A stretch of DNA of 64,000 nt, taken from contig NZ_FLQX01000127.1 of NCBI RefSeq assembly GCF_900089955.1, positions 1-64,000 on the forward strand. Reading direction: 5' to 3'. Position numbers and translations under genes: made by a program. Positions 1 to 64,000 of this stretch are shown piece after piece. Within the stretch, counting starts at the first letter, position 1, and every line of letters begins with the position of its first letter. The notes beneath the pieces were generated by a model, which saw only the letters and a program-made list of their open reading frames with translations, did no database searches and was not told the origin of the DNA. This DNA comes from Candidatus Accumulibacter aalborgensis. GTDB lineage: Bacteria; Pseudomonadota; Gammaproteobacteria; Burkholderiales; Rhodocyclaceae.

Positions 1-192
1 GCCGCGATACGCCTGCGCTTGGACCGAACGTCCTCGGGGCGGCAGATAAACGCTATTCGTTAGCTTCGGCTAAACTTCCGTTCAGGTTAGTGTCGAAAAT
101 CTTTACACCGAGATCCCCAGGAGATCGGGGGGCGTTGATCAGGCATAATATTATTTACCAAAATCAATAGATTGCCACAAAACAAGCCGGCG

Positions 193-208
193 TGGCACGC
201 ACCTTGCT
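193..208 (+). promoter_or_regulatory. Sigma-54 (RpoN) promoter for the PEP-CTERM gene
   Basis: The sequence shows TGGCAC, five bases, then TTGCT: a perfect -24/-12 sigma-54 promoter. It lies about 118 bp upstream of the PEP-CTERM start codon, leaving a long leader. PEP-CTERM genes in floc-forming betaproteobacteria are known to be controlled by the PrsK/PrsR two-component system with RpoN, so the match to this gene class is meaningful. I did not identify an enhancer (PrsR) site in bases 1-190. Confidence 0.8.
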
Positions 209-325
209 TGAGTCTTCGCAAGGCTGGCCAGCATCGCGACGCTGTTCGGTCAGACTGGCACCGCTTTCAATCGGGAGTTCTCGCCGGGTTCATCGTAATC
301 TTCATCTTTTAGGAGGGTGTAAATC

Positions 326-913
326 ATGTTTTCTCTTCGTCTCGGTAAACCTGTCAAAGTTGTCCTAGCCGCATTCGCGACGCTTGCGTTGACGGCCGGT
401 AGTGCATCAGCCAGGGTTGTGAATTTCATTGAGCTAGCTAACGAGGCCGGTATTCGTATGACAGCCGACAACGGTGCTGACGTAACCAAGCTTGGTTCTG
501 AAGTTTTTTACCTTTCCTCGCCTTTCGTTCCCAGTGGATACCCTGTAGATGCTACTGTGAATCAGATAGGTACCAGCACCAGTGGCTTTGAAGCCCTGAT
601 CAATATCCTGGAAAGCCCGGGAGGCCCCTTATCAGACCAGGTCTGGCTTCACCATATCAATAGTGTCTTTACGGTTATTGATTTCATTTCCGACCCGGCT
701 CAGTTTGTCACGAGCGTAGCGCCCTTCGCCACCGTGGTTGAAACGGGAAGTCTCCAAAATGTCTTGAACTACACCAATGACCAAGGGGGCAACGTAAGCA
801 TCTACGTGCAGTCTGACATTCCCGAGCCCGCCACTGCGCTTCTGTTCCCCATCGCCCTGGCCGGCCTGCTCGCCAACAGCCGGCGACAGATGAAGAAGGC
901 AGCGTCAGTCTGA
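326..913 (+). CDS. PEP-CTERM sorting domain protein
   Basis: Secreted protein of 195 residues. An N-terminal signal peptide (about residues 1-29, basic start then a hydrophobic stretch ending in ASA) precedes a body with no family I recognise. The C-terminus is a textbook PEP-CTERM signal: IPEPAT near residue 166, a hydrophobic helix, then a basic cluster RRQMKK. Such proteins are processed by exosortase and are associated with extracellular polysaccharide and floc formation; no exosortase gene is in this window. A strong Shine-Dalgarno (AGGAGG at 311-316) sits 9 bp before the ATG. The gene is monocistronic, with a sigma-54 promoter before it and a terminator after it. The specific function is unknown. 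Confidence 0.9.
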   Translation: MFSLRLGKPVKVVLAAFATLALTAGSASARVVNFIELANEAGIRMTADNGADVTKLGSEVFYLSSPFVPSGYPVDATVNQIGTSTSGFEALINILESPGGPLSDQVWLHHINSVFTVIDFISDPAQFVTSVAPFATVVETGSLQNVLNYTNDQGGNVSIYVQSDIPEPATALLFPIALAGLLANSRRQMKKAASV

Positions 914-943
914 CACGACACGACGCGGTTCTGAACTGAAAAC

Positions 944-973
944 AAACGGCCACTCTGCGGAGTGGCCGTTTTT
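944..973 (+). terminator. Rho-independent terminator after the PEP-CTERM gene
   Basis: A perfect 12-bp stem (AAACGGCCACTC paired with its complement) with a TGCG loop runs straight into a T-run. It lies 30 bp after the PEP-CTERM stop codon, which fits a single-gene transcript. Confidence 0.9.
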
Positions 974-1068
974 CTTGTCGCGGGCATGATGCTCTGCCTT
1001 CCCGCGTACATGTCCACGGCGCACCCCCGCTATTACCCGAGGTGGCGTGAACTTCTGCTTCTGGGGAT

Positions 1069-1104
1069 CAGTGCTTCCGGGGTCAGCAGTGCTTCCGGGG
1101 TCAG
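1069..1104 (+). repeat. Tandem 18-bp repeat upstream of the RAYT gene
   Basis: Two perfect tandem copies of CAGTGCTTCCGGGGTCAG, preceded by a diverged partial copy (CTTCTGGGGATCAG, about 1057-1070). GGGGTCAG-type motifs are typical of the REP sequences that flank RAYT transposase genes, and this one ends 36 bp before the RAYT start. It is probably part of the RAYT's cognate repeat end. I saw no matching copy downstream of the gene. Confidence 0.7.
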
Positions 1105-1140
1105 TTCTAACATTCCAGCAATCTCTGTTATACTCCACAG

Positions 1141-2028
1141 ATGGCTAGACCATTGAGGCTGGAATTTCCGGGCGCCGTTTATCACGTTACCTCGCGCGGT
1201 GATCGTCGGGAAGATGTTTTCCTGAGCGACGATGATCGCAGTGATTGGCTGGAGGTGCTGGGCCTGGTTTGCGCGCGGTTCAACTGGGTGGTGCATGCCT
1301 TTTGTCAGATGACCAATCACTATCATCTGCTGGTCGAGACGGTGGATGGCAATCTCTCCGGTGGGATGCGGCAATTGAACGGCCTTTATACGCAGCGTTT
1401 CAACCGCCGCCATAGCCTGGTTGGCCATCTCTTTCAGGGGCGCTACAAGGCGATCCTCGTACAAAAGGAAGCCTACTTACTGGAGTTGACTCGCTATGTC
1501 GTGCTCAACCCACTGCGCGCCAAGCTGGTGGAATCGCTTGAGGACTGGCGCTGGAGCAGTTACCCTTTCACTACCGGCCAGGAGGCACCGCCGTCGTGGC
1601 TGGATACGGATGGGCTGCTTGGTCAGTTTGCTGCAAACCGCGGCGAAGCGCTTGAGCGCTATGGGCAGTTCGTGATGGCGGGCGAGGGCTTGCCTAGTCC
1701 AATGTTGGCCACTCGTCATCAACTGTTGCTGGGTGACCAGGCGTTCGAGGGGCGCCACCGGCAGACAAGAAACGCAGAGGATCTGCGCGAAGTTTCCAGG
1801 GCGCACCGACGATCGATCGCTTTATCGCTGGATGAGTACCGGGCGCGTCACGCCGATCGGGATCAGGCGATGGCTGAGGCTTACCTATGCGGTGCTTATA
1901 CGATGGCCGAGATCGGGCGCCATTTCGCGGTCCACTACATGACCGTAAGTCGCGCGGTGCGGAAGTTTGAACAAGACCGAAAGAAAATGATCGTCGCAGT
2001 GATCGTCAAACAGGCGCCAGCGGAATGA
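1141..2028 (+). CDS. REP-associated tyrosine transposase (RAYT, Y1_Tnp/IS200-like)
   Basis: Single-strand DNA transposase/nuclease of 295 residues. The HUH motif is HYH at residues 60-62, and the catalytic tyrosine is likely Y119 in the TRYVVLNPLRA block; GHLFQGRYKA near residue 95 is another RAYT hallmark. The C-terminal part (about 230-285) reads as a helix-turn-helix (EIGRHF...MTVSRAVRKFE). RAYTs process REP sequences and are usually host-domesticated single copies. The last 15 or so residues do not look like the family's usual short end. The stop codon overlaps the start of jetB by ATGA, so the transposase reads as the first gene of the Wadjet operon, where jetA should be. Confidence 0.9.
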   Translation: MARPLRLEFPGAVYHVTSRGDRREDVFLSDDDRSDWLEVLGLVCARFNWVVHAFCQMTNHYHLLVETVDGNLSGGMRQLNGLYTQRFNRRHSLVGHLFQGRYKAILVQKEAYLLELTRYVVLNPLRAKLVESLEDWRWSSYPFTTGQEAPPSWLDTDGLLGQFAANRGEALERYGQFVMAGEGLPSPMLATRHQLLLGDQAFEGRHRQTRNAEDLREVSRAHRRSIALSLDEYRARHADRDQAMAEAYLCGAYTMAEIGRHFAVHYMTVSRAVRKFEQDRKKMIVAVIVKQAPAE

Positions 2029-2666
2029 TGCAGGAAGATGTCGAGGCCTCTGTGGCGGTGGCGGCCAGCCCCGACCTGTCGGCCTTGGTGATTCCCCTGC
2101 TCAAGGGGGTGATCTATCAGGAATCCGATGCCGGTCTGTGGAATTCCCTGCTCGCTCTCCAGAGCCGGGTGCGCGACTATGTCGCGGTGCTCGACCTCGA
2201 ACTGGTGCTTGACGAAGCCGAAGGCTATGCTTTCCTGCGCGCACGCCCCGAAGCGCCGGACGGCGCGGTGGCCAGGCTGCCGCGTCTCGTTGCCCGGCGT
2301 CCGCTGTCGTTTCCGGTCAGTCTGTTGCTCGCGCTGCTGCGCAAGAAACTGGCCGAATTCGATGCCGGCGGCGGCGACACGCGCCTGGTCCTGTCGCGCG
2401 ACGAGGTTGCCGAACTGATGCGGGTTTTCCTGCGCGAAGGCAGCAACGAGGCGAAGCTCATCGACCAGATCGACTTCTATATCGGCAAGGTCGTCGAGCT
2501 GGGTTTCCTGCGCCGCCTGAAGGTTGAGCATGGTCAGCCGGCGATGGTCGAGGTGCGACGCATTCTCAAGTCCTTTGTCGACGCGCAGTGGCTGGCCGAA
2601 TTCGATCAGCGGCTGGCGGCGTATCGCGCGCTGCTGCCCGGCCAGCAGGGGGCGGCGGATGAGTGA
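2025..2666 (+). CDS. jetB: Wadjet system KITE subunit JetB (DUF4194)
   Basis: Protein of 213 residues matching the DUF4194/JetB family, the MukE-like KITE subunit of Wadjet. The family pattern includes an N-terminal helical region, a middle block [19 protein letters not shown], then a winged-helix part ending LGFLRRL and a stretch on an arginine-rich helix. JetB helps assemble the JetABC SMC motor, which extrudes plasmid DNA before JetD cuts it. The start codon overlaps the RAYT stop (ATGA) and has no good Shine-Dalgarno, so translation probably depends on coupling to the upstream gene. The 3' end overlaps jetC by 8 bp. The usual upstream partner jetA (DUF3375, kleisin) is absent. Confidence 0.85.
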
Positions 2667-5600
2667 AACGCAGAGTCTCGGCCTCGACTTCGTCGCCGAT
2701 GACGCGCTCTCGGGTTTCCGTTTGCAGCGTCTCGAAGTCTTCAACTGGGGAACTTTCGATGGCCGCGTGTGGATGCTCAATCCGGACGGCAAGAACTCGC
2801 TGTTGACTGGCGACATCGGCTCGGGCAAGTCGACGCTGGTCGATGCGGTGACGACCTTGCTGGTGCCGGCGCAGCGCATCGCCTACAACAAGGCCGCTGG
2901 CGCCGACAGCCGCGAGCGTACCTTGCGCTCGTACGTGCTCGGTCATTACAAGTCGGAGCGCAACGAAGTCAGCGGCACGGCCAGGCCGGTGGCTCTGCGC
3001 GACCACAACAACTACTCGGTGATCCTCGGCGTCTTTCATAACGCCGGCTACGACCAGACGGTGACGCTGGCGCAGGTTTTCTGGATCAAGGATGCGCAGG
3101 GGCAGCCGGCGCGCTTCTTCGTCGCCACTGAACGCGACCTGTCGATTGCCGTCGATTTTGCCCACTTCGGCGCCGACATCGGCGCGCTACGTAAACGGCT
3201 ACGGCGCCCTGGGACCGAGGTCTTCGACAGCTTTCCGCCCTACGGCGCCTGGTTCCGCCGGCGCTTCGGCATCGACAACGAGCAGGCGCTCGACCTCTTC
3301 CACCAGACGGTGTCGATGAAATCGGTCGGTAACCTGACTGACTTCGTGCGCAGCCACATGCTCGAACCTTTCGATGTGGCGCCGCGCATCGCCGCCTTGA
3401 TCGGCCACTTCGACGACCTCAACCGGGCGCACGAGGCGGTGCTGAAGGCCAAGCGGCAGGTGGCGCTGCTCTCGCCGCTGGTCGCCGATGGCGAGCGGCA
3501 CGCGTCGCTGGTGGCCCAGGTCGAGGAACTGCGCGCCTGCCGCGAGGCGCTCAAACCCTACTTTGCCGGCCTGAAGCTGGCCTTGCTCGACAAGCGCATC
3601 GCCGGACTGGCCGACGAGTGGCGACGGCAGGACACGCAGCTCAAACGCTACGAAGAGCGCCGCGACGGGCAGCGCGGCGAAGAGGCGGAACTCAAGCGCA
3701 ATATTGCCGACAACGGCGGCGATCGTCTCGACCGCCTGGCGAGTGAAATCCGGCGCAAGGATCAGGAGCGCCAGGCGCGGGCACGCAGGGCGCAGCGCCA
3801 CGCCGATCTGGTGCAGGCCGTCGGCGAGCGACCGGCTGCGGACGAGTCCGCTTTCCTCGACCAGCGGCAGCGTCTGGCGGCGCTGGCCGAAACGGCGCGC
3901 GAGCGCGACGCGAGCCTGCAGAACGACCTCACCGAGTTGGGCGTCAGCCTGCGTCAGGGCAAGCAGGAGCACGACGAGCTGGCCGCCGAGATCACCAGCC
4001 TGAAAGCGAGACGCAGCAATATTCCGGCCGACCAGGTCATGATGCGCGTGGCGCTGTGCCAGGCACTCGCCCTGTCGGAAGGCGAGATGCCTTTTGCCGG
4101 CGAGCTGCTGCAGGTGCGTGCCGACGAGCGCGACTGGGAGGGCGCCGCCGAGCGGCTGTTGCGCAACTTCGGCCTGTCGCTGCTGGTGCCGGATGCCGAT
4201 TACGCGCAAGTGGCGGACTGGGTGGACAAGACCCAGCTCAAGGGACGTCTGGTCTATTTCCGCGTGCGCCACAGTGCGCGCAGCGAAATGGCCAGTCTGC
4301 ACCGCGACTCGCTGGTCAGGAAGCTGGCCGTCAAGCCCGATTCGCCGTATTACGACTGGCTGGAACGTGAGCTTGCGCACCGTTTCGACGTCGCCTGCTG
4401 CGCGACGCAAGAGCAGTTTCGGCGCGAGCTGCGGGCGATCACGCGCGCCGGCCAGATCAAGGCCCCCGGCGAGCGGCACGAGAAAGACGACCGCCATCGG
4501 ATCGACGACCGCAGTCGCTATGTGCTCGGCTGGACCAACGCCGCCAAGATCGACGCGCTCGAAACCAAGGCCAGGACGCTAGCGACGCAGCTCGGCGAGT
4601 TGGGGAGCCGCATCGGCAGGATCCTGGCCGAACAGAGGACGCTCAAGGAGCGTCTGACCGCGCTCTCGAAACTCGACGAGTACGGCGACTATCAGGAACT
4701 CGACTGGCAGTCGCTGGCCAGCGAGGTGGCCAAGCTCGAAGACGAGAAGCGACTTCTCGAATCGGCGTCCGACCTGTTGCAGAGCCTGACGGCGCGCCTC
4801 ACCCGCTTGCAGGCCGAACTCGCGCAGAGCGAAGCGGCGCTGGCCGAGAAGACGCGCGAACTGGGCGCCACTCAGGCCAGACGTGAGGCTGCCGAGGGAT
4901 TGCGGCAGCAGACGCTGGTGCTGATCAGTGACCCGGCGCTGCATGCCGCGCACTTTGAGCGCCTCGACGCGGTGCGCAGCGAAGCGCTCGGCGAGCACCA
5001 GCTCACCGTCGAATCGTGCGACAACCGCGAGCGCGAAATGCGCGACTGGTTGCAGGGCCGGATGGATGCCTACGGCGTTAGCCTCAGGAAGCTGCGCGAC
5101 AAGCTCATCGACGCGATGCGCGCCTATTGCCTCGCTTTTCCGCTCGACACGCAGGAAGTCGATGTCGCCATCGAAGCGGTCGACGAGTACCGGTCGATGC
5201 TCACCAGGCTGCAGTCCGACGACCTGCCGCGCTTCGAGTTGCGTTTCAAGGAATTGCTCAACGAGAACACCATCCGCGAGGTGGCGAACTTCAACGCGCA
5301 ACTGGCGATGTGGCGCGAGACGATCAAGGAACGGATCACGCGCATCAACGCTTCGCTGACCCAGATCGACTACAACCCCGGCCGCTACATCGCGCTCGAA
5401 GCACAGCCGACGCCGGACGCCGACATCCGTGATTTCCAGGGCGAGCTGCGCGCCTGCACCGAAGGGACGCTGACCGGATCGGAAGACGCGCAGTACTCGG
5501 AAGCCAAGTTCCTGCAGGTGCGGCAGATCATCGAGCGCCTGCGCGGCCGCGAAGGGCTGTCCGAGCAGGACCGCCGCTGGGCAGCCAAGGTCACCGACGT

Positions 5601-6027
5601 GCGCTACTGGTTCGTCTTTGCCGCCAGCGAACGCTGGCGCGAAGACGACAGCGAGCACGAGCATTACTCGGACTCGGGAGGCAAGTCGGGCGGGCAGAAG
5701 GAAAAGCTGGCCTACACCATCCTGGCGGCCAGCCTCGCGTATCAGTTCGGTCTCGAGTGGGGCGCCGTACGTTCGCGCTCGTTCCGTTTCGTCGTCATCG
5801 ACGAGGCCTTCGGGCGCGGCTCCGACGAGTCGGCGCAATACGGCTTGCGCCTTTTCGCGCAGCTCAATCTGCAACTGCTGATCGTCACGCCGCTGCAGAA
5901 GATCCACATCATCGAGCCCTTCGTGGCCAGCGTCGGCTTCGTGCACAACGAGGAGGGTCGTACCTCGAGGCTGCGCAACCTGTCGATCGACGAGTACCAC
6001 GCCGAAAAAGCGAAGGCCGCGGGATGA
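2659..6027 (+). CDS. jetC: Wadjet system SMC-like ATPase JetC
   Basis: MukB/SbcC-like SMC ATPase of 1122 residues. Walker [10 protein letters not shown] lies at residues 51-59, the ABC signature [10 protein letters not shown] starts near 1010, and Walker B FVVIDE is at about 1044-1049. Long charged helical segments between the two ATPase halves fit the SMC coiled coils. JetC is the loop-extruding motor of the Wadjet anti-plasmid system. The start chosen is the ATG at 2659, where the family-conserved N-terminus begins; the reading frame stays open upstream, but that part is a jetB shadow. It overlaps jetB by 8 bp and jetD by 4 bp, giving a translationally coupled jetB-jetC-jetD unit. All ATPase motifs look intact. 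Confidence 0.93.
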
Positions 6028-7223
6028 ACTGGACCAGGCCCGCTGGCCTGCGTTCCCAGTTACAGAAGCTGTGGGAGCGTGGCGACGTGCTCGCCAGTCT
6101 GGTGACCGGCGAGGCGCTTTTTCCCAGGCGTCTGATACTCAAAGTCCCGACCTCGGCCGAGATGGCCGAACGCTTCGACGAGGTGCGCGGCTGGGTCGGC
6201 GAGCTGCGCGCGATGGCGCACTGCCGGGTCGAAATGCGCGACTTCAGTCATCGGCTGTTCGGCGCCAATGCGGTTCCGAACGAGGCCTGGGTCGATACTT
6301 TGGACGACGCGCTGGCGCTGATCGGCAAGCGGCGAGAGGTCAACCGTTTCATGTCCTTGGTAGACGGCACGCGTCAGCGGCAACCGTCACTGCTCGACTG
6401 GCTGGCCAGACGGCCACTGCGGGCGCTTGAACTGTCCGCAGAATGGAGCCGCCTGCTCGACATCGTCGCCTGGCTGCAGGCCCATCCTCGTCCCGGCGTC
6501 TACCTGCGGCAGGTGGACATCGCCGGCGTGCACAGCAAGTTCATCGAAGGCCAGCGCGGTGTTCTCAGCGAGCTGCTCGATCTCTCCCTGCCGGCCGCGG
6601 CGATCGATCCGTCGGCGTCGGGAGTGAGCCAGTTCGCTCGGCGCTACGGTTTTCGCGACAAACCGACGCGCATCCGATTCCGAATTCTGGATCGCCGGCT
6701 CGCGCTGCTCCCCGGCGACCGTGAACAGGATGTCACCCTCGATGCCGACAGTTTTGCCCACCTCAACCTGCGCGTGTCGCGGGTTTTCGTCACCGAGAAC
6801 GAGGTCAATTTCCTCGCTTTCCCGGCAGTGAGCGACAGCTTGATCATCTTCGGCGCCGGTTACGGCTTCGAGACGCTGGCGCAGGCCGAGTGGCTGTCGC
6901 GCTGCGATATCCACTACTGGGGCGACCTCGACACTCATGGCTTCGCGATTCTCGATCAGTTGCGCGCGCACTTCGACCATGTCCAGTCGTTCCTGATGGA
7001 TCGCGCGACCTTGCTGACTTTTGAAGCGCTGTGGGGAGAGGAGTTGCAGCAGACACTGCGCGACCTGCCGCGACTGAACGAAGGCGAGCGAGCGGTCTAT
7101 GACGAACTGCGTGACAACCGCCTGCGCAGGAATGTGCGTCTTGAACAGGAAAGGATCGCTTTCGGCCGGGTCGAGTCGGCGATTGCGGCGCTGCTCGATT
7201 CGCGCGCTCGCCCGAGTCGGTGA
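6024..7223 (+). CDS. jetD: Wadjet system nuclease JetD (DUF3322-DUF2220)
   Basis: Protein of 399 residues with the two-part JetD architecture. The N-terminal arm (about 1-200) fits DUF3322, and the C-terminal toprim-like domain fits DUF2220. The catalytic toprim pattern is visible: glutamates in ENE at 258-260 followed by FLAFP, and the metal-binding pair D301/D303 in [10 protein letters not shown]. JetD is the topoisomerase VI-like subunit that cleaves plasmid DNA after JetABC extrusion. The ATG overlaps the jetC stop by 4 bp. Catalytic residues are intact, so the nuclease gene has not decayed even though jetA is missing from the window. Confidence 0.9.
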
Positions 7224-7311
7224 GCGCGCCCTCCAGGCGCGTCGCTGCCGTAGCGGAGAGGGCGAGCAACTCTCTCTGGCCGAGGTCAACGGGCAGGCCC
7301 TGGGGTTCTGG

Positions 7312-7335
7312 AGATCATCAGCGCGATGATGATCT
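7312..7335. repeat. Inverted repeat between convergent genes
   Basis: A perfect 9-bp stem (AGATCATCA and its complement) with a GCGCGA loop lies between the ends of jetD (+) and the DUF937 gene (-). It may act as a bidirectional terminator, but it has no clear U-tract on either strand, so the role is uncertain. Nothing else is visible in 7224-7361. Confidence 0.45.
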
Positions 7336-7361
7336 TCTGACCAGGGTCGCGTTTTGGCCGG

Positions 7362-7829
7362 TCAGCGTCTGGCCAGCAAGCCGCCCAGCATGCCCATCAG
7401 CTCGCCAGCGTTACCGAGGCCCTCCTGCGGGACCTGACCGGAAGGCGTGAGCTGGTCAATCAGGCCCGGAAGAACCTGCGACAACTGGCCAGCCGCTTCA
7501 CCGGAGTTCGTTCCCAGTTTGGCAGCCAGATCCGCCATCACGTCCGACCCCAGCACGTCGGTGAGCTGGTTGCCGGAAATGGGCTGGTTTTGACCCGAAC
7601 CTATCCAGGAAGCCACTACCTCCCCGAGACCGGCCTGCTGGAATTTGGCCATCAGGCCGCCCAGTCCACCCTGGGAGCCATTATTGGCGAGCAAGCCGGT
7701 GAGCACCTGCAGCAGTTGCGGGTTGCTGAACAGTGTCCCCAGCAGGCCGGACAGACCACCGCCCTGACCAGCCTGCAAAGGCTGTTGGCCGCCGAGGACC
7801 GAGCCCAGTACCGAATCGAGTAAGCCCAT
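7362..7829 (-). CDS. DUF937 (YidB-like) protein
   Basis: Protein of 155 residues resembling YidB/DUF937. It opens with MGLLDSVLGSVLG, is rich in glycine, leucine and glutamine, and has the family block WIGSGQNQPISGNQLTDVLG near residues 85-105, followed by a repeat-like helical C-terminus. The biochemical role of the family is not established. The start was set at the internal ATG at 7829, because the family begins there and a GGAGA ribosome site precedes it; the longer open frame upstream has non-family residues. Convergent with jetD. Confidence 0.85.
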   Translation of the reverse strand: MGLLDSVLGSVLGGQQPLQAGQGGGLSGLLGTLFSNPQLLQVLTGLLANNGSQGGLGGLMAKFQQAGLGEVVASWIGSGQNQPISGNQLTDVLGSDVMADLAAKLGTNSGEAAGQLSQVLPGLIDQLTPSGQVPQEGLGNAGELMGMLGGLLARR

Positions 7830-7993
7830 GGTGCATGTCTCCTTCAAGTCAAGAAAAATCGTTCCGTCGCGCCTTGTGGCGAGATCCAGTGTGCCGCGCC
7901 GTCCATCATGGTGGCAATGCGCATTCTGGGCAATGGGCGATGAGTGATCAAGCAACTTCAACGGAGGGAAGCGCATACGTCTGGGGGTGCGCG

Positions 7994-8248
7994 TCAGTAA
8001 TGGAAGCGCAACTGAGCGATCATCAGCGCATCGTTCTCGACGCGGTATACGATGCGATGCTCATCGGTTATCCGGCGTGACCAGAATCCTGAAAGCGCAT
8101 GCTTCAACGGTTCGGGTTTGCCTACTCCTGTGAATGGCTCGCGCTGTGTCTCACGTATCAGCTTGTTGATTCTGTCGACCATGCGCTTGTCTTGCTTCTG
8201 CCAATACAGGTAGTCTTCCCACGCCTCGTCAGCGAAAATCAGCTTCAC
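7994..8248 (-). CDS. yoeB: YoeB-type mRNA interferase toxin
   Basis: Toxin of 84 residues, the usual YoeB length. It is a RelE-fold ribosome-dependent endoribonuclease that cuts mRNA at the A site. Family features are visible: the WEDYLYWQKQDK start, the GVGKPEPLKH block, SRRITDEHRIVYRV and the C-terminal RFHY, with the catalytic E, R and terminal H/Y region present. It overlaps the antitoxin gene by 4 bp (ATGA) and is downstream of it, the standard YefM-YoeB order. Nothing in the sequence suggests inactivation. Confidence 0.95.
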   Translation of the reverse strand: MKLIFADEAWEDYLYWQKQDKRMVDRINKLIRETQREPFTGVGKPEPLKHALSGFWSRRITDEHRIVYRVENDALMIAQLRFHY

Positions 8249-8496
8249 TCGACGAGCTTCCGCTCAACGCCCTGGCCAGCGTTCAGTTGTGCGGCGGCCG
8301 CCAGAAGGCGCCTGGCGTTGGCGGGGGTGCGCAAGAGGTAGGCGGTTTCCTCGAGTGCCTTGAAGTCTTCGAGCGAGAGCATCACGACAGACTGTTCTCC
8401 GTTTCGCGTAATGATCAAAGCTTCGTGGTCGTTGCAAACGCGGTCCATGGCGCTGGCGAGGTTTGCACGAACGGAGGTGTAGGTAATTGCATCCAT
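8245..8496 (-). CDS. yefM: YefM-type antitoxin (Phd/YefM family)
   Basis: Antitoxin of 83 residues. The N-terminal DNA-binding half contains the family pattern TYTSVRANLASAMDRVCNDHEALIITRNG and VVMLSLEDFKALEETAYLL. The C-terminal third, which would wrap YoeB, is more variable. It represses its own operon, with YoeB as corepressor. The operator upstream (8513-8530) carries two TGTAC-type boxes spaced as in Escherichia coli. The ATG overlaps nothing upstream; the stop overlaps yoeB by 4 bp. Confidence 0.95.
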   Translation of the reverse strand: MDAITYTSVRANLASAMDRVCNDHEALIITRNGEQSVVMLSLEDFKALEETAYLLRTPANARRLLAAAAQLNAGQGVERKLVE

Positions 8497-8512
8497 AGTA
8501 GGTCTCCCGGTA

Positions 8513-8530
8513 TGTACGCCTTAATGTACA
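8513..8530 (-). promoter_or_regulatory. YefM-YoeB operator
   Basis: Two boxes, TGTACG (8513-8518) and TGTACA (8525-8530), lie about 20 bp upstream of the yefM start, with centres 12 bp apart. In E. coli the yefM operator has two palindromes with TGTACA cores 12 bp apart, so this is the expected autoregulatory site. The boxes also overlap a plausible promoter (TTGCCG at -35, TACATA at -10 on the minus strand). Confidence 0.75.
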
Positions 8531-8739
8531 TGCACGGCAACCGATTGTCCACTGCCAGCCTTTTCCAACGGAAGGCAATGGTCGATGCCGACCTGCAGGG
8601 TGGAAGATTCTGGAGATCAAGGTGGCGGTAGCCGAAGCATGAACGGGATTTTCCCTCGCCAACCGAGGTTTTTAGGTTGATGCAGTCGAAGGCCACATCA
8701 CCGAATACAATGAGCGGCCACCCATGTCAGGAGCCGTTG

Positions 8740-8943
8740 ATGCCCACCACTACCCTCAAAGTCACCGGGATGAAATCCGACGATTGCCTGCGCAGCGTCA
8801 TGAATGCGATCCAGGACCTGCCCTGCATCGGCCATGTCGACGTCTCGCTGGAAACCGGCGTGGCGACCATCGAGCACACGACGATGGTCTCCGAGGCCGA
8901 TATTCGCCAGATCATCGAGGACGCTGGCTACCCGACGGAGTAG
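8740..8943 (+). CDS. Small heavy-metal-associated (HMA/CopZ-like) domain protein
   Basis: Protein of 67 residues with the beta-alpha-beta-beta-alpha-beta HMA layout: TLKVTGM, a helix, HVDVSLETGVATIEH, a second helix and the terminal AGYPTE. Classical metallochaperones carry GMxCxxC; here the loop is GMKSDDC, so the first cysteine is serine and only one loop cysteine remains. Copper binding is therefore doubtful or altered; another cysteine lies in LPCIG. The ATG at 8740 was chosen because it has a CAGGAG ribosome site and gives the family N-terminus. It is not next to a P-type ATPase. Confidence 0.85.
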   Translation: MPTTTLKVTGMKSDDCLRSVMNAIQDLPCIGHVDVSLETGVATIEHTTMVSEADIRQIIEDAGYPTE

Positions 8944-9128
8944 CGGCTGCGGCCTGGCAGGGAGGCCCAAAGAATGATCGCGTGCACAAGCCATCAAGTC
9001 AGGAGAGAGTAGCAGGCCGCTGGGCCAGCCAGAAGAGCCGGGTGGATGAGGTCGTGCCTGTCATTCCAGCCGCACCGTTGTTGCATGACGCCGTCCCACC
9101 GTCTCATCTCCGGACCGGGCGAAAGCGG

Positions 9129-12100
9129 TCACTGCGCAGGCTTGAGCGGCGGTACCGCGCGCATCACTGCCTCCAGTGGATCCCCCATCGACTGCGCGCC
9201 GGCGGCGATGCGTGCGCAGGGGTCGGTGCTCGACTCAAGCTTGCGCCAGAGGTCACCGGCCAGCAACGACAGTCCGGCGCTGGCCCAGGCCGCGCCGCCC
9301 TGGATCAGCAGGCCGCGGGGGTCCAGGGTGACGGTGGGGTGGCCAATCGTCCCGCTAACCTTGGCGAAGCCGCTCGTCAGGCTGAGCAAGTTGAGGCTGA
9401 ACAACTCGCGCCGCACTGCCCGATAGCCGAACAGGATCTCGCTCGTCTTCAGGTTTGCCGCGCCGCCGCCCAGCACATCAATGTACTTCAGGCGTAGCGC
9501 GATGCCATCGCTCGATGTGGCGATGCCGTTGGCTATGCTGAAGCGCGCGGCTGCACACTCGAGCTGTGCGTCGTCACCTCCCCTGCGACCCGGCAACAGC
9601 ACCAGGAGCAGGTTGCCGGCGAGTCTCTCCAGACCGTGGGCCGCACCCATGGGCAGGGTGCCGGCACTCGCGGTGAGCAGCAATTCCCCTTGCCCGGTCG
9701 CGAGCATGTCGCGCAGCGTGGCGCCGGAACCGGCAAGCTGTGCGCGCATCGACAGCCGCGGCGCCGTGGCGCCGGTTGGCCGGGCCGCCGCCGTATACAG
9801 CGTCTGCACCTCGACCTCCTTGAGAGACAAGCGCAAGGCCACGCCGGGCAGGTCGCGGCGCACATCGAAGCGCAGTTCGCCGCGCAGGTCGCCTTCGGCC
9901 GCCGCCGTCGAAAACTCGATCAGCCCGTTCGCGAGCGTGCCGTTGAACTGCCATTTCGCGAGGTCGTAGCCGGGCAGAATGAAGCGCTCTGCGCGCAGGC
10001 GAAGCTGCGCGTCCTGTGACAGCAGAGCCTTTACGGCGATTGGCCGGTCGACTACGGAAACCTCATCGGTGGTGCCCCACTGCGTGGTATCAATCAGCCT
10101 GGAGCTGAGGTCCGCGGACAACGCAGGGCGGCCCCGCCAACGAAGGCGCAGCCGGCCTGTCGCATCCGACTTGCCGGCTTGTGCGCTGAGCTGGTCGATC
10201 GCCACCTCGCCGTCGCCCAGCGTGATGCGCCCCGCAGCGGTGAAGGGGATCGCGGGCAGGGTCGCTGTCGTGAACAGTGCCGCGGTCTGTGCCAGGTTGG
10301 CGATCTCGACCCGGCCGGTGAGCGGCGTGGCTGCGGACGCCGCAAGCTTGTTCACGGTGCCCTGCAGGCTTGCTTGTGCGCCAGGCAGTGTCGCCTGCAG
10401 CACCAGTGGCACGTCGCGCAGGCCGATCAGGCGCCGCAATGGCCCGCTGCTCAGGGTGACGTGGAGCGATTCCTTGCCTGCAGTCGTGTGCAGGTTCGCC
10501 TCCACCTTCGGCCACGCACTCTCGAAATTCAGCAGTTCGACCAACGTTCCACCGACCACGGTCAGATCCATCGGCGTACCCAGTGCGCTTCCAGCCGCAC
10601 TCGCACGCACCGGGCCGCCTGGCTCTACGTCGATACTCGCACTCCGCACTGTTACCGGAGAGCGGTCGCGACCCACCGCCAGCGAAAAGGGTGCGCTGCG
10701 CACGTTCAGCGTCGCCTGCGCCAGCAGGGCGCGTGCGCTCGTCCCTTGCGCAGCGAACTGCAGTTGCAGCCCAGGGATCACGCCGCTCGTCGTCGCCGGC
10801 TGCTTCAGCGAGCGCAGCAGCGCCTCCAGGTCGATGCGCTCGGCCGTCGCGCTGGCGTCCAGGCGCCACGCGCTGCCGCTGGTATCGAGGGTGGCCTGGC
10901 CCTGCAAAGGGACATCGGCCACCATGGCGGAGGCCAACTCGACGGCAAGCTTGCCGCCCTGCAGGCGGGCGAGCGCTGCAACCTTGCCGATCGGCACGTG
11001 GGCACCCACGATGCGGGCAATGTCGAACTGCAGGTTGGCATCCGACGCACGCAACTGGGTCAGCGGCAGCGCCTCGTCGACTGCGCTGCCGGGTCCGGAA
11101 CGTGCACCGCTCGCGCCGCTTACGCCGAGCCTGGCCAGGTCGAGCAGCGCGATACGCACATTGCCAGCGACCAGCGGCCGGCCGTCCTTCCAGCGTAGGG
11201 TGCCGTCGCCGGTAACCGGCGTGTCAGCAAGGATGGCGGCAAAGCCGGGCAGCTCGATCACGCCCCCGCGCAACTGCACGCGTCCAGAGACATTGCGCGC
11301 CGTCACGGGCAGGCCGGCAATGGTCGCGATGCGCAGCGACAGGTCCGTATCGACGCGCTCCAGCCAGCGCGGCGCGCCGACCTCGGTGGTCGCCAGTGCC
11401 CGAGCGCCGGGGACGCCTTCCGGCCCTTTGACCTCGGCCTGCCAGACGTCCAGGAGGCCAAGGTTCAGTGTCCCGCTCAGCCGCGCGCGCGGCCCGTTCG
11501 CGTACACGAGGTCGCCTGCCACCGTCGTGCCGACGTAGCGGCCACGGATGTTCCTGGCCGCATAGCCTTCGTGCGAGTGCGTCAAGCGCGCCGCTAGATC
11601 CACCGGCATCGGTTGGCGCGAGAGCACGCCGGCGAACACGCGCGCCGGCTCGAGTGCGTCGCCCTGCGCTGTCAGAGCCAGGTCGAAGTGCGGGACAGCG
11701 TCGGTCAGCGCGACGCTGCCCTCGGCACTCAGTGTGAACTGCGCCAGCGACCCTCGCAGCGTGAGGGGCTGCGTACCGCTGGCGCTCCACAGCGTGGGCA
11801 GTGGCGCGCTGCCCGCATCGAGCGAGAACGCCGTGTCGCCGATCTTGCCCTCGACCGTCAGCCGGCTGTCGATGTTCGCGCCGACCACTGCCGTGCCGCT
11901 GCCAATCTCCAGATGCGATGCTTGCATCGGCAGCCCGTCGAGCGAGAGGCGCAGATCCTCGACCTGGAGGCTCGCTTGAGTGTAGTGTGCCCGCGCTGAC
12001 AAACGATAGGGACCCCATCGGGGCAATGCCTGTCCGACGACGCCGGACCACGCGTCGAGGCGCTCGCCCTTGACGTTGAATCCGAGTTCGGCGCCTTCGA

Positions 12101-12845
12101 GCGAGTTGAACGAGTTGAGCGCAGGGAGCCGTGCATCGAGCGTGAGCGATGCATCCTTCGCTTCCAGAGCCATGGAGAGACGCCACGGTTTGCCTTCGAG
12201 TGCGGCCTGTAGCGACTTGTCGGCCTTCACGGCCAGGCGCATCGGCGTTTCACCATAGCGCACTTGCCCGTGCAGTTCGAAGGGGGCATCGGTGCGAATC
12301 CTGGCTTCGGCGCTGTCGACTTGAATCTGCGCCGTTGATCCGTCGCCTTGCCGCCAGGCGATGCGCGCTTCGGCCAGGGACACCGAGTCGAAGTCGGGCA
12401 GGACCACGGACGAAGCACTGCGATCGGGCGAGCCGAAGGTCCAATTGCTCGCGCCGTCCGCATTGCGTTCGAGCAGCATGTCGACACCGCGCAGGCGCAA
12501 TGCGTGCAACACGACCTGGCCATACCACAGGCCGATGAGGTCGACGCGGACGTCGCTGCTGGCGGCGATGACGAAGTCCGGCCGCGACGCCCAGTGTGGG
12601 TTGGCAATGCGCAGATCGCGTGCGGACAAGGTCGCGGGTAGGGACCAGCTGATCGACAGACTGCCGACCGACACCGTACGGCCCAGAGCCGCCGACAGTT
12701 GCTGTTCCAGCGCTCGCCGGTATACGCCAGCGTCGAGCGTTGCCAAAAGGAGCATAACCCCAGCCGTGGCGGCGAGCAGCAACCCCACGCCCCACAGCAA
12801 CAGTTTTCCTGAACGTCTGATCGTCGACGAACCCGCTGCGTGCAT
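9129..12845 (-). CDS. AsmA-family protein (large, inner-membrane anchored)
   Basis: Protein of 1238 residues. One N-terminal transmembrane helix (about 15-38) anchors a very long periplasmic region made of repeated beta-strand segments, the pattern of AsmA/YhdP-like proteins. The start has the family pattern: RALEQQLSAALGRTVSVGSLSISWSLPATLSARDLRIANP. Proteins of this group are thought to bridge the periplasm and move phospholipids to the outer membrane. The C-terminal AsmA_2-like part is visible at about 950-1180. It stands alone, with a 280-340 bp spacer on each side. The exact subgroup is not clear from reading. Confidence 0.85.
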   Translation of the reverse strand: MHAAGSSTIRRSGKLLLWGVGLLLAATAGVMLLLATLDAGVYRRALEQQLSAALGRTVSVGSLSISWSLPATLSARDLRIANPHWASRPDFVIAASSDVRVDLIGLWYGQVVLHALRLRGVDMLLERNADGASNWTFGSPDRSASSVVLPDFDSVSLAEARIAWRQGDGSTAQIQVDSAEARIRTDAPFELHGQVRYGETPMRLAVKADKSLQAALEGKPWRLSMALEAKDASLTLDARLPALNSFNSLEGAELGFNVKGERLDAWSGVVGQALPRWGPYRLSARAHYTQASLQVEDLRLSLDGLPMQASHLEIGSGTAVVGANIDSRLTVEGKIGDTAFSLDAGSAPLPTLWSASGTQPLTLRGSLAQFTLSAEGSVALTDAVPHFDLALTAQGDALEPARVFAGVLSRQPMPVDLAARLTHSHEGYAARNIRGRYVGTTVAGDLVYANGPRARLSGTLNLGLLDVWQAEVKGPEGVPGARALATTEVGAPRWLERVDTDLSLRIATIAGLPVTARNVSGRVQLRGGVIELPGFAAILADTPVTGDGTLRWKDGRPLVAGNVRIALLDLARLGVSGASGARSGPGSAVDEALPLTQLRASDANLQFDIARIVGAHVPIGKVAALARLQGGKLAVELASAMVADVPLQGQATLDTSGSAWRLDASATAERIDLEALLRSLKQPATTSGVIPGLQLQFAAQGTSARALLAQATLNVRSAPFSLAVGRDRSPVTVRSASIDVEPGGPVRASAAGSALGTPMDLTVVGGTLVELLNFESAWPKVEANLHTTAGKESLHVTLSSGPLRRLIGLRDVPLVLQATLPGAQASLQGTVNKLAASAATPLTGRVEIANLAQTAALFTTATLPAIPFTAAGRITLGDGEVAIDQLSAQAGKSDATGRLRLRWRGRPALSADLSSRLIDTTQWGTTDEVSVVDRPIAVKALLSQDAQLRLRAERFILPGYDLAKWQFNGTLANGLIEFSTAAAEGDLRGELRFDVRRDLPGVALRLSLKEVEVQTLYTAAARPTGATAPRLSMRAQLAGSGATLRDMLATGQGELLLTASAGTLPMGAAHGLERLAGNLLLVLLPGRRGGDDAQLECAAARFSIANGIATSSDGIALRLKYIDVLGGGAANLKTSEILFGYRAVRRELFSLNLLSLTSGFAKVSGTIGHPTVTLDPRGLLIQGGAAWASAGLSLLAGDLWRKLESSTDPCARIAAGAQSMGDPLEAVMRAVPPLKPAQ

Positions 12846-13183
12846 GGATCAAGAACCTCTCATAGGGAGTCTCCAAGTCGAGGATGCAAGGATACCGTAA
12901 CCGCCGCACGGCACATCAATGGCCCGCGTGCTGCTCAGGGGGCCACTTTGGTTGCTGCTCGATGAAGGCTCCAGGTCCGCCGCGATCTCGTCCTCGGTCA
13001 TCGGCTTGGCCTTGGGATCCGCCCCGCCGCGGTGCGCATTGAGCGCAAATGCGAAGTTCTCCTGAACCGCGGTTTGTTGTACTCTGTGCGCCGTCTTCGC
13101 CGTCTTCGCCGGGTCAAGGCAAAGGCGTGGCGCGACGGCGATTCCTTGTTTGCTGGCTCTGATCTTTTTCCACAGGAGGTGTC
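12846..13183. other. Intergenic region with a coding-like remnant
   Basis: No complete gene is visible. On the minus strand, bases about 13060-12940 read as an open stretch containing NAHRGGADPKAKP followed by MTEDEIAADLE, which looks like real protein but has no start-to-stop gene around it. It may be a fragment of a lost gene. A short repeated GCCGTCTTC lies at about 13090-13108. A good Shine-Dalgarno (AGGAGG) just before 13184 serves the next gene. Confidence 0.35.
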
Positions 13184-13957
13184 ATGCGTTTTCTAGCCAG
13201 GTTGTTGAGTGCCGTCATTCCTCTCTCGCTGATGCTTGTCGGTCCGTCCGAGGCGCGTGAGTGGAATGCGATCAAGCAGTCCGGAACCATCATCGCGGCC
13301 ACGGAAGGGGGCTTTCAACCGTTCAATTACTATGATGGCCCGAAGCTGACCGGCTTTGAAGTGGATCTCGCCGAAGCGATCGCCAAGAAACTTGGCCTGA
13401 AGCTCGAATGGCGCGTGGTGCCCTTCGATGGACAGATTGCGGCGCTAAAGCAGGATCGTTTCGATTTCGCCATTGCTTCGCACGGGTACACCGCCGAGCG
13501 CGCCAAGTCGGTCGATTTCGCCAATCCGCATTACTGCACCGGCGGACAGATCGCCGCGCACAAGGATGGCCCGCTGACCGTCGCTGCGCTCGACGGCAAG
13601 AGCGTCGGCGTGCAGCTCGCCACGACCTACGCCGATGCGGCCAAGAAACTCAAGGGACTCAAGGCGATCAAGACCTACAAGGGCGACCCGGAAGCGTTTG
13701 CCGCGCTGCGCGCGAACAAGGTGGATGCCTGGATCTCCGACAAATTCACGGTCAAGGCGACGCTCGACAAAAACCCGGACGCCGGCATAAGCGCGGGTGA
13801 GATGGTCTTCGTCGAGCGCGTATCAATGATCCTGCGCAAGAACAACAAGGAACTGGCGGAGAAGCTCAACGGGGCGTTGGCCGAGGTGATGAAGGACGGG
13901 ACCTACAAGGCGCTGTCGGAGAAATACTTCAAGGAAGACATTTCCTGCCGCTCCTGA
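13184..13957 (+). CDS. Amino-acid ABC transporter substrate-binding protein
   Basis: Periplasmic solute-binding protein of 257 residues (SBP_bac_3 family). The signal peptide covers about residues 1-24 (cleavage after SEA). The family pattern follows: FQPFNYYD, LTGFEVDLAEAIAKKLG, and DGQIAALKQDRFDFAIA. It captures a polar amino acid or similar solute and delivers it to the permease encoded next. The substrate cannot be assigned by eye. The ribosome site AGGAGG is strong. It forms an operon with the permease (15 bp gap) and ATPase genes. Confidence 0.92.
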   Translation: MRFLARLLSAVIPLSLMLVGPSEAREWNAIKQSGTIIAATEGGFQPFNYYDGPKLTGFEVDLAEAIAKKLGLKLEWRVVPFDGQIAALKQDRFDFAIASHGYTAERAKSVDFANPHYCTGGQIAAHKDGPLTVAALDGKSVGVQLATTYADAAKKLKGLKAIKTYKGDPEAFAALRANKVDAWISDKFTVKATLDKNPDAGISAGEMVFVERVSMILRKNNKELAEKLNGALAEVMKDGTYKALSEKYFKEDISCRS

Positions 13958-13972
13958 CGCTAGCCAAGCCAG

Positions 13973-14731
13973 ATGAACTGGACCAGGCAATATCCGGGGT
14001 GGGCGATGTTTGCCGCGATGATCGGGCTGCTCGCCTTTCTCTGGGGGATGGCGGTACCGCTAGCGGCGGCACCGGCGCCGATCGGGCCGGCGGCCGAGCA
14101 GTTCGCCGACGGGGCGAGGGTCACCGTCGGGCTGACGTTGATCGCCGGCACCGTCGGCGTGCTCATCGGCGTCCTCGCCGGGCTGGGCAAGCTGTCGAAG
14201 TTCTGGCCGCTGCGCTGGCTGTGCGACAGCTACGTCTGGCTGATTCGCGGCACGCCCCTGTTGCTGCAGATTCTGTTCGTCTGGCTGGCATTTCCCCTGC
14301 TGATGCCGGAGGGCATCGAGCTGTCCGACTTCGCCTGTGCGGCGATTGCCCTTTCGCTGAATATCGGCGCCTACAACACCGAATGCGTCCGCGCCGGCAT
14401 CCTCGCCGTTCCGCACGGCCAGGTGGAGGCGGCGCGCGCGCTGGGCCTGACCCCCATGCAGACCTTCATGGACGTCGTCCTGCCACAAAGCATGCGTGTC
14501 GCGCTGCCCGCGCTGGCCAACAACCTGGCTTCGCTGGTCAAGGATTCGTCACTGGCCTACGCGATCAGCGTCGTCGAACTGACGATGGTCGGCTACCGGG
14601 TGCAGGCCGAGAGCTACCAGCCGATCCCGGTCTTCGTCACCGTGGCTGCGATCTACCTGATCCTGACCACCGCCTTCACGACGCTCACGGCAGCGCTGGA
14701 AGCGCAGCTCGATGTGGGCCAGAAGCGTTGA
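13973..14731 (+). CDS. Amino-acid ABC transporter permease (HisM-type)
   Basis: Inner-membrane permease of 252 residues with several hydrophobic segments. The binding-protein-dependent transport signature is visible near residues 140-170 ([24 protein letters not shown]), which docks the ATPase. Other HisM-type features are [17 protein letters not shown] and [14 protein letters not shown]. It lies between the binding-protein and ATPase genes, so the transporter probably works as a homodimer of this permease. The start ATG is 15 bp after the preceding stop. Confidence 0.92.
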
Positions 14732-14744
14732 TGAGGGCGTCGGC

Positions 14745-15503
14745 ATGAACACCCAGGCTGAATTGCGGCCGATCATCGAAGCGCGCCAGGTGACCAAGCG
14801 TTTCGGTACTTTTCATGCGCTGAAGGACGTTTCGGCGACCTTCTACGAGGGGCAGGTGACGGCGATCGTCGGCCCTTCGGGCTCGGGGAAATCGACTTTT
14901 CTGCGCACCCTGAATCGCCTCGAAGCGCATGATTCTGGCGACATCGTGATCGACGGCATCGTCCTCAACGACAACCTGAAAAATCTTGACGCCATCCGCC
15001 GCGAGGTCGGGATGGTGTTTCAGAGCTTCAATCTGTTCTCGCATCTGACCATCCTGCGCAATGTCTCGCTGGCGCCGATGCGGGTCAGGAAGATGAGCAA
15101 GACCGACGCCGAGGCCAAGGCGATGAACCTGCTCGAGCGGGTCGGCCTGAAGAACCAGGCGGCGAAGTATCCGGTGCAACTGTCCGGTGGTCAGCAACAA
15201 CGGGTGGCCATCGCCCGTGCGCTGGCGATGGACCCCAAGGTCCTGCTGTTCGACGAGCCGACCTCGGCGCTGGACCCTGAAATGGTCAACGAAGTCCTCG
15301 CCGTGATGCGTGAACTGGCCTATAGCGGCATCACGATGCTCGTCGTCACGCACGAGATGGGCTTCGCCCGCGAGGTTGCCGATCGGATCATCTTTTTCGA
15401 CGAAGGCGTCATCCTCGAAGACACGACCCCCGAGAGCTTCTTCTCGAACCCGGATCACGACCGCGCCAAGGCCTTCCTGTCACAGGTGCGGCACGGCTTT
15501 TGA
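14745..15503 (+). CDS. Amino-acid ABC transporter ATP-binding protein (GlnQ-type)
   Basis: ATPase of 252 residues. Walker [10 protein letters not shown], the Q-loop in VFQSFNLF, signature [15 protein letters not shown], Walker [13 protein letters not shown] and the switch histidine in VVTHEMGF are all present. It is of the GlnQ/HisP class that powers polar amino-acid import. The ATG at 14745 was chosen over the longer frame because it begins the family N-terminus and follows a GAGG site. It lies 13 bp after the permease stop, closing a three-gene operon. Confidence 0.95.
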
Positions 15504-15519
15504 TCGGCGCTTCAGTGCT

Positions 15520-15549
15520 GATTGACTGATTTATTCGCAAGCTCTCGGG
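15520..15549. repeat. Dispersed 30-bp repeat, copy 1
   Basis: This 30-bp stretch matches 27347-27376 at 26 of 30 positions; the best shared core is ACTGATTTATTC. Both copies sit at the 3' end of a minus-strand gene, and here the repeat supplies the stop codon of the EamA gene. The second copy borders a MITE-like palindromic element, so this may be a solo end of the same mobile repeat. Confidence 0.6.
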
Positions 15550-16421
15550 GTTAGCGGCGCGATCTGGACGGCGATGATGCAGGCCAGGATCAGCGCACAC
15601 CCGGCGATGCCGCTCGCGTTCAGGCGATCATTCATCAGCAGGAAGCCGAACAGGGCGGCGAAGACCGTTTCGGCGGAGAGGATGATCGCCGCGTCGGCCG
15701 GCTGCGCATAGCGCTGTCCGACGACCTGCGCGGTGAAGCCGATGCCCACCGAGACGACCCCGGCATAGACGATGGCCAGCGAAGCCTGGTGAATCCCGGC
15801 CAGGGTGATCGTTTCACTGCCTGCGGCCCAGATCAGGCTGATCACGCCGCAGACCAGGAACTGTCCGCAGGCGACCAGGAAGGGTGCCGCCATACGCTCG
15901 GCGATCCTGCCGACCAGGAGCACATGCAGGGCCCAGAACACGCTGCTGGCAATCACCCAGGCATCGCCGACCACCGGATCGACTTCCGCGGCGCCCGAGA
16001 GCAGCCAGGTCCCGGCCAGGCAGCCGATCGACGTCGGCCATACCGACCAGTGCGGCCGCGTCCTGAGAATCAGCCAGGCGAGCAGCGGCACCAGCGGTAC
16101 ATAGAGCGCGGTCAGGAAGCCGGCGTTGGTGACGCTCGTACTGACCAGGCCGATCTGCTGGAAAGCCGCGCCGAGCATCAGCAGAACGCCCAGCAAGCCG
16201 ACGCCGATCGCGTCGGTAGGTAGCGGTCGGGCGCCGCGCGATGACAGCGCGCACCACTCGCGCCACGCCAACGGGCTGACGATGGCCGTGCCGAGGAGGA
16301 AGCGAATGCCGGTGAAGGTCAGCGGTTCGACGCCGGCCATGCCCTCTGCCTGGGCGACAAACGCCGAACCCCAGATCACGGCGACGGCGAGCAGCAAGAG
16401 GTTGGCCCGAAAGCGATTCAA
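15531..16421 (-). CDS. EamA/DMT-family transporter
   Basis: Inner-membrane protein of 296 residues with about ten hydrophobic segments and the two-fold EamA layout. The first half opens with LLLLAVAVIWGSAFVAQ and the second with GDAWVIASSVFWALHVLLVGRIAE. DMT-family members export metabolites such as amino acids; the substrate is not predictable here. The C-terminal residues and stop codon lie in a dispersed repeat (15520-15549), so the original end may have been altered. Convergent with the ABC transporter operon. Confidence 0.9.
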   Translation of the reverse strand: MNRFRANLLLLAVAVIWGSAFVAQAEGMAGVEPLTFTGIRFLLGTAIVSPLAWREWCALSSRGARPLPTDAIGVGLLGVLLMLGAAFQQIGLVSTSVTNAGFLTALYVPLVPLLAWLILRTRPHWSVWPTSIGCLAGTWLLSGAAEVDPVVGDAWVIASSVFWALHVLLVGRIAERMAAPFLVACGQFLVCGVISLIWAAGSETITLAGIHQASLAIVYAGVVSVGIGFTAQVVGQRYAQPADAAIILSAETVFAALFGFLLMNDRLNASGIAGCALILACIIAVQIAPLTPRACE

Positions 16422-16532
16422 GGTGGCGCGTCCCTGAAAAAGCGGCTCAGTTTAGTCGTCTGCCAGCGGCAATGCCACCCCGGCCTTGCCCGCAGCGGAT
16501 CGCAACGACATGTTCGGATCCTGTCCGCCGGC

Positions 16533-17012
16533 TTACAGCCCCAGCGTCATCGCACTCAGGGAGTCGCCACCTTCGCCGAGAATCTCTTCGAAGAGCTGCT
16601 GGTAGGGCGCGCATTCCTCGAAGTCATCGATGATCAGGCGCGCACGGGCGTGGTCTTGGTGGAAGCGAACGAGTGCGTGTCGGCCGTCGGCGATGAGCAG
16701 CGAATCCTTGCGTGCATCGAGATGCGGCGGCGAGTGGATGATCGTCATCGCCGGCGCATAGTCGGTCAGCAGCATCATCAGTAAGGGGCTGTGTTGGCGG
16801 ACGAAATCGGTCTTCTGCACGATGATCGTCAGCCGCGTCGTGGGTTGCCTGGCGCGCAGCAAGCGACGCAGGGCAGCGATTCTCTCGGGACGTTCGAGTT
16901 TGAGCGGCGACAGATTCTCATCAAAAACCAGTAGCGCGGTGGGGGACAGGTCGAGGATTTCCTGTACCGCGCTGTCGTGTTCGCTCCAGGTGGTGATCAG
17001 CTTGCTGGTCAT
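16533..17012 (-). CDS. Hypothetical protein (possibly DUF7931-like)
   Basis: Protein of 159 residues, mixed alpha/beta and without a signal peptide or membrane segment. Recognisable blocks are [50 protein letters not shown] and [20 protein letters not shown]. The pattern resembles small betaproteobacterial proteins of the DUF7931 type, but I am not certain. The ATG at 17012 is preferred over the TTG at 17057, which adds 15 residues of low-quality sequence. It is divergent from glyA, separated by about 160 bp. Confidence 0.7.
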
Positions 17013-17110
17013 TGGTGGCGGTCCGTTTGTTTGCTGCCGAAGCACACATAGTAACAAACGTGCCGGGAAGCAAGAGGGCAGCGCTTGCTCGGCTCCGGCT
17101 GGCCGGCCCA

Positions 17111-17139
17111 GGGACAGGACCGTCGCTGCGTGCTACAAT
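17111..17139 (+). promoter_or_regulatory. Sigma-70 promoter of glyA
   Basis: A TACAAT -10 box (17134-17139) follows a GGGACA -35-like box (17111-17116) with a 17-bp spacer, 31 bp upstream of the glyA start. GTGCTACAATCC-type -10 contexts are common in betaproteobacteria. The -35 match is only 4 of 6, so confidence is moderate. Confidence 0.55.
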
Positions 17140-17170
17140 CCCCATCTTTTCAAGGCTTGTGAGGCGTACG

Positions 17171-18430
17171 ATGTTTTCCGCTAAAGACACCCTGGCGAAA
17201 GTGGACCCCGAGATCTGGCAGGCGATACAGAACGAAAATCGTCGTCAGGAAGAGCACATCGAACTGATCGCTTCCGAGAACTACGTCAGCCACGCGGTGA
17301 TGGCCGCGCAGGGCTCGCAAATGACCAACAAGTATGCCGAAGGCTATCCCGGCAGGCGTTACTACGGCGGCTGCGAGCACGTCGATGTGGCCGAGAAGGT
17401 GGCCATCGAGCGCCTGAAGAAGCTGTTCGGCGCCGAGGCCGCCAACGTGCAGCCAAACTCGGGGTCGCAGGCCAATCAGGCGGTCCTGATGGCCTTTGCC
17501 AAACCTGGCGATACGATCATGGGAATGAGTCTGGCGGAAGGCGGTCACCTGACGCATGGCATGGCGCTCAACATGTCGGGCAAGTGGTTCAAGGTCGTCG
17601 CCTATGGTCTCGACCAGCATGAAGCGATCGATTACGACAAGATGGAAGCGCTGGCCCGCGAGCACAGGCCACGCATCCTGATCGCCGGCGCCTCGGCGTA
17701 TTCCTTGCGCATCGACTTCGAGCGTTTTGCGAAAGTAGCTCAGGAGATCGGCGCGATTTTCATGGTCGACATGGCGCACTACGCTGGCCTGATTGCTGCC
17801 GATTGTTACCCGAGCCCGGTGCCCTACGCCGATGTGGTGACCTCGACGACGCACAAGACGCTGCGCGGGCCGCGCGGTGGCGTCATCCTGATGAAGGCCG
17901 AGCACGAAAAAGCGATCAATTCGGCGGTTTTTCCAGGGCTGCAGGGTGGCCCGCTGATGCACGTGATCGCTGCCAAGGCGGTGGCCTTCAAGGAAGCACT
18001 GACGCACGGTTTTCGCGCTTACCAGGAGCAGGTGATCGCCAACGCCCGCGTCCTGTCGCGCGTCCTCTCGGAGCAGCGGGGCCTGCGCATCGTCTCCGGT
18101 CGTACCGAATCGCACGTTTTCCTGGTCGATCTGCGCGCCAAGAACATCACCGGCAAGGAAGCCGAAGCCGCGCTCGGTGCAGCGCACATCACGGTCAACA
18201 AGAACGCGATCCCGAACGATCCGCAAAAACCTTTCATCACCTCGGGCATCCGCGTCGGTTCGCCGGCGATGACCACGCGCGGCTTCACCGAGATCGAATC
18301 CGAGCAGGTTGCGCACCTGATTGCCGATGTGCTCGATTCTCCCGGCGACGAAGAGGTTCTCCGTCGGGTGCGCCGCGAGGTGTCGGCGCTGTGCTCGATC
18401 TACCCGGTATATGGTCCGTCGGCGGGATGA
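17171..18430 (+). CDS. glyA: Serine hydroxymethyltransferase
   Basis: PLP enzyme of 419 residues that converts serine and tetrahydrofolate to glycine and 5,10-methylene-tetrahydrofolate, the main one-carbon source. Family features include [34 protein letters not shown], and the PLP-binding lysine K229 in [14 protein letters not shown]. Length is normal. The ATG at 17171 was chosen because the protein family starts there, while the longer open frame is upstream promoter sequence. It overlaps nrdR by ATGA, and glyA-nrdR-ribD is a common order in betaproteobacteria. Confidence 0.98.
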
Positions 18431-18897
18431 AGTGTCCGTTCTGCGCCGCTGACGAAACGGCGGTCGCTGACACCCGGATCAACGACGATGGCGACATCGT
18501 CCGTCGGCGGCGACGCTGTCTCACGTGTGACAAGCGGTTCACGACTTACGAGCGGGCAGAACTGCGGCTGCCGCAAGTCATCAAGAAGAATGGTTCGCGG
18601 GTCGACTTCGATCGCGAGAAGCTGGCCGCCAGTCTGACTCTGGCGCTGCGCAAGCGGCCGGTGAGCGCCGAGGGGGTCGAAGCGGCGATTGTGCGCATCG
18701 AGGAAAAGCTGCTGGCCCTTGGCGAGCGTGAAGTGGCCTCGGAGAAGGTCGGCGAGCTGGTCATGCGCGAGTTGAAGAAGCTCGACAAGGTGGCCTACGT
18801 TCGCTTCGCCTCGGTCTATCGGAATTTCGAGGATGTAGACGAGTTTTCGCAAGTCATTCGCGAAGTCTCCCTTTCGCCGCAGCCTCTGGGTCGTTGA
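18427..18897 (+). CDS. nrdR: Transcriptional repressor NrdR
   Basis: Repressor of ribonucleotide reductase genes, 156 residues. The N-terminal zinc ribbon uses CPFC (residues 3-6) and CLTC (about 31-34). The following ATP-cone (about 49-139, [16 protein letters not shown]) senses ATP/dATP. The start overlaps the glyA stop (ATGA) and the stop overlaps the ribD ATG, so the three genes are translationally coupled. Confidence 0.97.
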
Positions 18898-20132
18898 TGG
18901 CGCAGGGTTTCAGCGTCGCCGACCACGATTTCATGGCGCGTGCGCTCCGCCTTGCCGAACTCGGTTTGTTCACGACCACCCCCAATCCGCGTGTCGGTTG
19001 CGTCATCGTCAGCGAGGGCCGCGTCGTCGGTGAAGGTTGGCATCTGCGTGCCGGCGGCCGCCATGCCGAAATTCACGCCTTGCAGGCGGCCGGCGAGGCG
19101 GCACGCGGGGCAACCGTCTATGTGACTCTCGAACCGTGCAGTCACCATGGCCGCACGCCACCTTGCGCCGAAGCACTGCTGGCGGCGGGAGTGACGCGCG
19201 TCGTCGCGGCCATGGAGGACCCCAATCCGCAGGTGGCGGGACAGGGGCTGGCGATGTTGCAGCACGCCGGGGTGCTGGCCGAGTGTGGCTTGATGGCTGC
19301 CGAGGCGCGGGAGATCAACATCGGCTTCGTCGCCCGCATGACGCGTTCGCGTCCATGGCTGCGCCTGAAACTCGCCGCCAGCCTCGACGGCAAGACGGCG
19401 CTCCAGAATGGCGCCAGCCAGTGGCTGACCGGCGCGGCGGCAAGGCAGGATGGGCATCGCTGGCGCGCGCGCGCTTGCGCCATCCTGACCGGCATCGGCA
19501 CGGTCCGCCACGACGACCCGCAGCTCAATGTGCGCGGTGTTGACCTGCTGACGAGTGCTTTCCATGAAAGTCGCGCCCGCGACTCACAAATCGCCCCTCT
19601 CTCGCATGCGGGAGAGGGGCCGGGGGAGAGGGGAACGGTCACCACTTCCGTCGTCGCGGGTGTCTTCAGCAGTGATGGCCGTTTGCGTCAGCCTCTGAAG
19701 GTGCTGGTCGACAGCCGGCTTGAACTGTCGCTGGACGCCAGGGTGTTGTGTGATGGCCATGTCCTGGTCGCCGCTGCACTGGCTGATCAACGCAAGATCG
19801 AGGCGCTTGCCGAGCGTGGCGCCGAAGTCGTGTTGCTGCCCGGGCCCGGCGGGCGGGTCGATCTGCTCTCGTTGCTCAAGGAACTCGCCCGGCGCGGGAT
19901 CAACGAAGTGCATGCCGAGGCCGGTTTTGCCCTGAGTGGTTCCTTGCTCGCTGCCGACCTGGTCGACGAATTGTTGCTCTACCTGGCGCCCTGTCTGCTC
20001 GGTGACGCTGCGCGCGGAATGTTCGACCTGCCGCCGCTCGAATCACTGGCCGGCCGGCGCAATCTGGCCATCCACGACTTGCGCTCGCTGGGCCCCGATC
20101 TGCGCTTGCTGGCCCGTTTCAACCAGGTTTAG
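18897..20132 (+). CDS. ribD: Bifunctional riboflavin deaminase/reductase RibD, with an in-frame repeat insertion
   Basis: Bifunctional enzyme for the second and third steps of riboflavin synthesis, 411 residues. The N-terminal deaminase has HAEIHAL (zinc ligand H and catalytic E near 56-58) and PCSHHGRTPPC (zinc cysteines). The C-terminal reductase starts near WLRLKLAASLDGKTA and ends normally. The protein is about 45 residues longer than usual. The extra part (about residues 214-261, between NVRGV and RLRQPLKVLVDSRLE) is encoded by a palindromic intergenic-type repeat. The reading frame is kept, so the enzyme may still work. The start overlaps the nrdR stop. Confidence 0.93.
   Translation: MAQGFSVADHDFMARALRLAELGLFTTTPNPRVGCVIVSEGRVVGEGWHLRAGGRHAEIHALQAAGEAARGATVYVTLEPCSHHGRTPPCAEALLAAGVTRVVAAMEDPNPQVAGQGLAMLQHAGVLAECGLMAAEAREINIGFVARMTRSRPWLRLKLAASLDGKTALQNGASQWLTGAAARQDGHRWRARACAILTGIGTVRHDDPQLNVRGVDLLTSAFHESRARDSQIAPLSHAGEGPGERGTVTTSVVAGVFSSDGRLRQPLKVLVDSRLELSLDARVLCDGHVLVAAALADQRKIEALAERGAEVVLLPGPGGRVDLLSLLKELARRGINEVHAEAGFALSGSLLAADLVDELLLYLAPCLLGDAARGMFDLPPLESLAGRRNLAIHDLRSLGPDLRLLARFNQV
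19594..19634. repeat. Palindromic CCCCTCTC/GAGAGGGG repeat inside ribD
   Basis: A 26-bp near-perfect palindrome (19594-19619; CCCCTCTC at one end, GAGAGGGG at the other, with one G-T pair) is followed by CCGGGGGAGAGGGGA. This kind of CCCTCTCC-rich repeat is usually found between genes in many proteobacteria. Here it lies inside the ribD coding frame, at a loop between the deaminase and reductase halves. Confidence 0.75.
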
Positions 20133-20163
20133 GGCGCCCACCATTCCTTTGCCGAAGGGGTCA

Positions 20164-20970
20164 ATGACTGATTCGCGCCCGCGCAACGCCTTGTGGGCGG
20201 CCTATGAATACCTGGCCATGGCGCTGGGGCTGGGCACACTGGCGCTGATCTGCCTCTTGTGGCTGCCGTTCGCGATGCTTCTCGATTGGCTGCTGCCGCG
20301 CCGTATCGGCCAGCCCCTCGGGCGCTTCGTCGCCCGCATCTGCTTCCGGGTCTACCTCGGGATTCTCGGCCTGCTCTGTGCCTGCCGCTTCGATCTCGAC
20401 GACCTCGATCGCTTGCGCGACGAGGGGCCCCTGGTGCTGGTCGCCAATCACCCGTCGCTGCTCGACGCGGTGCTGGTGCTCGCTCGCGTTCCCAATACCG
20501 TCTGCGTGATGAAAGCAGCGCTGATGGACAACCCGCTCTTTGGCGCGGCGGCACGGCTGGCGCACTTCATCCGCAACGACAGTGCGCTGGCGATGATCAC
20601 CAGCGCCAGCGGGGAACTACGGCGCGGCGCTTGTCTGCTGATTTTCCCCGAGGGTACGCGGACCACCACCTTTCCGGTCAACCCCTGTCTGCGAACTGCC
20701 GGCGTGATCGCCCGTCGCAGCAAGGTCGCGGTACAAACGCTGCTGATCGAATTCTCGACGCCCTACCTCGGCAAGCACTGGGGATTGTTCACCAGGCCGA
20801 TTTTGCCCTTGCACTGCCGCATCCGTCTGGGACGCTGCTTTGCTCCGCCACAGAACGCCGCCGCTTTCACGATCGAGCTGGAGAGCTATTTCCGCGCCGA
20901 ACTGACCCAGCCGGCGTTCGCTGTCCGCGGCGCGCAGGCGGATTCTTCCCATTCCCGGCGCGCGCACTGA
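20164..20970 (+). CDS. PlsC-type lysophospholipid acyltransferase (aryl-polyene-like)
   Basis: Membrane acyltransferase of 268 residues. A hydrophobic N-terminal segment (about 20-45) precedes the catalytic HX4D motif (H96-D101 in NHPSLLDA) and FPEGTRT (161-167). It would transfer an acyl chain to a lipid acceptor. Together with the next gene it resembles the acyltransferase/glycosyltransferase pair of aryl polyene clusters, where the two are sometimes fused. The start was set at 20164, since the longer frame is a ribD shadow. It is 31 bp after ribD and 15 bp before the glycosyltransferase. Confidence 0.85.
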   Translation: MTDSRPRNALWAAYEYLAMALGLGTLALICLLWLPFAMLLDWLLPRRIGQPLGRFVARICFRVYLGILGLLCACRFDLDDLDRLRDEGPLVLVANHPSLLDAVLVLARVPNTVCVMKAALMDNPLFGAAARLAHFIRNDSALAMITSASGELRRGACLLIFPEGTRTTTFPVNPCLRTAGVIARRSKVAVQTLLIEFSTPYLGKHWGLFTRPILPLHCRIRLGRCFAPPQNAAAFTIELESYFRAELTQPAFAVRGAQADSSHSRRAH

Positions 20971-20985
20971 TCGCCATTGCCCTTC

Positions 20986-21744
20986 ATGCCCGCGCCGTCA
21001 TCGACCCATCTGGTCATCATTCCGAGCTACAACCCCGGCGCCCAGGTTGCCGACACGGTACGTGCCGCGCGCGCAGAGTGGGCGCCGGTGTGGGTGGTCG
21101 TTGACGGCAGCAACGACGGCAGTTGCGAAACCTTGCAGGACCTCGCCCGCGACGACGCCGGGCTGCACGTCATCGTGCTGCCGGAAAACCGCGGCAAGGG
21201 AGCGGCGGTTCTGGAAGGAATCGGCCAGGCGCGTGCCGCCGGCTTCACGCACGCGCTGACGATGGATTCCGACGGCCAGCATCCGACCGATCTCATTGCC
21301 GACTTCATGGCTGCCTCGCTGGCCCGCCCGCAGGCCATGATCCTCGGCAAGCCGGTCTTCGCAGCCGACGCGCCGGCGCTGCGCGTCAATGGCCGAAAAG
21401 TCTCGAACGCCTGGGCGAATCTCGAAACGCTGTGGATGGGAATCGGTGATTCACTCTACGGTTTTCGCGTCTACCCGATCGAACCGCTGCTGCGGATCAT
21501 GCACGCCAACCGCTGGATGCGCCGCTTCGATTTCGACCCGGAAGCCGCCGTGCGCCTGTGCTGGGCCGGCGTAGCGCCGCTCAATCGCGCCGCGCCGGTG
21601 CGCTACCTGCGCCGCGAAGAAGGCGGCGTTTCGCATTTCCGCTACCTGCGCGACAATGCCCTGCTCACCTGGATGCATACCAGGCTCATTCTCGGCTTCC
21701 TCCTCCGCCTGCCACGGCTGTTGGTCAGGAAGTTGGCCGGCTGA
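20986..21744 (+). CDS. Family 2 glycosyltransferase (aryl-polyene-like)
   Basis: Glycosyltransferase of 252 residues with the GT-A fold. It has VIIPSYNPG, LPENRGKGAAVLEG and the metal-binding DSD at 94-96 in LTMDSDGQH. The second half, DSLYGFRVYP and GVSHFRYLRDNALLTWMHTRL, matches my knowledge of glycosyltransferases in aryl polyene clusters. It may add sugar to a polyene lipid or phosphoglycerol-like head group; this is inferred. A TTG three codons upstream is an alternative start. It ends a ribD-acyltransferase-glycosyltransferase run. Confidence 0.85.
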   Translation: MPAPSSTHLVIIPSYNPGAQVADTVRAARAEWAPVWVVVDGSNDGSCETLQDLARDDAGLHVIVLPENRGKGAAVLEGIGQARAAGFTHALTMDSDGQHPTDLIADFMAASLARPQAMILGKPVFAADAPALRVNGRKVSNAWANLETLWMGIGDSLYGFRVYPIEPLLRIMHANRWMRRFDFDPEAAVRLCWAGVAPLNRAAPVRYLRREEGGVSHFRYLRDNALLTWMHTRLILGFLLRLPRLLVRKLAG

Positions 21745-21841
21745 GATCCAGTCGGTGATCTGAACAAGTTCGCGCCCATGCCGCCAGGCGCGACTTTCAC
21801 ATTAAGCTCACCTGAGGAGCAAGGGTCTTTACAGAAACAAT

Positions 21842-21860
21842 GCGAATGATTATCATTGAG
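21842..21860. promoter_or_regulatory. Fur box upstream of the cupredoxin-FTR1 genes
   Basis: A 19-bp site with a perfect 13-bp core AATGATTATCATT matches the Fur consensus at 14 of 19 positions, 30 bp before the cupredoxin start. It predicts iron repression of the downstream iron-uptake genes. No clear -10/-35 pair was placed around it. Confidence 0.8.
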
Positions 21861-21889
21861 CTCCCAAGAGACCTTTCCAGGATGTCGCC

Positions 21890-22219
21890 ATGAAACGCCT
21901 GTTGTCGCTCACCGTGCTGTTGCTTGCTGCTACCGCCACCTTGGCGGCCGTCGATGAATTCACGCTTACGATCAAGGATCACGCCTTTGTGCCGAAGGAG
22001 ATCACGCTTCCTGCCGGAAAGAAGGTCAAGCTGTTGGTGATCAACCAGGATGCCACCCCGGCAGAGTTCGAGAGCAAAGCGCTGGGCCGGGAGAAGGTCA
22101 TACCCGGCAAGTCCACCGGGACGGTCAACCTTGGCCCCTTGAAACCAGGCCGCTATCCCTTCGTGGAGGAATATCACGAAAACGATCCTGCCGCCCAGGG
22201 CGTGATCATCGTCGAGTGA
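21890..22219 (+). CDS. Periplasmic cupredoxin-domain protein (EfeO-N/FtrB-like)
   Basis: Protein of 109 residues with a signal peptide (about 1-20, ending LAA). The rest is one cupredoxin domain: FTLTIKDHAFVPKEITLPAGKKVKLLVINQD and the C-terminal strand KPGRYPFVEEYHEN. Similar domains occur in EfeO and FtrB, which work with FTR1 permeases to oxidise or hand over iron. The classical CxxxxHxxxM copper set is not complete, so metal binding is uncertain. It lies 20 bp before the FTR1 gene and behind a Fur box, so the two form an iron-uptake pair. Confidence 0.88.
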   Translation: MKRLLSLTVLLLAATATLAAVDEFTLTIKDHAFVPKEITLPAGKKVKLLVINQDATPAEFESKALGREKVIPGKSTGTVNLGPLKPGRYPFVEEYHENDPAAQGVIIVE

Positions 22220-22239
22220 GCCACTGAGCAGGAGAGCCC

Positions 22240-23085
22240 ATGTTTGCCGCAGCCCTCATCGTTTTTCGTGAGTCCCTCGAAGCCGCTTTGATCATCAGCA
22301 TCATGGCGGCCGCTACGCGTGGCATTCCTTCGCGCGGACGGTGGATGCTGGCCGGGGTGTTGGCCGGACTCTGCGGCGCGACGGTCGTGGCAGCGGGCAT
22401 GGGAGCGATGTCCGATATGGCCGAAGGGATGGGCCAGGAGCTGTTCAATGCCGCAATCCTGATCCTGGCGGTCGGGATGCTTGCCTGGCACAACATCTGG
22501 ATGTCGATCCATGGCCGCGAAATGGCCGCAAAAGCGCAGAGTGCTGCGCGTTCGGTCAAGGAGGGGACCCGTGAAGGCTCGGTAATCTTTCTGGTCATTG
22601 CCCTGGCGGTGTTGCGCGAAGGCGCGGAAACGGTGCTCTTCCTGTATAGCCTGGCGACCAGCAGTGAGGATGGTTTGCGCACCACGATTGGCGGCGGCCT
22701 GAGCGGTCTGGCAGCCGGATCGCTGGTCGGCGTTCTCCTGTACGCTGGATTGCTGCGCATTCCGCTGCGCTGGTTCTTCTCGATTACCGGAGTTCTGGTC
22801 ATGCTGCTCGCTGCCAGCATGGCCTCGCAGGCGGCGCGTTTCCTGATTCAGGCCGACCTCCTGCCGAGTTATGGCGCCCCGTTGTGGGATACCTCGGCGA
22901 CCCTGTCGCAGACCTCAGCGCTGGGACTTCTGTTGCATGGGCTGATCGGCTACGAGGCGCAACCGGCCGGCATGCAGATCATTTCTTACGTGATGGTGCT
23001 GCTGGCCATCGCCGCCGGGATGTACTGGGCGGGTTCTCGCAAGCGACGTGAAGCACGGCAGCACACGCTGGCCGATGCCCATTAA
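22240..23085 (+). CDS. FTR1-family high-affinity iron permease
   Basis: Inner-membrane permease of 281 residues with about seven hydrophobic helices. Both iron-binding REXXE motifs are present: RESLE at 10-14 and REGAE at 126-130. It would import iron delivered by the cupredoxin protein encoded just upstream. The C-terminus ends in a basic tail. FtrA/P19 and FtrD partners of the Bordetella FtrABCD system were not found next to it, so this is a minimal two-gene version. Confidence 0.93.
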   Translation: MFAAALIVFRESLEAALIISIMAAATRGIPSRGRWMLAGVLAGLCGATVVAAGMGAMSDMAEGMGQELFNAAILILAVGMLAWHNIWMSIHGREMAAKAQSAARSVKEGTREGSVIFLVIALAVLREGAETVLFLYSLATSSEDGLRTTIGGGLSGLAAGSLVGVLLYAGLLRIPLRWFFSITGVLVMLLAASMASQAARFLIQADLLPSYGAPLWDTSATLSQTSALGLLLHGLIGYEAQPAGMQIISYVMVLLAIAAGMYWAGSRKRREARQHTLADAH

Positions 23086-23147
23086 ATGGTCTGACAGCGG
23101 GAATCCAGTCGAGCTATCATCTTGTCGACAGTATCGTGGTTGCTGGC

Positions 23148-24812
23148 TCAGGCGGCTTTGAGCGCGGATTCGATCAGGGTGCGAGCCAGCCGCGCCTGCC
23201 GGGTGCGGGATTCGGCGAGGTCGGACTTGAGGCGGTCGCAGAGGGCCATCAGTTCGTCGACTTTGGCGACGATGCGGCGTTGCTCGCTCTCGGGAGGCAA
23301 GGCAATTGGAATGCTGTTCATTTTTGCCTGATTCATTTTCGGTTGAGCTGTACCGGTAACATAGGGCTTCAAGTCAATCGCATTGATGTAAAGCTCAATG
23401 AATCGAAGGAATCCCTCGGAAATACCATCGAGCACGTGGGCATGGTTATTTACCCAATACTGACCGCGTGCAATAAAGGCGATAGGAGTTGAACGGTTAA
23501 CTAGGTTTGCGCCGTCCTCGCCGATCAGCAGCAGGGGTTTGTCGAACAAGTAGGAGTCGATTTTGTCGATTACACCCGATGCGCCGTAATAGTCATAGAA
23601 TTTCGCGCGGGTGCTGCGCTCATCTTTCGATACTGGAATACGCTCACTGTCCCGCGAAACCATGATTTCGCCGAACGGAACCCAAGCCCAGTTAAACGGA
23701 GCGGGGGCTGGTGCTTCGTCAATTGGAATAGGTGTAACCGTAGTGCCTCCACGGTATTTTTCATTTTTTAGGAACCACTTTTTCTCCACCGCAATCCGCT
23801 TGAGCAGTTCGCTCGCCGGTTCGTCGTTGGGGTCTTGCGGCACCAGCTTGCCCATGACGGCGAGCTGGAGGATGCTTTGCTTGAGTGCGTCGAGGCTGGC
23901 TTCGGTACTAAAGAGGGTGTCGAAGTGCTGGCTCAGGCGTTGCCAGTTGGCGGCGAGTTCGGCTGCGTCGCGGCTTTTCGCGAGTGTGCCGAGCAGGGTG
24001 TCGACGAGGGTGGTATGGGCATTCGCCGCGTCCGCCTGCTCCGCCTCCAGCCGATCGCATAGGGCCATGAGTTCATCGACTTTGGCGACGATGCGGTGTT
24101 GCTCAGCGAGGGGCGGGAGCGGGAATGGATTGAGTTCGAGAAACCCCTTCGGCAGCCGTTTCTGGCCCGCCGTTCCGGTCATGCGTGTTTCGCCGACCAG
24201 CAAGAACATTGGTGCCTTGAGGTATGCCAAGACAAAGCGTGGCACCAAGGTCTGAGCGAAAGGGCGAACGATGTGCAGTTCAGTTGTTCCTGCACCGAGT
24301 CCGTTTTGCAGCTTCGCAAACACGCAAGCCTTGCTGTTCTCGAAGCAGGGTGTGATCTTTGCGACGCCAATGTCGCCTTCGGCGAAATGAGTAAAGCCTT
24401 GCTTGATTTCGCCCCACTTGCGAGGCTCTTGTGAGTGTGCTCCGTCGAAACCAGTGCCAATCATGGCCATTGGGACAAACGATGCAATGGTCGAGTCCGC
24501 CGCGGAGTTCCTCGGGTTGATAAGCGATACGGCAGCCAGTCGGGACCATTCCCACCCACTCGGTAGTGCAGACGGTTGCTCATCCTCGGCCACTGCTGCC
24601 AAAGGTTTGTCCTTCCTGATCTTCCCTGTCGCCATCAGCCGCGCCTTTTCCTTCGCAATCCGCTTGAGCAGTTCGCTGGCCGGTTCGTCATTCGCGTCTT
24701 GCGGCACCAGCTTGCCACGTACCGCCAGTTCGAGAATCAGCCCGCGCAGTTTCTGGATACCACCGGGGGCGCTGGCGAGCAGAGGAAGGTGTTCGCTCAG
24801 GCAAGCACTCAC
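23148..24812 (-). CDS. hsdS: Type I restriction-modification specificity subunit HsdS
   Basis: DNA specificity subunit of 554 residues with two target recognition domains. Each is introduced by a near-identical conserved helix, LAVRGKLVPQDANDEPASELLKRIAKEK near 30-58 and a second copy near 317-345. Each is closed by EQHRIVAKVDELMALCDRLEAE or EQRRIVAKVDELMALCDRLKSD. The duplicated helices separate the two half-sites of a bipartite target. The sequence resembles the EcoEI-type class. It is the last gene of the hsd unit, overlapping the DUF2442 gene by 4 bp. Confidence 0.93.
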   Translation of the reverse strand: MSACLSEHLPLLASAPGGIQKLRGLILELAVRGKLVPQDANDEPASELLKRIAKEKARLMATGKIRKDKPLAAVAEDEQPSALPSGWEWSRLAAVSLINPRNSAADSTIASFVPMAMIGTGFDGAHSQEPRKWGEIKQGFTHFAEGDIGVAKITPCFENSKACVFAKLQNGLGAGTTELHIVRPFAQTLVPRFVLAYLKAPMFLLVGETRMTGTAGQKRLPKGFLELNPFPLPPLAEQHRIVAKVDELMALCDRLEAEQADAANAHTTLVDTLLGTLAKSRDAAELAANWQRLSQHFDTLFSTEASLDALKQSILQLAVMGKLVPQDPNDEPASELLKRIAVEKKWFLKNEKYRGGTTVTPIPIDEAPAPAPFNWAWVPFGEIMVSRDSERIPVSKDERSTRAKFYDYYGASGVIDKIDSYLFDKPLLLIGEDGANLVNRSTPIAFIARGQYWVNNHAHVLDGISEGFLRFIELYINAIDLKPYVTGTAQPKMNQAKMNSIPIALPPESEQRRIVAKVDELMALCDRLKSDLAESRTRQARLARTLIESALKAA

Positions 24813-25063
24813 GCGGCGTGGGGGTGCTGTGCGGCTTGCGACCCAAGGTAGAGTGTGTCGTAGCTCAGGTCGATTTCACCTGGCCATTCGACCGAGCCGG
24901 CAACGACCTTGACGAGCTTGAAGAGCGAAGGATTCTTCAGTCGCACGAATACGCCGCGTTCAAGGTAGGGCGTTACGTCGAAGATGCGTTCGTCGCCATT
25001 TTCAAAAGTCAGTAGCAGGCGATGGTCGGGCAGTGCTGAGGCCGCTTTGACATAGGGGTTCAT
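24809..25063 (-). CDS. DUF2442 protein inside the hsd operon
   Basis: Small protein of 84 residues matching the DUF2442 pattern: a start with LPDHRLLLTFENGDERIFDVTPYL, then FVRLKNPSLFKLVKVV, and WPGEIDLSYDTLYLGS. DUF2442 and DUF4160 genes often occur as neighbours and have been proposed as a toxin-antitoxin-like pair. The role here is unknown. Its stop overlaps the hsdS start by ATGA and the DUF4160 gene is 23 bp upstream, so it is translated as part of the hsd operon. Confidence 0.88.
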   Translation of the reverse strand: MNPYVKAASALPDHRLLLTFENGDERIFDVTPYLERGVFVRLKNPSLFKLVKVVAGSVEWPGEIDLSYDTLYLGSQAAQHPHAA

Positions 25064-25085
25064 GTGGGGAGATCTCCTACTTTAG

Positions 25086-25355
25086 TCAGTTCAGTGGCGC
25101 GATCTTGACCGGCTCTTCGCCATTGACGGCAAGCTGCCAATCGGCCGTCAACTCGTCACGCCGAAGCTCCATCCAGGCTTGCACGAGCCGCAGTTGTTTG
25201 CGCGGCAGGGTGCCTTGAATCAGATCGGCACTCTCTATCGCAAAGACCGCCTTGTTGCCCTGGTATTCGGCATGAATATGCGGTAGATGATGCTGCTGGT
25301 TGTCAAAGAAATACATGCGGATGATGATGCCATAGAAAGCGCTGAGAATTGGCAT
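25086..25355 (-). CDS. DUF4160 protein inside the hsd operon
   Basis: Protein of 89 residues, DUF4160 family: MPILSAFYGIIIRMYFFD, then HHLPHIHAEYQGNKAVFAIESADLI and a C-terminal LRLVQAWMELRRDELTADW. The PHIHAEY motif is characteristic. It pairs with the DUF2442 gene just downstream. The ATG at 25355 is preceded by CAGGA and gives the usual family start. The same frame is open for 110 more codons upstream (see next entry), so a longer fusion protein is possible. Confidence 0.8.
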   Translation of the reverse strand: MPILSAFYGIIIRMYFFDNQQHHLPHIHAEYQGNKAVFAIESADLIQGTLPRKQLRLVQAWMELRRDELTADWQLAVNGEEPVKIAPLN

Positions 25356-25685
25356 GGTCAGTAATCCTGTTGTGGTGCCAGAAAACAGGCCGGCACGCGC
25401 TATCGCTTGCTCAAGCAAGTGGGTGACGATTAGGTCCTTGTCATCGTTCGCAAAAGCGCGGTTGAAGCGAGCCGCGATATCGTCGGGAACATCAACTGTC
25501 AGTGTTGCCTTCTTCGTCATCTCGCCCCCTTCCGCCAGTGCCATTTGAACCATTGCCGCAGTGATTTCACCATGGCCTGCATCGTCGAACATTCGCCGTA
25601 TCCTTATGGCCGATTCGTGCGCGGCTTGCGCCACGCGTTTGATATCATATCCCGCTTGGCCGTCAGTTGCCTCTTGACTTGCCAA
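25356..25685 (-). other. In-frame upstream open region, possible antitoxin-like extension of the DUF4160 gene
   Basis: The DUF4160 frame continues upstream to a TTG at 25685 without a stop. An internal ATG at 25520 has a strong GGAAGGGGG site and would begin MTKKATLTVDVPDDIAARF, which resembles a ribbon-helix-helix or similar small antitoxin. It then runs LIVTHLLEQAIARAG into the DUF4160 part. This could be an independent small gene that lost its stop codon, or a genuine N-terminal domain. The reading is uncertain and no family was recognised for residues 1-55. Confidence 0.4.
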
Positions 25686-25712
25686 AATTCAGCCGGAATC
25701 GGGTCGGGCGCT

Positions 25713-27185
25713 TTACCTGTCGGCGGCGTCACAATTGGTCTCCAATGCGGCGGCGAGCACCGCCCTGAGCTGATCGCGGGTACTGGCGATTCTCTGCTGC
25801 AGCTTCGCATAGTCGGCAAGCAGTTCCTCCGGGTCGTGGACGATGGCGTCCGGGCTGTGCGGGTTCCTGATGTCGAGGTTGTAGTTGCGTGCCCTGATCT
25901 CTTCGGCGCTGACTTTCCAGGCGTGCTCGTTCTCGACGCGCTCGTTCCACCACGCTTTCTCGGCGTCGAACTCCTCGATGCGCATCGGCTTGGTCTTGTT
26001 GTAGTTCTTGACGCCCGGCGGATAGGGATGCTCGTAGAACCAGACTTCCTGCGTCGGCGTTCCCTTGCTGAAGAAGAGCAGATTGGTCTTAATGCCGGTG
26101 TAGGGGCTGAAGACGCCGTTCGGCAGCCGCACGACGGTGTGCAGATTGCAGGTTTGGAGCAGTTGCTCCTTGATGCGCGTCTTGATGCCCTCGCCGAACA
26201 ACGTGCCGTCGGGCAGCACCAGCGCCGCGCGGCCGCCGTCCTTCAGGAGGTGCATGATCAGCACCAGGAAGAGGTCGGCGGTTTCGCGCGTGCGGAAGGT
26301 GGCCGGGAAGTTGTTTTCGATGCCGTCTTCTTCCATGCCACCGAACGGCGGGTTGGTGACGATCACGTCGACGCGGTCCCTCGGCCCGTAGTCGCGCAGC
26401 GGGCGGGCGAGCGTGTTGTCGTGGCGGACGTTGGTCGGTACGTCCAGCCCGTGCAGGATCATGTTGGTGGTGCACAGGAGGTGCGGCAGGGGCTTTTTCT
26501 CGACGCCGTGGATGCTCTGCTGCAGCCGATGCTCGTCGTCGACGGTCTTCACCTGGTGCCGGCGCAGGTGTTCGATGGCGCAGGTGAGGAAGCCGCCGGT
26601 GCCGCAGGCCGGGTCGAGGATCTTCTCGCCGAGCTGCGGGTCGACCCTATCGACGATGAACTGCGTGATCGGCCGCGGCGTGTAGTACTCGCCGGCGTTG
26701 CCGGCGTTCTGCAGGTCGCGCAGGATCTGCTCGTAGAGGTCGCCAAAGAGGTGACGGTCCTGCGCCTTGTTGAAGTCGACGCCGCCGACGATCTTGTTGA
26801 TCACCTGACGCATCAGGTGGCCAGACTTCATGTAATTGTAGGCGTCTTCGAAAACGCTGCGGATGACGAAGCCGCGTTTGTCGTGCTGCGCCGGCTGCAG
26901 GTTCTTCAGCGTCGGGAAGAGGCGGTTATTGACGAAGTCGAGCAGTTCGTCGCCGGTGATGCCTTCGGCGTCGGCAGCCCAGTTACGCCAGCGCAGGGAC
27001 TCGGGAATCGGCGAGCGGTAGTCGCCATCGTTCGCTTCGAGCAGCTCGTACTCGCTTTCCTTATCGTCGTAGATCTTCAGGAAGAACATCCAGACGAGCT
27101 GGCCGATGCGCTGTGCGTCGCCATCGACGCCGACATCCTTGCGCATGATGTCCTGGATGGTTTTGAGGGTGGTGCTGATGGACAT
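25713..27185 (-). CDS. hsdM: Type I restriction-modification methyltransferase HsdM
   Basis: Adenine-specific methyltransferase subunit of 490 residues. The SAM-binding motif DPACGTGGF is at 191-199, and the catalytic NPPF is at 278-281. The N-terminal helical domain (1-160) matches HsdM_N, with LYEQILRDLQN near 150-160. It modifies host sites and, with HsdS, forms the core of the restriction complex. The C-terminal end is followed after about 30 bp by the DUF4160 frame. All motifs are intact. Confidence 0.96.
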   Translation of the reverse strand: MSISTTLKTIQDIMRKDVGVDGDAQRIGQLVWMFFLKIYDDKESEYELLEANDGDYRSPIPESLRWRNWAADAEGITGDELLDFVNNRLFPTLKNLQPAQHDKRGFVIRSVFEDAYNYMKSGHLMRQVINKIVGGVDFNKAQDRHLFGDLYEQILRDLQNAGNAGEYYTPRPITQFIVDRVDPQLGEKILDPACGTGGFLTCAIEHLRRHQVKTVDDEHRLQQSIHGVEKKPLPHLLCTTNMILHGLDVPTNVRHDNTLARPLRDYGPRDRVDVIVTNPPFGGMEEDGIENNFPATFRTRETADLFLVLIMHLLKDGGRAALVLPDGTLFGEGIKTRIKEQLLQTCNLHTVVRLPNGVFSPYTGIKTNLLFFSKGTPTQEVWFYEHPYPPGVKNYNKTKPMRIEEFDAEKAWWNERVENEHAWKVSAEEIRARNYNLDIRNPHSPDAIVHDPEELLADYAKLQQRIASTRDQLRAVLAAALETNCDAADR

Positions 27186-27235
27186 GGCGTGGGCGGCTCA
27201 GAGGTTGTGAAAAATTTGCCGCAGCCCCACCTGAC

Positions 27236-27332
27236 CGTCATTCCCGCGCAGGCGGGAATCCAGTGCGTGTTCATTATTTGCTTGAAAACAATGAGATAAA
27301 CAGGCTGGATTCCCGCCTGCGCGGGAATGACG
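27236..27332. repeat. MITE-like element with 28-bp perfect inverted repeats
   Basis: Bases 27236-27263 and 27305-27332 are perfect reverse complements over 28 bp. Each arm itself contains an ATTCCCGC...GCGGGAAT palindrome, of the type found in dRS3-like repeats. The surrounding sequence 27198-27220 and 27376-27350 also shows weaker inverted similarity (AGAG, then TGTGAA), suggesting a ~180-bp element. It separates hsdR from hsdM within the same transcription direction. Confidence 0.8.
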
Positions 27333-27346
27333 AGATACCGAACCGC

Positions 27347-27376
27347 GATTCACTGATTTATTCACAGGCTCTCAGG
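27347..27376. repeat. Dispersed 30-bp repeat, copy 2
   Basis: This stretch matches 15520-15549 at 26 of 30 positions. It covers the 3' end of hsdR and lies at the edge of the palindromic element 27236-27332, where it may be the outer end of the mobile repeat. Confidence 0.6.
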
Positions 27377-29750
27377 CGTAGAGTTGTTGTTCGAGATCAC
27401 GGACGGCCTTGAGGTAGGCCGGTTTGCCGCCGAAGGCGCGGACCAGCTCGTGCGGGGTGCCGAGCTGGCTGAAGGGGTCGAGGGTGAGGACGCCGATGTT
27501 TTCGAGGTCCTGAATGCCGGCATCGGCGTACTTGTCCAGCAATCCGGCGAGGACACGCTGCGCCTGCACGCCATATTGGCTGAAAACGTCGCGCTTCCTG
27601 ATCTGCTCCACCCGTTCTCGCCGCGAGAGCGGCGGACGGTCAAAGGCAACGTGGCAGATCAGGTCGAAGGGGTCGAAGGTCTTGCCGTATTTCTTGCCGA
27701 CTTCATCGGCCAGCGCTTCGAGCAGTACGCCCTGGGCTTCCAGCTCTTCGAGGACGACCTGCTTCCGGTCAGCGCTTGTCCAGCGGCGCAGGAAGTCATC
27801 GAGCGAGGCGAACTCTTTGCGCACCGCACGGCGGGTGTAGTCCTTGAGCGATTCGGTGATCAGCCGGCCGTCGGGGCCGTAGTACTGCACCCGCTCGGCG
27901 ACGACGTAGACGGTGACTTCGCCGCCGATTACGTATTTGATACGCTTTTCCCCCGGCGCTTCCGGCGGCAGCAATGGCAGCAATGGCAGCGGCGGATCGG
28001 GCGGCGGCAGAATCTCTTCTTCTCCTCGCAGATCAGGCTCATCGGGAGGGACCGGAGACTCATCGACTTTCGGCTCGAAAATCTGCGCTGGATCGCCATC
28101 GAAGGCCGGGTCGGCAAACAGCTCGGTCGCCTTCTTGAAGTCCATGATGGTGAACCAGTATTTGCCGAAGTCCTCGTTGATGCGGGTACCGCGACCGATC
28201 ATCTGCTTGAATTCGGTCATCGACACGATGCGCTGGTCGAGGACGACGAACTTGCACGTTTGCGCATCGACGCCGGTAGTCAGCAGCTTGCTGGTCGTGG
28301 CGATGACGGGATAGCGGCTTTCCGGGTCGATGAAATTGTCGAGTTCGGCCTTGCCTTCCTTTTCGTCGCCGGTGATGCGCATCACGTACTTGCGGTTTTC
28401 CCTGATGCGCTCGGGGTTCAGATTGACGAGCGCCTGGCGCATGCGCTCGGCGTGGTCGATGTCCTCGCAGAAGACGATCGTCTTGGCGTAAGGGTCGATG
28501 GCCTTGAGATACTCGGTGATCTTGCGGGCGACGAGTTCGGTGCGCAGTTCGAGGATCAGCGTGCGGTCGAAATCCTTCTGGTTGTAGATGCGGTCTTCGA
28601 TCAGCCTGCCGTTCTTGTCGGTCTGGCCTTTTTCGGGGCGCCAGCCCTGGAGATCCTTGTCGATGTCGATGCGCACGACCTTGTAGGGCGCCAGGAAGCC
28701 GTCGTCGATTCCCTGGCGCAGCGAGTAGGTGTACACCGGTTCGCCGAAGTAGTGGCTGTTGGAAACCTCGCGCGTCTCCTTGGGCGTCGCGGTGAGACCG
28801 ATATGCGTGGCGCCGGAGAAGTAGTCCAGTACTTCACGCCAGGCCGAATCTTCGGCGGCGCTGCCACGGTGGCATTCGTCGATGACCACCAGATCGAAAA
28901 AGTCCGGCGAGAACTGCCGGTAGATGTTCTGCTCTTCTTCGGTGCCGGTGACGGCCTGATACAGCGAGAGGTAAATCTCGAAGGCCTTGTTGGCCTGCCG
29001 GTTCACGATCTTGGTCATGGCCGGACCGAAGGGCTTGAAGTCGTTGGTCCGGATCTGGTCGACCAGGATGTTGCGGTCGGCGAGGAAGAGGATTCGCTTC
29101 TTCGCCTTCGCTTTCCACAGCCGCCAGATGATCTGGAAGGCGGTGTAGCTCTTGCCCGTCCCGGTCGCCATCACCAGCAGAATGCGCTTCTGCCCCTTGG
29201 CGATGGCTTCGATACTGCGGTTGATGGCGTTGACCTGGTAGTAGCGCGGAGCCTTGCCGCTGCCGTCGTCGTAGTACGGCGTTTCGACCGTTGTGCGCTT
29301 TTCGCTGCTGGCGATGCCCTTCCAGCAGCAATAGCGCTGCCAGAGTTCCTCCGGGCCGGGGAATTCGTCGAGGGCAAGTTCCTGCTCGATCGGGGTGCGT
29401 TGCCCGGTTCTGTCGTGCATCAGAAAGCCGTCGCCGTTACTGCTGAAGGCGAAAGGCGTGTCAAGCGTCTCGGCGTAGCCCAGCGCCTGCTGCATGCCGT
29501 CGCCGAGCGTGTGCTTGTTGTCCTTGGCCTCGATCACGGCGATGGGCAGGTTGGGAGCGAAGTAGAGGACGTGGTCCGCGCGCTTCTGCTGGCCCCGGCT
29601 GTGCAGCTTGCCGCGCACGATGACGCGCCCTTTGGTGAAGCTGACCTCTTCCCGGACCTGCGTCGCGAAGTCCCACCCCGAGCGCTGCAGCGCAGGGTTG
29701 ATGTATTGCGTGCAGATGTCTCGCTCGGAGAGATTCTTCTTGTCTGGCAC
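27372..29750 (-). CDS. hsdR: Type I restriction-modification endonuclease/translocase HsdR
   Basis: Restriction subunit of about 792 residues (EcoEI-like). An N-terminal nuclease domain with AVIEAK near 71-76 precedes a superfamily 2 motor with Walker A MATGTGKS (194-201) and DECH (291-294), then helicase motif [11 protein letters not shown]. Near residue 600 there is a proline-rich linker ([16 protein letters not shown]). The GTG at 29750 was chosen because the family begins with [10 protein letters not shown]; the open frame continues to GTG 29852. It is followed by the MITE-like element, then hsdM. Confidence 0.92.
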
Positions 29751-29848
29751 TCGGGACAACCTGTGGTGATGATGGTATCGCTGGTTGCCCGGCATACTAC
29801 GCGAGCATTGCCCGGCATGGAAGGCAGAACGCCTGCGTTGCCAACCGT

Positions 29849-29983
29849 TCACCTTCCTCCGACAATTATCGACAGGTTGATGGCACCATGCCGCTCGACA
29901 TAGCTGCCGAAGCGAGTCACCACCGCCTGGTCGCTGCGAAAATAGCGAGAGAGGATGTCGGTATCAACCAGCATCGGCTTCAT
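29849..29983 (-). pseudogene. Truncated PIN-domain (VapC-like) toxin remnant
   Basis: Only 44 residues remain, opening [16 protein letters not shown]. This is the start of a VapC-type PIN ribonuclease, with the first catalytic aspartates in VDTD. Normal VapC proteins are about 130 residues; here the sequence stops after LSII, immediately before the hsdR frame. The remaining acidic residues are missing, so it cannot be active. The gene was probably cut when the hsd operon arrived. Confidence 0.75.
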
Positions 29984-30191
29984 CAACACGCCTCCTGACG
30001 AATTGACGATGCTGCGGCTCCTGGCGCGCGGCTTCGAGTGCCTTGAATTTTGTGGCTTCCTTCTCCGCGTCGAAGTCGCCAACTCGCCTTCCGCCGAACG
30101 CTGTCCGACGCCGTCCCTCGCGTTCTGCTTCGAATGCTGCGAATTCTTCGTCGCTCATGTCCGCCCAGCACCTGGCAAAGCGGGCAATCAT
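29964..30191 (-). CDS. Small hypothetical protein, antitoxin-like position
   Basis: Protein of 75 residues rich in charged residues (MSDEEFAAFEAEREGRRRTAFGGRR near its middle). No family recognised. It sits between a Phd-type antitoxin and a truncated PIN toxin, overlapping both by 4 and 20 bp, so it may be an antitoxin for the lost PIN toxin or part of a decayed module. A shorter form from the internal ATG at residue 12 is possible. Confidence 0.5.
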   Translation of the reverse strand: MIARFARCWADMSDEEFAAFEAEREGRRRTAFGGRRVGDFDAEKEATKFKALEAARQEPQHRQFVRRRVDEADAG

Positions 30192-30472
30192 GGCCTGTGC
30201 AGCTCGCCAGTCCCGCTGCTGCTTGACGATTCGCGCTCGGCGTAGAAAATCTCTTCGATTTTCTGCGCAAACATCGCATCGACGTCGTCTGGCACAAGCC
30301 GTTCACCTGTGGCGATATCCAGCTTGCGGAGCTCTTTCTTTTCCAGCTCCAGCGGTATCAGGCGGCAGACCGGCTTGCCTGCCTTGACGATGATGATTTC
30401 CTCTCCGGCAGCGGCCTGCTCGACGAGCTGCGAGAACTGGGTCCTGGCGGCGTGGATGTCGATGGTTTGCAT
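30188..30472 (-). CDS. Phd/YefM-family antitoxin
   Basis: Antitoxin of 94 residues. The N-terminus MQTIDIHAARTQFSQLVEQAAAGEEIIIVKAGKP matches the Phd family DNA-binding half. The usual C-terminal toxin-binding tail appears (DDVDAMFAQKIEEIFYAE), followed by a serine-rich end that looks abnormal. No full-length toxin gene follows; only a small hypothetical frame and a PIN fragment. The gene is therefore likely an orphan antitoxin of a decayed toxin-antitoxin module. Confidence 0.85.
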   Translation of the reverse strand: MQTIDIHAARTQFSQLVEQAAAGEEIIIVKAGKPVCRLIPLELEKKELRKLDIATGERLVPDDVDAMFAQKIEEIFYAERESSSSSGTGELHRP

Positions 30473-30576
30473 GCTGGCCTCCTTCGGGTAAGCGATGGAC
30501 CAAGTTTAGTCCAACGACCACGGCGTGGGTGAATGATAGCCGCATCCACGATGCACCCAGTCATCATGCCGGGATG

Positions 30577-31296
30577 CTAGATCAGCCCGCCGTTGATCGA
30601 GATGACCTGGCCGGAGATGTAGGCTGCCTGCGGCGACGCCAGGAAGGCGACCAGGTCGGCGACTTCCTCTGGCTTGCCGGCGCGCTGCATCGGCACCAGC
30701 GTCTTGATCGCTTGGTCATTGAAAGTGCTCTCGCTCATCGCGGTGGCGATGATCCCCGGCGCAACGACGTTGACCGTGATTCCGCGGCTCGCCACTTCCA
30801 GCGCCAGCGCCTTGCTGGCAGCGTGCAAAGCGCCTTTGGCCGCCGAGTAATTGACCTGACCGCGGTTGCCGGTGATTCCGGCCAGCGATGAAATGTTGAC
30901 GATTCGCCCCCAGCGGGTGCGGATCATCGGCAGGATTAGCGGCCTCGTCACGTTGAAGAAACCATTGAGCGAAACGTCGATGACGCTATCCCACTGTTCG
31001 CCGGACATGCCGGGAAAGACCACGTCGGCGTGGATGCCGGCGTTGTTCACCAGGATCTGGATTGGGCCACCGGTGAGGAGGTCGGCGAGCGCCGCGCCGC
31101 TGAGCCCGCGGTCGGTGACATCGAAAGCGACCGCTTCGGCGCTGCCGCCGCTGGCGACGATTTCACCGACCAGCGCGGCCGCCGTTTCGTGGCTGCGGTT
31201 GGCGTGCACGATCACGTGGCAGCCGTCGGCCGCCAGCCGCCGGCAGATTGCCGCGCCGATGCCGCCGCTGCCGCCGGTGACCAGCGCGCGTTTCAT
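30577..31296 (-). CDS. 3-oxoacyl-ACP reductase (FabG-type) of the aryl-polyene-like cluster
   Basis: Short-chain dehydrogenase of 239 residues. The NADPH motif is TGGSGGIG at 7-14, and the catalytic triad is S137, Y150 and K154 (YSAAK). It would reduce the beta-keto group during polyene chain extension. The gene ends the minus-strand cluster and its ATG overlaps the upstream dehydratase stop by 4 bp (ATGA). Its role in the cluster is inferred from gene order; sequence alone says FabG. Confidence 0.93.
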   Translation of the reverse strand: MKRALVTGGSGGIGAAICRRLAADGCHVIVHANRSHETAAALVGEIVASGGSAEAVAFDVTDRGLSGAALADLLTGGPIQILVNNAGIHADVVFPGMSGEQWDSVIDVSLNGFFNVTRPLILPMIRTRWGRIVNISSLAGITGNRGQVNYSAAKGALHAASKALALEVASRGITVNVVAPGIIATAMSESTFNDQAIKTLVPMQRAGKPEEVADLVAFLASPQAAYISGQVISINGGLI

Positions 31297-31763
31297 GACC
31301 GCGCTGCGCTGATCATCGCCTCTGCGTTGAGAACGACGGTGGCGCGCCCTTCGACGAGACACCGGCCGGCGTGACCGAGCGAGAATCGGTAGAGGATGAA
31401 CTGGCCGTCGCCCGCGATGCACTCGGCGTAAACGCTCAATTCGCCCGACAGGTCGTCGAGCCGGGCGACGTGCAGAGTGACGCCGCGCAGGCTGGTCAGG
31501 TAGCCGTGGCGAGGGCCGTTGTCGGCATCGCTGGCCCCGGCGGCGTCGGCAAGCAGCGCGCCATGTACCGCCATTGCCTGCGCCGCGTACTCGATGCCGA
31601 TGGCTGCGCCCAGGCGGCCGTCGGCGCGCAGCGGGTTGGCCGGGTCGGTATGGCTGACGGCGCGGCAGGAAATGGCCGCCGCTGACCAGTCGATGACCGC
31701 ATCGAGCAGACACATCGCGCCGTGGTGCGGGATGTGGGCGGCAATCCAGTCGCGGTCTAGCAC
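31293..31763 (-). CDS. 3-hydroxyacyl-ACP dehydratase (hotdog fold, ApeP-like)
   Basis: Protein of 156 residues with a hotdog-fold pattern: the start WIAAHIPHHGAMCLLDAVIDW and the GIEYAAQAMAVHGAL helix. In aryl polyene clusters such a protein dehydrates the 3-hydroxy intermediate. It overlaps its neighbours on both sides (7 bp with the chain-length factor, 4 bp with fabG). The catalytic histidine is likely one of the pair in IPHHGAM. Confidence 0.85.
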   Translation of the reverse strand: MLDRDWIAAHIPHHGAMCLLDAVIDWSAAAISCRAVSHTDPANPLRADGRLGAAIGIEYAAQAMAVHGALLADAAGASDADNGPRHGYLTSLRGVTLHVARLDDLSGELSVYAECIAGDGQFILYRFSLGHAGRCLVEGRATVVLNAEAMISAARS

Positions 31764-32602
31764 GCTTCGACGTCCACGCCTAGTTGCGATGGCGGCAGGT
31801 AGTCGAGGCAGACGCTGTCGCTGCCGCCGTTGGCGTCCCTTTCACTCCCACTCTCGCGCCTGGCCAGCAGTTGCAGCAGCGGCAGGCTGCGCAGCGCCGG
31901 AATCGTCGTGCGCAGACCTTCGAGCATGGCATCGGGCAAGGTCGTCGCGGCCTGCTGCGTTGGATAGAGCGTGATCCGGGCCAGCGAGCGCGGCGTTCTG
32001 GCGGGTACCAGCAGCAGCGCCACGCCGGCGCAATCGGGAATCGGCCGCTTGCTGTGCAGAGGCTCCGGATATTCGCTGTCGTAGGCGATCAGCAGGGTTG
32101 GCCGTCGATCGACCAGCACCTGCGCAAGTGCGTCGAGCAGGCCGGCGCCAAAGCTCGCGTCGAAAGCGCACAGGACCTGACATGGCGCCATCGAGCGGGT
32201 GGCGATCCCCCAGTAGCCGGCGGCGGCGTTATGGACGGAATTGTGGAAACGGGTCGGCGAAATCCGGCGGTCGGCAGTCGCCAGTTGCTCGCACAGCGCG
32301 TGGCAGTTGTGGCCGTCGGCGCCGGAGGCGGCGAAAACGGTCGCCAGATCGCCGAGATTGGCCGCCTCAACGGCTCCGGCAGCCGCGGCGGCTTCCAGTC
32401 CGAGCGCCAGGGCCAGCCTGACGACGCGGCTGGCGCGACGGCGTTCGGCCGGCGGCAGCAGGCTGGCGACCGGAAGGAGCGACGGCGCTGCACGGTACGT
32501 CTCTTCGCCGCGCAGCACGGCGCGCGCCGTCGGCCAGTCGGGCAAGCCGGGAGCGAGGAAGCCGACGCCGTCGATCCAGGCGCAAAGCGACTCCTGGCTC
32601 AC
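31757..32602 (-). CDS. Beta-ketoacyl synthase-like chain length factor
   Basis: Protein of 281 residues of the beta-ketoacyl synthase chain length factor type (PF13723-like). It has the thiolase-fold pieces FHNSVHNAAAGYWGIATRS and CAFDASFGAGLLDALAQ, but no STACSS catalytic cysteine motif, so it is probably a non-catalytic partner for the ketosynthase. It uses a GTG start that overlaps the ketosynthase stop (GTGA). In aryl polyene systems the partner sets chain length. Confidence 0.85.
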   Translation of the reverse strand: MSQESLCAWIDGVGFLAPGLPDWPTARAVLRGEETYRAAPSLLPVASLLPPAERRRASRVVRLALALGLEAAAAAGAVEAANLGDLATVFAASGADGHNCHALCEQLATADRRISPTRFHNSVHNAAAGYWGIATRSMAPCQVLCAFDASFGAGLLDALAQVLVDRRPTLLIAYDSEYPEPLHSKRPIPDCAGVALLLVPARTPRSLARITLYPTQQAATTLPDAMLEGLRTTIPALRSLPLLQLLARRESGSERDANGGSDSVCLDYLPPSQLGVDVEAC

Positions 32603-33792
32603 GGCGTCAGGCCGAGAACGAGGCTGCAGTTGCTGCCGCCGAAGCCGAAGGAATTGCTCAGCACGCGGCGAACGCGGCCGGAACGTGCCGCGAGCACGTA
32701 GTTCAGCGGCAACGCCGGGTCGGGAGTCGCGGTATGTGGGCTGCCGGGCAGCAGGTCGTCGGTCAGCGCCAGTGCGCAGATCAGCGCTTCGACGGCGCCG
32801 GCAGCGCCTAGCGTGTGGCCGGTGGCACCCTTGGTCGAGCTGCACGGGACGTGGGCATCGAAAAGCGCGCCTACCGCCCGGCCTTCGGCGGCGTCATTGG
32901 CCGGCGTCGCGGTGCCGTGCAGGTTGATGTAGTCGATGTCGGCCGGCTCAAGGCCGGCCGAGCGCAAGGCTGCCGCCATCGCCAGGCGGGCGCCGAATCC
33001 TTGCGGGTGTGGCGCCGACATGTGGTAGGCGTCGCTCGATTCGCCATAGCCGAGCAGGACAAGCGAACCCCGCGGCGCTGCGCTCGGGAGGGCTTCGAGC
33101 AGCGCGAAAGCAGCGCCTTCGGCCACCGAGATTCCCTTCCTCGCCACGTCGTACGGCCGGCACGGGTGGCTGGAGGTGAGTTCGAGCGCAGCGAAGCCGT
33201 ACAGTGTGGTCAGGCACAGCGAATCGACGCCACCGACCAGCGCGGCGTCGATTCTGCCGCAGGCGATCTGCCGCGCCGCAGCGGCAAAGGCCTTGGCGCT
33301 CGACGAGCAGGCGGTTGACACGGTCGCCGCCGGGCCTTCGAGGGCAAAGTAGTCGCGGGCGAATTCGGCCAGCGAGAAGAGATTTTGCGTGCTGTGGTAG
33401 AGAAAATCGGCGGGCAGTGCGCCGGTCTGCGGATCACGCCGGCGGTAGGCGAGTTCGGCGTGCAGGATGCCGGCGGTGCTGGTGCCGAGGAAGACACCGA
33501 CGCGGTCCGGGCCATAGCGGGCGCTTGCCGCGCGCACGCTTTGGTCAAGACCGTCGCTTTCGAGGGCGAGCTGCGCCAGGCGGTTGTTGCGGCAATCGTA
33601 GCGAGCGAGCGGCTCCGGCAGCGTCTGCTCGTCGACGCCCGCCACCTCGCCGACCCAGGTATCGAGGTCGACGCTTTCGAAAGCGCAGGGTGCGAGGCCA
33701 CTGTCCCCGCGGCGCAGGCTCGACAGCGTGGCGGCAAGCCCGCGGCCGAGCGAGGTGGTCAGCGTGTAACGCGACAGAAGCAGGGGCGTCAA
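32599..33792 (-). CDS. Beta-ketoacyl-ACP synthase (aryl-polyene-like)
   Basis: Ketosynthase of 397 residues with the complete catalytic triad: C162 in STACSSSAKA, H292 in LHGTATPAND and H326 in KGATGHTLGA. It extends the polyene chain on the ACP. It is coupled to the chain-length-factor gene by a GTGA overlap. Only this one full ketosynthase is in the cluster; typical aryl polyene clusters have two or more. Confidence 0.93.
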   Translation of the reverse strand: MTPLLLSRYTLTTSLGRGLAATLSSLRRGDSGLAPCAFESVDLDTWVGEVAGVDEQTLPEPLARYDCRNNRLAQLALESDGLDQSVRAASARYGPDRVGVFLGTSTAGILHAELAYRRRDPQTGALPADFLYHSTQNLFSLAEFARDYFALEGPAATVSTACSSSAKAFAAAARQIACGRIDAALVGGVDSLCLTTLYGFAALELTSSHPCRPYDVARKGISVAEGAAFALLEALPSAAPRGSLVLLGYGESSDAYHMSAPHPQGFGARLAMAAALRSAGLEPADIDYINLHGTATPANDAAEGRAVGALFDAHVPCSSTKGATGHTLGAAGAVEALICALALTDDLLPGSPHTATPDPALPLNYVLAARSGRVRRVLSNSFGFGGSNCSLVLGLTP

Positions 33793-33837
33793 GAGAGTCC
33801 TTCAGTTGGTCAGCTCCGGATAGTAGCAGAGGACCAT

Positions 33838-34650
33838 TCAGCTTGATCTCAAGCTCAGGGCAGCAGCCAGCGTGACCGGTTCGAGGCGATTCTCGGCGAT
33901 CGTCTGCAGCAACTGCGGCAACACGGTGAGGAGGACCGCTTCGCCCGCCTGGCTGCGGGCGGCGTTGCCGTCGTGCAGCAGGAGGATGTCGCCGGGGCCC
34001 AGACCGCGGGTCAGGCGTTGGCAGACGCGCTGCGGATCGCCTTCGCGGGTGTCGTAGGCGCGCCGCGTCCAGGCAGCGAGTCGTAGATCGAGCTGCGCCA
34101 GCACGGGGTCGAGCAGCGGGCTGCGCAGCCCGGCCGTCGGCCGGAAGAAACACGGCGCCTGGCCGGTGATGTCGGCCAGCGTCGCCTGCGCGGCAGCGAT
34201 GTCGGCGCGCAGGCGACGCATTCCGAAGGTGGCAAAAATGAGCGAGTGTGAGTCGCCGTGGTTCTCGACGCGATGGCCACGGGCGACGATTTGTCGGCAG
34301 AGCGCGGGAAAACGTCGGGCCCGGTGACCAATGCAGAAGAAGCTGGCGCGGGCGCCGGCAGCGTCGAGCAGGTCGAGAACGCGCGGGGTGACCTCCGGAT
34401 CAGGGCCATCGTCGATGGTCAGCGCAATTTCACGGCGCGCGCTGGCGGCTGCCGGCAAGCGGATCAGGTTGGCGCCAAGCAGGGAACTGCGCGGCAGCAG
34501 CCCGGCGGCGGTGAGTAGCGCCTGGTTGGCAGCAAAGGCGCCGAGTGCCCACGGCCAGACGCCCGGCGCCAGCAGCGCGCCAAGCGCTGCTCCAGCGTGC
34601 ACGGCGAACGAAATCCGCAGCGTCGGCGAGGGTCTCCAGGCTTGCGGCAT
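33838..34650 (-). CDS. Polysaccharide deacetylase family protein
   Basis: Protein of 270 residues with a hydrophobic N-terminus (about 12-55), likely membrane-anchored. The NodB homology domain shows LTIDDGPDPEVTPRVLDLLD, FFCIGHRA, and GHRVENHGDSH, which carry the metal-binding Asp and His pairs. It would remove an acetyl or similar group from a glycan or lipid. It lies in the middle of the aryl-polyene-like operon; its substrate is unknown. The start at the ATG 34650 is uncertain, with GTG 34665 as an alternative. Confidence 0.85.
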   Translation of the reverse strand: MPQAWRPSPTLRISFAVHAGAALGALLAPGVWPWALGAFAANQALLTAAGLLPRSSLLGANLIRLPAAASARREIALTIDDGPDPEVTPRVLDLLDAAGARASFFCIGHRARRFPALCRQIVARGHRVENHGDSHSLIFATFGMRRLRADIAAAQATLADITGQAPCFFRPTAGLRSPLLDPVLAQLDLRLAAWTRRAYDTREGDPQRVCQRLTRGLGPGDILLLHDGNAARSQAGEAVLLTVLPQLLQTIAENRLEPVTLAAALSLRSS

Positions 34651-34655
34651 GAGTG

Positions 34656-34736
34656 TCAAAGTGACCGAAGTCGACCGATCAGCGGCCGGGTGCCGCTGAT
34701 TTTGCCGGTGGCCACGCCGACGGTGCGCAGCGTCAT
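34656..34736 (-). other. Candidate 26-codon ORF in the aryl-polyene-like operon
   Basis: An ATG overlapping the MMPL stop codon (ATGA) opens a 26-residue frame, MTLRTVGVATGKISGTRPLI and then GRLRSL. It ends just before the polysaccharide deacetylase start. No family was recognised. The overlap resembles the other couplings in this operon, so it may serve to carry translation across an 80-bp gap; it may equally be chance. Confidence 0.3.
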
Positions 34737-37072
34737 TGCCGGCGCGCCGCCGGTGCGAAGCATGCCGAGAGAACGAGCGCCAGGATCGCACCCGGGCCGA
34801 CGGTGACGCCAAGTGCCTGCAGGACGGGTACCTTGGCCATGGCCAGCGTACCGAAGCCGATCGTCGTCGTCAGGCAGGCGACCAGCATCGAAGCGGCGGT
34901 CCGCGGTTCGCGCTGCAGGTGCTCGCCGATGCGGTCGAAGAAAAGCGCGTAGTTCGAGCCGACGGCGACGATCAGCAGCAAGCCGATGAGGTGCAGAAGT
35001 TGCAGGCGAACGCCAGCGAGATGAAGGCCGGCGGTAACGATCAGCACCGCCAGCAGGAGCGGCACGATGACTCCGAGCACACGACGCGGCGAGCGCAGCG
35101 TCGCGGCGAGCAGGCCGACGATGGCGGCCAGGCCGATTAGCGAGAGCAGCCTGGCCTCGGCGAGGTACTGGGTATAAAGGCCGTCAAGCTCGCTTTTCAG
35201 GTCGATCACCAGCGCGCCGGAGCCGGCCAGCGCCGCGCGCAGGGCGTCGGCGTCGATCGCGCGCGCGTCCTCGCCCGGCGGCGAGCGCACCGGCAGCAGC
35301 ACGCTCCAGCCGCCGTCGCCTTGCCGCAGCAGAGCGTCGACGGCCAGCGCCAGCGTCGTCCCGTGCAGCGCTTGCGGCCCGACGGGCGGCGCGACGCGCG
35401 CGGCGTCGACGTCGCGCAGGAAGGGGTCGAGCTTGCCGGCGGCGAGCGGCGAACCAGCCAGCGCTCGCGGCAGGCGCTCGCGCAGTTCGGCGACCGTCGG
35501 CAGGCTGGCGCGCCGCGCCGCCTGCGTCGCCTCGCTGGGCAGATAGCGGGCTGGCGAGTCGTAGCCGCCAATGACGCCGGCGGCGACCAGGCGGTCGAGT
35601 TGGTGGCCGGCACGCTCGGCGGACTGCAGGGCGTTTTCGCGGTCGGCGGCGCGAAGAACGATCAACAGGCGCGCGTCGGGCGCGCCGAGTTCGGCGCGCA
35701 GCGCGCTGTCGGTGGCCAGGTCTTCGGCGCTGGCGGTGGATAGCGCCGAGAGTTCGCTGTTCCACCACTCGCCGCGATTGGCCAAGAGCAGCGCAGCGGC
35801 GAGTAGCGCGAGGAGCAGCACCGGCCAGCGCAGCCGGCGCAACCCGGCGGCGACTTGCGCCACGGAATGGCCGAGCGCGTCGAGGTCGCGTGGCGCGCTA
35901 CCGGCCGGAACCAGTTGCGGCAGGACGAAGCGGGTGACGGCGGCGGCCGTGACCAGACCGCTCAGCGCATAGAGGCCCAACTGGGCGAGGCCGGGAAAGC
36001 CGGAGAAGAGGAGAACGCCAAATCCGCAGACTGAGGTCAGCATGCCGAGGCGGACCGTCGGCCAGAAACGGGAACGCCAGGCCAAGGCGTCGTTGCGCTC
36101 CGCCTGGACGAAGTAGTAGATCGAATAATCGACCGCCTCGCCGATCAGCGCCGAGCCAAAACCGACGGTGATCCCGAAGACCGTTCCGCAAGCGAGGCTG
36201 ACCGCGACGACGCCGGCCAGCGCGCCGCTGGCGACCGGCAGCAGGCCGAGGCTGACCAGCGTGAACGAGCGATAGACGAAGAACAGCAGGGCGACGATGG
36301 CGAGCGCGCTGATCATGGTCAGCCGCGTCACCTCTTCCTTGATCATCGCCCGGGCGTGCACCGCAAAGACGCCGGGACCGGCAATTTGCAGGCTGAGATC
36401 AGCAGCCCCGGCGGCGCTGGCCGCCGCAGCGAACGCTGCGCGGGCGGCGTCGATGGCCGTGGCCTGTCCATCGGTGTCGGAGCCCAGGGCAGCGGTCTGC
36501 GCCAGCAGCAAGGCTCGCTCGCCGTCGCGAGTAGCCCAGACTCCTTCGCGGCTGTTCGGCTGCCTGCCGGAATCGAGCCCGGCGACAAGGCCCGCGAATT
36601 CGCCGGTCGGGTCCTGCGGCAGCAGGCGTTTGACCAGCAGGCCAACGGGCGAAGCGAGGAGGTCGATGCTCTCGCCGATCGCGGCCCGCAGGCCGGTGAC
36701 GCTGAAGCGCTGAGGTGTTACAGCCGGACTCAGAACGTAGCGATGAGCGAAGAGATACTCCTGGTCGGTGGCCAGGCCCTGTGTTTCGCCATTGTTGACT
36801 GCGGCAAACTCGGGTCTGCTGGCCAGCCGCGCGCGCAGGTCGTGCGACAGCGCCGCGCGCTGGCGCGCGTCACCGCCAGCGACGGCAAGCATCAGGAGCC
36901 TCGCTACCGCGCCTTCCGTCAGTTGCTCGACCAGGACCTGCTGCGTGGCGTTCGGGTGCGCCGGCAGGAAGAACGAGATGTCGGCCGAGAAACGGCTGTT
37001 CCAGACGATTGCCGCGCCGGCGAGCATGGCCATCGACCAGAGCAGCAAGGTGCGGCGGGCGGTGGTGGTCAC
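34733..37072 (-). CDS. MMPL/RND-family exporter
   Basis: Membrane exporter of 779 residues, MMPL type. One hydrophobic segment lies at the N-terminus, followed by two repeats of large periplasmic loop plus a bundle of about five helices (for example LTMISALAIVALLFFVYRSF and the mirrored block near the end, LLSLIGLAAIVGLLAATL). In aryl polyene clusters such proteins move the lipid product toward the outer membrane. The GTG start at 37072 overlaps the LolA-like gene's stop (GTGA); the longer open frame upstream is a shadow. Confidence 0.9.
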   Translation of the reverse strand: MTTTARRTLLLWSMAMLAGAAIVWNSRFSADISFFLPAHPNATQQVLVEQLTEGAVARLLMLAVAGGDARQRAALSHDLRARLASRPEFAAVNNGETQGLATDQEYLFAHRYVLSPAVTPQRFSVTGLRAAIGESIDLLASPVGLLVKRLLPQDPTGEFAGLVAGLDSGRQPNSREGVWATRDGERALLLAQTAALGSDTDGQATAIDAARAAFAAAASAAGAADLSLQIAGPGVFAVHARAMIKEEVTRLTMISALAIVALLFFVYRSFTLVSLGLLPVASGALAGVVAVSLACGTVFGITVGFGSALIGEAVDYSIYYFVQAERNDALAWRSRFWPTVRLGMLTSVCGFGVLLFSGFPGLAQLGLYALSGLVTAAAVTRFVLPQLVPAGSAPRDLDALGHSVAQVAAGLRRLRWPVLLLALLAAALLLANRGEWWNSELSALSTASAEDLATDSALRAELGAPDARLLIVLRAADRENALQSAERAGHQLDRLVAAGVIGGYDSPARYLPSEATQAARRASLPTVAELRERLPRALAGSPLAAGKLDPFLRDVDAARVAPPVGPQALHGTTLALAVDALLRQGDGGWSVLLPVRSPPGEDARAIDADALRAALAGSGALVIDLKSELDGLYTQYLAEARLLSLIGLAAIVGLLAATLRSPRRVLGVIVPLLLAVLIVTAGLHLAGVRLQLLHLIGLLLIVAVGSNYALFFDRIGEHLQREPRTAASMLVACLTTTIGFGTLAMAKVPVLQALGVTVGPGAILALVLSACFAPAARRQ

Positions 37073-37635
37073 TGGTCGGGAAGGGGTTCGATGCGTATCA
37101 GCGCCCGGTCGCCGTCGGTCTGCAGGTATTCGATGCTGCGGATGCTGTTGCGCTGGCCGGTAAGGGTGATTTTCTGAACGATCGCGGCAATCGCCGGCGC
37201 GCTGGGCAGCAGCGTCAGCGTCCAGTGCTCGCGGCTGCCGGCCAGGTGCAGCGCGTAATGCTTTTCGAGCGCCTGGCGGTTGCCGGTGAGCGCGCCGCGG
37301 ATGCTGTCGACGAAGGCCAGGGCTTCCGGCTGGCTGGCCAGATCGACGGCGAGCTTCTGCCGGTCGCGCGCTATCGTCAGGCGGTCCTTGTCGAGCAACA
37401 GGGTTTCCGGGCGCGGAGTCAAGGTTTGCTTTTCCAGCCGGTCGGGCGCCGTGAAGCGCATTTCGCCGGTTGAAACGAGCGGCTTGTCGAGCAGCGCGAG
37501 GTACCTGGTCTCGACGAAACGCACCCTGCCGCCCCCTGCTCCAGCCAGTTCGTCCATCAACTGCGGCAGATCCCAGGCGGCCAGCGCCGGGATCGCCAGC
37601 GAGATCATCAGCAGGCCAGCGGGCAGCCGCTTCAT
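37069..37635 (-). CDS. LolA-like outer-membrane lipoprotein carrier protein
   Basis: Protein of 188 residues with a signal peptide (about 1-20) and the LolA-like beta fold, visible as WDLPQLMDELAGA, GRVRFVETRYLALLDKPLVSTGEMRF and the repeated strand pattern after it. It probably carries the polyene-type lipid or a modified lipoprotein across the periplasm. The ATG at 37635 overlaps the acyltransferase stop (ATGA) and the stop overlaps the MMPL gene. This is a cluster-specific paralogue; the genomic lolA would be elsewhere. Confidence 0.88.
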   Translation of the reverse strand: MKRLPAGLLMISLAIPALAAWDLPQLMDELAGAGGGRVRFVETRYLALLDKPLVSTGEMRFTAPDRLEKQTLTPRPETLLLDKDRLTIARDRQKLAVDLASQPEALAFVDSIRGALTGNRQALEKHYALHLAGSREHWTLTLLPSAPAIAAIVQKITLTGQRNSIRSIEYLQTDGDRALIRIEPLPDQ

Positions 37636-38540
37636 CGAGCTTTCTGCCAGAAGTCGAAGAAGTTGAACCAGTTGTCGGGGGCAAGACGGCAATAGTGTTC
37701 GAGGCGCGCCACGTAGAGGGCCTGCGCCTCGCCGATGACCCTGTTGAGTTCACCGGGTGGCACCTGCGAAAAATCGGTCAGCAGCTCGAAGTGGATACGG
37801 TAGCGGTTGCCACCCTGGTACAGCCCGGTCATGAAGAACGCCGGCCGGCGGAGCAGCGCGGCAACGCGAAAGGGCCCGATCGGAAAGGCTGCCGGCTGGC
37901 CGAGGAAGTCGTGTTCCAGCGTCGTTTCGTCGGCCAGTCCGCGGTCAGCAAGCATGCCAACCAGGTAGCCGCTGGCGAGCTTGTCGCGGACTTCGAGCAT
38001 CGACTCCAGGCGGCCCAGGGCAATGATGTCCCGGCCGGCGGCCGGGTTGATCGCCGCCAGCGCGGCGTTGATCTTGCGCGCATTTTCCTCGTACATCAGC
38101 ATCGCCACCTTGAGCCCGGCGCGTCCGCGGCCGACGGCGCGCAGGACTTCGAAGCTGCCGAGGTGAGCGCCGATCAACAGCACGCCCGGCTGCCTGGCGA
38201 GCGCGGCGTGCACGGCTTCGGCACCGTATACCTCGATGTCGAACAGGTCGAAGCGGTCATTGAGCAGGTAGATGCGGTCGTGGATCGTACTCGCAAACGA
38301 CAGGATGTGGCGATAGGCGTCCGACCATTCGGCGCGGTGGCCGAGGGCACGGCCGAGATAGAGCCGGCTGGCGCGCCGCGCTTGCGGTGCAAGGAGCAGG
38401 AAGTAGAGCGCGATCGCGTAGAGGAGCAGGCGTCCGATCCGTCGCCCCAGCGTCAAGGAAATCCACACCATCAGGCGCAGGATCGGGAGATTGCTGCGTT
38501 CCCGCTGGCGCAGCCAGGCGGCGCTCGCCTGCCGGCTCAT
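37632..38540 (-). CDS. LpxL/HtrB-like lysophospholipid acyltransferase
   Basis: Membrane-associated acyltransferase of 302 residues with the motif HLGSFE (H126 to E131) in the HX4(D/E) position. The hydrophobic segment at about 25-50 would anchor it in the inner membrane. In aryl polyene clusters this type attaches the polyene acid to a lipid. It overlaps the hotdog dehydratase gene (38537) by 4 bp and the LolA-like gene by 4 bp. Confidence 0.87.
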   Translation of the reverse strand: MSRQASAAWLRQRERSNLPILRLMVWISLTLGRRIGRLLLYAIALYFLLLAPQARRASRLYLGRALGHRAEWSDAYRHILSFASTIHDRIYLLNDRFDLFDIEVYGAEAVHAALARQPGVLLIGAHLGSFEVLRAVGRGRAGLKVAMLMYEENARKINAALAAINPAAGRDIIALGRLESMLEVRDKLASGYLVGMLADRGLADETTLEHDFLGQPAAFPIGPFRVAALLRRPAFFMTGLYQGGNRYRIHFELLTDFSQVPPGELNRVIGEAQALYVARLEHYCRLAPDNWFNFFDFWQKAR

Positions 38541-38899
38541 GGGGTGGCTTGCAGGCGACCGGCAGCGACTTCATGCGCGTTTGCCCGGATGGAGAAGGCG
38601 ATCACTGCACCGGCGCCTGCCGGCGCTTTGTCGTACGCTCTTGCGTGCACTCTCTCGTGCAAGTGGTAAGCGAGCTTCTCGCCGGGGCCGACCGGACGAT
38701 AGAACTTTGCCTCGGCGATCTGCCAGGTGATGGCCGATTTTCCCGAGAAGGCTTCAGCGAAGAGCAGCACTCGGTCGAGCAGGACGACACCGGGAACGAT
38801 GGGACTGCCGGGGAAATGCCCGGCGAAGGCCGGGTGGCCGGCAGGAACGATCCATTCGAAATCAGCGCGGCGCATGGCGCGCTTGGCGGCCGAGTTCAT
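38537..38899 (-). CDS. Hotdog-fold 3-hydroxyacyl-ACP dehydratase (ApeI-like)
   Basis: Protein of 120 residues resembling FabZ/ApeI. The active-site block GHPAFAGHFPGSPIVPGVV is at 21-39, with likely catalytic H28. It would supply the second dehydratase of the cluster, next to the ApeP-like protein encoded at 31293. Overlaps by 4 bp both the AMP-ligase stop and the acyltransferase start. Confidence 0.87.
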   Translation of the reverse strand: MNSAAKRAMRRADFEWIVPAGHPAFAGHFPGSPIVPGVVLLDRVLLFAEAFSGKSAITWQIAEAKFYRPVGPGEKLAYHLHERVHARAYDKAPAGAGAVIAFSIRANAHEVAAGRLQATP

Positions 38900-40269
38900 G
38901 GCCTCATTGCTTGATGGGTTTCATGGGCTGCATGCGCTGCGTACAGCACCTGCATTTGCGCGCGCGGCAGCTTGCCGATACGGTTGCGCGGCAGCGAATC
39001 GACGAGCCACAAGGGGCGGGGCAGGAAAACGGCATCGACCCGCTGGCGCAGTTGGGCGAGCAGTTGCCGCTCGCTCAGTTGCGGCGCGACGGCGAAGGCG
39101 CACAGGCGCGTGATGCTCTCCGGCGAGGCTTCGTCCGGCTGAAAGAACGCGCCATCGACGACGCCGGGAATGGCGGTGAGCTGGTGGTCGAGATAGGCAA
39201 GGGAGCTACGCTTGCCGGCGACGTTGATGACATCCGCGTTGCGGCCGAGGAGCATGAAGCGCCCGTCGGGCAACAGCTCGATCTCGTCGGCAAGCGCCAC
39301 CGGCACTTCGATGTGGCCGCCGGAGGCGACGATTGCGTGCGCTTCGCGTTGCAGGCAGACGCCGTCAAGCGGTAGCCACGCCGGGTCGACCAGCAGGCGC
39401 CGGCTGGCCACCTGGCCGGTTTCGGTACAACCATAGATTTCATCGACGGGCGCTGCGAGACGCGACTCGGCCGCCGCGGCGAGCTGGCTCGACAGCGGCG
39501 CGGTGGCCGACAGCAGCCGGTTCACCGTCGGCAGTTCGACCTCGGCCGCGAGGACAATGCCGAGATGAAAGGGCGTGGTGACCAGCATGCGCGGCGGTGG
39601 CACGGCCTGCAGTGCGTCGGCCACGTCCTGCGGATAGAACGGCTTGCCCGACCAGAACGGTGAGTTGCCGTGCATGGCGAGCAGCACCGTCGATTCGAAT
39701 CCGAACATGTGCTGCGCCGGAACGGTGCCGACGATGCTGTGACGCGGCCCGGCCAGCAGTCCGAGCCGACTGGCTTCGGCCCGCGCATTGCGGACCAGCG
39801 ATCCCCACGACTTGTCGTGGGCTACCGGCAGGCCAGTCGATCCCGAGGTATAGACCGTGATCGCCACCAGCTCACTCGGAATGTCCGGGATGCCGTCGAT
39901 TTCTTCAGGGTCGACGATCGGCAAATCGGGAAAGTCGAAACGTGGCAGGTCGAGGCTGTCGAAAGGGCCGTCGAACGGGCTGTCGCAGAGGCAGAAAATG
40001 GTGGGACATTGGCGCTGGATCTGGCGCAGCGTTGCCGGTAATTGTGAGGTCGGCAAGAGGCTGCTGCGCCCGTCGAGCAGCCCGGCCGCCAGCCCGACCG
40101 TAAACCGATAGCGATCCCGGCAGAGATTGAGGAAGCGCCGTCCCGCGGGCAAGCGCTCGGCCAGCGTCGCGGCCGCGGCGAGGAAGCTGCGCACCGTCAC
40201 CGGGCCGCTGGGCTGGTAGGCAAAGATCTCGTCGAGGCTGGCGTGCGCCAGCAGCGGCACATGGCTCAT
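38896..40269 (-). CDS. AMP-binding ligase (acyl-ACP/CoA synthetase-like)
   Basis: Adenylate-forming enzyme of 457 residues. The ATP loop YTSGSTGLP, the DEIYGCTETGQ core motif and a terminal lysine in RNRIGKLPR are present. In aryl polyene biosynthesis such an enzyme activates the starter acid for loading on an ACP. No tyrosine or histidine ammonia-lyase gene is nearby to make an aromatic starter. Its stop overlaps the hotdog dehydratase gene by 4 bp; the ACP gene is 73 bp upstream. Confidence 0.9.
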   Translation of the reverse strand: MSHVPLLAHASLDEIFAYQPSGPVTVRSFLAAAATLAERLPAGRRFLNLCRDRYRFTVGLAAGLLDGRSSLLPTSQLPATLRQIQRQCPTIFCLCDSPFDGPFDSLDLPRFDFPDLPIVDPEEIDGIPDIPSELVAITVYTSGSTGLPVAHDKSWGSLVRNARAEASRLGLLAGPRHSIVGTVPAQHMFGFESTVLLAMHGNSPFWSGKPFYPQDVADALQAVPPPRMLVTTPFHLGIVLAAEVELPTVNRLLSATAPLSSQLAAAAESRLAAPVDEIYGCTETGQVASRRLLVDPAWLPLDGVCLQREAHAIVASGGHIEVPVALADEIELLPDGRFMLLGRNADVINVAGKRSSLAYLDHQLTAIPGVVDGAFFQPDEASPESITRLCAFAVAPQLSERQLLAQLRQRVDAVFLPRPLWLVDSLPRNRIGKLPRAQMQVLYAAHAAHETHQAMRP

Positions 40270-40342
40270 CGGCCGTTGGCCAGCGCGCGCGGCTGGCGGC
40301 GGCTCCGGTCGCCACGCAGCAGGCTAGCCGGGGTGACCCCGC

Positions 40343-40621
40343 TCATCCGCTGCGCTGGCTGGCGATGTGCGCGGCCAGCGTGCGCAGCGACGAAAAAATG
40401 CGCACATTGTCTTCGTCGTCCGAACGTAACTGGAAACCGTAGCGCCTGGAAATGACGAGCGCGATCTCGAGGACATCGATCGAATCCAGACCGAGCCCTT
40501 CGCGAAACAGCGGCGCATCGGGCTCGATCTCGCTCGGGTCCAGATCGAGATTGAGCGCCGCGACAATCAGTTGGGCCACTTCCGGCAGCATGGCTGCCGC
40601 TTGGGAGGTTTCTTCAGACAT
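40343..40621 (-). CDS. Acyl carrier protein of the aryl-polyene-like cluster
   Basis: Carrier protein of 92 residues. The phosphopantetheine serine is S47 in the conserved GLDSIDVLE block. It would tether the growing polyene chain. It begins the cluster (the first gene transcribed) and is the only ACP in it; aryl polyene clusters often have two. A membrane protein that frequently sits between the ACP and AMP-ligase genes is missing here. Confidence 0.92.
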   Translation of the reverse strand: MSEETSQAAAMLPEVAQLIVAALNLDLDPSEIEPDAPLFREGLGLDSIDVLEIALVISRRYGFQLRSDDEDNVRIFSSLRTLAAHIASQRSG

Positions 40622-40730
40622 CGTATGTTTCCGTGAAATGGTCGGATCGCCGAGCGGCAGGCGAGCAGCGCATGCCTGCCGCCGACGGCGAAGGATTGAG
40701 TGATTTCTTCATGGGCATCTTCAACCTGGG

Positions 40731-41480
40731 CTAAGGCGGTGCGCAAACCGGGCACGCCGGGTCCCGGCCGAACTTCACGCTGCGCCATTCCATCGCCAGC
40801 GCGTCGAGCAAGCAGAGGCGACCAACGGCCACCTCACCGGTGCCGACGATCAGCTTCAGAGCTTCGGCGGCCTGCATCGCGCCGATGATGCCGGTGAGCG
40901 GTGCGAACACGCCCATCACCGCGCAGCGCACCTCGTCGACGTCGTCGCCTTCGGGAAACAGACAGTGATAGCAGGGGGTGTCGTCGCGGCGGCTGTCGAA
41001 GACCGTCAATTGACCGGCAAAGCGGATCGCTGCGCCTGAAACCAGCGGCGTCCGGTGTCTGACGCAGGCCCGATTGACCGCGTGTCGTGTCGCGAAGTTG
41101 TCGCAGCAATCGAGAACCACGTCAGCGTCGGCGACCAGCTCCGCCAGTGCTTCGCCGGCCAGGCGGGTGGTGATCGCGTCGACCCGCACTTCCGGATTGA
41201 TTCCCTGCAGCGCGGTTTGCCCGGACAGGGCTTTGGCTTGGCCGACGCGCTCCAGCGTGTGCAGGATCTGGCGCTGCAGGTTGGTCAGGTCGACGGTGTC
41301 ACCGTCGGCAAGCGTGATTCGCCCCACGCCGGCAGAGGCGAGATACAGGGCGGCCGGCGACCCCAGACCGCCGGCTCCGACGATCAGTACCTTCGCCTTG
41401 ACCAGTCGTTCCTGTCCTTCGATGCCGATCTCGTCGAGCAGGATATGCCGGCTGTAGCGCAGCAACTGATTGTCGTTCAT
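40731..41480 (-). CDS. HesA/MoeB/ThiF-family adenylyltransferase
   Basis: E1-like enzyme of 249 residues. Features are SRHILLDEIGIEGQE near the start, the ATP motif VGAGGLGSPAALYLASAG, NLQRQILH, and CxxC zinc pairs in CYHC and CPVC. It adenylates the C-terminal glycine of a sulfur carrier such as MoaD or ThiS. The gene lies between the S41 protease group and the ACP gene and is not clearly part of the polyene cluster. MoeB versus ThiF cannot be separated here. Confidence 0.9.
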   Translation of the reverse strand: MNDNQLLRYSRHILLDEIGIEGQERLVKAKVLIVGAGGLGSPAALYLASAGVGRITLADGDTVDLTNLQRQILHTLERVGQAKALSGQTALQGINPEVRVDAITTRLAGEALAELVADADVVLDCCDNFATRHAVNRACVRHRTPLVSGAAIRFAGQLTVFDSRRDDTPCYHCLFPEGDDVDEVRCAVMGVFAPLTGIIGAMQAAEALKLIVGTGEVAVGRLCLLDALAMEWRSVKFGRDPACPVCAPP

Positions 41481-41498
41481 CAGGCGGTCGCTGCTTGG

Positions 41499-41918
41499 CT
41501 ACTTGTACTCGCGCCACTCCGGCGGGGTGTCGTCGTGGTCGCCGTGCGGGTGGCGTTCCCAGGCATGGGTATAGGCCTCGGACTGCGAGCGTTTGAGCGG
41601 CCGCAGAGGGGCGTCGAGGTTGTGCAACTGCGTCTCTTCGACGTAGTAGATCAGCGCTCGCATCATCTTGCTCATCAAGGTGTTGTCGAGGTGGTAACCC
41701 TTGTCTTCGAGCGCGCCTTCGAGTTCCTGCAGGCAGTGGTCGTGAAGGTCGTAAGCGACGCCTACCGCGCGCTCCTGGTCACGCCGTTCAACTTCCAGTT
41801 GTTCGATTCTGGCGAGGAAGTCCGTCGCTTCGGAGACCTGGCGTGGAGGAAACTTGGCGAACACGATGTTCCGCTGTTTGCGGATCGGCGGATGCTGCGG
41901 CGCGGCCAATCGTTTCAC
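41499..41918 (-). CDS. Hypothetical protein
   Basis: Soluble protein of 139 residues, no signal peptide or membrane segment. Helical and charged, with QVSEATDFLARIEQLEVERR and DLHDHCLQELEGALEDKGYH in the middle and a histidine/aspartate-rich tail (HPHGDHDD). I do not recognise the family. It sits between the S41 protease and ThiF-like genes, all on the minus strand with 18-21 bp gaps, so it is probably co-transcribed. Confidence 0.7.
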   Translation of the reverse strand: MKRLAAPQHPPIRKQRNIVFAKFPPRQVSEATDFLARIEQLEVERRDQERAVGVAYDLHDHCLQELEGALEDKGYHLDNTLMSKMMRALIYYVEETQLHNLDAPLRPLKRSQSEAYTHAWERHPHGDHDDTPPEWREYK

Positions 41919-41939
41919 TGTTCATCTCCGAGAGAACGG

Positions 41940-43352
41940 TTACCGGATGGTCTGCATGATCTGCATCCCCTTGAGAAGGTTCAGAGCCTGTGTCAATTGA
42001 TAGTCCTTGGGTGACGCGAGTTCTCGGCTTGGCAGCTCCACTGACTCGTCGGCGTCTTCCTTGGGTGTGCTGCCCTTCGGCTTGACTGGCGCCTTGCTCG
42101 TTGACGGCTTGGTGGACGTCTCCTTGGCCGGTGCAGCAGGGTCCTTGCTGGCGTCCAGGTGGTGTTCGAGGTTGGCTTCGCGCAAACGCTGCGTTGAGTT
42201 GCCGTTGGCATTGTCCTCGACGACGATGTCGGGAGCGATGCCCTTGGCCTGGATCGAACGGCCCGACGGTGTGAAATAGCGGGCGGTGGTGAGCTTGATC
42301 GCGGTGTTCCCCGGCAAGGGCAGCACGGTCTGCACCGATCCCTTGCCGAAGGTCGTCGTGCCGAGCACGAGCGCGCGTTTGTGGTCCTGCAGCGCGCCGG
42401 CGACGATCTCGGACGCCGAAGCAGAACCGCCGTTGACCAGCACCACCATCGGCACTTTGCGCGCTTCCGGCGGCAGGGTCTTGATGTAATCATCCCGGCT
42501 GCCACGCAGGTAGTCTGCGGGCGATACCGAGAAGCGATGCTTGGCATCGGCAGTGCGTCCGTCGGTCGAAGTGACCAGCGTGTCCGGTGGCAGGAAGGCC
42601 GCCGCAACACCGACGGCGCTGTTGAGCAGCCCCCCTGGGTCGTTGCGCAGGTCGAGAACCAGCCCGCGCAGCGGTCCTGGCTTGAAGAGGTCGTTCAGAT
42701 GCTTGACCACTGCAGCGCCGGTATTCTCCTGGAACGAGGTGATGCGCAGGTAGCCGTAGCCGCCTTCGAGAAGTTTCGACTTGACGCTCTGGACCTTGAT
42801 GACTTCGCGCATCAGGGTGATTTCGAGTGGTTTGGCCTCACCCTTGCGGATGATCGACAGCCTGATCGGCGACTTCGGTTTGCCGCGCATGCGCTTGACG
42901 GCTTCGTTCAAGGTCAGACCCTTGACCAGCGTGTCGTCGATCTTGAAGATCAGGTCGCCCGGTTTCACCCCGGCACGGTCGGCTGGCGTGTCCTCGATTG
43001 GCGAGACCACCTTGACCAGCCCGTCTTCCATGCCTACTTCGATGCCGATGCCGCCAAACTCGCCTTGCGTACCGACCTGCAGGTCCTTGAAGGCGTCGGC
43101 ATCAAGGTAACTCGAGTGTGGATCAAGGTTGGAGAGCATGCCACTGATGGCGTGGGTGATCAGCTTCTTGTCGTCGACCGGCTCGACGTAGCCTTGCTTG
43201 ATGGCGTTGAACACCTCGGCAAAGGTCCGCAGCTCTTCGACAGGCAGGCCGGCTCGTGTTTCCTTGTCGGCGATCGCCGAAAACTGGAGGCTGATCAGCA
43301 CGCCACCCACCAAACCGGCGCAAAGCAGCCCGGCCTGTTTCAACTTACCCAT
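41940..43352 (-). CDS. S41-family C-terminal processing peptidase (CtpA-like)
   Basis: Periplasmic protease of 470 residues. A hydrophobic N-terminal signal or anchor (about 5-28) is followed by a PDZ domain (GIEVGMEDGLVKVVSPIEDTPADRAGVKPGD) and the catalytic domain. The serine and lysine pair lies in NGGSASASEIVAGAL and FGKGSVQ. The C-terminal tail is lysine- and proline-rich (SKAPVKPKGSTPKED). It uses the ATG at 43352 with a GGAG site 8 bp upstream. It trims periplasmic proteins and follows the EnvC-like gene by 22 bp, a common arrangement in proteobacteria. Confidence 0.93.
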   Translation of the reverse strand: MGKLKQAGLLCAGLVGGVLISLQFSAIADKETRAGLPVEELRTFAEVFNAIKQGYVEPVDDKKLITHAISGMLSNLDPHSSYLDADAFKDLQVGTQGEFGGIGIEVGMEDGLVKVVSPIEDTPADRAGVKPGDLIFKIDDTLVKGLTLNEAVKRMRGKPKSPIRLSIIRKGEAKPLEITLMREVIKVQSVKSKLLEGGYGYLRITSFQENTGAAVVKHLNDLFKPGPLRGLVLDLRNDPGGLLNSAVGVAAAFLPPDTLVTSTDGRTADAKHRFSVSPADYLRGSRDDYIKTLPPEARKVPMVVLVNGGSASASEIVAGALQDHKRALVLGTTTFGKGSVQTVLPLPGNTAIKLTTARYFTPSGRSIQAKGIAPDIVVEDNANGNSTQRLREANLEHHLDASKDPAAPAKETSTKPSTSKAPVKPKGSTPKEDADESVELPSRELASPKDYQLTQALNLLKGMQIMQTIR

Positions 43353-43374
43353 TTGCTTCACTCCAGTGCGCACC

Positions 43375-44796
43375 TCATTTCAGGTTGACCCAAGCCAGCG
43401 GATCGAGCGGCTTTCCCTGATGACGAATCTCAAAGTATAAACCGGATTCAGGATTCCCACCGCTGTTGCCGACGGTGGCGACCGTGTCGCCAGCCCTGAC
43501 ATCATCGCCGACCTGCTTGAGGAGCGAATCGTTGTTGGCGTAGATCGACAGGTAGCCGCTGCCATGGTCGACGATCAGAAGATTTCCGAAGCCACGCATC
43601 CAGTCGGCAAACACCACCTTGCCGGCGGCAATGCTTTTCACTTCCGCGCCCGCGCTGGCCCGGATAAAGAGACCCTTCCAGGTACTGCCTTCCTGCCGCG
43701 CTGCGCCAAATCGATTGGTCACGGCGCCCCTGGTCGGTGAGCGCAGTTCTCCCTTCATGCGCGCCAGATTGGCCGTTGGTGGCATTTCCAGCGCGGGCTC
43801 AGGACGCACCTCTGTGGTCGGCGCTTTTCCGATGCGCTCTCCGTCGGCAGGCCGAGAGCTGGCCTGGGAAGACTTCTCGGTGCGCGTTTCCGGCTTCGCC
43901 AGCTCCCGCCGCTGAGCTGCCCGGCGAGCAGCCTCGCGAGCTTCAGCGGCTCTCGTGGCCATGATCTTCGCCAGACGGTCGATCAGTTCCGTCAGCCGCT
44001 TCTCGTCACGTTGCAGATGGCCGATCTCGCGCCGCTGCGTCGCGATCTGTTCGGAGACCTTGGCCAGCATCGCCTGGCGCTGTTCACGCTGGGCCAGCAG
44101 CCTGGCGTGTGCCTCGCGCTGTCTGGCTTCAATGGCCGACAGTTGCTCGGCCTGTTGTCGCGTCTCACCGGCCAGTGCCTGTTTACGTTCCAATGAGGCC
44201 TCGATGTCGACCAGGAGCTGGCTACGCGTCCGACCCACCACCTCCAGGTAGTAGAGATCACGGGCCGACTGATTGGGGTCGTCGCCATTGAGCAACACGC
44301 GCAGCGGATCCGGATTACCGCGCAGGTACTGCCGATAAAGCAGCTTTTCCAACTGGCCCTGCTGGGCGCCCAATCGCTGTTCCAGCTCGCGAGACTGTGC
44401 CGCGAGATCCTTGAGTACGGCCTGCAACCGGCCGTTCTGGGTCGTCAGGTGGTGCAGATCGCGCTGGGTGGACGATATGGCGCGGTCGGAGTCACGCAAT
44501 TGATCAAGCGCGTCTCTGCGCGAGCCCTCGGCGGTGGCCATTTCGCTGCGCAGCGTCTCGATCTGGCCGTGCAGCGATTTCAAGTCGCTTTCCCTTTCGG
44601 CCACTTCACTCGTCGAGGCGGTGTCGGCACCCCGGCCGCTTTGCCTGCCGCTGGCGGCGAGTGACGGCGCCACTGTTGGCACCATCAGCGTTGCGGCGAG
44701 CAAAGCGACAGCCAGCAAGCGCCAGGCCGGCCGGCGAAGGATCGTCCGAGCGGTGGCTGCAGTCAGGAAGAGGGCGGGAGGGAAAATGCAGAACAC
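43375..44796 (-). CDS. envC: EnvC-like murein hydrolase activator
   Basis: Protein of 473 residues: a signal or anchor region (about 25-48), a long coiled coil (about 60-290), a basic/proline linker and a LytM-type domain at the end. The LytM part reads GLFIRASAGAEVKSIAAGKV, IVDHGSGYLSIYANN and LYFEIRHQGKPLDP. Key zinc ligands of active M23 peptidases are missing, as in E. coli EnvC, so it likely activates septal amidases rather than cutting peptidoglycan. The start is a GTG. It is upstream of the S41 protease gene. Confidence 0.87.
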   Translation of the reverse strand: MFCIFPPALFLTAATARTILRRPAWRLLAVALLAATLMVPTVAPSLAASGRQSGRGADTASTSEVAERESDLKSLHGQIETLRSEMATAEGSRRDALDQLRDSDRAISSTQRDLHHLTTQNGRLQAVLKDLAAQSRELEQRLGAQQGQLEKLLYRQYLRGNPDPLRVLLNGDDPNQSARDLYYLEVVGRTRSQLLVDIEASLERKQALAGETRQQAEQLSAIEARQREAHARLLAQREQRQAMLAKVSEQIATQRREIGHLQRDEKRLTELIDRLAKIMATRAAEAREAARRAAQRRELAKPETRTEKSSQASSRPADGERIGKAPTTEVRPEPALEMPPTANLARMKGELRSPTRGAVTNRFGAARQEGSTWKGLFIRASAGAEVKSIAAGKVVFADWMRGFGNLLIVDHGSGYLSIYANNDSLLKQVGDDVRAGDTVATVGNSGGNPESGLYFEIRHQGKPLDPLAWVNLK

Positions 44797-44817
44797 ACCG
44801 GCGTCAGATTTTTACTC

Positions 44818-44834
44818 TATAATGGCAGATTATA
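44818..44834 (+). promoter_or_regulatory. Palindrome/-10 region upstream of the ArsR gene
   Basis: TATAAT, five bases, then ATTATA form a perfect 6-bp inverted repeat 25 bp before the ArsR start. The first half is also a good -10 box. An ArsR protein could bind here and repress its own transcription, possibly also affecting the divergent envC gene 22 bp away. No clear -35 box was seen. Confidence 0.45.
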
Positions 44835-44858
44835 TGATAAACGGCGAGTCTGGCGTAC

Positions 44859-45167
44859 GTGCCCATCCGGACCAGCATCATCGACAAGCAGGAGCATATC
44901 GAGCAGGCGGCACGAGCGCTGAAATCGATTTCGCATCCCTTGCGCCTCAAAATCCTGTGCGTGATTGGCGATCAGGATGCTTGTGTGCAGGAGATCGTCG
45001 AAGCGGTGGGCACTTCGCAGAGCAATATTTCCCAGCATCTGGCCATTCTTCGCGAAAAGGGCGTTCTGCTCGCCCGGAAGGACGCGAACCGGGTTTACTA
45101 TCGGGTTGGCGACGCGCGTACGCTGCAGTTGATCAGCATGATGCGCGAGGTTTTCTGCGGCGAATAG
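44859..45167 (+). CDS. ArsR-family transcriptional regulator
   Basis: Winged-helix regulator of 102 residues with a GTG start. The recognition helix is clear in TSQSNISQHLAILREKGVLLARKD, and the wing follows. The conserved metal-binding cysteine box of ArsR/SmtB metal sensors (ELCVCDL) is replaced by VCVIGDQDACVQEIV, so it may sense another signal (redox or sulfur); cysteines remain at C34, C42 and near the end. It is divergent from envC and upstream of rhodanese and glutaredoxin genes, which fits a sulfur/redox theme. Confidence 0.9.
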   Translation: MPIRTSIIDKQEHIEQAARALKSISHPLRLKILCVIGDQDACVQEIVEAVGTSQSNISQHLAILREKGVLLARKDANRVYYRVGDARTLQLISMMREVFCGE

Positions 45168-45170
45168 TTA

Positions 45171-45209
45171 GTCATGGTCAGTCATGGTCAGTCATGGTCA
45201 GTCATGTCG
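45171..45209 (+). repeat. 10-bp tandem repeat GTCATGGTCA
   Basis: Three perfect tandem copies of GTCATGGTCA (45171-45200) followed by a degenerate fourth. They start directly after the ArsR stop codon and lie about 100 bp before the rhodanese gene. The 10-bp period matches one DNA turn, but no known binding site is matched. Confidence 0.7.
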
Positions 45210-45306
45210 AGTCGTGCTATCTTCCGTGCCGGTAAAATATTCGGCCCTGCCGGTCGGTAGCCAACGGGTTTGATCTCCCTGGCAGCGTCAGTTTCTGGAG
45301 CTTCGA

Positions 45307-45726
45307 TTGGAATTCATACAGCAAAACCTTCTTCTGGTAGCCGTTGCCGTCGTCAGTGGCACGATGCTGCTGGTGCTTTCGCTGCCTCGCTCGGGGGGCG
45401 CGAAGTCGCTGACGGCCGCTCAGGCGACCATGCTGATCAACCGCGAGAACGCGCAGTTGATCGACATTCGCGAGCCGAACGAGTACGTGGGCGGGCACCC
45501 GTCCGAGGCGCGCAACATTCCTGCCGGCTCGCTGGCGGCCCGCGCCGGCGAACTGGAGGCATTGAAGGATCAGCCGATCATTCTCCTCTGTCAGTCGGGC
45601 GCGCGCTCTTCCGATGCCTGCTCGACGCTGACCAAGCTCGGCTTCTCCCGGGTGCATACCCTCGCGGGGGGAATTGCCGGCTGGTCCGAGGCGGGCTTGC
45701 CGCTCAAGAAAGGAGCACGGAAGTGA
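45307..45726 (+). CDS. Membrane-anchored rhodanese-like protein
   Basis: Protein of 139 residues with an N-terminal membrane helix (about 8-27) and one rhodanese domain. The catalytic cysteine loop is LLCQSGARSSD. It moves sulfane sulfur to acceptors or serves redox chemistry. The TTG start was kept because a GGAG site lies 8 bp upstream and no in-frame ATG gives the anchor. Its stop overlaps the glutaredoxin GTG start, so the two are coupled. Confidence 0.9.
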   Translation: MEFIQQNLLLVAVAVVSGTMLLVLSLPRSGGAKSLTAAQATMLINRENAQLIDIREPNEYVGGHPSEARNIPAGSLAARAGELEALKDQPIILLCQSGARSSDACSTLTKLGFSRVHTLAGGIAGWSEAGLPLKKGARK

Positions 45727-45998
45727 GCGCTGCGCCGCACGTGCTGATGTACTCCACGGGTGTCTGCCCGTTTTGCATTCGCGCCGAGCAACTGTTGCGC
45801 GCGCGCGGCGTTGCCGACATCGAGAAAGTGCGCATCGATCTCGACCCCGAACGGCGCACCGAGATGCTCGAACGGACCGCCAGACGGACCGTTCCGCAGA
45901 TTTATATCGGTGATTCCCACGTTGGCGGTTGCGACGAGTTGATGGCTCTCGATCGTGCCGGCAGGCTGTTACCCTTGCTCGCGGGTGAAGGTGTTTGA
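45723..45998 (+). CDS. grxC: Glutaredoxin 3
   Basis: Glutaredoxin of 91 residues. The active site is CPFC at about 15-18, and TVPQIYIGDSHVGGCDEL is the glutathione-binding region. It reduces disulfides with glutathione. It starts with GTG overlapping the rhodanese stop (GTGA). The order rhodanese, grxC, secB, gpsA is common in betaproteobacteria. Confidence 0.93.
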   Translation: MSAAPHVLMYSTGVCPFCIRAEQLLRARGVADIEKVRIDLDPERRTEMLERTARRTVPQIYIGDSHVGGCDELMALDRAGRLLPLLAGEGV

Positions 45999-46049
45999 CG
46001 CCTGCCCGGCAAGTTTCCCCACCCCTCACACACACCTTGAGAAAAGAAA

Positions 46050-46520
46050 ATGAGCGAACCAGAAAACCCCGTTTTTGCGATCGAGAAAATCTACATAAAG
46101 GACCTCTCGGTTGAAGTGCCCAACGCCCCGCAGATCTTCCTGGACCGTGAGTCCCCCAAGGTCAGCATCCAGTTGCAGACCAATGCGCAGGGCATTGGCG
46201 AGGGGGTTTTCGAGGTGACTTTGACGACTACCGTCACCTCCAAGATCGAAGAGAAGACGGTCTTTCTCGTCGAGGTTGGTCAGGCCGGCATCTTCCGCAT
46301 CCAGAATGTTCCCAGTGAAAACATGGAGCCCCTGCTCTCGATTGCCTGTCCGAACATCCTCTTCCCTTACGCGCGCGAAGTCGTTTCCGACGCCGTAACC
46401 CGCGCCGGCTTTGCGCCGGTGATGCTGCAGCCGGTCAATTTCGAAGCCCTCTACATGTCGCGGCTGCAGCAACAGGAAGAAGCTGCCAAAGATGCCCCCG
46501 GCGAGGCGACGATTCAGTAA
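46050..46520 (+). CDS. secB: Protein-export chaperone SecB
   Basis: Tetrameric chaperone of 156 residues that keeps preproteins unfolded and delivers them to SecA. The family blocks EKIYIKDLSVEVPNAP, QAGIFRI, SIACPNILFPYARE and LQPVNFEALY are present. It follows grxC by 51 bp and precedes an SH3-domain protein gene. Length and ends are normal. Confidence 0.97.
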   Translation: MSEPENPVFAIEKIYIKDLSVEVPNAPQIFLDRESPKVSIQLQTNAQGIGEGVFEVTLTTTVTSKIEEKTVFLVEVGQAGIFRIQNVPSENMEPLLSIACPNILFPYAREVVSDAVTRAGFAPVMLQPVNFEALYMSRLQQQEEAAKDAPGEATIQ

Positions 46521-46532
46521 CCGGTTCGATCA

Positions 46533-46967
46533 ATGAAGCGTCTGCTGAGCTTGCTGGTTGTCGCAAGCGTCGCCATGCCGGCGTTGGCGATCGAGTATCG
46601 AACCGTCGACGCGGCCGCGATCCTCTATGACGCGCCGTCGCAAAAGGGAGCCAAGCTTTTCGTCATCAAGCGTGGCACACCGGTCGAACTCGTCGTGAAC
46701 CTCGAAGGGTGGTCGAAGGTCCGCGACGCCGACGGCGGTCTGGCGTGGATCGAGGCCAAGTATCTCGCCAAGCGGCGTGCGGTGATCGTCACTGCGGCGC
46801 GGACGCAGGTCCGGCAAAGTGGTGACGACTCAGCGCCAGTCGTCTTCGAAGCGGAAAAGAACGTCTCGCTGGACTATCTCGAAACGGCCTCTGGCGGCTG
46901 GGTCAAGGTGCGCCATCGCGACGGGCAGTCCGGCTTCGTGCGTGCCAACCAGATCTGGGGCTTCTGA
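46533..46967 (+). CDS. SH3-domain periplasmic protein
   Basis: Secreted protein of 144 residues. A signal peptide (about 1-19) is followed by two bacterial SH3-like stretches: YDAPSQKGAKLFVIKRGTPVELVVNLEGWSKV and FEAEKNVSLDYLETASGGWVKVRHRDG. Such proteins bind cell-wall fragments or proteins. It lies 12 bp after secB and 6 bp before gpsA, so the three genes are likely co-transcribed. No enzymatic motif is visible. Confidence 0.85.
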   Translation: MKRLLSLLVVASVAMPALAIEYRTVDAAAILYDAPSQKGAKLFVIKRGTPVELVVNLEGWSKVRDADGGLAWIEAKYLAKRRAVIVTAARTQVRQSGDDSAPVVFEAEKNVSLDYLETASGGWVKVRHRDGQSGFVRANQIWGF

Positions 46968-46973
46968 ACGGCC

Positions 46974-47963
46974 ATGAAAATAGCGGTACTCGGTGCGGGC
47001 GCCTGGGGGACAGCGCTGGCCATTGCTTTCAGCGCTCGGCACACGGTGACGCTTTGGGCGCGCAGGGCTGAAGTCAGAAGCCTCCTGCGCGAAGAGCGCG
47101 AGAACCGGCGCCTGCTTCCTGGGCACCGCTTTCCAGACCGGCTCCTTGTCGGCGACGACATCGGGAAGGCAGCCGCCGACGCCGACCTGCTGCTCATCGC
47201 CACGCCGCTTTCCGGCTTGCGCCCGACGGTTTGCCGTCTTCGTGATGCCGGCCTGGCAAAGCCGCTGATCTGGGCGTGCAAGGGTCTGGAAGCGGAAACG
47301 GCAAAGCTCCCGCACCAGATCATCGCCGAAGAGCTCGGCTCACAGGCCCCTTGTGGCGCGCTATCTGGGCCGAGTTTCGCCGAAGAAGTGGCACGTGGCC
47401 TGCCGGCGGCGGTCACGCTGGCGGCCAACGACACGGACTTCGGGCATCGCACAGCGCGCGCCCTGCACAGTGCGCACTTCCGGATCTATGCCAACGATGA
47501 CCTGCCGGGCGTTGAAGTCGGCGGTGGGGTGAAGAATATCATGGCCATCGCCACCGGCATCTGCGACGGTCTCGGCCTCGGCCTCAATGCCCGCGCCGCG
47601 CTGATCACGCGCGGACTGGCCGAAATTGCGCGCTTTGGCGTGGCTCTCGGCGGCCACCCGCAAACCTTCATGGGACTCGCCGGCATGGGCGATCTGATCC
47701 TGACCTGCACCGGCGACCTGTCGCGCAATCGGCGGGTCGGCCTGGCGCTGGCCGAGGGCAAGACCCTGCCGCAGATCCTGCATGACCTCGGCCATGTCGC
47801 CGAGGGCGTCAGCACGACGCGTGAAGTCGCTCGTCTGGCGGCGCAGATGGGAATCGACATGCCGATCACCAGCGCCGTAGACGCGATCCTCTATCGCGAT
47901 GAACCGGCGGCGCTGGCGGTCGAGATGCTGCTGCGCCGCGATCCGAAGATCGAGGCCAGCTAG
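46974..47963 (+). CDS. gpsA: Glycerol-3-phosphate dehydrogenase [NAD(P)+]
   Basis: Enzyme of 329 residues that reduces dihydroxyacetone phosphate to glycerol-3-phosphate for phospholipid synthesis. The NAD-binding [10 protein letters not shown] is at 7-16; [27 protein letters not shown] with the catalytic lysine, and [20 protein letters not shown] are present. Length is normal. It closes the secB-SH3-gpsA group. Confidence 0.97.
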
Positions 47964-48143
47964 CCTGCTCGGCCACCTGTGCGAGAGGGAAGAGAATCTC
48001 GACCGAATCGAAAGGCACGGAAATCGTTCAGTCTTCGGGTCTGTCGATCAATCCTCCAGTGGTCGACATCGCGTTGGAAGTCTTCGAGCAAGGCTCAAGT
48101 GTTGTGAACGCGACCTCCTCTCGATCGCCAATGTGGCGGTTGT

Positions 48144-48458
48144 CTACGCTGGAGAATGGTTCTTGAGCCAGTCTCGCAGCGCGGCATTCATGCGCGTTTG
48201 CCAACCGGGGCCTGCAGCGCGGAAAGCTGCCAGCACGTCGTTGTCAAAACGGATGGCCACCTGCTCCTTGTTGCCACTTCCCGCTGGACGGCCACGCCCC
48301 TTACGGGCAGCTTCGCTAGCGGCCTGCATTTCCTCCACTGTCGACGGGCGCTTGTCCTCATCCTTGCCATCCCAGACGAAATCACTGGATGGCGGAATGG
48401 CGCGCACTGCCGCCAACACCTCGTTACGGTTCATCGCATTCGTTTTCGAGCCAGGCAT
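48144..48458 (-). CDS. brnA: BrnA-type antitoxin
   Basis: Antitoxin of 104 residues. The C-terminus carries a ribbon-helix-helix-like region, KEQVAIRFDNDVLAAFRAAGPGWQTRMNAALRDWLK, typical of BrnA. The start at 48458 is preferred because GGGAG lies 8 bp upstream; a shorter form from ATG 48434 is possible. It overlaps the toxin gene brnT by 35 bp and follows it, the usual toxin-first BrnTA order. BrnA represses the operon. Confidence 0.9.
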   Translation of the reverse strand: MPGSKTNAMNRNEVLAAVRAIPPSSDFVWDGKDEDKRPSTVEEMQAASEAARKGRGRPAGSGNKEQVAIRFDNDVLAAFRAAGPGWQTRMNAALRDWLKNHSPA

Positions 48459-48723
48459 CGTAAATCTCCCGTTGTTCGCGGTTTGCAGGGCGGAAGCTGA
48501 TGACGCGCGCCGCCCCGTCGCGCTCGGTATGCACCACCGTCAGCACTGCCAGAAAACCGAGCGCGTAGGACACTGATTCAATCCTATCTTCGCCACCACG
48601 CCGAACCGGCGTATCCATCCTGAAGCGCGAATCCAGCACTTCGCCCGCATCTGCAAAATCGAGACCGTGCTTGGCCAGATTCTCGCGTCGCTTGGCTTCG
48701 TCCCAGATCAATTGGGTTTCCAT
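48424..48723 (-). CDS. brnT: BrnT-type ribonuclease toxin
   Basis: RelE-fold RNase toxin of 99 residues. The family pattern is clear: IWDEAKRRENLAKHGLDFADAGEVLD, then RVISFRPANREQREIYDA near the C-terminus. BrnT degrades RNA and is neutralised by BrnA. The ATG at 48723 gives the family start; the longer frame is upstream DNA. A strong promoter with flanking repeats lies just upstream. Confidence 0.93.
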   Translation of the reverse strand: METQLIWDEAKRRENLAKHGLDFADAGEVLDSRFRMDTPVRRGGEDRIESVSYALGFLAVLTVVHTERDGAARVISFRPANREQREIYDAWLENECDEP

Positions 48724-48730
48724 GCAGATA

Positions 48731-48759
48731 ATCGTAGATGCGTTAATTGTGCGTGTCAA
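48731..48759 (-). promoter_or_regulatory. brnTA promoter
   Basis: On the minus strand a perfect TTGACA (48759-48754), a 17-bp spacer and TACGAT (48736-48731) form a strong sigma-70 promoter, with the -10 only 8 bp from the brnT ATG, so the transcript is nearly leaderless. No separate ribosome site is needed or seen. Confidence 0.8.
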
Positions 48760-48779
48760 GGAATACTTGTAGATGCGTT
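48734..48779. promoter_or_regulatory. Candidate BrnA operator: two GTAGATGCGTT repeats
   Basis: Two perfect 11-bp direct repeats GTAGATGCGTT lie at 48734-48744 and 48769-48779, starts 35 bp apart. One covers the -10 box of the brnT promoter and the other lies upstream of its -35 box. This fits autorepression by BrnA, whose family represses its own promoter; binding by this protein is inferred. Confidence 0.6.
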
Positions 48780-49155
48780 TGATAGCCAACAAGGCTCCTG
48801 CCACCTGTTCGGTCGGGTCTCACGTTCGCGTTCAGGGGCAGTCTATGGCGACGCTCAAGGCGCCCAGTGTTCAGGCGTATTGCCAATCCGGAGATGCAAA
48901 GATGGATTGCGGCTTTCCTGGAGTAGAAAGGCCTGTCTCTGCCAGTCATCCGCACGGCGGAAGAACTCGTGGCAGAAGACCATGTGGCATGACGAACTTG
49001 TCGAGGACGTGCGCGCCATTCGGGAAGCGCACGCCGGTGGATTTAAAGTATGATTGCGCGCGGTTTATGATGACCTGGGCAGGACGGGGACACGGTTGCC
49101 GGACGGTCGGCGACCTCGATTCCACCCTGTTTTCAACCTCTGATCGGAGTCGGCC
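48780..49155. other. Intergenic region between brnTA and the oxidoreductase gene
   Basis: About 375 bp between divergent genes. I see no gene with coding character in either strand, no tRNA and no clear repeat. A TATGAT-like -10 at about 49049-49054 could serve the downstream oxidoreductase gene, without a convincing -35 box. Confidence 0.4.
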
Positions 49156-50169
49156 ATGAAGGTATTTCAAGTCGAAGGGCAATGGACGCGCGACAACCTG
49201 CGTTTGTCGAGCCACCCCGATCCACAGCCGGGTCCCGGCGAGGTGCGGGTGGCGCTGCGCGCAGCAGCACTCAATTACCGTGACCTGCTCGTGCCGCAGC
49301 ACGGTTACGGGTCACGGATGCAGGCGCTGCCGCTGATCATGCTGTCAGATGGCGCCGGCGTCGTCGATGCCGTTGGCCCTGGCGTCAGCACAGTGGCGGC
49401 TGGCGATCGCGTCTGCCCGCTGTTCTTCCAGAACTGGTCGGGTGGGCCGGCGAACGCCGAGCGGCTCGGGCGAAGCCTCGGCTGCGAGATCGACGGCACG
49501 ATGGCCGACTATCGGGTGCTGCCGGCGAGTGGGGTGGCTGCGGCGCCGGCGCACCTCGACGATCTACAGGCGGCGACGCTGCCGACCGCGGCGGTCACCG
49601 CCTGGCGGGCGCTGATCAGCGAAGGACGGATTGCCCCGGGTGACAAGGTGCTGGTGCAGGGAACCGGCGGCGTCTCGCTGTTCGCGCTGCAGTTCGCCAA
49701 GCTGGCCGGCGCCGAGGTGATCGTCACTTCGAGCAGCGACGACAAGCTCGCGCGCGCCCGTGCGCTCGGCGCCGACGCGACGATCAACTACCGAACACAG
49801 CCCGAATGGGGCCGCCGGGCACGCGAGATCGCCGGCGCCGAAGGCGTCGATCACATCGTCGAGGTCGGTGGCGAGAACACCCTCGGTCAGTCGCTGCGGG
49901 CGATCCGGCCGGGCGGCACGATCAGCATGATCGGCGTACTGTCGGGCGGCCGGATGGACGTGTCGCTCGGGCTGGTGGTGACCCGCCACGTGCGCCTCCA
50001 GGGAATCACCGTCGGCAGCCGCGACGATTTTCTCGCGATGAGTGCGGCGATCGCCCGGCACCGCTTGCAGCCGGTGGTGGACCGGGTGTTTTCGTTCTCC
50101 GAGCTGCACGCGGCACTCGACTACCTGTCCACCGGCCAGCATTTCGGCAAGATCTGCATGGGCATCTGA
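49156..50169 (+). CDS. NAD(P)-dependent alcohol dehydrogenase (MDR family)
   Basis: Medium-chain oxidoreductase of 337 residues. N-terminal catalytic part with LNYRDLLVPQHGYG and AGDRVCPLFFQNW, then the Rossmann part GDKVLVQGTGGVSLFALQFAKLAGAEVIVTSSSDDK. Many MDR cysteines for structural zinc are missing, so it is likely a zinc-independent quinone-oxidoreductase-like enzyme. The substrate is not predictable. It precedes the MBL hydrolase gene by about 100 bp on the same strand. Confidence 0.9.
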   Translation: MKVFQVEGQWTRDNLRLSSHPDPQPGPGEVRVALRAAALNYRDLLVPQHGYGSRMQALPLIMLSDGAGVVDAVGPGVSTVAAGDRVCPLFFQNWSGGPANAERLGRSLGCEIDGTMADYRVLPASGVAAAPAHLDDLQAATLPTAAVTAWRALISEGRIAPGDKVLVQGTGGVSLFALQFAKLAGAEVIVTSSSDDKLARARALGADATINYRTQPEWGRRAREIAGAEGVDHIVEVGGENTLGQSLRAIRPGGTISMIGVLSGGRMDVSLGLVVTRHVRLQGITVGSRDDFLAMSAAIARHRLQPVVDRVFSFSELHAALDYLSTGQHFGKICMGI

Positions 50170-50274
50170 AGCCGGCGGGAGAAAAATCAGGCACAATGAC
50201 TCGACTAGGCTGCGGGGTCCGCGGCAGCATTCGGTCAATATTCTGAAGCGGAAGGCGAACCAGGAAAGACAAGG

Positions 50275-50952
50275 ATGGGACCTCGCGCGGTTGCGATCAC
50301 CTCGGAAATCAGTCAGGTCGGCGGCCCCGGGCTGACACATGCCAATGACGCGGCGGTCTACCTCGTGCATTTCGGCGACGCTGCGGCGCTGATCGATGCC
50401 GGCTGCGGTCATGCGACCGATCGGCTGCTGCTCAACATCGCAGCCGCCGGCGTCCTTCCGGAGCAGATCCGGGTCCTGTTGCTCACCCATTGCCACTACG
50501 ACCACAGTGGTGGCGCTGCCGGACTTCGCCAGCGATTCGACTGGCCGGTGGCCCTCCATGCACTCGAGGCGTCGTATCTGGAAAGCGGCGACAACCGGGT
50601 GAGCGCCGCATCGTGGTACAGCGACCACCTGGCTCCGTGCCCGGTCGATCGGCGGCTCGCCGATGGCGATTACATTCCCCTTGGCGATCGATCCCTTCGG
50701 ACACTCCACATTCCGGGGCACTCTCCCGGTTCGGTCGCTTTTCTGGTCGAGTCCGAGGGTCGGCGGGTCGTTTTCGCACAGGATGTCCATGGGCCGCTCC
50801 ACTCGACCCTGTTGTCCAACAGCCGCGACTATCAGGCGTCGCTGCGCAAGCTCGAAGCCCTGAACGCGGACATCCTCTGTGAGGGCCACCATGGCGTCTT
50901 TGTCGGCGCGGCGGCCATTGCCGGTTTCATCGAACGTTTTATCGAAGACTGA
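50275..50952 (+). CDS. Metallo-beta-lactamase fold hydrolase
   Basis: Protein of 225 residues. The metal motif is THCHYDHSGG (H72, H74, D76, H77), followed by HIPGHSPGS and AQDVHGP, which supply further ligands, and a late histidine in EGHHGVF. It is of the glyoxalase II-like/MBL hydrolase group; the substrate is not known. It starts with ATG after GAAAGACAAGG and ends 9 bp before fumC. Confidence 0.9.
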   Translation: MGPRAVAITSEISQVGGPGLTHANDAAVYLVHFGDAAALIDAGCGHATDRLLLNIAAAGVLPEQIRVLLLTHCHYDHSGGAAGLRQRFDWPVALHALEASYLESGDNRVSAASWYSDHLAPCPVDRRLADGDYIPLGDRSLRTLHIPGHSPGSVAFLVESEGRRVVFAQDVHGPLHSTLLSNSRDYQASLRKLEALNADILCEGHHGVFVGAAAIAGFIERFIED

Positions 50953-50961
50953 GGGCACCCA

Positions 50962-52383
50962 ATGGCCACTACACGCAGCGAACGGGATTCCTTCGGCGTC
51001 ATCGAGGTGCCTGCCGACCGGCTCTGGGGCGCGCAGACACAACGGTCTCTGGAACACTTCGCGATCTCGACCGAGCGTCTGCCGACGGAGATGGTGCACG
51101 CGCTGGCCGCCGTGAAGTCCGCTGGCGCGCGGGTCAACTTAGCACTCGGCCTGTTGCCGGAGGACAAGGCAGCGGCCATCGTCAGCGCCGCCGAGGAAGT
51201 GCTCGCTGGTCGCCACTCACTGGAGTTTCCCCTGTCCGTCTGGCAGACCGGATCGGGCACGCAGAGCAACATGAACGTGAACGAGGTGCTGGCCAACCGC
51301 GCCTCGGAGCTGCTCGGCGGCGAGCGTGGCGAGCAGCGCCGCATTCATCCCAACGATGAGGTCAATCTCGGGCAGTCGTCGAACGACGTCTTTCCGACTG
51401 CCATGCACCTGGCTGCCTCGCTCGGCATCGTCCGCGCGCTGCTGCCGGCACTCGCCCGACTGCGCACGACGCTGGCGGCGAAGTCCGCCGCTTTCGCCGA
51501 GATCGTCAAGATTGGCCGCACGCATTTGCAGGACGCCACACCGCTGACCCTTGGCCAGGAGTTCTCGGGCTATGTCGCGCAGATCGAACACGGCGAGTCG
51601 ATCGTCACTGGCGCGCTGCCTTCGCTCTATCCGTTGGCCATCGGCGGCACCGCGGTGGGTACAGGGATCAACACGCACCCTGAATTCGGCGCGCGCGTCG
51701 CCGCCGAACTCGCCCGCAGCAGCGGGCTACCGTTCGTCAGCGCTGCCAACAAGTTTGCCGCGCTGGCCGCGAACGATGGCCTCGTCGCCGCGCATGGCGC
51801 GCTCAAGACGCTGGCCGTCGCGCTGATGAAGATAGCTAACGATATCCGCTGGCTGGCCTCGGGGCCGCGCTCGGGACTCGGCGAGATCAGTATCCCGGAA
51901 AACGAGCCCGGCAGTTCGATCATGCCGGGCAAGGTCAACCCGACCCAGTGCGAGGCGCTGACCATGCTCTGCTGTCAGGTGATGGCCAACGACGTCGCCA
52001 TCAGCTTTGCCGGCGCGTCCGGCAACTTCGAACTCAATGTTTTCAAGCCGCTGATCATTCACAACTTCCTGCAGAGCGTGCGCTTGCTTGCAGATGGCAT
52101 GACGAGCTTCGAGGCACACTGCGTACGCGGGATCGAGCCCCGGCGGGAACGTATCGCCGAACTGCTCGAGCGCTCGTTGATGCTGGTGACGGCGCTTGCG
52201 CCCCACATCGGTTACGACCGTGCTGCCGAGATCGCCAAGCTTGCGCACCATGACGGCAGCACGCTGCGTGCGGCGGCACTGGCGCTGGGACAGGTGACGG
52301 CCGAGGAGTTCGACCTCTGGGTGCGGCCGGCGGATATGGTGCATTACGATGAAAGTCGCGCGAGCGACGGCCAACCGGGATGA
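50962..52383 (+). CDS. fumC: Class II fumarate hydratase
   Basis: Oxygen-stable fumarase of 473 residues in the citric acid cycle. Family signature [15 protein letters not shown] near 313-327, plus [40 protein letters not shown] and [19 protein letters not shown]. Length is normal. It is in a run with the MBL hydrolase gene; the downstream cytochrome-like gene is separated by about 125 bp. Confidence 0.97.
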
Positions 52384-52507
52384 CTTCCCGGCCGGGTTGG
52401 CTCGGCTCGGCCATCAAGTGCCGGGAGCGAGCCAGGCCGCTGGCGCGTTGAAGGTGGGCTCCCCAGCGTGTAAGATGAACCTCATCGCCACACTGACAGG
52501 AAACGCC

Positions 52508-52828
52508 ATGGTTCGCAGTTTGCTACCCGTCGCCTTGTTCGCCGTGGTCAGCGTCTTGGGCGCATTCGGCAGTCTGCTGGCCCCGGTCAATGCCCAGCCA
52601 ATACGCGCCGCGACACGCGCCGAATTGCTTTACTCAACGCATTGCATTGGCTGCCACGACACCGAGATTCATTGGCGGGACAAGAAACTCGTCACTGACC
52701 GCGAAACTCTGCGGGCCGAAGTACGCCGCTGGCAGGAAATCCAGGGGCTGGGGTGGGGTAGGGCAGAGGTCGACGAGGTGACGCGATATTTGCAGGCTCG
52801 CTACTATCACGATCTCAAGTCGGATTGA
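52508..52828 (+). CDS. Small c-type cytochrome-like protein
   Basis: Exported protein of 106 residues. A signal peptide (about 1-30, ending NAQ) is followed by one heme-binding CIGCH motif (near residue 47-51). No obvious distal methionine is seen after it. Short proteins with this layout are often annotated as cytochrome-like in betaproteobacteria. The ATG at 52508 has AGGAAA upstream; an in-frame ATG at 52475 would lengthen it by 11. Electron-transfer role is inferred. Confidence 0.8.
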   Translation: MVRSLLPVALFAVVSVLGAFGSLLAPVNAQPIRAATRAELLYSTHCIGCHDTEIHWRDKKLVTDRETLRAEVRRWQEIQGLGWGRAEVDEVTRYLQARYYHDLKSD

Positions 52829-52877
52829 GCTGCCGAACCTGAGAGCGGACCACCCTGGTGGCTGCCGCTTGGGTCGC

Positions 52878-54833
52878 TCAGGCGGCGCTGCGCACCCCGT
52901 CGAGGCTGACGGTCTGCTGCAGGACATGGTGAATGTTCTGCCCGACTCTGTTGAGTGCCTGCATTTGTGAGACCAGCTTGTCCTCGACGCTGACCAGTTC
53001 GGCGATGCGCTCTTCCAGCGTATCGGTCGCCTGGTGGATCCGCTTGATACTCTCCAGGCGGCGCTTGAGCTGAATCTGGTGTTCCCGAATCTGAATCTCC
53101 ATCGGCGCCATGATCGCCTTCAGCCAGGATTCGGCGTCGCGGTTGGCGTGCTCGAAAGTCTTGCGCACCAGGATCGCCACCTCCTCAAAAAATCGCTGCG
53201 TGAGATGCCCCTTCTCCTGAATCAGCAACTGGAACACGGTGTTGATGTGCGTGCTGCACCATTCATCAAGACGGTCGATTTCCTTCTCGTAGCGGATCAG
53301 CGAAAAAGCGATCGGCGCTCCCAGCTTGAGCCCGTGTTCAACGGAAAACTTCCGGTAGATGGCCTCCATCATGGCCAGGATCTCGGTCACCTCGCTCTCG
53401 GACCGAATGAGGTTGCCGCGAGCGACGTCAAAAAAGTGCGCCATCGCCGTCGTGAGCGTCTTGGAGAAGGTCGCATTGAGCATTGCCTCGCGTGTCGCTG
53501 TGGTCAACAGACGAAGCGAATCGAGACCGAGGTGCGCGAAGAGCTTGTTGGTGAGCTGCGAGAAAACGCTGCGCACGGCATAGTAGCGCTGCAAACCTGA
53601 TTCAAACTCCTCCTTCTCGACGCGCACTTTGCCCATCATGTACTCGACGACACCCTTGTTCTTGCCGCGCAACTCGGTCAGTTCGGCGACCTGTTCGCGC
53701 AGGTTGGCGAGACGCGATTCCAGCAGGCTGCGCGTGCGCAGATAACAATCGGCGAATTCACTTTCGGTGCTGTCGCGAACGATTTCCTGCTTGGCCGGGA
53801 TCAACTCCTCGGAAAGCGCACGCTCGAGATCGGTCAGGCGGCTTCGTTTAAGCAATTCCGGGTCATCGTTGATCTTGGCGACCAGCCCTTTCTGTGCTGA
53901 CACTGGAAAGATCTGACCTTCGGGTAATTCGAGTGTCCAGGCGCAGGTGTCGATCTGCCTGGCGATTTCGGCATCGATTTCGGCCTCTGATTTGAGTTCG
54001 TCCCACAGGCTGTCGATCTTGTTCAGAACGACGATGCGGCCCTTCTTGCGCCCACCCGGTGTGCCGATGTGTTCGCGCCAGACGGTCAGGTCGGACTGCG
54101 TGACGCCCGTATCGGCGGCCAGTATGAAGAGCACGGCGTGGGCGTTGGGCAGCAGTGACAAGGTCAGCTCAGGCTCGGTGCCAATGGCGTTCAGACCCGG
54201 CGTATCGAGAATCACCAGTCCCTGCGCGAGCAGGGGATGCGGGAAATTGATCACCGCATGGCGCCAGCGCGGTATCTCCACGGTCCCGTCGGCGTCGACG
54301 CGAAACAGCGCAGAGTCGCCGTCGGCCAGTGCAAAGCCGAATTTTTCCGCCGTCGCGCAGTCGATGCGGATGACGTCGCTGACATGACGCAGAGCCTCCT
54401 GCATCGCCTCCGCCGAGGTCGTGTCGAGCGGAATGGTTTCCCATTCGTCGGGAAAGCGCTTGTATTCGCTGATACTGGCGTTGGATTCCCGGCTCTCGAT
54501 GGGCAGCAACTCGATAGATGGCGGCCGGCTCCTGTCGAACATCAATTCGGTCGGGCACATCGTCGTGCGGCCCGCGGTGGAGGGTAATATGCGGTTGCCG
54601 TAATTGGCGAAGAAGAGGGCGTTGATCAACTCCGACTTGCCGCGCGAAAACTCGGCGACAAAGGCCACATGCAGCCGGTCTTCGCGCAGTTTGTCGAGCA
54701 AGTGGGTGATACGCCGGTCCGTCTGGGCGTCGGTCAGTTCGTTCTCGACCAGCCAGAGCGCGAACTTCTCCAGGACCTCGGAGAGGTCAGCGCGCCATTC
54801 GCTGTAGGCGGCAAAATGTTGGGCAAGCGTCAT
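52878..54833 (-). CDS. Dynamin-family (large) GTPase
   Basis: Large GTPase of 651 residues. The P-loop is EFSRGKSEL at 61-69, a variant of GxxxxGKS with A-E before it; DTPGLN (G3) and NKID (G4) are intact. Long helical segments follow, with coiled-coil character in the last 200 residues, fitting a dynamin-like membrane-remodelling or scaffold role. It stands alone, convergent with the cytochrome-like gene. The ATG at 54833 is preferred over the GTG at 54863. Function is unknown; some such proteins act in phage defence or envelope stress. Confidence 0.88.
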   Translation of the reverse strand: MTLAQHFAAYSEWRADLSEVLEKFALWLVENELTDAQTDRRITHLLDKLREDRLHVAFVAEFSRGKSELINALFFANYGNRILPSTAGRTTMCPTELMFDRSRPPSIELLPIESRESNASISEYKRFPDEWETIPLDTTSAEAMQEALRHVSDVIRIDCATAEKFGFALADGDSALFRVDADGTVEIPRWRHAVINFPHPLLAQGLVILDTPGLNAIGTEPELTLSLLPNAHAVLFILAADTGVTQSDLTVWREHIGTPGGRKKGRIVVLNKIDSLWDELKSEAEIDAEIARQIDTCAWTLELPEGQIFPVSAQKGLVAKINDDPELLKRSRLTDLERALSEELIPAKQEIVRDSTESEFADCYLRTRSLLESRLANLREQVAELTELRGKNKGVVEYMMGKVRVEKEEFESGLQRYYAVRSVFSQLTNKLFAHLGLDSLRLLTTATREAMLNATFSKTLTTAMAHFFDVARGNLIRSESEVTEILAMMEAIYRKFSVEHGLKLGAPIAFSLIRYEKEIDRLDEWCSTHINTVFQLLIQEKGHLTQRFFEEVAILVRKTFEHANRDAESWLKAIMAPMEIQIREHQIQLKRRLESIKRIHQATDTLEERIAELVSVEDKLVSQMQALNRVGQNIHHVLQQTVSLDGVRSAA

Positions 54834-54918
54834 GGCTAGTTCCAGCGCAAGGACAAGCTTCACTCTACCACAAAGTTATCGTCTCTCAATGACCTGGACC
54901 TTGCCCGAGGGCCGGGGT

Positions 54919-55746
54919 TCAGCGCTGACAGCGGGGACAGTAAAAAGTTGATCGGCCCGCCTGTCGGATGACGCGTATCAGTTCACCGCAAGTCGGACAG
55001 GGCTCGCCCTGACGGTCGTAGACGGTGCAGGACAGTTGGAAGCAACCTGCGCCACCATCGCTATGCACGTAGTCGCGCACACTGCTGCCGCCGGCGGCGA
55101 TAGCCGCTTCGAGCGTCGAGCGGATGGCGGCAGCCAATACGCGGCAACGTTCGCGGCCGATTCGACCAGCGGCGCGCAGGGGTGAAATGCCGGCGTGGAA
55201 AAGGCTCTCTGCGGCGTAGATGTTGCCGACGCCCACCACCAGTCGACCATCCATCAACAGCGGCTTGATCGCCACCCGGCGGCGCCGCGTCGCCGCGTAC
55301 AGCCAGTCGCCATCAAAGCCATCCGAGAGCGGCTCGATGCCCAGCGCGGCGAGCATCGGGTGACTTTCGACCTGGCCACCTTCGTGCCAGAGCAGCGCCC
55401 CGAAGCGGCGGGGGTCGCGCAGACGCAGAACGGTCTGGGCGAACACCAGGTCTACGTGGTCATGCTTCTGCGCGGGCGTCGCCGGCAGCACCAGGCGTAG
55501 ACTGCCAGACATCCCGAGGTGGAGGAGCAGCCAACCGCCCCCGGCGGCGCTCTCACAGTCAAGCAGCAGATACTTGCCACGCCGCCGGATGGCGTCTACC
55601 CGCAGTCCGGTGATCCGTGCAGCCAGCCCGCGGGGGATGTCCTGGCGCAGCTTTGGCGTACGCACGACGGCGCCGAGAATGCGTTGTCCAGACAAGTGGG
55701 GGATCAGTCCCTGACGGCTTACTTCAACTTCCGGGAGTTCTGGCAT
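54919..55746 (-). CDS. mutM: Formamidopyrimidine-DNA glycosylase
   Basis: DNA repair enzyme of 275 residues that removes 8-oxoguanine. The N-terminal MPELPEVE supplies the catalytic proline and glutamate. The C-terminal zinc finger uses CPTCGE...YCPRC. The start was set at 55746; the longer frame upstream is antisense and spurious. It is divergent from the TPR gene downstream (98 bp gap), a common arrangement. Confidence 0.97.
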   Translation of the reverse strand: MPELPEVEVSRQGLIPHLSGQRILGAVVRTPKLRQDIPRGLAARITGLRVDAIRRRGKYLLLDCESAAGGGWLLLHLGMSGSLRLVLPATPAQKHDHVDLVFAQTVLRLRDPRRFGALLWHEGGQVESHPMLAALGIEPLSDGFDGDWLYAATRRRRVAIKPLLMDGRLVVGVGNIYAAESLFHAGISPLRAAGRIGRERCRVLAAAIRSTLEAAIAAGGSSVRDYVHSDGGAGCFQLSCTVYDRQGEPCPTCGELIRVIRQAGRSTFYCPRCQR

Positions 55747-55843
55747 TGCTGCTACCGCGAAAAGTCCATAACATGCGCAACAAGAATTATGACGCAAACT
55801 GCCTCGTCCGTTCTCGATACTATTGGCAGCAAGCAAGGAAGCC

Positions 55844-57601
55844 ATGAAACCGATCAAGACCACACTCCTCTGGGCCACCCTCGCGCTGGCCGTCGGCATG
55901 CCGGCCATCGCCGCCGGAGATGCCCTACCAGGAAGGCCGCAGAAACCGACGACCCGCGAGCCCCGGCGCATAGTCCCCGAAGCGGTCCAGCCGCGTTCCG
56001 GCGATAGCAGCGGCGGTGAGTTGACCGGGCAGGTGGTCTACCAGGTCTTGCTCGCCGAAGTGGCGCTGCAGCGAGGCAAGAACGACTTCGCCAGCGAGGC
56101 CTATGCCGACCTCGCGGTGCGCACCCGTGACCCGGCCATCCTCGAGCGGGCCATCGAGGTGGCAAGTTACGCCCGCCGTTTCGACCGGGTGCTTGAACTT
56201 GCCCGGTTGTGGGTTCAGATTGAACCGGAGTCGAAGCGCGCGCAAAAAGTGCTCGCCGGGGTGATGATCATGACCAATCAGCTCGATGGTCTCGCTCCGG
56301 AGTTGATTCGCATGCTGGAGGCGGACAAGGAGTCGTTGCCGGCCAACCTTCTCGCGCTCAACCGGATGTTGGCCCGCAGCCCCGATCGCCAGGCGGTCCT
56401 GCAGTTGGTCAGCAAGGTCTGCGCGCCATTCCTTGGTCTGGCCGAAGCGCACTACGCGGTCGCGGTGGCAGCCAGCTCGGCCGGGGACCAGCAGCGCGCT
56501 CTCGGCGAAGCGCGGCAAGCACTCGTGTTACGCCCCGACTGGGAGGCGGGGGCGCTGCTCGAGGCACAGATCCTGGGCAGCAAGTCCCCCGCCGAAGCCA
56601 TTGCCTCGCTGCAACGCTTTGTCGACCGCTATCCGAAGGCGGTTGACGTGCAACTGAATCTGGCCCGGGCCCTGGTTGGCGAGAAGCGTTATGCCGAAGC
56701 CAAGCGACAGTTCGAGCACCTGCTCGTGGCCTACCCGAATAACCCGGACGTCGTTTTCCCGGTGGCCATCCTTGCCCTCCAGGAAAACGACCAGGCGCTT
56801 GCCGAAGCGCAACTCAAACACCTGGTGACGCTCGATCTGGCCGACAAGAGCGCGCCCTATTATTACCTGGGACAGATTGCCGAAGAACACAAAGCCAGTG
56901 ACGAAGCGCTGGCCTATTATCGCCAGGTGGGTGCGGGTGAGCACTTTCTTCCGGCGCAGCTCCGTAGTGCCAGCATCCTCGCCCATCAGGGCAAGCTGGA
57001 CGAAGCTCGTGCCGAGCTACGCGCGGCGGCCGAAAAGAGCCCCTCGCAGCGGCTCCAGTTGACGATCGCAGAAGCCGCCCTGTTGCGCGATGCAAAGCAG
57101 ACCGAAGCCGCCTTCGATCTGCTCGAACAGGCGCTGAGCCAGCAAGCAGCGCAGCCTGATCTGCTCTATGAGTCGGCCCTGCTGGCCGAGAGGCTTGGCC
57201 GCCTCGAGGTAATGGAGACCCGTCTGCGCAAAGTGATCGAGCTGCAACCCGAGAATGCCCAGGCCTATAACGCGCTCGGCTACTCCTACGCCGATCGCAA
57301 GCTGCGGCTGCCTGAATCACGCCAGTTGATCGAAAAGGCTTCTCAGCTCGCGCCCAAAGACCCGTTCATTCTCGACAGCCTGGGCTGGGTACTTTATCGC
57401 CAGGGCGATCTCGAAGGAGCCCTGACTCACCTCCAGCGAGCCTACGCCGAACGCCCAGACCCCGAGATCGCAGCACATCTCGGTGAGGTCTTGTGGACGC
57501 TGGGCCGCAAGGACGAAGCGCGAAGCATACTGCGTGAGGCGCAGAAGAAGGATCCCTCGCATGAGGTGCTGATGGAAGCGGTGAAGAGGTTCTCGCCCTG
57601 A
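55844..57601 (+). CDS. TPR-repeat periplasmic protein
   Basis: Protein of 585 residues with a signal peptide (about 1-24). The rest is a long TPR array, seen as repeated helix pairs such as AEAHYAVAVAASSAGDQQRALGEARQAL and ALTHLQRAYAERPDPEIAAHLGEVL. Members of this family (upstream of lolB in betaproteobacteria) are thought to help envelope assembly. The ATG at 55844 has CAAGGA upstream. The stop is followed by two bases and then lolB. Confidence 0.9.
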   Translation: MKPIKTTLLWATLALAVGMPAIAAGDALPGRPQKPTTREPRRIVPEAVQPRSGDSSGGELTGQVVYQVLLAEVALQRGKNDFASEAYADLAVRTRDPAILERAIEVASYARRFDRVLELARLWVQIEPESKRAQKVLAGVMIMTNQLDGLAPELIRMLEADKESLPANLLALNRMLARSPDRQAVLQLVSKVCAPFLGLAEAHYAVAVAASSAGDQQRALGEARQALVLRPDWEAGALLEAQILGSKSPAEAIASLQRFVDRYPKAVDVQLNLARALVGEKRYAEAKRQFEHLLVAYPNNPDVVFPVAILALQENDQALAEAQLKHLVTLDLADKSAPYYYLGQIAEEHKASDEALAYYRQVGAGEHFLPAQLRSASILAHQGKLDEARAELRAAAEKSPSQRLQLTIAEAALLRDAKQTEAAFDLLEQALSQQAAQPDLLYESALLAERLGRLEVMETRLRKVIELQPENAQAYNALGYSYADRKLRLPESRQLIEKASQLAPKDPFILDSLGWVLYRQGDLEGALTHLQRAYAERPDPEIAAHLGEVLWTLGRKDEARSILREAQKKDPSHEVLMEAVKRFSP

Positions 57602-57603
57602 GC

Positions 57604-58221
57604 TTGCTTCCTGAAGCCGTCGCCAGCGCCGCCTTCAGGCGGAGAGGCCGCTCCCTGCTGGCACTTTGCGGGGCGCTTGCGGTGACCGCCTGCGTTTCCC
57701 CGTGGCCGCATGGCGAAGGGCAGGGGAACGCCCAGCGGGAGAGTTTGCAGGGTTTTGCGCTGGCCGGCCGCTTTGCCTTGCGTCAGGAAGGCCAGGGCTA
57801 TGCCGGTCGACTGGACTGGCGACACGCCGGTGAGCGCGACGAGTTGCTTCTCTCGTCGCCCCTGGGGCAGGGAATGGCCGAGATCGTCAGTGACGCGGGC
57901 GGCGCACGTCTGACCGCCAGTGACGGCACCTCGCGCACCGCCGAGACCCCGGACGCCCTGCTGCAGTCAGTGCTGGGTTATCCCCTGCCGCTGAGCAAGC
58001 TGGTCGACTGGGTACGCGGCCGCAGTCCTGACGGCGGCAAGATCAGCGTGGACGCTCTGGGACGCCCGCTGCAGTTGCGTTACCAAGACTGGCGCATCGA
58101 CTACCAGTACGACAGCGACGATCCACAGGCGCTGCCCGGGCGCCTGTTCGTCGAACGTGAAGGCATTCTCGAACTGCGCCTGCGAATCGACCAGTGGCAG
58201 GCTCTGCCTGGCGAAGACTGA
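57604..58221 (+). CDS. lolB: Outer-membrane lipoprotein receptor LolB
   Basis: Lipoprotein of 205 residues that inserts lipoproteins into the outer membrane after LolA hands them over. The lipobox is LAVTAC with the modified cysteine at about residue 30. The LolB fold follows ([23 protein letters not shown]). It starts with TTG two bases after the TPR gene's stop and ends 5 bp before ispE, so it is part of one transcription unit. Confidence 0.9.
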
Positions 58222-58226
58222 TCGGC

Positions 58227-59099
58227 GTGGAAGCCACCGCTCAATTCTGGAACTGGCAGAGCGTTTATCCAGCGCCGGCCAAGCTCAACCTCTTTCTGCA
58301 TGTCGTCGGCCGCCGCGCCGATGGCTACCACTTGCTGCAAACCGTTTTTCGTTTTCTTGACCGCGGTGACAGTTTGCGTTTTGTGCCACGTTCCGACGGC
58401 GCCGTGCACCTGGTAACGCCGCTGCCCGGGGTGCCGGCGGAAAGCGATCTGACGGTTCGCGCCGCGCGTCTGTTGCAGGCGCAAACCGCTTGCCGGACAG
58501 GCGTCGACATCCGCCTGGAAAAACGACTGCCACTCGGCGGCGGCCTGGGCGGCGGTAGCTCGGATGCGGCGACGGTCCTGCTCGCGCTCAACCACCTCTG
58601 GCAGCTTGGCCTGCCCCGCCGCCGGCTGCAGGAAATCGGACTGGCGCTCGGCGCCGACGTGCCGGTCTTCGTTTTCGGGCGCAACGCTTTTGCCGAAGGC
58701 ATAGGCGAGACACTGCAGGCGGTCGACGTGCCGCCAAGCTGGTATGTGGTCGTCGAACCGCCCGTCCAGGTGCCGACGGCGGCCATTTTTGGCGCCCCCG
58801 AGCTGACGCGCGATTCCCTCCCGATCAGCGCTCAGGCGTGGCGGCAGGGATTCGGCGGCAATGACCTCGAAGCGGTGGCGTGTGCTCGTTTCCCGGTCAT
58901 TGCCGAGCATCTGGCCCGCCTGTCCGCCTGCTCGCCGGCTCACTCGCCAGCTCGCATGAGTGGTTCCGGCGCCTGTGTTTTCGCCGCCTTCGACCGGCGC
59001 GAGGAAGCCGAGAGCGCCCTGCAACACTTGCCCAGCGAAATGCGCGGCTGGCTGGCGGCGGGACTCGACCAGCATCCCTTGCTGGCGCTCGCCGAGTAA
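58227..59099 (+). CDS. ispE: 4-diphosphocytidyl-2-C-methyl-D-erythritol kinase
   Basis: GHMP kinase of 290 residues that phosphorylates CDP-ME in the MEP isoprenoid pathway. The ATP motif [14 protein letters not shown] and the start [21 protein letters not shown] are present, with [12 protein letters not shown] at the end. The GTG at 58227 was chosen. It lies between lolB and tRNA-Gln, a conserved betaproteobacterial position. Confidence 0.95.
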
Positions 59100-59159
59100 G
59101 TTCGCAGCGGCAAACGCCAGATTCTTCTCCCAGCGCTTTTTTTCCGGACGAATTGCCGA

Positions 59160-59165
59160 TATAAT
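59160..59165 (+). promoter_or_regulatory. TATAAT -10 box upstream of tRNA-Gln
   Basis: A perfect TATAAT lies 38 bp before the tRNA, with a T-rich -35-like region about 17 bp upstream. It likely drives tRNA-Gln and perhaps prs. Confidence 0.6.
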
Positions 59166-59203
59166 GCGCGCCTCGTCCGCCGACATGGCGAGCGAGCGAC
59201 AGC

Positions 59204-59280
59204 TGGGGAGTCGCCAAGTTGGTTAAGGCACCGGATTTTGATTCCGGCATTCGAAGGTTCGAATCCTTCTTCCCCAGCCA
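59204..59280 (+). tRNA. tRNA-Gln (anticodon TTG)
   Basis: A 77-base tRNA with 7-bp acceptor stem (TGGGGAG pairing), D-arm, anticodon loop TTTTGAT giving anticodon TTG, a TTCGAAT T-loop and an encoded CCA end. The position between ispE and prs is conserved in betaproteobacteria. Confidence 0.95.
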
Positions 59281-59366
59281 TTCCATTTCTGTCAACACGG
59301 GCAGGGTGACTCACCTGCCCGTCTTGCGTTATAGGCGCCGTTGCCGTGCGCCAAGGGAAGCACACC

Positions 59367-60317
59367 ATGGCCTACGACAGCCTGATGGTATTCACCGGCA
59401 ATGCCAACCCCGCTTTGGCTGCCGACGTCGTCAAGCGTCTCAACATCTCGCTTGGCCGCGCCCATGTCGGTCGCTTTTCCGATGGCGAGATCAGTGTCGA
59501 AATCCAGGAGCACGTGCGTGGCATGGACGTGTTCATCCTGCAATCGACCTGCGCGCCGACCAACGAGAACCTGATGGAACTGCTGGTCATGGCGGACGCG
59601 CTCAAGCGCGCTTCGGCTGCCCGGATCACCGCCGCCATCCCCTATTTCGGCTATGCCCGCCAGGATCGTCGCGTGCGCTCGGCGCGTGTGCCGATCGCCG
59701 CCAAGCTGGTCGCCGACCTGCTCACCGCGGCGGGCGTACACCGCGTGTTGACCATGGATCTTCACACCGAGCAGATCCAGGGCTTCTTCAACATCCCGGT
59801 CGACAACATCTATTCGCTACCGATCATGCTCGGCGATGTCTGGAAAAGGAACTTTGACCACCTGATGGTCGTTTCTCCCGACGTCGGCGGTGTCGTCCGC
59901 GCCCGCGCGCTGGCCAAGCGTCTCGAATGCGATCTGGCGATCATCGACAAGCGCCGTCCGAAAGCCAACGTGTCGGAGGTGATGAACATCATCGGCGAGG
60001 TCGAGGGACGAACCTGCGTGATCATGGACGACCTGGTCGACACCGCCGGGACTCTGTGCAAGGCGGCCACCGCGCTGAAGGCGCACGGCGCTCGGCAGGT
60101 ACTCTCGTATTGCGTGCATCCGGTCCTTTCGGGTCGAGCCGTCGCGCGGATCAATGCTTCCGATCTCGATGAACTGGTCGTCACCGATACCATCCCGCTG
60201 CGCGAAGACGCGCTGAACTCGCCGCGCATTCGGCAGCTTTCGGTCGCCGAGGTGATGGCCGAAACGATTCGCCGGATCAGCAACGAGGATTCGGTTTCCT
60301 CATTGTTCATCGAGTAG
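59367..60317 (+). CDS. prs: Ribose-phosphate pyrophosphokinase
   Basis: Enzyme of 316 residues that makes phosphoribosyl pyrophosphate for nucleotides, histidine and tryptophan. The blocks [47 protein letters not shown] and the PRPP loop [13 protein letters not shown] are present. It follows tRNA-Gln by 86 bp and precedes rplY. Normal length. Confidence 0.97.
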
Positions 60318-60349
60318 GGTGCAGCGTGCGCCCTGGTGATGAATTTCTC

Positions 60350-60377
60350 AACCCCCCGCCTGGTCGCGGGCGGGGTT
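60350..60377 (+). terminator. GC hairpin between prs and rplY
   Basis: AACCCC plus CGCC pair with GGCG plus GGGGTT around a 7-nt loop, with a two-base bulge. It is a moderately strong hairpin without a long U-tract, so it may be a partial terminator or attenuator between prs and rplY. Confidence 0.4.
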
Positions 60378-60399
60378 CGTTTCAAAACAGGAGCTGTCC

Positions 60400-61017
60400 A
60401 TGAAATTTCAACTTGAGGCGCGCCAGCGCACCTTGCAGGGGTCCGGAGCGAGCCGCCGCCTGCGCCGCGAAAAAAGAGTCCCGGCCATCGTATACGGCGG
60501 AACGGCTGCGCCACTGCTGATCGACCTCGATCACAACGAGATCCTGCTCAACCTGCGCAAGGAAGCATTCCACGCCACCGTCCTGACGCTGAATGTCGAT
60601 GGTGCTGCCCAGAACGTCCTCCTGCGTGACTCGCAGATGCACCCGTGGAAGCCGCTGGTCCTGCACTGCGACTTTCAGCGTGTCGATACGGGGCACGTCA
60701 TCCACCAGCATGTGCCACTGCACTTCATCAACGCCGAGATCGCACCAGGCGTCAAGATTGGCGGCGGCAGCGTCTCGCACGTGCTCAACGAGATCGAAGT
60801 GAGCTGCCTGCCGCAGGACCTGCCGTCGTACATCGAAGTCGACCTGAAGAACCTCGACACCGGCCACGCCCTGCACGTTTCCGATCTCGTCTTCCCGGCC
60901 GGAGTCAAGCCGGTGACGCACGGTGACGAAGATCACGTGGTCGCCTCAATCCCGGCCAAGAAGGGCGGCGCCGAGGCTGACGCAGCCGAGGGCGAAGAGG
61001 CGGCGGCGACCACCTAA
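60400..61017 (+). CDS. rplY: 50S ribosomal protein L25/general stress protein Ctc
   Basis: Ribosomal protein of 205 residues in the long (Ctc) form. The N-terminal L25 domain contacts 5S rRNA (EARQRTLQGSGASRRLRR), and the C-terminal beta domain follows; the tail is acidic and alanine-rich. It follows prs and precedes pth, the standard order. Confidence 0.97.
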   Translation: MKFQLEARQRTLQGSGASRRLRREKRVPAIVYGGTAAPLLIDLDHNEILLNLRKEAFHATVLTLNVDGAAQNVLLRDSQMHPWKPLVLHCDFQRVDTGHVIHQHVPLHFINAEIAPGVKIGGGSVSHVLNEIEVSCLPQDLPSYIEVDLKNLDTGHALHVSDLVFPAGVKPVTHGDEDHVVASIPAKKGGAEADAAEGEEAAATT

Positions 61018-61035
61018 GGGCCCGAGCTCGATGCC

Positions 61036-61077
61036 AGGCCGCCGTCCGGCACCCAGGTGCCCGCGGCGGCTTGTTTT
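61036..61077 (+). terminator. Terminator after rplY
   Basis: A GCCGCCG stem pairs with CGGCGGC around an inner GGCACC/GGTGCC hairpin, followed by TTGTTTTT. This is a strong rho-independent terminator candidate between rplY and pth. Confidence 0.75.
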
Positions 61078-61098
61078 TGCCCTCGCTCGATTGACCTC

Positions 61099-61674
61099 AT
61101 GTCACCACCTCGCCTGATCGTCGGCCTCGGCAACCCCGGCGGCGAATACGAAGACAACCGGCACAATGTCGGCTTCTGGTTCGTCGACCAGCTCGCGCGT
61201 CGCTTGCAGACACCGCTGACGCCGCAAGGGAAGTTCCTCGGCCGGGTTGCCCGCGCCGGCGACCTGTGGTTGTTGCAGCCGATGACTTTCATGAACCTGT
61301 CTGGCCAGGCGGTCGCCGCGCTAAGTCGGTTCTACAAGATCACTGCCGACGAGACGCTGGTCGTACATGACGACCTCGACCTGCCGCCGGGGGGAATTCG
61401 CCTCAAGCAGGGCGGCGGCAATGGTGGCCACAATGGCCTGAAGGATATTCAGGCGCACCTGGCGACGCCCGAGTTCTGGCGTCTGCGTCTGGGAATCGGC
61501 CATCCCGGCGAACGCGACGCGGTCGTCGGCTACGTTCTCAGGGCGCCAAGGTGTGAGGAGCAGGAGCTGATCGAGCGCGCCATCGACCGCTGTCTGCTGG
61601 CCTGGCCGGAACTCGCCGCCGGCGACTACGCTGCCGCGCAGCGGCAGTTGCACGTCAAGATCGTTTCAACCTAG
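61099..61674 (+). CDS. pth: Peptidyl-tRNA hydrolase
   Basis: Enzyme of 191 residues that recycles tRNA from prematurely released peptidyl-tRNA. Catalytic histidine in NRHNVGF near 21-24, and [20 protein letters not shown] and [11 protein letters not shown] are present. The ATG at 61099 matches the family start. ychF begins 8 bp after its stop. Confidence 0.97.
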
Positions 61675-61682
61675 GAATCCGA

Positions 61683-62774
61683 ATGAGCCTCCAATGCGGA
61701 ATCGTCGGTCTGCCGAACGTCGGCAAATCCACGCTGTTCAATGCCCTGACCAAAGCGGGAATCGCCGCCGAGAACTACCCTTTCTGTACCATTGAGCCCA
61801 ACGTCGGCATCGTCGAAGTGCCCGATCCGCGCCTCGCAGATCTCGCCGCGATCGTCAAGCCGCAACGCATCCAGCCGGCGATCGTCGAGTTCGTCGACAT
61901 CGCCGGCCTGGTCGCCGGCGCCTCGAAGGGAGAAGGTCTGGGCAACAAGTTTCTCGCCAACATTCGCGAAACCGACGCCATCGTCAGCGTCGTCCGCTGC
62001 TTCGAGGACGAAAACGTCGTCCATGTCTCGGGCCGCGTCGATCCGCTATCGGACATCGAGACGATCCTCACCGAACTGGCGCTCGCCGATCTGGCGGCCG
62101 TCGAGCGCACGCTCAACCGCGAGAGCAAGAAAGGCAGGGCCGGCGACAAGGACGCGCAGAAGCTGGCCGGCGTTCTCGAACGTCTGCTGCCGCATCTCAA
62201 CGAAGGCAATCCGGCCCGCACGCTGTCATTGCCCGCTGACGAGAAGGATCTGCTCAAACCGCTGTGCCTGCTGACCATCAAGCCGACGATGTACGTCGGC
62301 AACGTCCTCGAAGACGGTTTCGAGAACAATCCGCACCTCGACCGCCTGCGCGAACATGCTGCCGCCGAAGGTGCGCCGGTGGTCGCCCTGTGTGCCAAGA
62401 TAGAAGCCGAACTCGGTGATCTCGACGACGACGACAAGCAGGCCTTCCTCGCCGACCTCGGCCTCGAAGAACCGGGGTTGAATCGCCTGGTTCGCGCGGC
62501 CTACCAGTTGCTCGGTCTGCAGACCTACTTCACAGCCGGCGTCAAGGAGGTGCGCGCGTGGACCATCCACGTCGGCGATACCGCGCCCCAGGCCGCCGGC
62601 GTCATCCACACCGACTTCGAGCGAGGCTTCATCCGCGCACAGACGATCGCGCTCACCGACTTTCTCGCCTACAAGGGCGAGCAGGGCGCCAAGGAAGCCG
62701 GCAAGATGCGCGCCGAAGGCAAGGAATACGTCGTCAAGGACGGCGACGTGCTGAATTTTCTGTTCAACGTGTAA
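61683..62774 (+). CDS. ychF: Redox-regulated ATPase YchF
   Basis: Obg-family P-loop protein of 363 residues that binds ATP rather than GTP. G1 is GLPNVGKST near 8-16, DIAGLV is G3, and the C-terminal TGS domain ends with the [17 protein letters not shown] motif. Coiled region at about 130-190. It follows pth as in most betaproteobacteria. Confidence 0.97.
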
Positions 62775-62959
62775 AGGCCTGGCGCATTGTTTTTCGACGC
62801 GCTTCCTGTCCGATATAGGGAGGCTCTGGTCGCTCGATAGCGGCGCTGCGTCGCAAGCCGCGGCCGTCGCAAACCGGCCCGCTACCGGCTTTGTTCGTGG
62901 CCTGCACCCGGTATTCCAGCGGCAGTCCGTCGTTGATCGGCGGGCGATTGGCGGGTGGT

Positions 62960-63385
62960 CTATTGCTCAGGCGCTGCAACGGAACGCTTCCTGCGCGCCA
63001 GAAAATTGCGAAAGAGGTAATCGTTGTTGAGGATGTGGTCGACCAGCCATCTCTTGACGAACTTCATCGTATCCATCTCGAGGTGGAGATTCTTGTCTTC
63101 GAACGACTGGCAAAGCCTGAAGATGGTGTCAATCATCGCTTCATGAATTTGCTGGTGCTCGGCAAGCCCGGGGAAGCCGGCATCGAGCATGATGGCTTCC
63201 TCGTGCTGGAAGTGCACTTGCGCATAGGCCACCAGTTGATTGAGCAGGCGAGCAATGGACCGATGGTCACGTCTTTCGATCCAGTGGTCATGAAATGCGT
63301 TGATCAGACGAAATAACTCACGGTGTTCGCCATCGATGAGATCATTGCCGATCAAGTACTGGTTGGACCAGGAAAGCAGTGCCAT
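62960..63385 (-). CDS. Bacteriohemerythrin
   Basis: Oxygen-binding di-iron protein of 141 residues. The conserved metal ligands are visible: H and E in DGEHRELF and HFQHEEAIM, and histidines in HQQIHEAM and WLVDHI. It may store or sense oxygen. The ATG at 63385 matches the family start; the longer frame is not conserved. It is convergent with ychF, with no clear terminator in the 185 bp between. Confidence 0.93.
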   Translation of the reverse strand: MALLSWSNQYLIGNDLIDGEHRELFRLINAFHDHWIERRDHRSIARLLNQLVAYAQVHFQHEEAIMLDAGFPGLAEHQQIHEAMIDTIFRLCQSFEDKNLHLEMDTMKFVKRWLVDHILNNDYLFRNFLARRKRSVAAPEQ

Positions 63386-63650
63386 GGGGCCATTCTCCGC
63401 AGTGTGGTTACTATTTTTCAGGATACTCCGTTGCTCTTGCGGATGAAAGCTGCGGTGAGCAGCGGGATAAGCATGGTCACCGGTCAGCGACAACAACCGC
63501 AACCGGTTGACCGGTTCCCGGTGCTTTTCAAACGCCGTCGGGCACGAATGGCAGCCCTGTCGCTTGGTCGTTCTTCCCGCGTGTTATGATGGAAAGGCGG
63601 CTCTGGACACGGTCGCCGGGAAATTTGCCGGCAAGCAGGCGAGGAAGCAA

Positions 63651-64000
63651 ATGCGTACCGCGATAGCCTACGAACTCGATGCCAGTCAGTATGCGGCGCT
63701 ACTGAAACACAACCAGCAGCGTCTCATGCACCAGCGATCGTCGCTTGGTCGCCGGTCAATCTATCAGGCAACCTTGTTCCTGGTCTGCCTGGCCGTCGGT
63801 CTGCTCCTTGGCGAGGGCTGGTTCGGCAGTGGCGAGGGGAAGTGGTCGGCGTTGATGTTGCTCGTCGGCATCTTGCTTCTCGGCGTCCAGCACGCACTGT
63901 TCCAGAACAAGCTGTTGCGCGGGATAGCCGAAAGAAGCTGTCTTGTACGCGGGCCACGCGTTCTGCACGTCGCCGACGATGGCTTGCGCTGGGCAAGCGG
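63651..64000 (+). CDS. Two-helix membrane protein, 3'-truncated by window end
   Basis: Open to the end of the window, at least 116 residues. The ATG at 63651 has GAGGAAG upstream. It has a polar start (MRTAIAYELDASQYAALLKHNQQRL), two hydrophobic segments (about 45-60 and 73-88) and then a beta-rich part RVLHVADDGLRWAS. The layout resembles YcxB-like proteins, but this is tentative. It is divergent from the bacteriohemerythrin gene, with 265 bp between them that I could not interpret. Confidence 0.6.
   Translation, partial: MRTAIAYELDASQYAALLKHNQQRLMHQRSSLGRRSIYQATLFLVCLAVGLLLGEGWFGSGEGKWSALMLLVGILLLGVQHALFQNKLLRGIAERSCLVRGPRVLHVADDGLRWAS

Follow-up and report, generated by a model that had tools for sequence, protein, structure and literature searches.

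Introduction

Wadjet has been described as a set of four genes, with no split mentioned in the accessible part of that description (PMC7251935), and some Bacillota strains are reported to lack at least one jet ortholog (PMC12287153). A search of titles and abstract openings returned no Wadjet system in which jetA or jetD lies apart from the other genes, and a literature search for Wadjet together with Accumulibacter found none. Here we describe a genome of the wastewater bacterium Candidatus Accumulibacter in which jetB, jetC and jetD form a cluster headed by a gene resembling a REP-associated tyrosine transposase (RAYT), and in which the only jetA is on a different contig. We argue that this is probably an anti-plasmid system of Wadjet type I that has undergone operon break-up, with jetA at its old site, a RAYT-headed jetBCD unit elsewhere, and assembly in trans.

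A RAYT-headed jetBCD cluster and a distant jetA

The window analyzed here comprises the initial 64 kb of contig C127 in genome G000, a draft assembly of 181 contigs and 4,707,069 bases with a completeness of 100 and a contamination of 0.2. The cluster near its start has the following features:

1107..1134, + strand: promoter-like site CTAACA-16-TATACT just 5' of the RAYT start, from a consensus scan
1141..2028, + strand: RAYT-like Y1 (IS200-type) transposase gene, 295 aa, heading the cluster; Pfam Y1_Tnp 45.2 bits (cut-off 23)
2025..2666, + strand: jetB (KITE subunit), 213 aa; Pfam DUF4194 152.6; PADLOC JetB1 6.6e-92
2659..6027, + strand: jetC (SMC ATPase), 1122 aa; Pfam AAA_29 and SbcC_Walker_B; PADLOC JetC1 E 0, 1686 bits
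6024..7223, + strand: jetD (Toprim nuclease), 399 aa, open frame; Pfam DUF3322 and JetD_C; PADLOC JetD1 8.7e-153

The JetB (DUF4194), JetC (SMC) and JetD (Toprim) components of Wadjet type I are thus all present in open frames, jetC retains the motif VVIDEAF, and the RAYT stop codon and jetB start codon overlap as ATGA. These coordinates and domain matches agree with a first-pass annotation of the same DNA, which had reported a RAYT gene in the place of jetA, the ATGA overlap, and an intact and coupled jetBCD. That annotation was also right that jetA is missing beside jetBCD; it is absent from the whole 64-kb window, and JetA could come only in trans. A profile search of the entire genome for DUF3375 nonetheless recovers one gene, outside the window, which is a full jetA belonging to this type of operon:

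C79 20028-21485: jetA, 485 aa, open frame

The best PADLOC models are JetB1, JetC1 and JetD1 for the window genes and JetA1 for the distant gene, and as read from these models all four jet genes of G000 are of Wadjet type I, with jetA on a different contig rather than in one operon with the others. G000 has one DUF4194 gene above cut-off (a second match, at 21.9 bits, falls below it) and one DUF3322 gene, and both jetA and the RAYT are single copy.

On C79, jetA is preceded by a type III methyltransferase gene (mod) and a restriction gene (res), the latter overlapping the jetA start as ATGA. Full-length matches to mod and res precede jetABCD in G018, parts of both precede an adjacent jetABCD in G019, and the chromosome 5' of jetA is common to G000, G006, G010, G011, G025 and G026. 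This ancestral-type layout, together with the common upstream chromosome, suggests that jetA kept its old place and that jetBCD either moved or lost its first copy.

The jetA-jetB seam in relatives

Eighteen jetB loci in the genus score above cut-off, with jetA adjacent at 8, separated by an insert but still on one contig at 5, and on another contig at 5, the last group including G007, in which the contig stops on either side of the jetB segment. Only one (G021) of the 11 genomes in the clade containing G000 has a clean jetA-jetB seam; at the others there is a SIR2 gene, a Uma2 gene, a short insert, or jetA is on another contig. In G003 and G012 the inserted gene encodes a SIR2-domain protein of 1158-1178 aa, and its position and 5' sequence indicate the same gene in G009; the domain matches, SIR2_2 and Dsr1-like, come from searches with the G012 copy. 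The seam of G011 contains a Uma2 gene, and that of G026 an insert of about 470 bp.

For comparison beyond the genus we took from GTDB the best 80 of at least 323 confirmed jetB relatives, 72 of which are outside Accumulibacter. Within these best 80, jetA lies no more than 250 bp upstream of jetB in 67 of the 71 evaluable non-Accumulibacter loci, and the four non-adjacent loci (L189, L193, L194 and L199) are all from Methylomonas, so that interruption of the seam is not unique to Accumulibacter; L195, also from Methylomonas, is at a contig edge and unevaluable. The jetC-jetD seam is intact in all 66 non-Accumulibacter loci of the same best 80 that hold both genes, five others run off the contig, and at L239 jetA and jetB are present with neither jetC nor jetD found in the following 10 kb.

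An alternative is that G000 has undergone insertion rather than translocation, with C127 following C79 and additional genes lying between jetA and the RAYT. C79 continues for about 4.5 kb past jetA, so that the jetA break is not a contig end, and the RAYT starts 1.1 kb into C127; the two would be co-oriented if the contigs were joined, with a minimum distance of about 5.6 kb if C127 directly followed C79, and the same seam holds about 4.4 kb in G003, G009 and G012. However, the first two genes 3' of jetA on C79, which we take to encode an antiporter and an ABC binding protein, are on the opposite strand, and the presumed antiporter gene is 65 kb away from jetA in G026. The least distances derived from contig coordinates are also larger in the split relatives, at approximately 20 kb (G006) and 15 kb (G010) between jetA and jetBC, and 35 kb between jetA and the RAYT in G025. 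The 300-base contig ends have no 15-mer in common, which is weak evidence, and a link between C79 and C127 sought through the antiporter region of relatives was not obtained. We regard a simple insertion as unlikely.

Distant jetA and jetBC are probably partners

Matches to jetA are present in 17 of 28 genus genomes, as are matches to jetB. We built two trees, one for jetA and one for jetB combined with jetC, using 15 of the 18 above-cut-off jetB loci (all except G022, G023 and the G027 locus on C56), with G003 and G009 covering only 34% of columns in the jetBC tree. Both trees recover the groups (G000, G011) and (G006, G010, G025) with starred support, and both place G000 within the clade of 11 genomes at 100/100. 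The rpoB tree agrees in grouping G000 with G011 and G023 (88/95) and, weakly, G025 with G010 and G006 (81/89), but conflicts in placing G004 and G027 within the latter group, whereas both jet trees place them outside of the 11. By this comparison, the Wadjet of G004 and G027 has a different history.

In all 15 genomes examined jetA is an open, full-length frame. Over 11 pairs the dN/dS values are 0.05-0.15 for jetA, 0.13-0.24 for jetB and 0.05-0.21 for jetC. Those for jetD are the highest of the four, indicating the weakest constraint, at 0.15-0.24 for full-length genes (0.206 for G000-G011 and 0.241 for G000-G025) and 0.28-0.30 for two pairs that use an 86-codon remnant in G010. Separation of jetA makes no exception to this range: among G006, G010 and G025, in all of which jetA is split off, the jetA values are 0.075, 0.106 and 0.119, with 0.145-0.180 for jetB and 0.101-0.114 for jetC. 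Judged by these ratios, jetA and jetBC are under purifying selection, and because their trees also agree, the distant jetA and jetBC are probably partners. The suggestion of the first-pass annotation that jetA might have been lost or replaced is not supported, since G000 carries an intact single copy on C79, with a phylogeny that matches that of jetBC and dN/dS values of 0.072 with G011 and 0.072-0.119 over its pairs.

These values also bear on whether the system is dead or dying, such that separation of jetA stopped formation of the complex and the genes are slowly decaying. Fragments of jet genes are scattered in several genomes, and G008, G005 and G015 contain pieces of jetC or jetD, yet have no jetA, jetB or jetD match; 11 of the 28 genus genomes, some of them incomplete, have no jetA match, and jetD is the least constrained of the four genes. 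Decay is nevertheless difficult to reconcile with four open frames in G000, with retention of three jetC motifs and the jetD stretch TEN(E)VNFLAFP in all five genomes checked, with the maintenance of one open copy per gene over three loci in G006 and G010, and with dN/dS values for jetA, jetB and jetC that are far below 1 even among the genomes carrying the split. We consider it quite unlikely that the system is dead or dying.

Relics of probable operon break-up

Dispersal has gone further in two relatives, with jetA, jetBC and jetD on C106, C96 and C34 in G006 and on C19, C65 and C71 in G010, each gene as one open copy. In G010, jetBC is flanked by jetA fragments ahead of jetB (C65 8884-8968 and 9111-9284) and by a remnant of jetD after jetC, and on C71 a 3' remnant of jetC precedes jetD, with further pieces of jetC and jetD after it. 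In G006, jetD is preceded by the final 66 bp of jetC, which read as a small frame; a Shine-Dalgarno-like AGGAGG accompanies this frame, and its stop codon overlaps the jetD start. Simple cut-and-paste movement does not account for one piece occurring at two loci, as it does in these genomes; duplication with complementary loss fits, and the three-contig state thus points to duplication of the operon followed by reciprocal loss. Other relics include the 5' part of jetA joined to a 3' piece of jetD in G019, in addition to its operon on C80, a jetA piece in G027, and jetD pieces past jetD in G025.

At the G000 break there is no clear relic of jetA or jetBCD, and the sole other match, 56 bp to jetD on C94 with an E-value of 9.3e-4, is marginal; that G000 took this same route of duplication and reciprocal loss is therefore something that we infer. 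No empty site was found when the flanks of G000 jetBCD were compared with relatives, as the region is too rearranged, and the G000 gene at 7362-7976 is matched in G011 and G023 without the left flank beside it.

All of the split cases are draft assemblies or bins, and G025 has 7% contamination and two rpoB matches, which could raise the concern that chimaeric contigs or a jetA contig from another organism produced the split as an artefact. This is very unlikely, however, because neither G000 break is at a contig end, its RAYT and jetA are single copy in a complete and scarcely contaminated assembly, the split recurs in several assemblies, and jetA groups with the expected species.

The RAYT as a putative captured leader

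Pfam identifies a Y1 (HUH) domain in the product of the gene that heads the cluster, but its NCBIfam REP_Tyr_transpos score of 72.4 bits is below the cut-off of 80 and we therefore refer to the gene as RAYT-like. Upstream of it are GGGGTCAG stretches, and RAYT protein matches occur in 24 of 28 genus genomes. G025, a second species, has the same RAYT-jetB junction, also with jetA on another contig, but there a frameshift and a stop have made the RAYT a pseudogene, beside open jetB, jetC and jetD genes, indicating that the RAYT protein is dispensable there. That the RAYT protein has become a functional component substituting for JetA, as its translational coupling to jetB might suggest, is barely conceivable given that jetA exists and is constrained and that this same RAYT is pseudogenized in G025; we know of no kleisin role for a Y1 transposase.

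The RAYTs of G000 and G025 are 90-93% identical in four windows from 1261 to 2060, compared with 70-91% by window from 2061 over the jet genes, and RAYT dS is 0.234 (178 codons), whereas jetA, jetB, jetC and jetD give 0.52-0.63. No RAYT precedes jetB in G011, G010 or G006. The low RAYT dS and these absences disfavour a single ancestral junction for G000 and G025, and a later exchange of the RAYT segment, or two insertions, would fit better.

The C-terminus of the G000 RAYT is unusual, as the first-pass annotation had observed: the nearest RAYTs without jet neighbours end in AVRxYELQQRxTx, from which its last 15 or so residues differ. The accompanying idea that this tail might hold a piece of jetA is not supported. 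Two RAYT tails were each set against nine stretches from jetA ends or seams and against four tails of other RAYTs (300 shuffles each), and 25 of 26 comparisons gave p >= 0.05, one of them 0.05 itself and the rest higher. The sole low value, 0.007, is for the G000 tail against a stretch within the jetA 3' part of G006, and the most suggestive in-frame match between tail and jetA, 10 nt (AAACAGGCGC) encoding KQA in both frames, is at chance level in shuffles.

The promoter-like site matches consensus at 9 of 12 positions and is the one site found in a scan of 900-2200, compared with a shuffle mean of 0.3. It includes a TANNNT box, and such a box lies 12 or 13 nt 5' of the start in 13 of 19 RAYT-family upstream regions (a raw count without shuffle control), including those of both jet-linked RAYTs and of a 5' RAYT stub in G010 that precedes the jetC remnant and intact jetD. 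The 19 regions comprise these three jet-linked ones and 16 that passed filtering from 27 loci tried. Six orphaned segments can be recognized, namely jetBCD in G000 and G025, jetBC in G006 and G010, and jetD in G006 and G010, and RAYT 5' sequence with the promoter-like box heads three of them, of which those of G000 and G025 have one junction and are hence not independent cases. The other three gave no match to the RAYT regions of G010 and G006. The RAYT thus probably supplies a promoter and translational coupling for jetBCD.

Discussion

We propose as the probable explanation that the Wadjet operon of G000 was broken up, with jetA staying behind the type III mod-res pair and jetB-jetC-jetD becoming a unit headed by the RAYT-like gene. 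The RAYT would be a captured leader whose promoter and ATGA overlap substitute for the lost upstream operon, and JetA from the C79 locus would join JetBC and JetD in the cell. Because the one intact jetA gene is elsewhere, an active G000 system must assemble in trans; such assembly, its activity, and use of the promoter in G000 are what we infer from sequence. Dispersal of the jet set over up to three places in relatives suggests a machine of separately encoded parts. A wider and more tentative reading, which we raise as a possibility, is that operon duplication and reciprocal loss have spread an obligate SMC defence complex of Accumulibacter across two to three loci, that each orphan survived by capture of a new 5' leader (from a RAYT gene in three of six), and that JetA dosage was uncoupled from that of JetBC and may in the window genome be co-regulated with type III restriction.

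Defence-system finders rely on gene neighbourhood and would score a split Wadjet as incomplete. These genomes also offer natural cases for asking if co-translation and matched dosage from a single operon are required by an SMC complex, and they contain apparent intermediates of operon break-up under selection, including relics, a leader peptide and captured promoters.

The new aspect is the gene arrangement of a known system, of which the three-contig relatives are the most striking examples. As in Wadjet type I (JetABCD, MksBEFG), all four subunits are present once each with best matches to JetA1, JetB1, JetC1 and JetD1, but jetA is apart from jetBCD in G000, and in G006 and G010 the set is spread across three contigs. 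The RAYT-like gene shares with REP-associated tyrosine transposases a Y1_Tnp domain and a wide distribution in the genus, and differs in its sub-cut-off NCBIfam score and in an altered C-terminus that overlaps jetB. MksBEF-type SMC systems without a nuclease have the same SMC-kleisin-KITE core (PMC10586767), whereas Accumulibacter keeps jetD, beside jetC here and on a third contig in G006 and G010. A parallel in arrangement is with split biosynthetic operons such as trp, in which a pathway is reported to be spread over separate loci and yet retained (PMC2395257); here, in contrast, it is a defence SMC complex that is divided, and the same seam has been interrupted repeatedly.

Insertions in the Wadjet operon of relatives

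The jetA-jetB junction is occupied by other genes in Candidatus Accumulibacter relatives:

L058 8354-11890, (-): SIR2-domain, Dsr1-like gene between jetA and jetB, G012
L057 2281-5757, (-): SIR2-domain, Dsr1-like gene between jetA and jetB, G003
L055 9576-10328: Uma2-family gene in the jetA-jetB junction, G011

The SIR2-domain gene encodes approximately 1160-1180 amino acids in G012 and G003, and is a second defence gene nested within the Wadjet operon of both genomes. The orphaned jetA of a further relative, G025, is followed by about 60 bp of the Uma2-bearing junction sequence of G011 (L063 7809-7870).

In G006 a small frame built from the final codons of jetC (L248 9194-9268) overlaps the jetD start at its end, and is accompanied by a Shine-Dalgarno-like site. 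In G019 a 3' piece of jetD is fused to a 5' piece of jetA (contig C105, 33476-33889), apparently a collapsed second operon additional to that on contig C80.

Genes flanking the jet loci

In G018 a type III restriction-modification pair lies immediately upstream of Wadjet:

L069 4200-16055: mod, res and jetABCD as a single cluster, G018

In the genome of the window, what we take to be a toxin-antitoxin-like gene pair apparently lies between mod and res (L002 10551-11335).

Upstream of the RAYT-like gene in the window is a PEP-CTERM-like gene (326-971 region) that scores below the NCBIfam cut-offs. Next comes, at 944-971, a terminator-like hairpin, which might act as an insulator of the RAYT-jetBCD unit. 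The window also contains a pair of frames presumably resembling a YoeB/YefM-type toxin-antitoxin pair:

Window 7994-8496, (-): two short overlapping ORFs

Junctions outside the genus

At locus L239 (8731-18731) a DNA methyltransferase-like gene and others lie downstream of jetA and jetB, neither jetC nor jetD was found in the 10 kb that follow, and this locus is a break of the jetB-jetC junction outside the genus. In Methylomonas loci (L199 7292-10004; L194) jetA and jetB are spaced by approximately 2.7 kb, and in Methylomonas LW13 this interval contains an N-acetylmuramidase gene.
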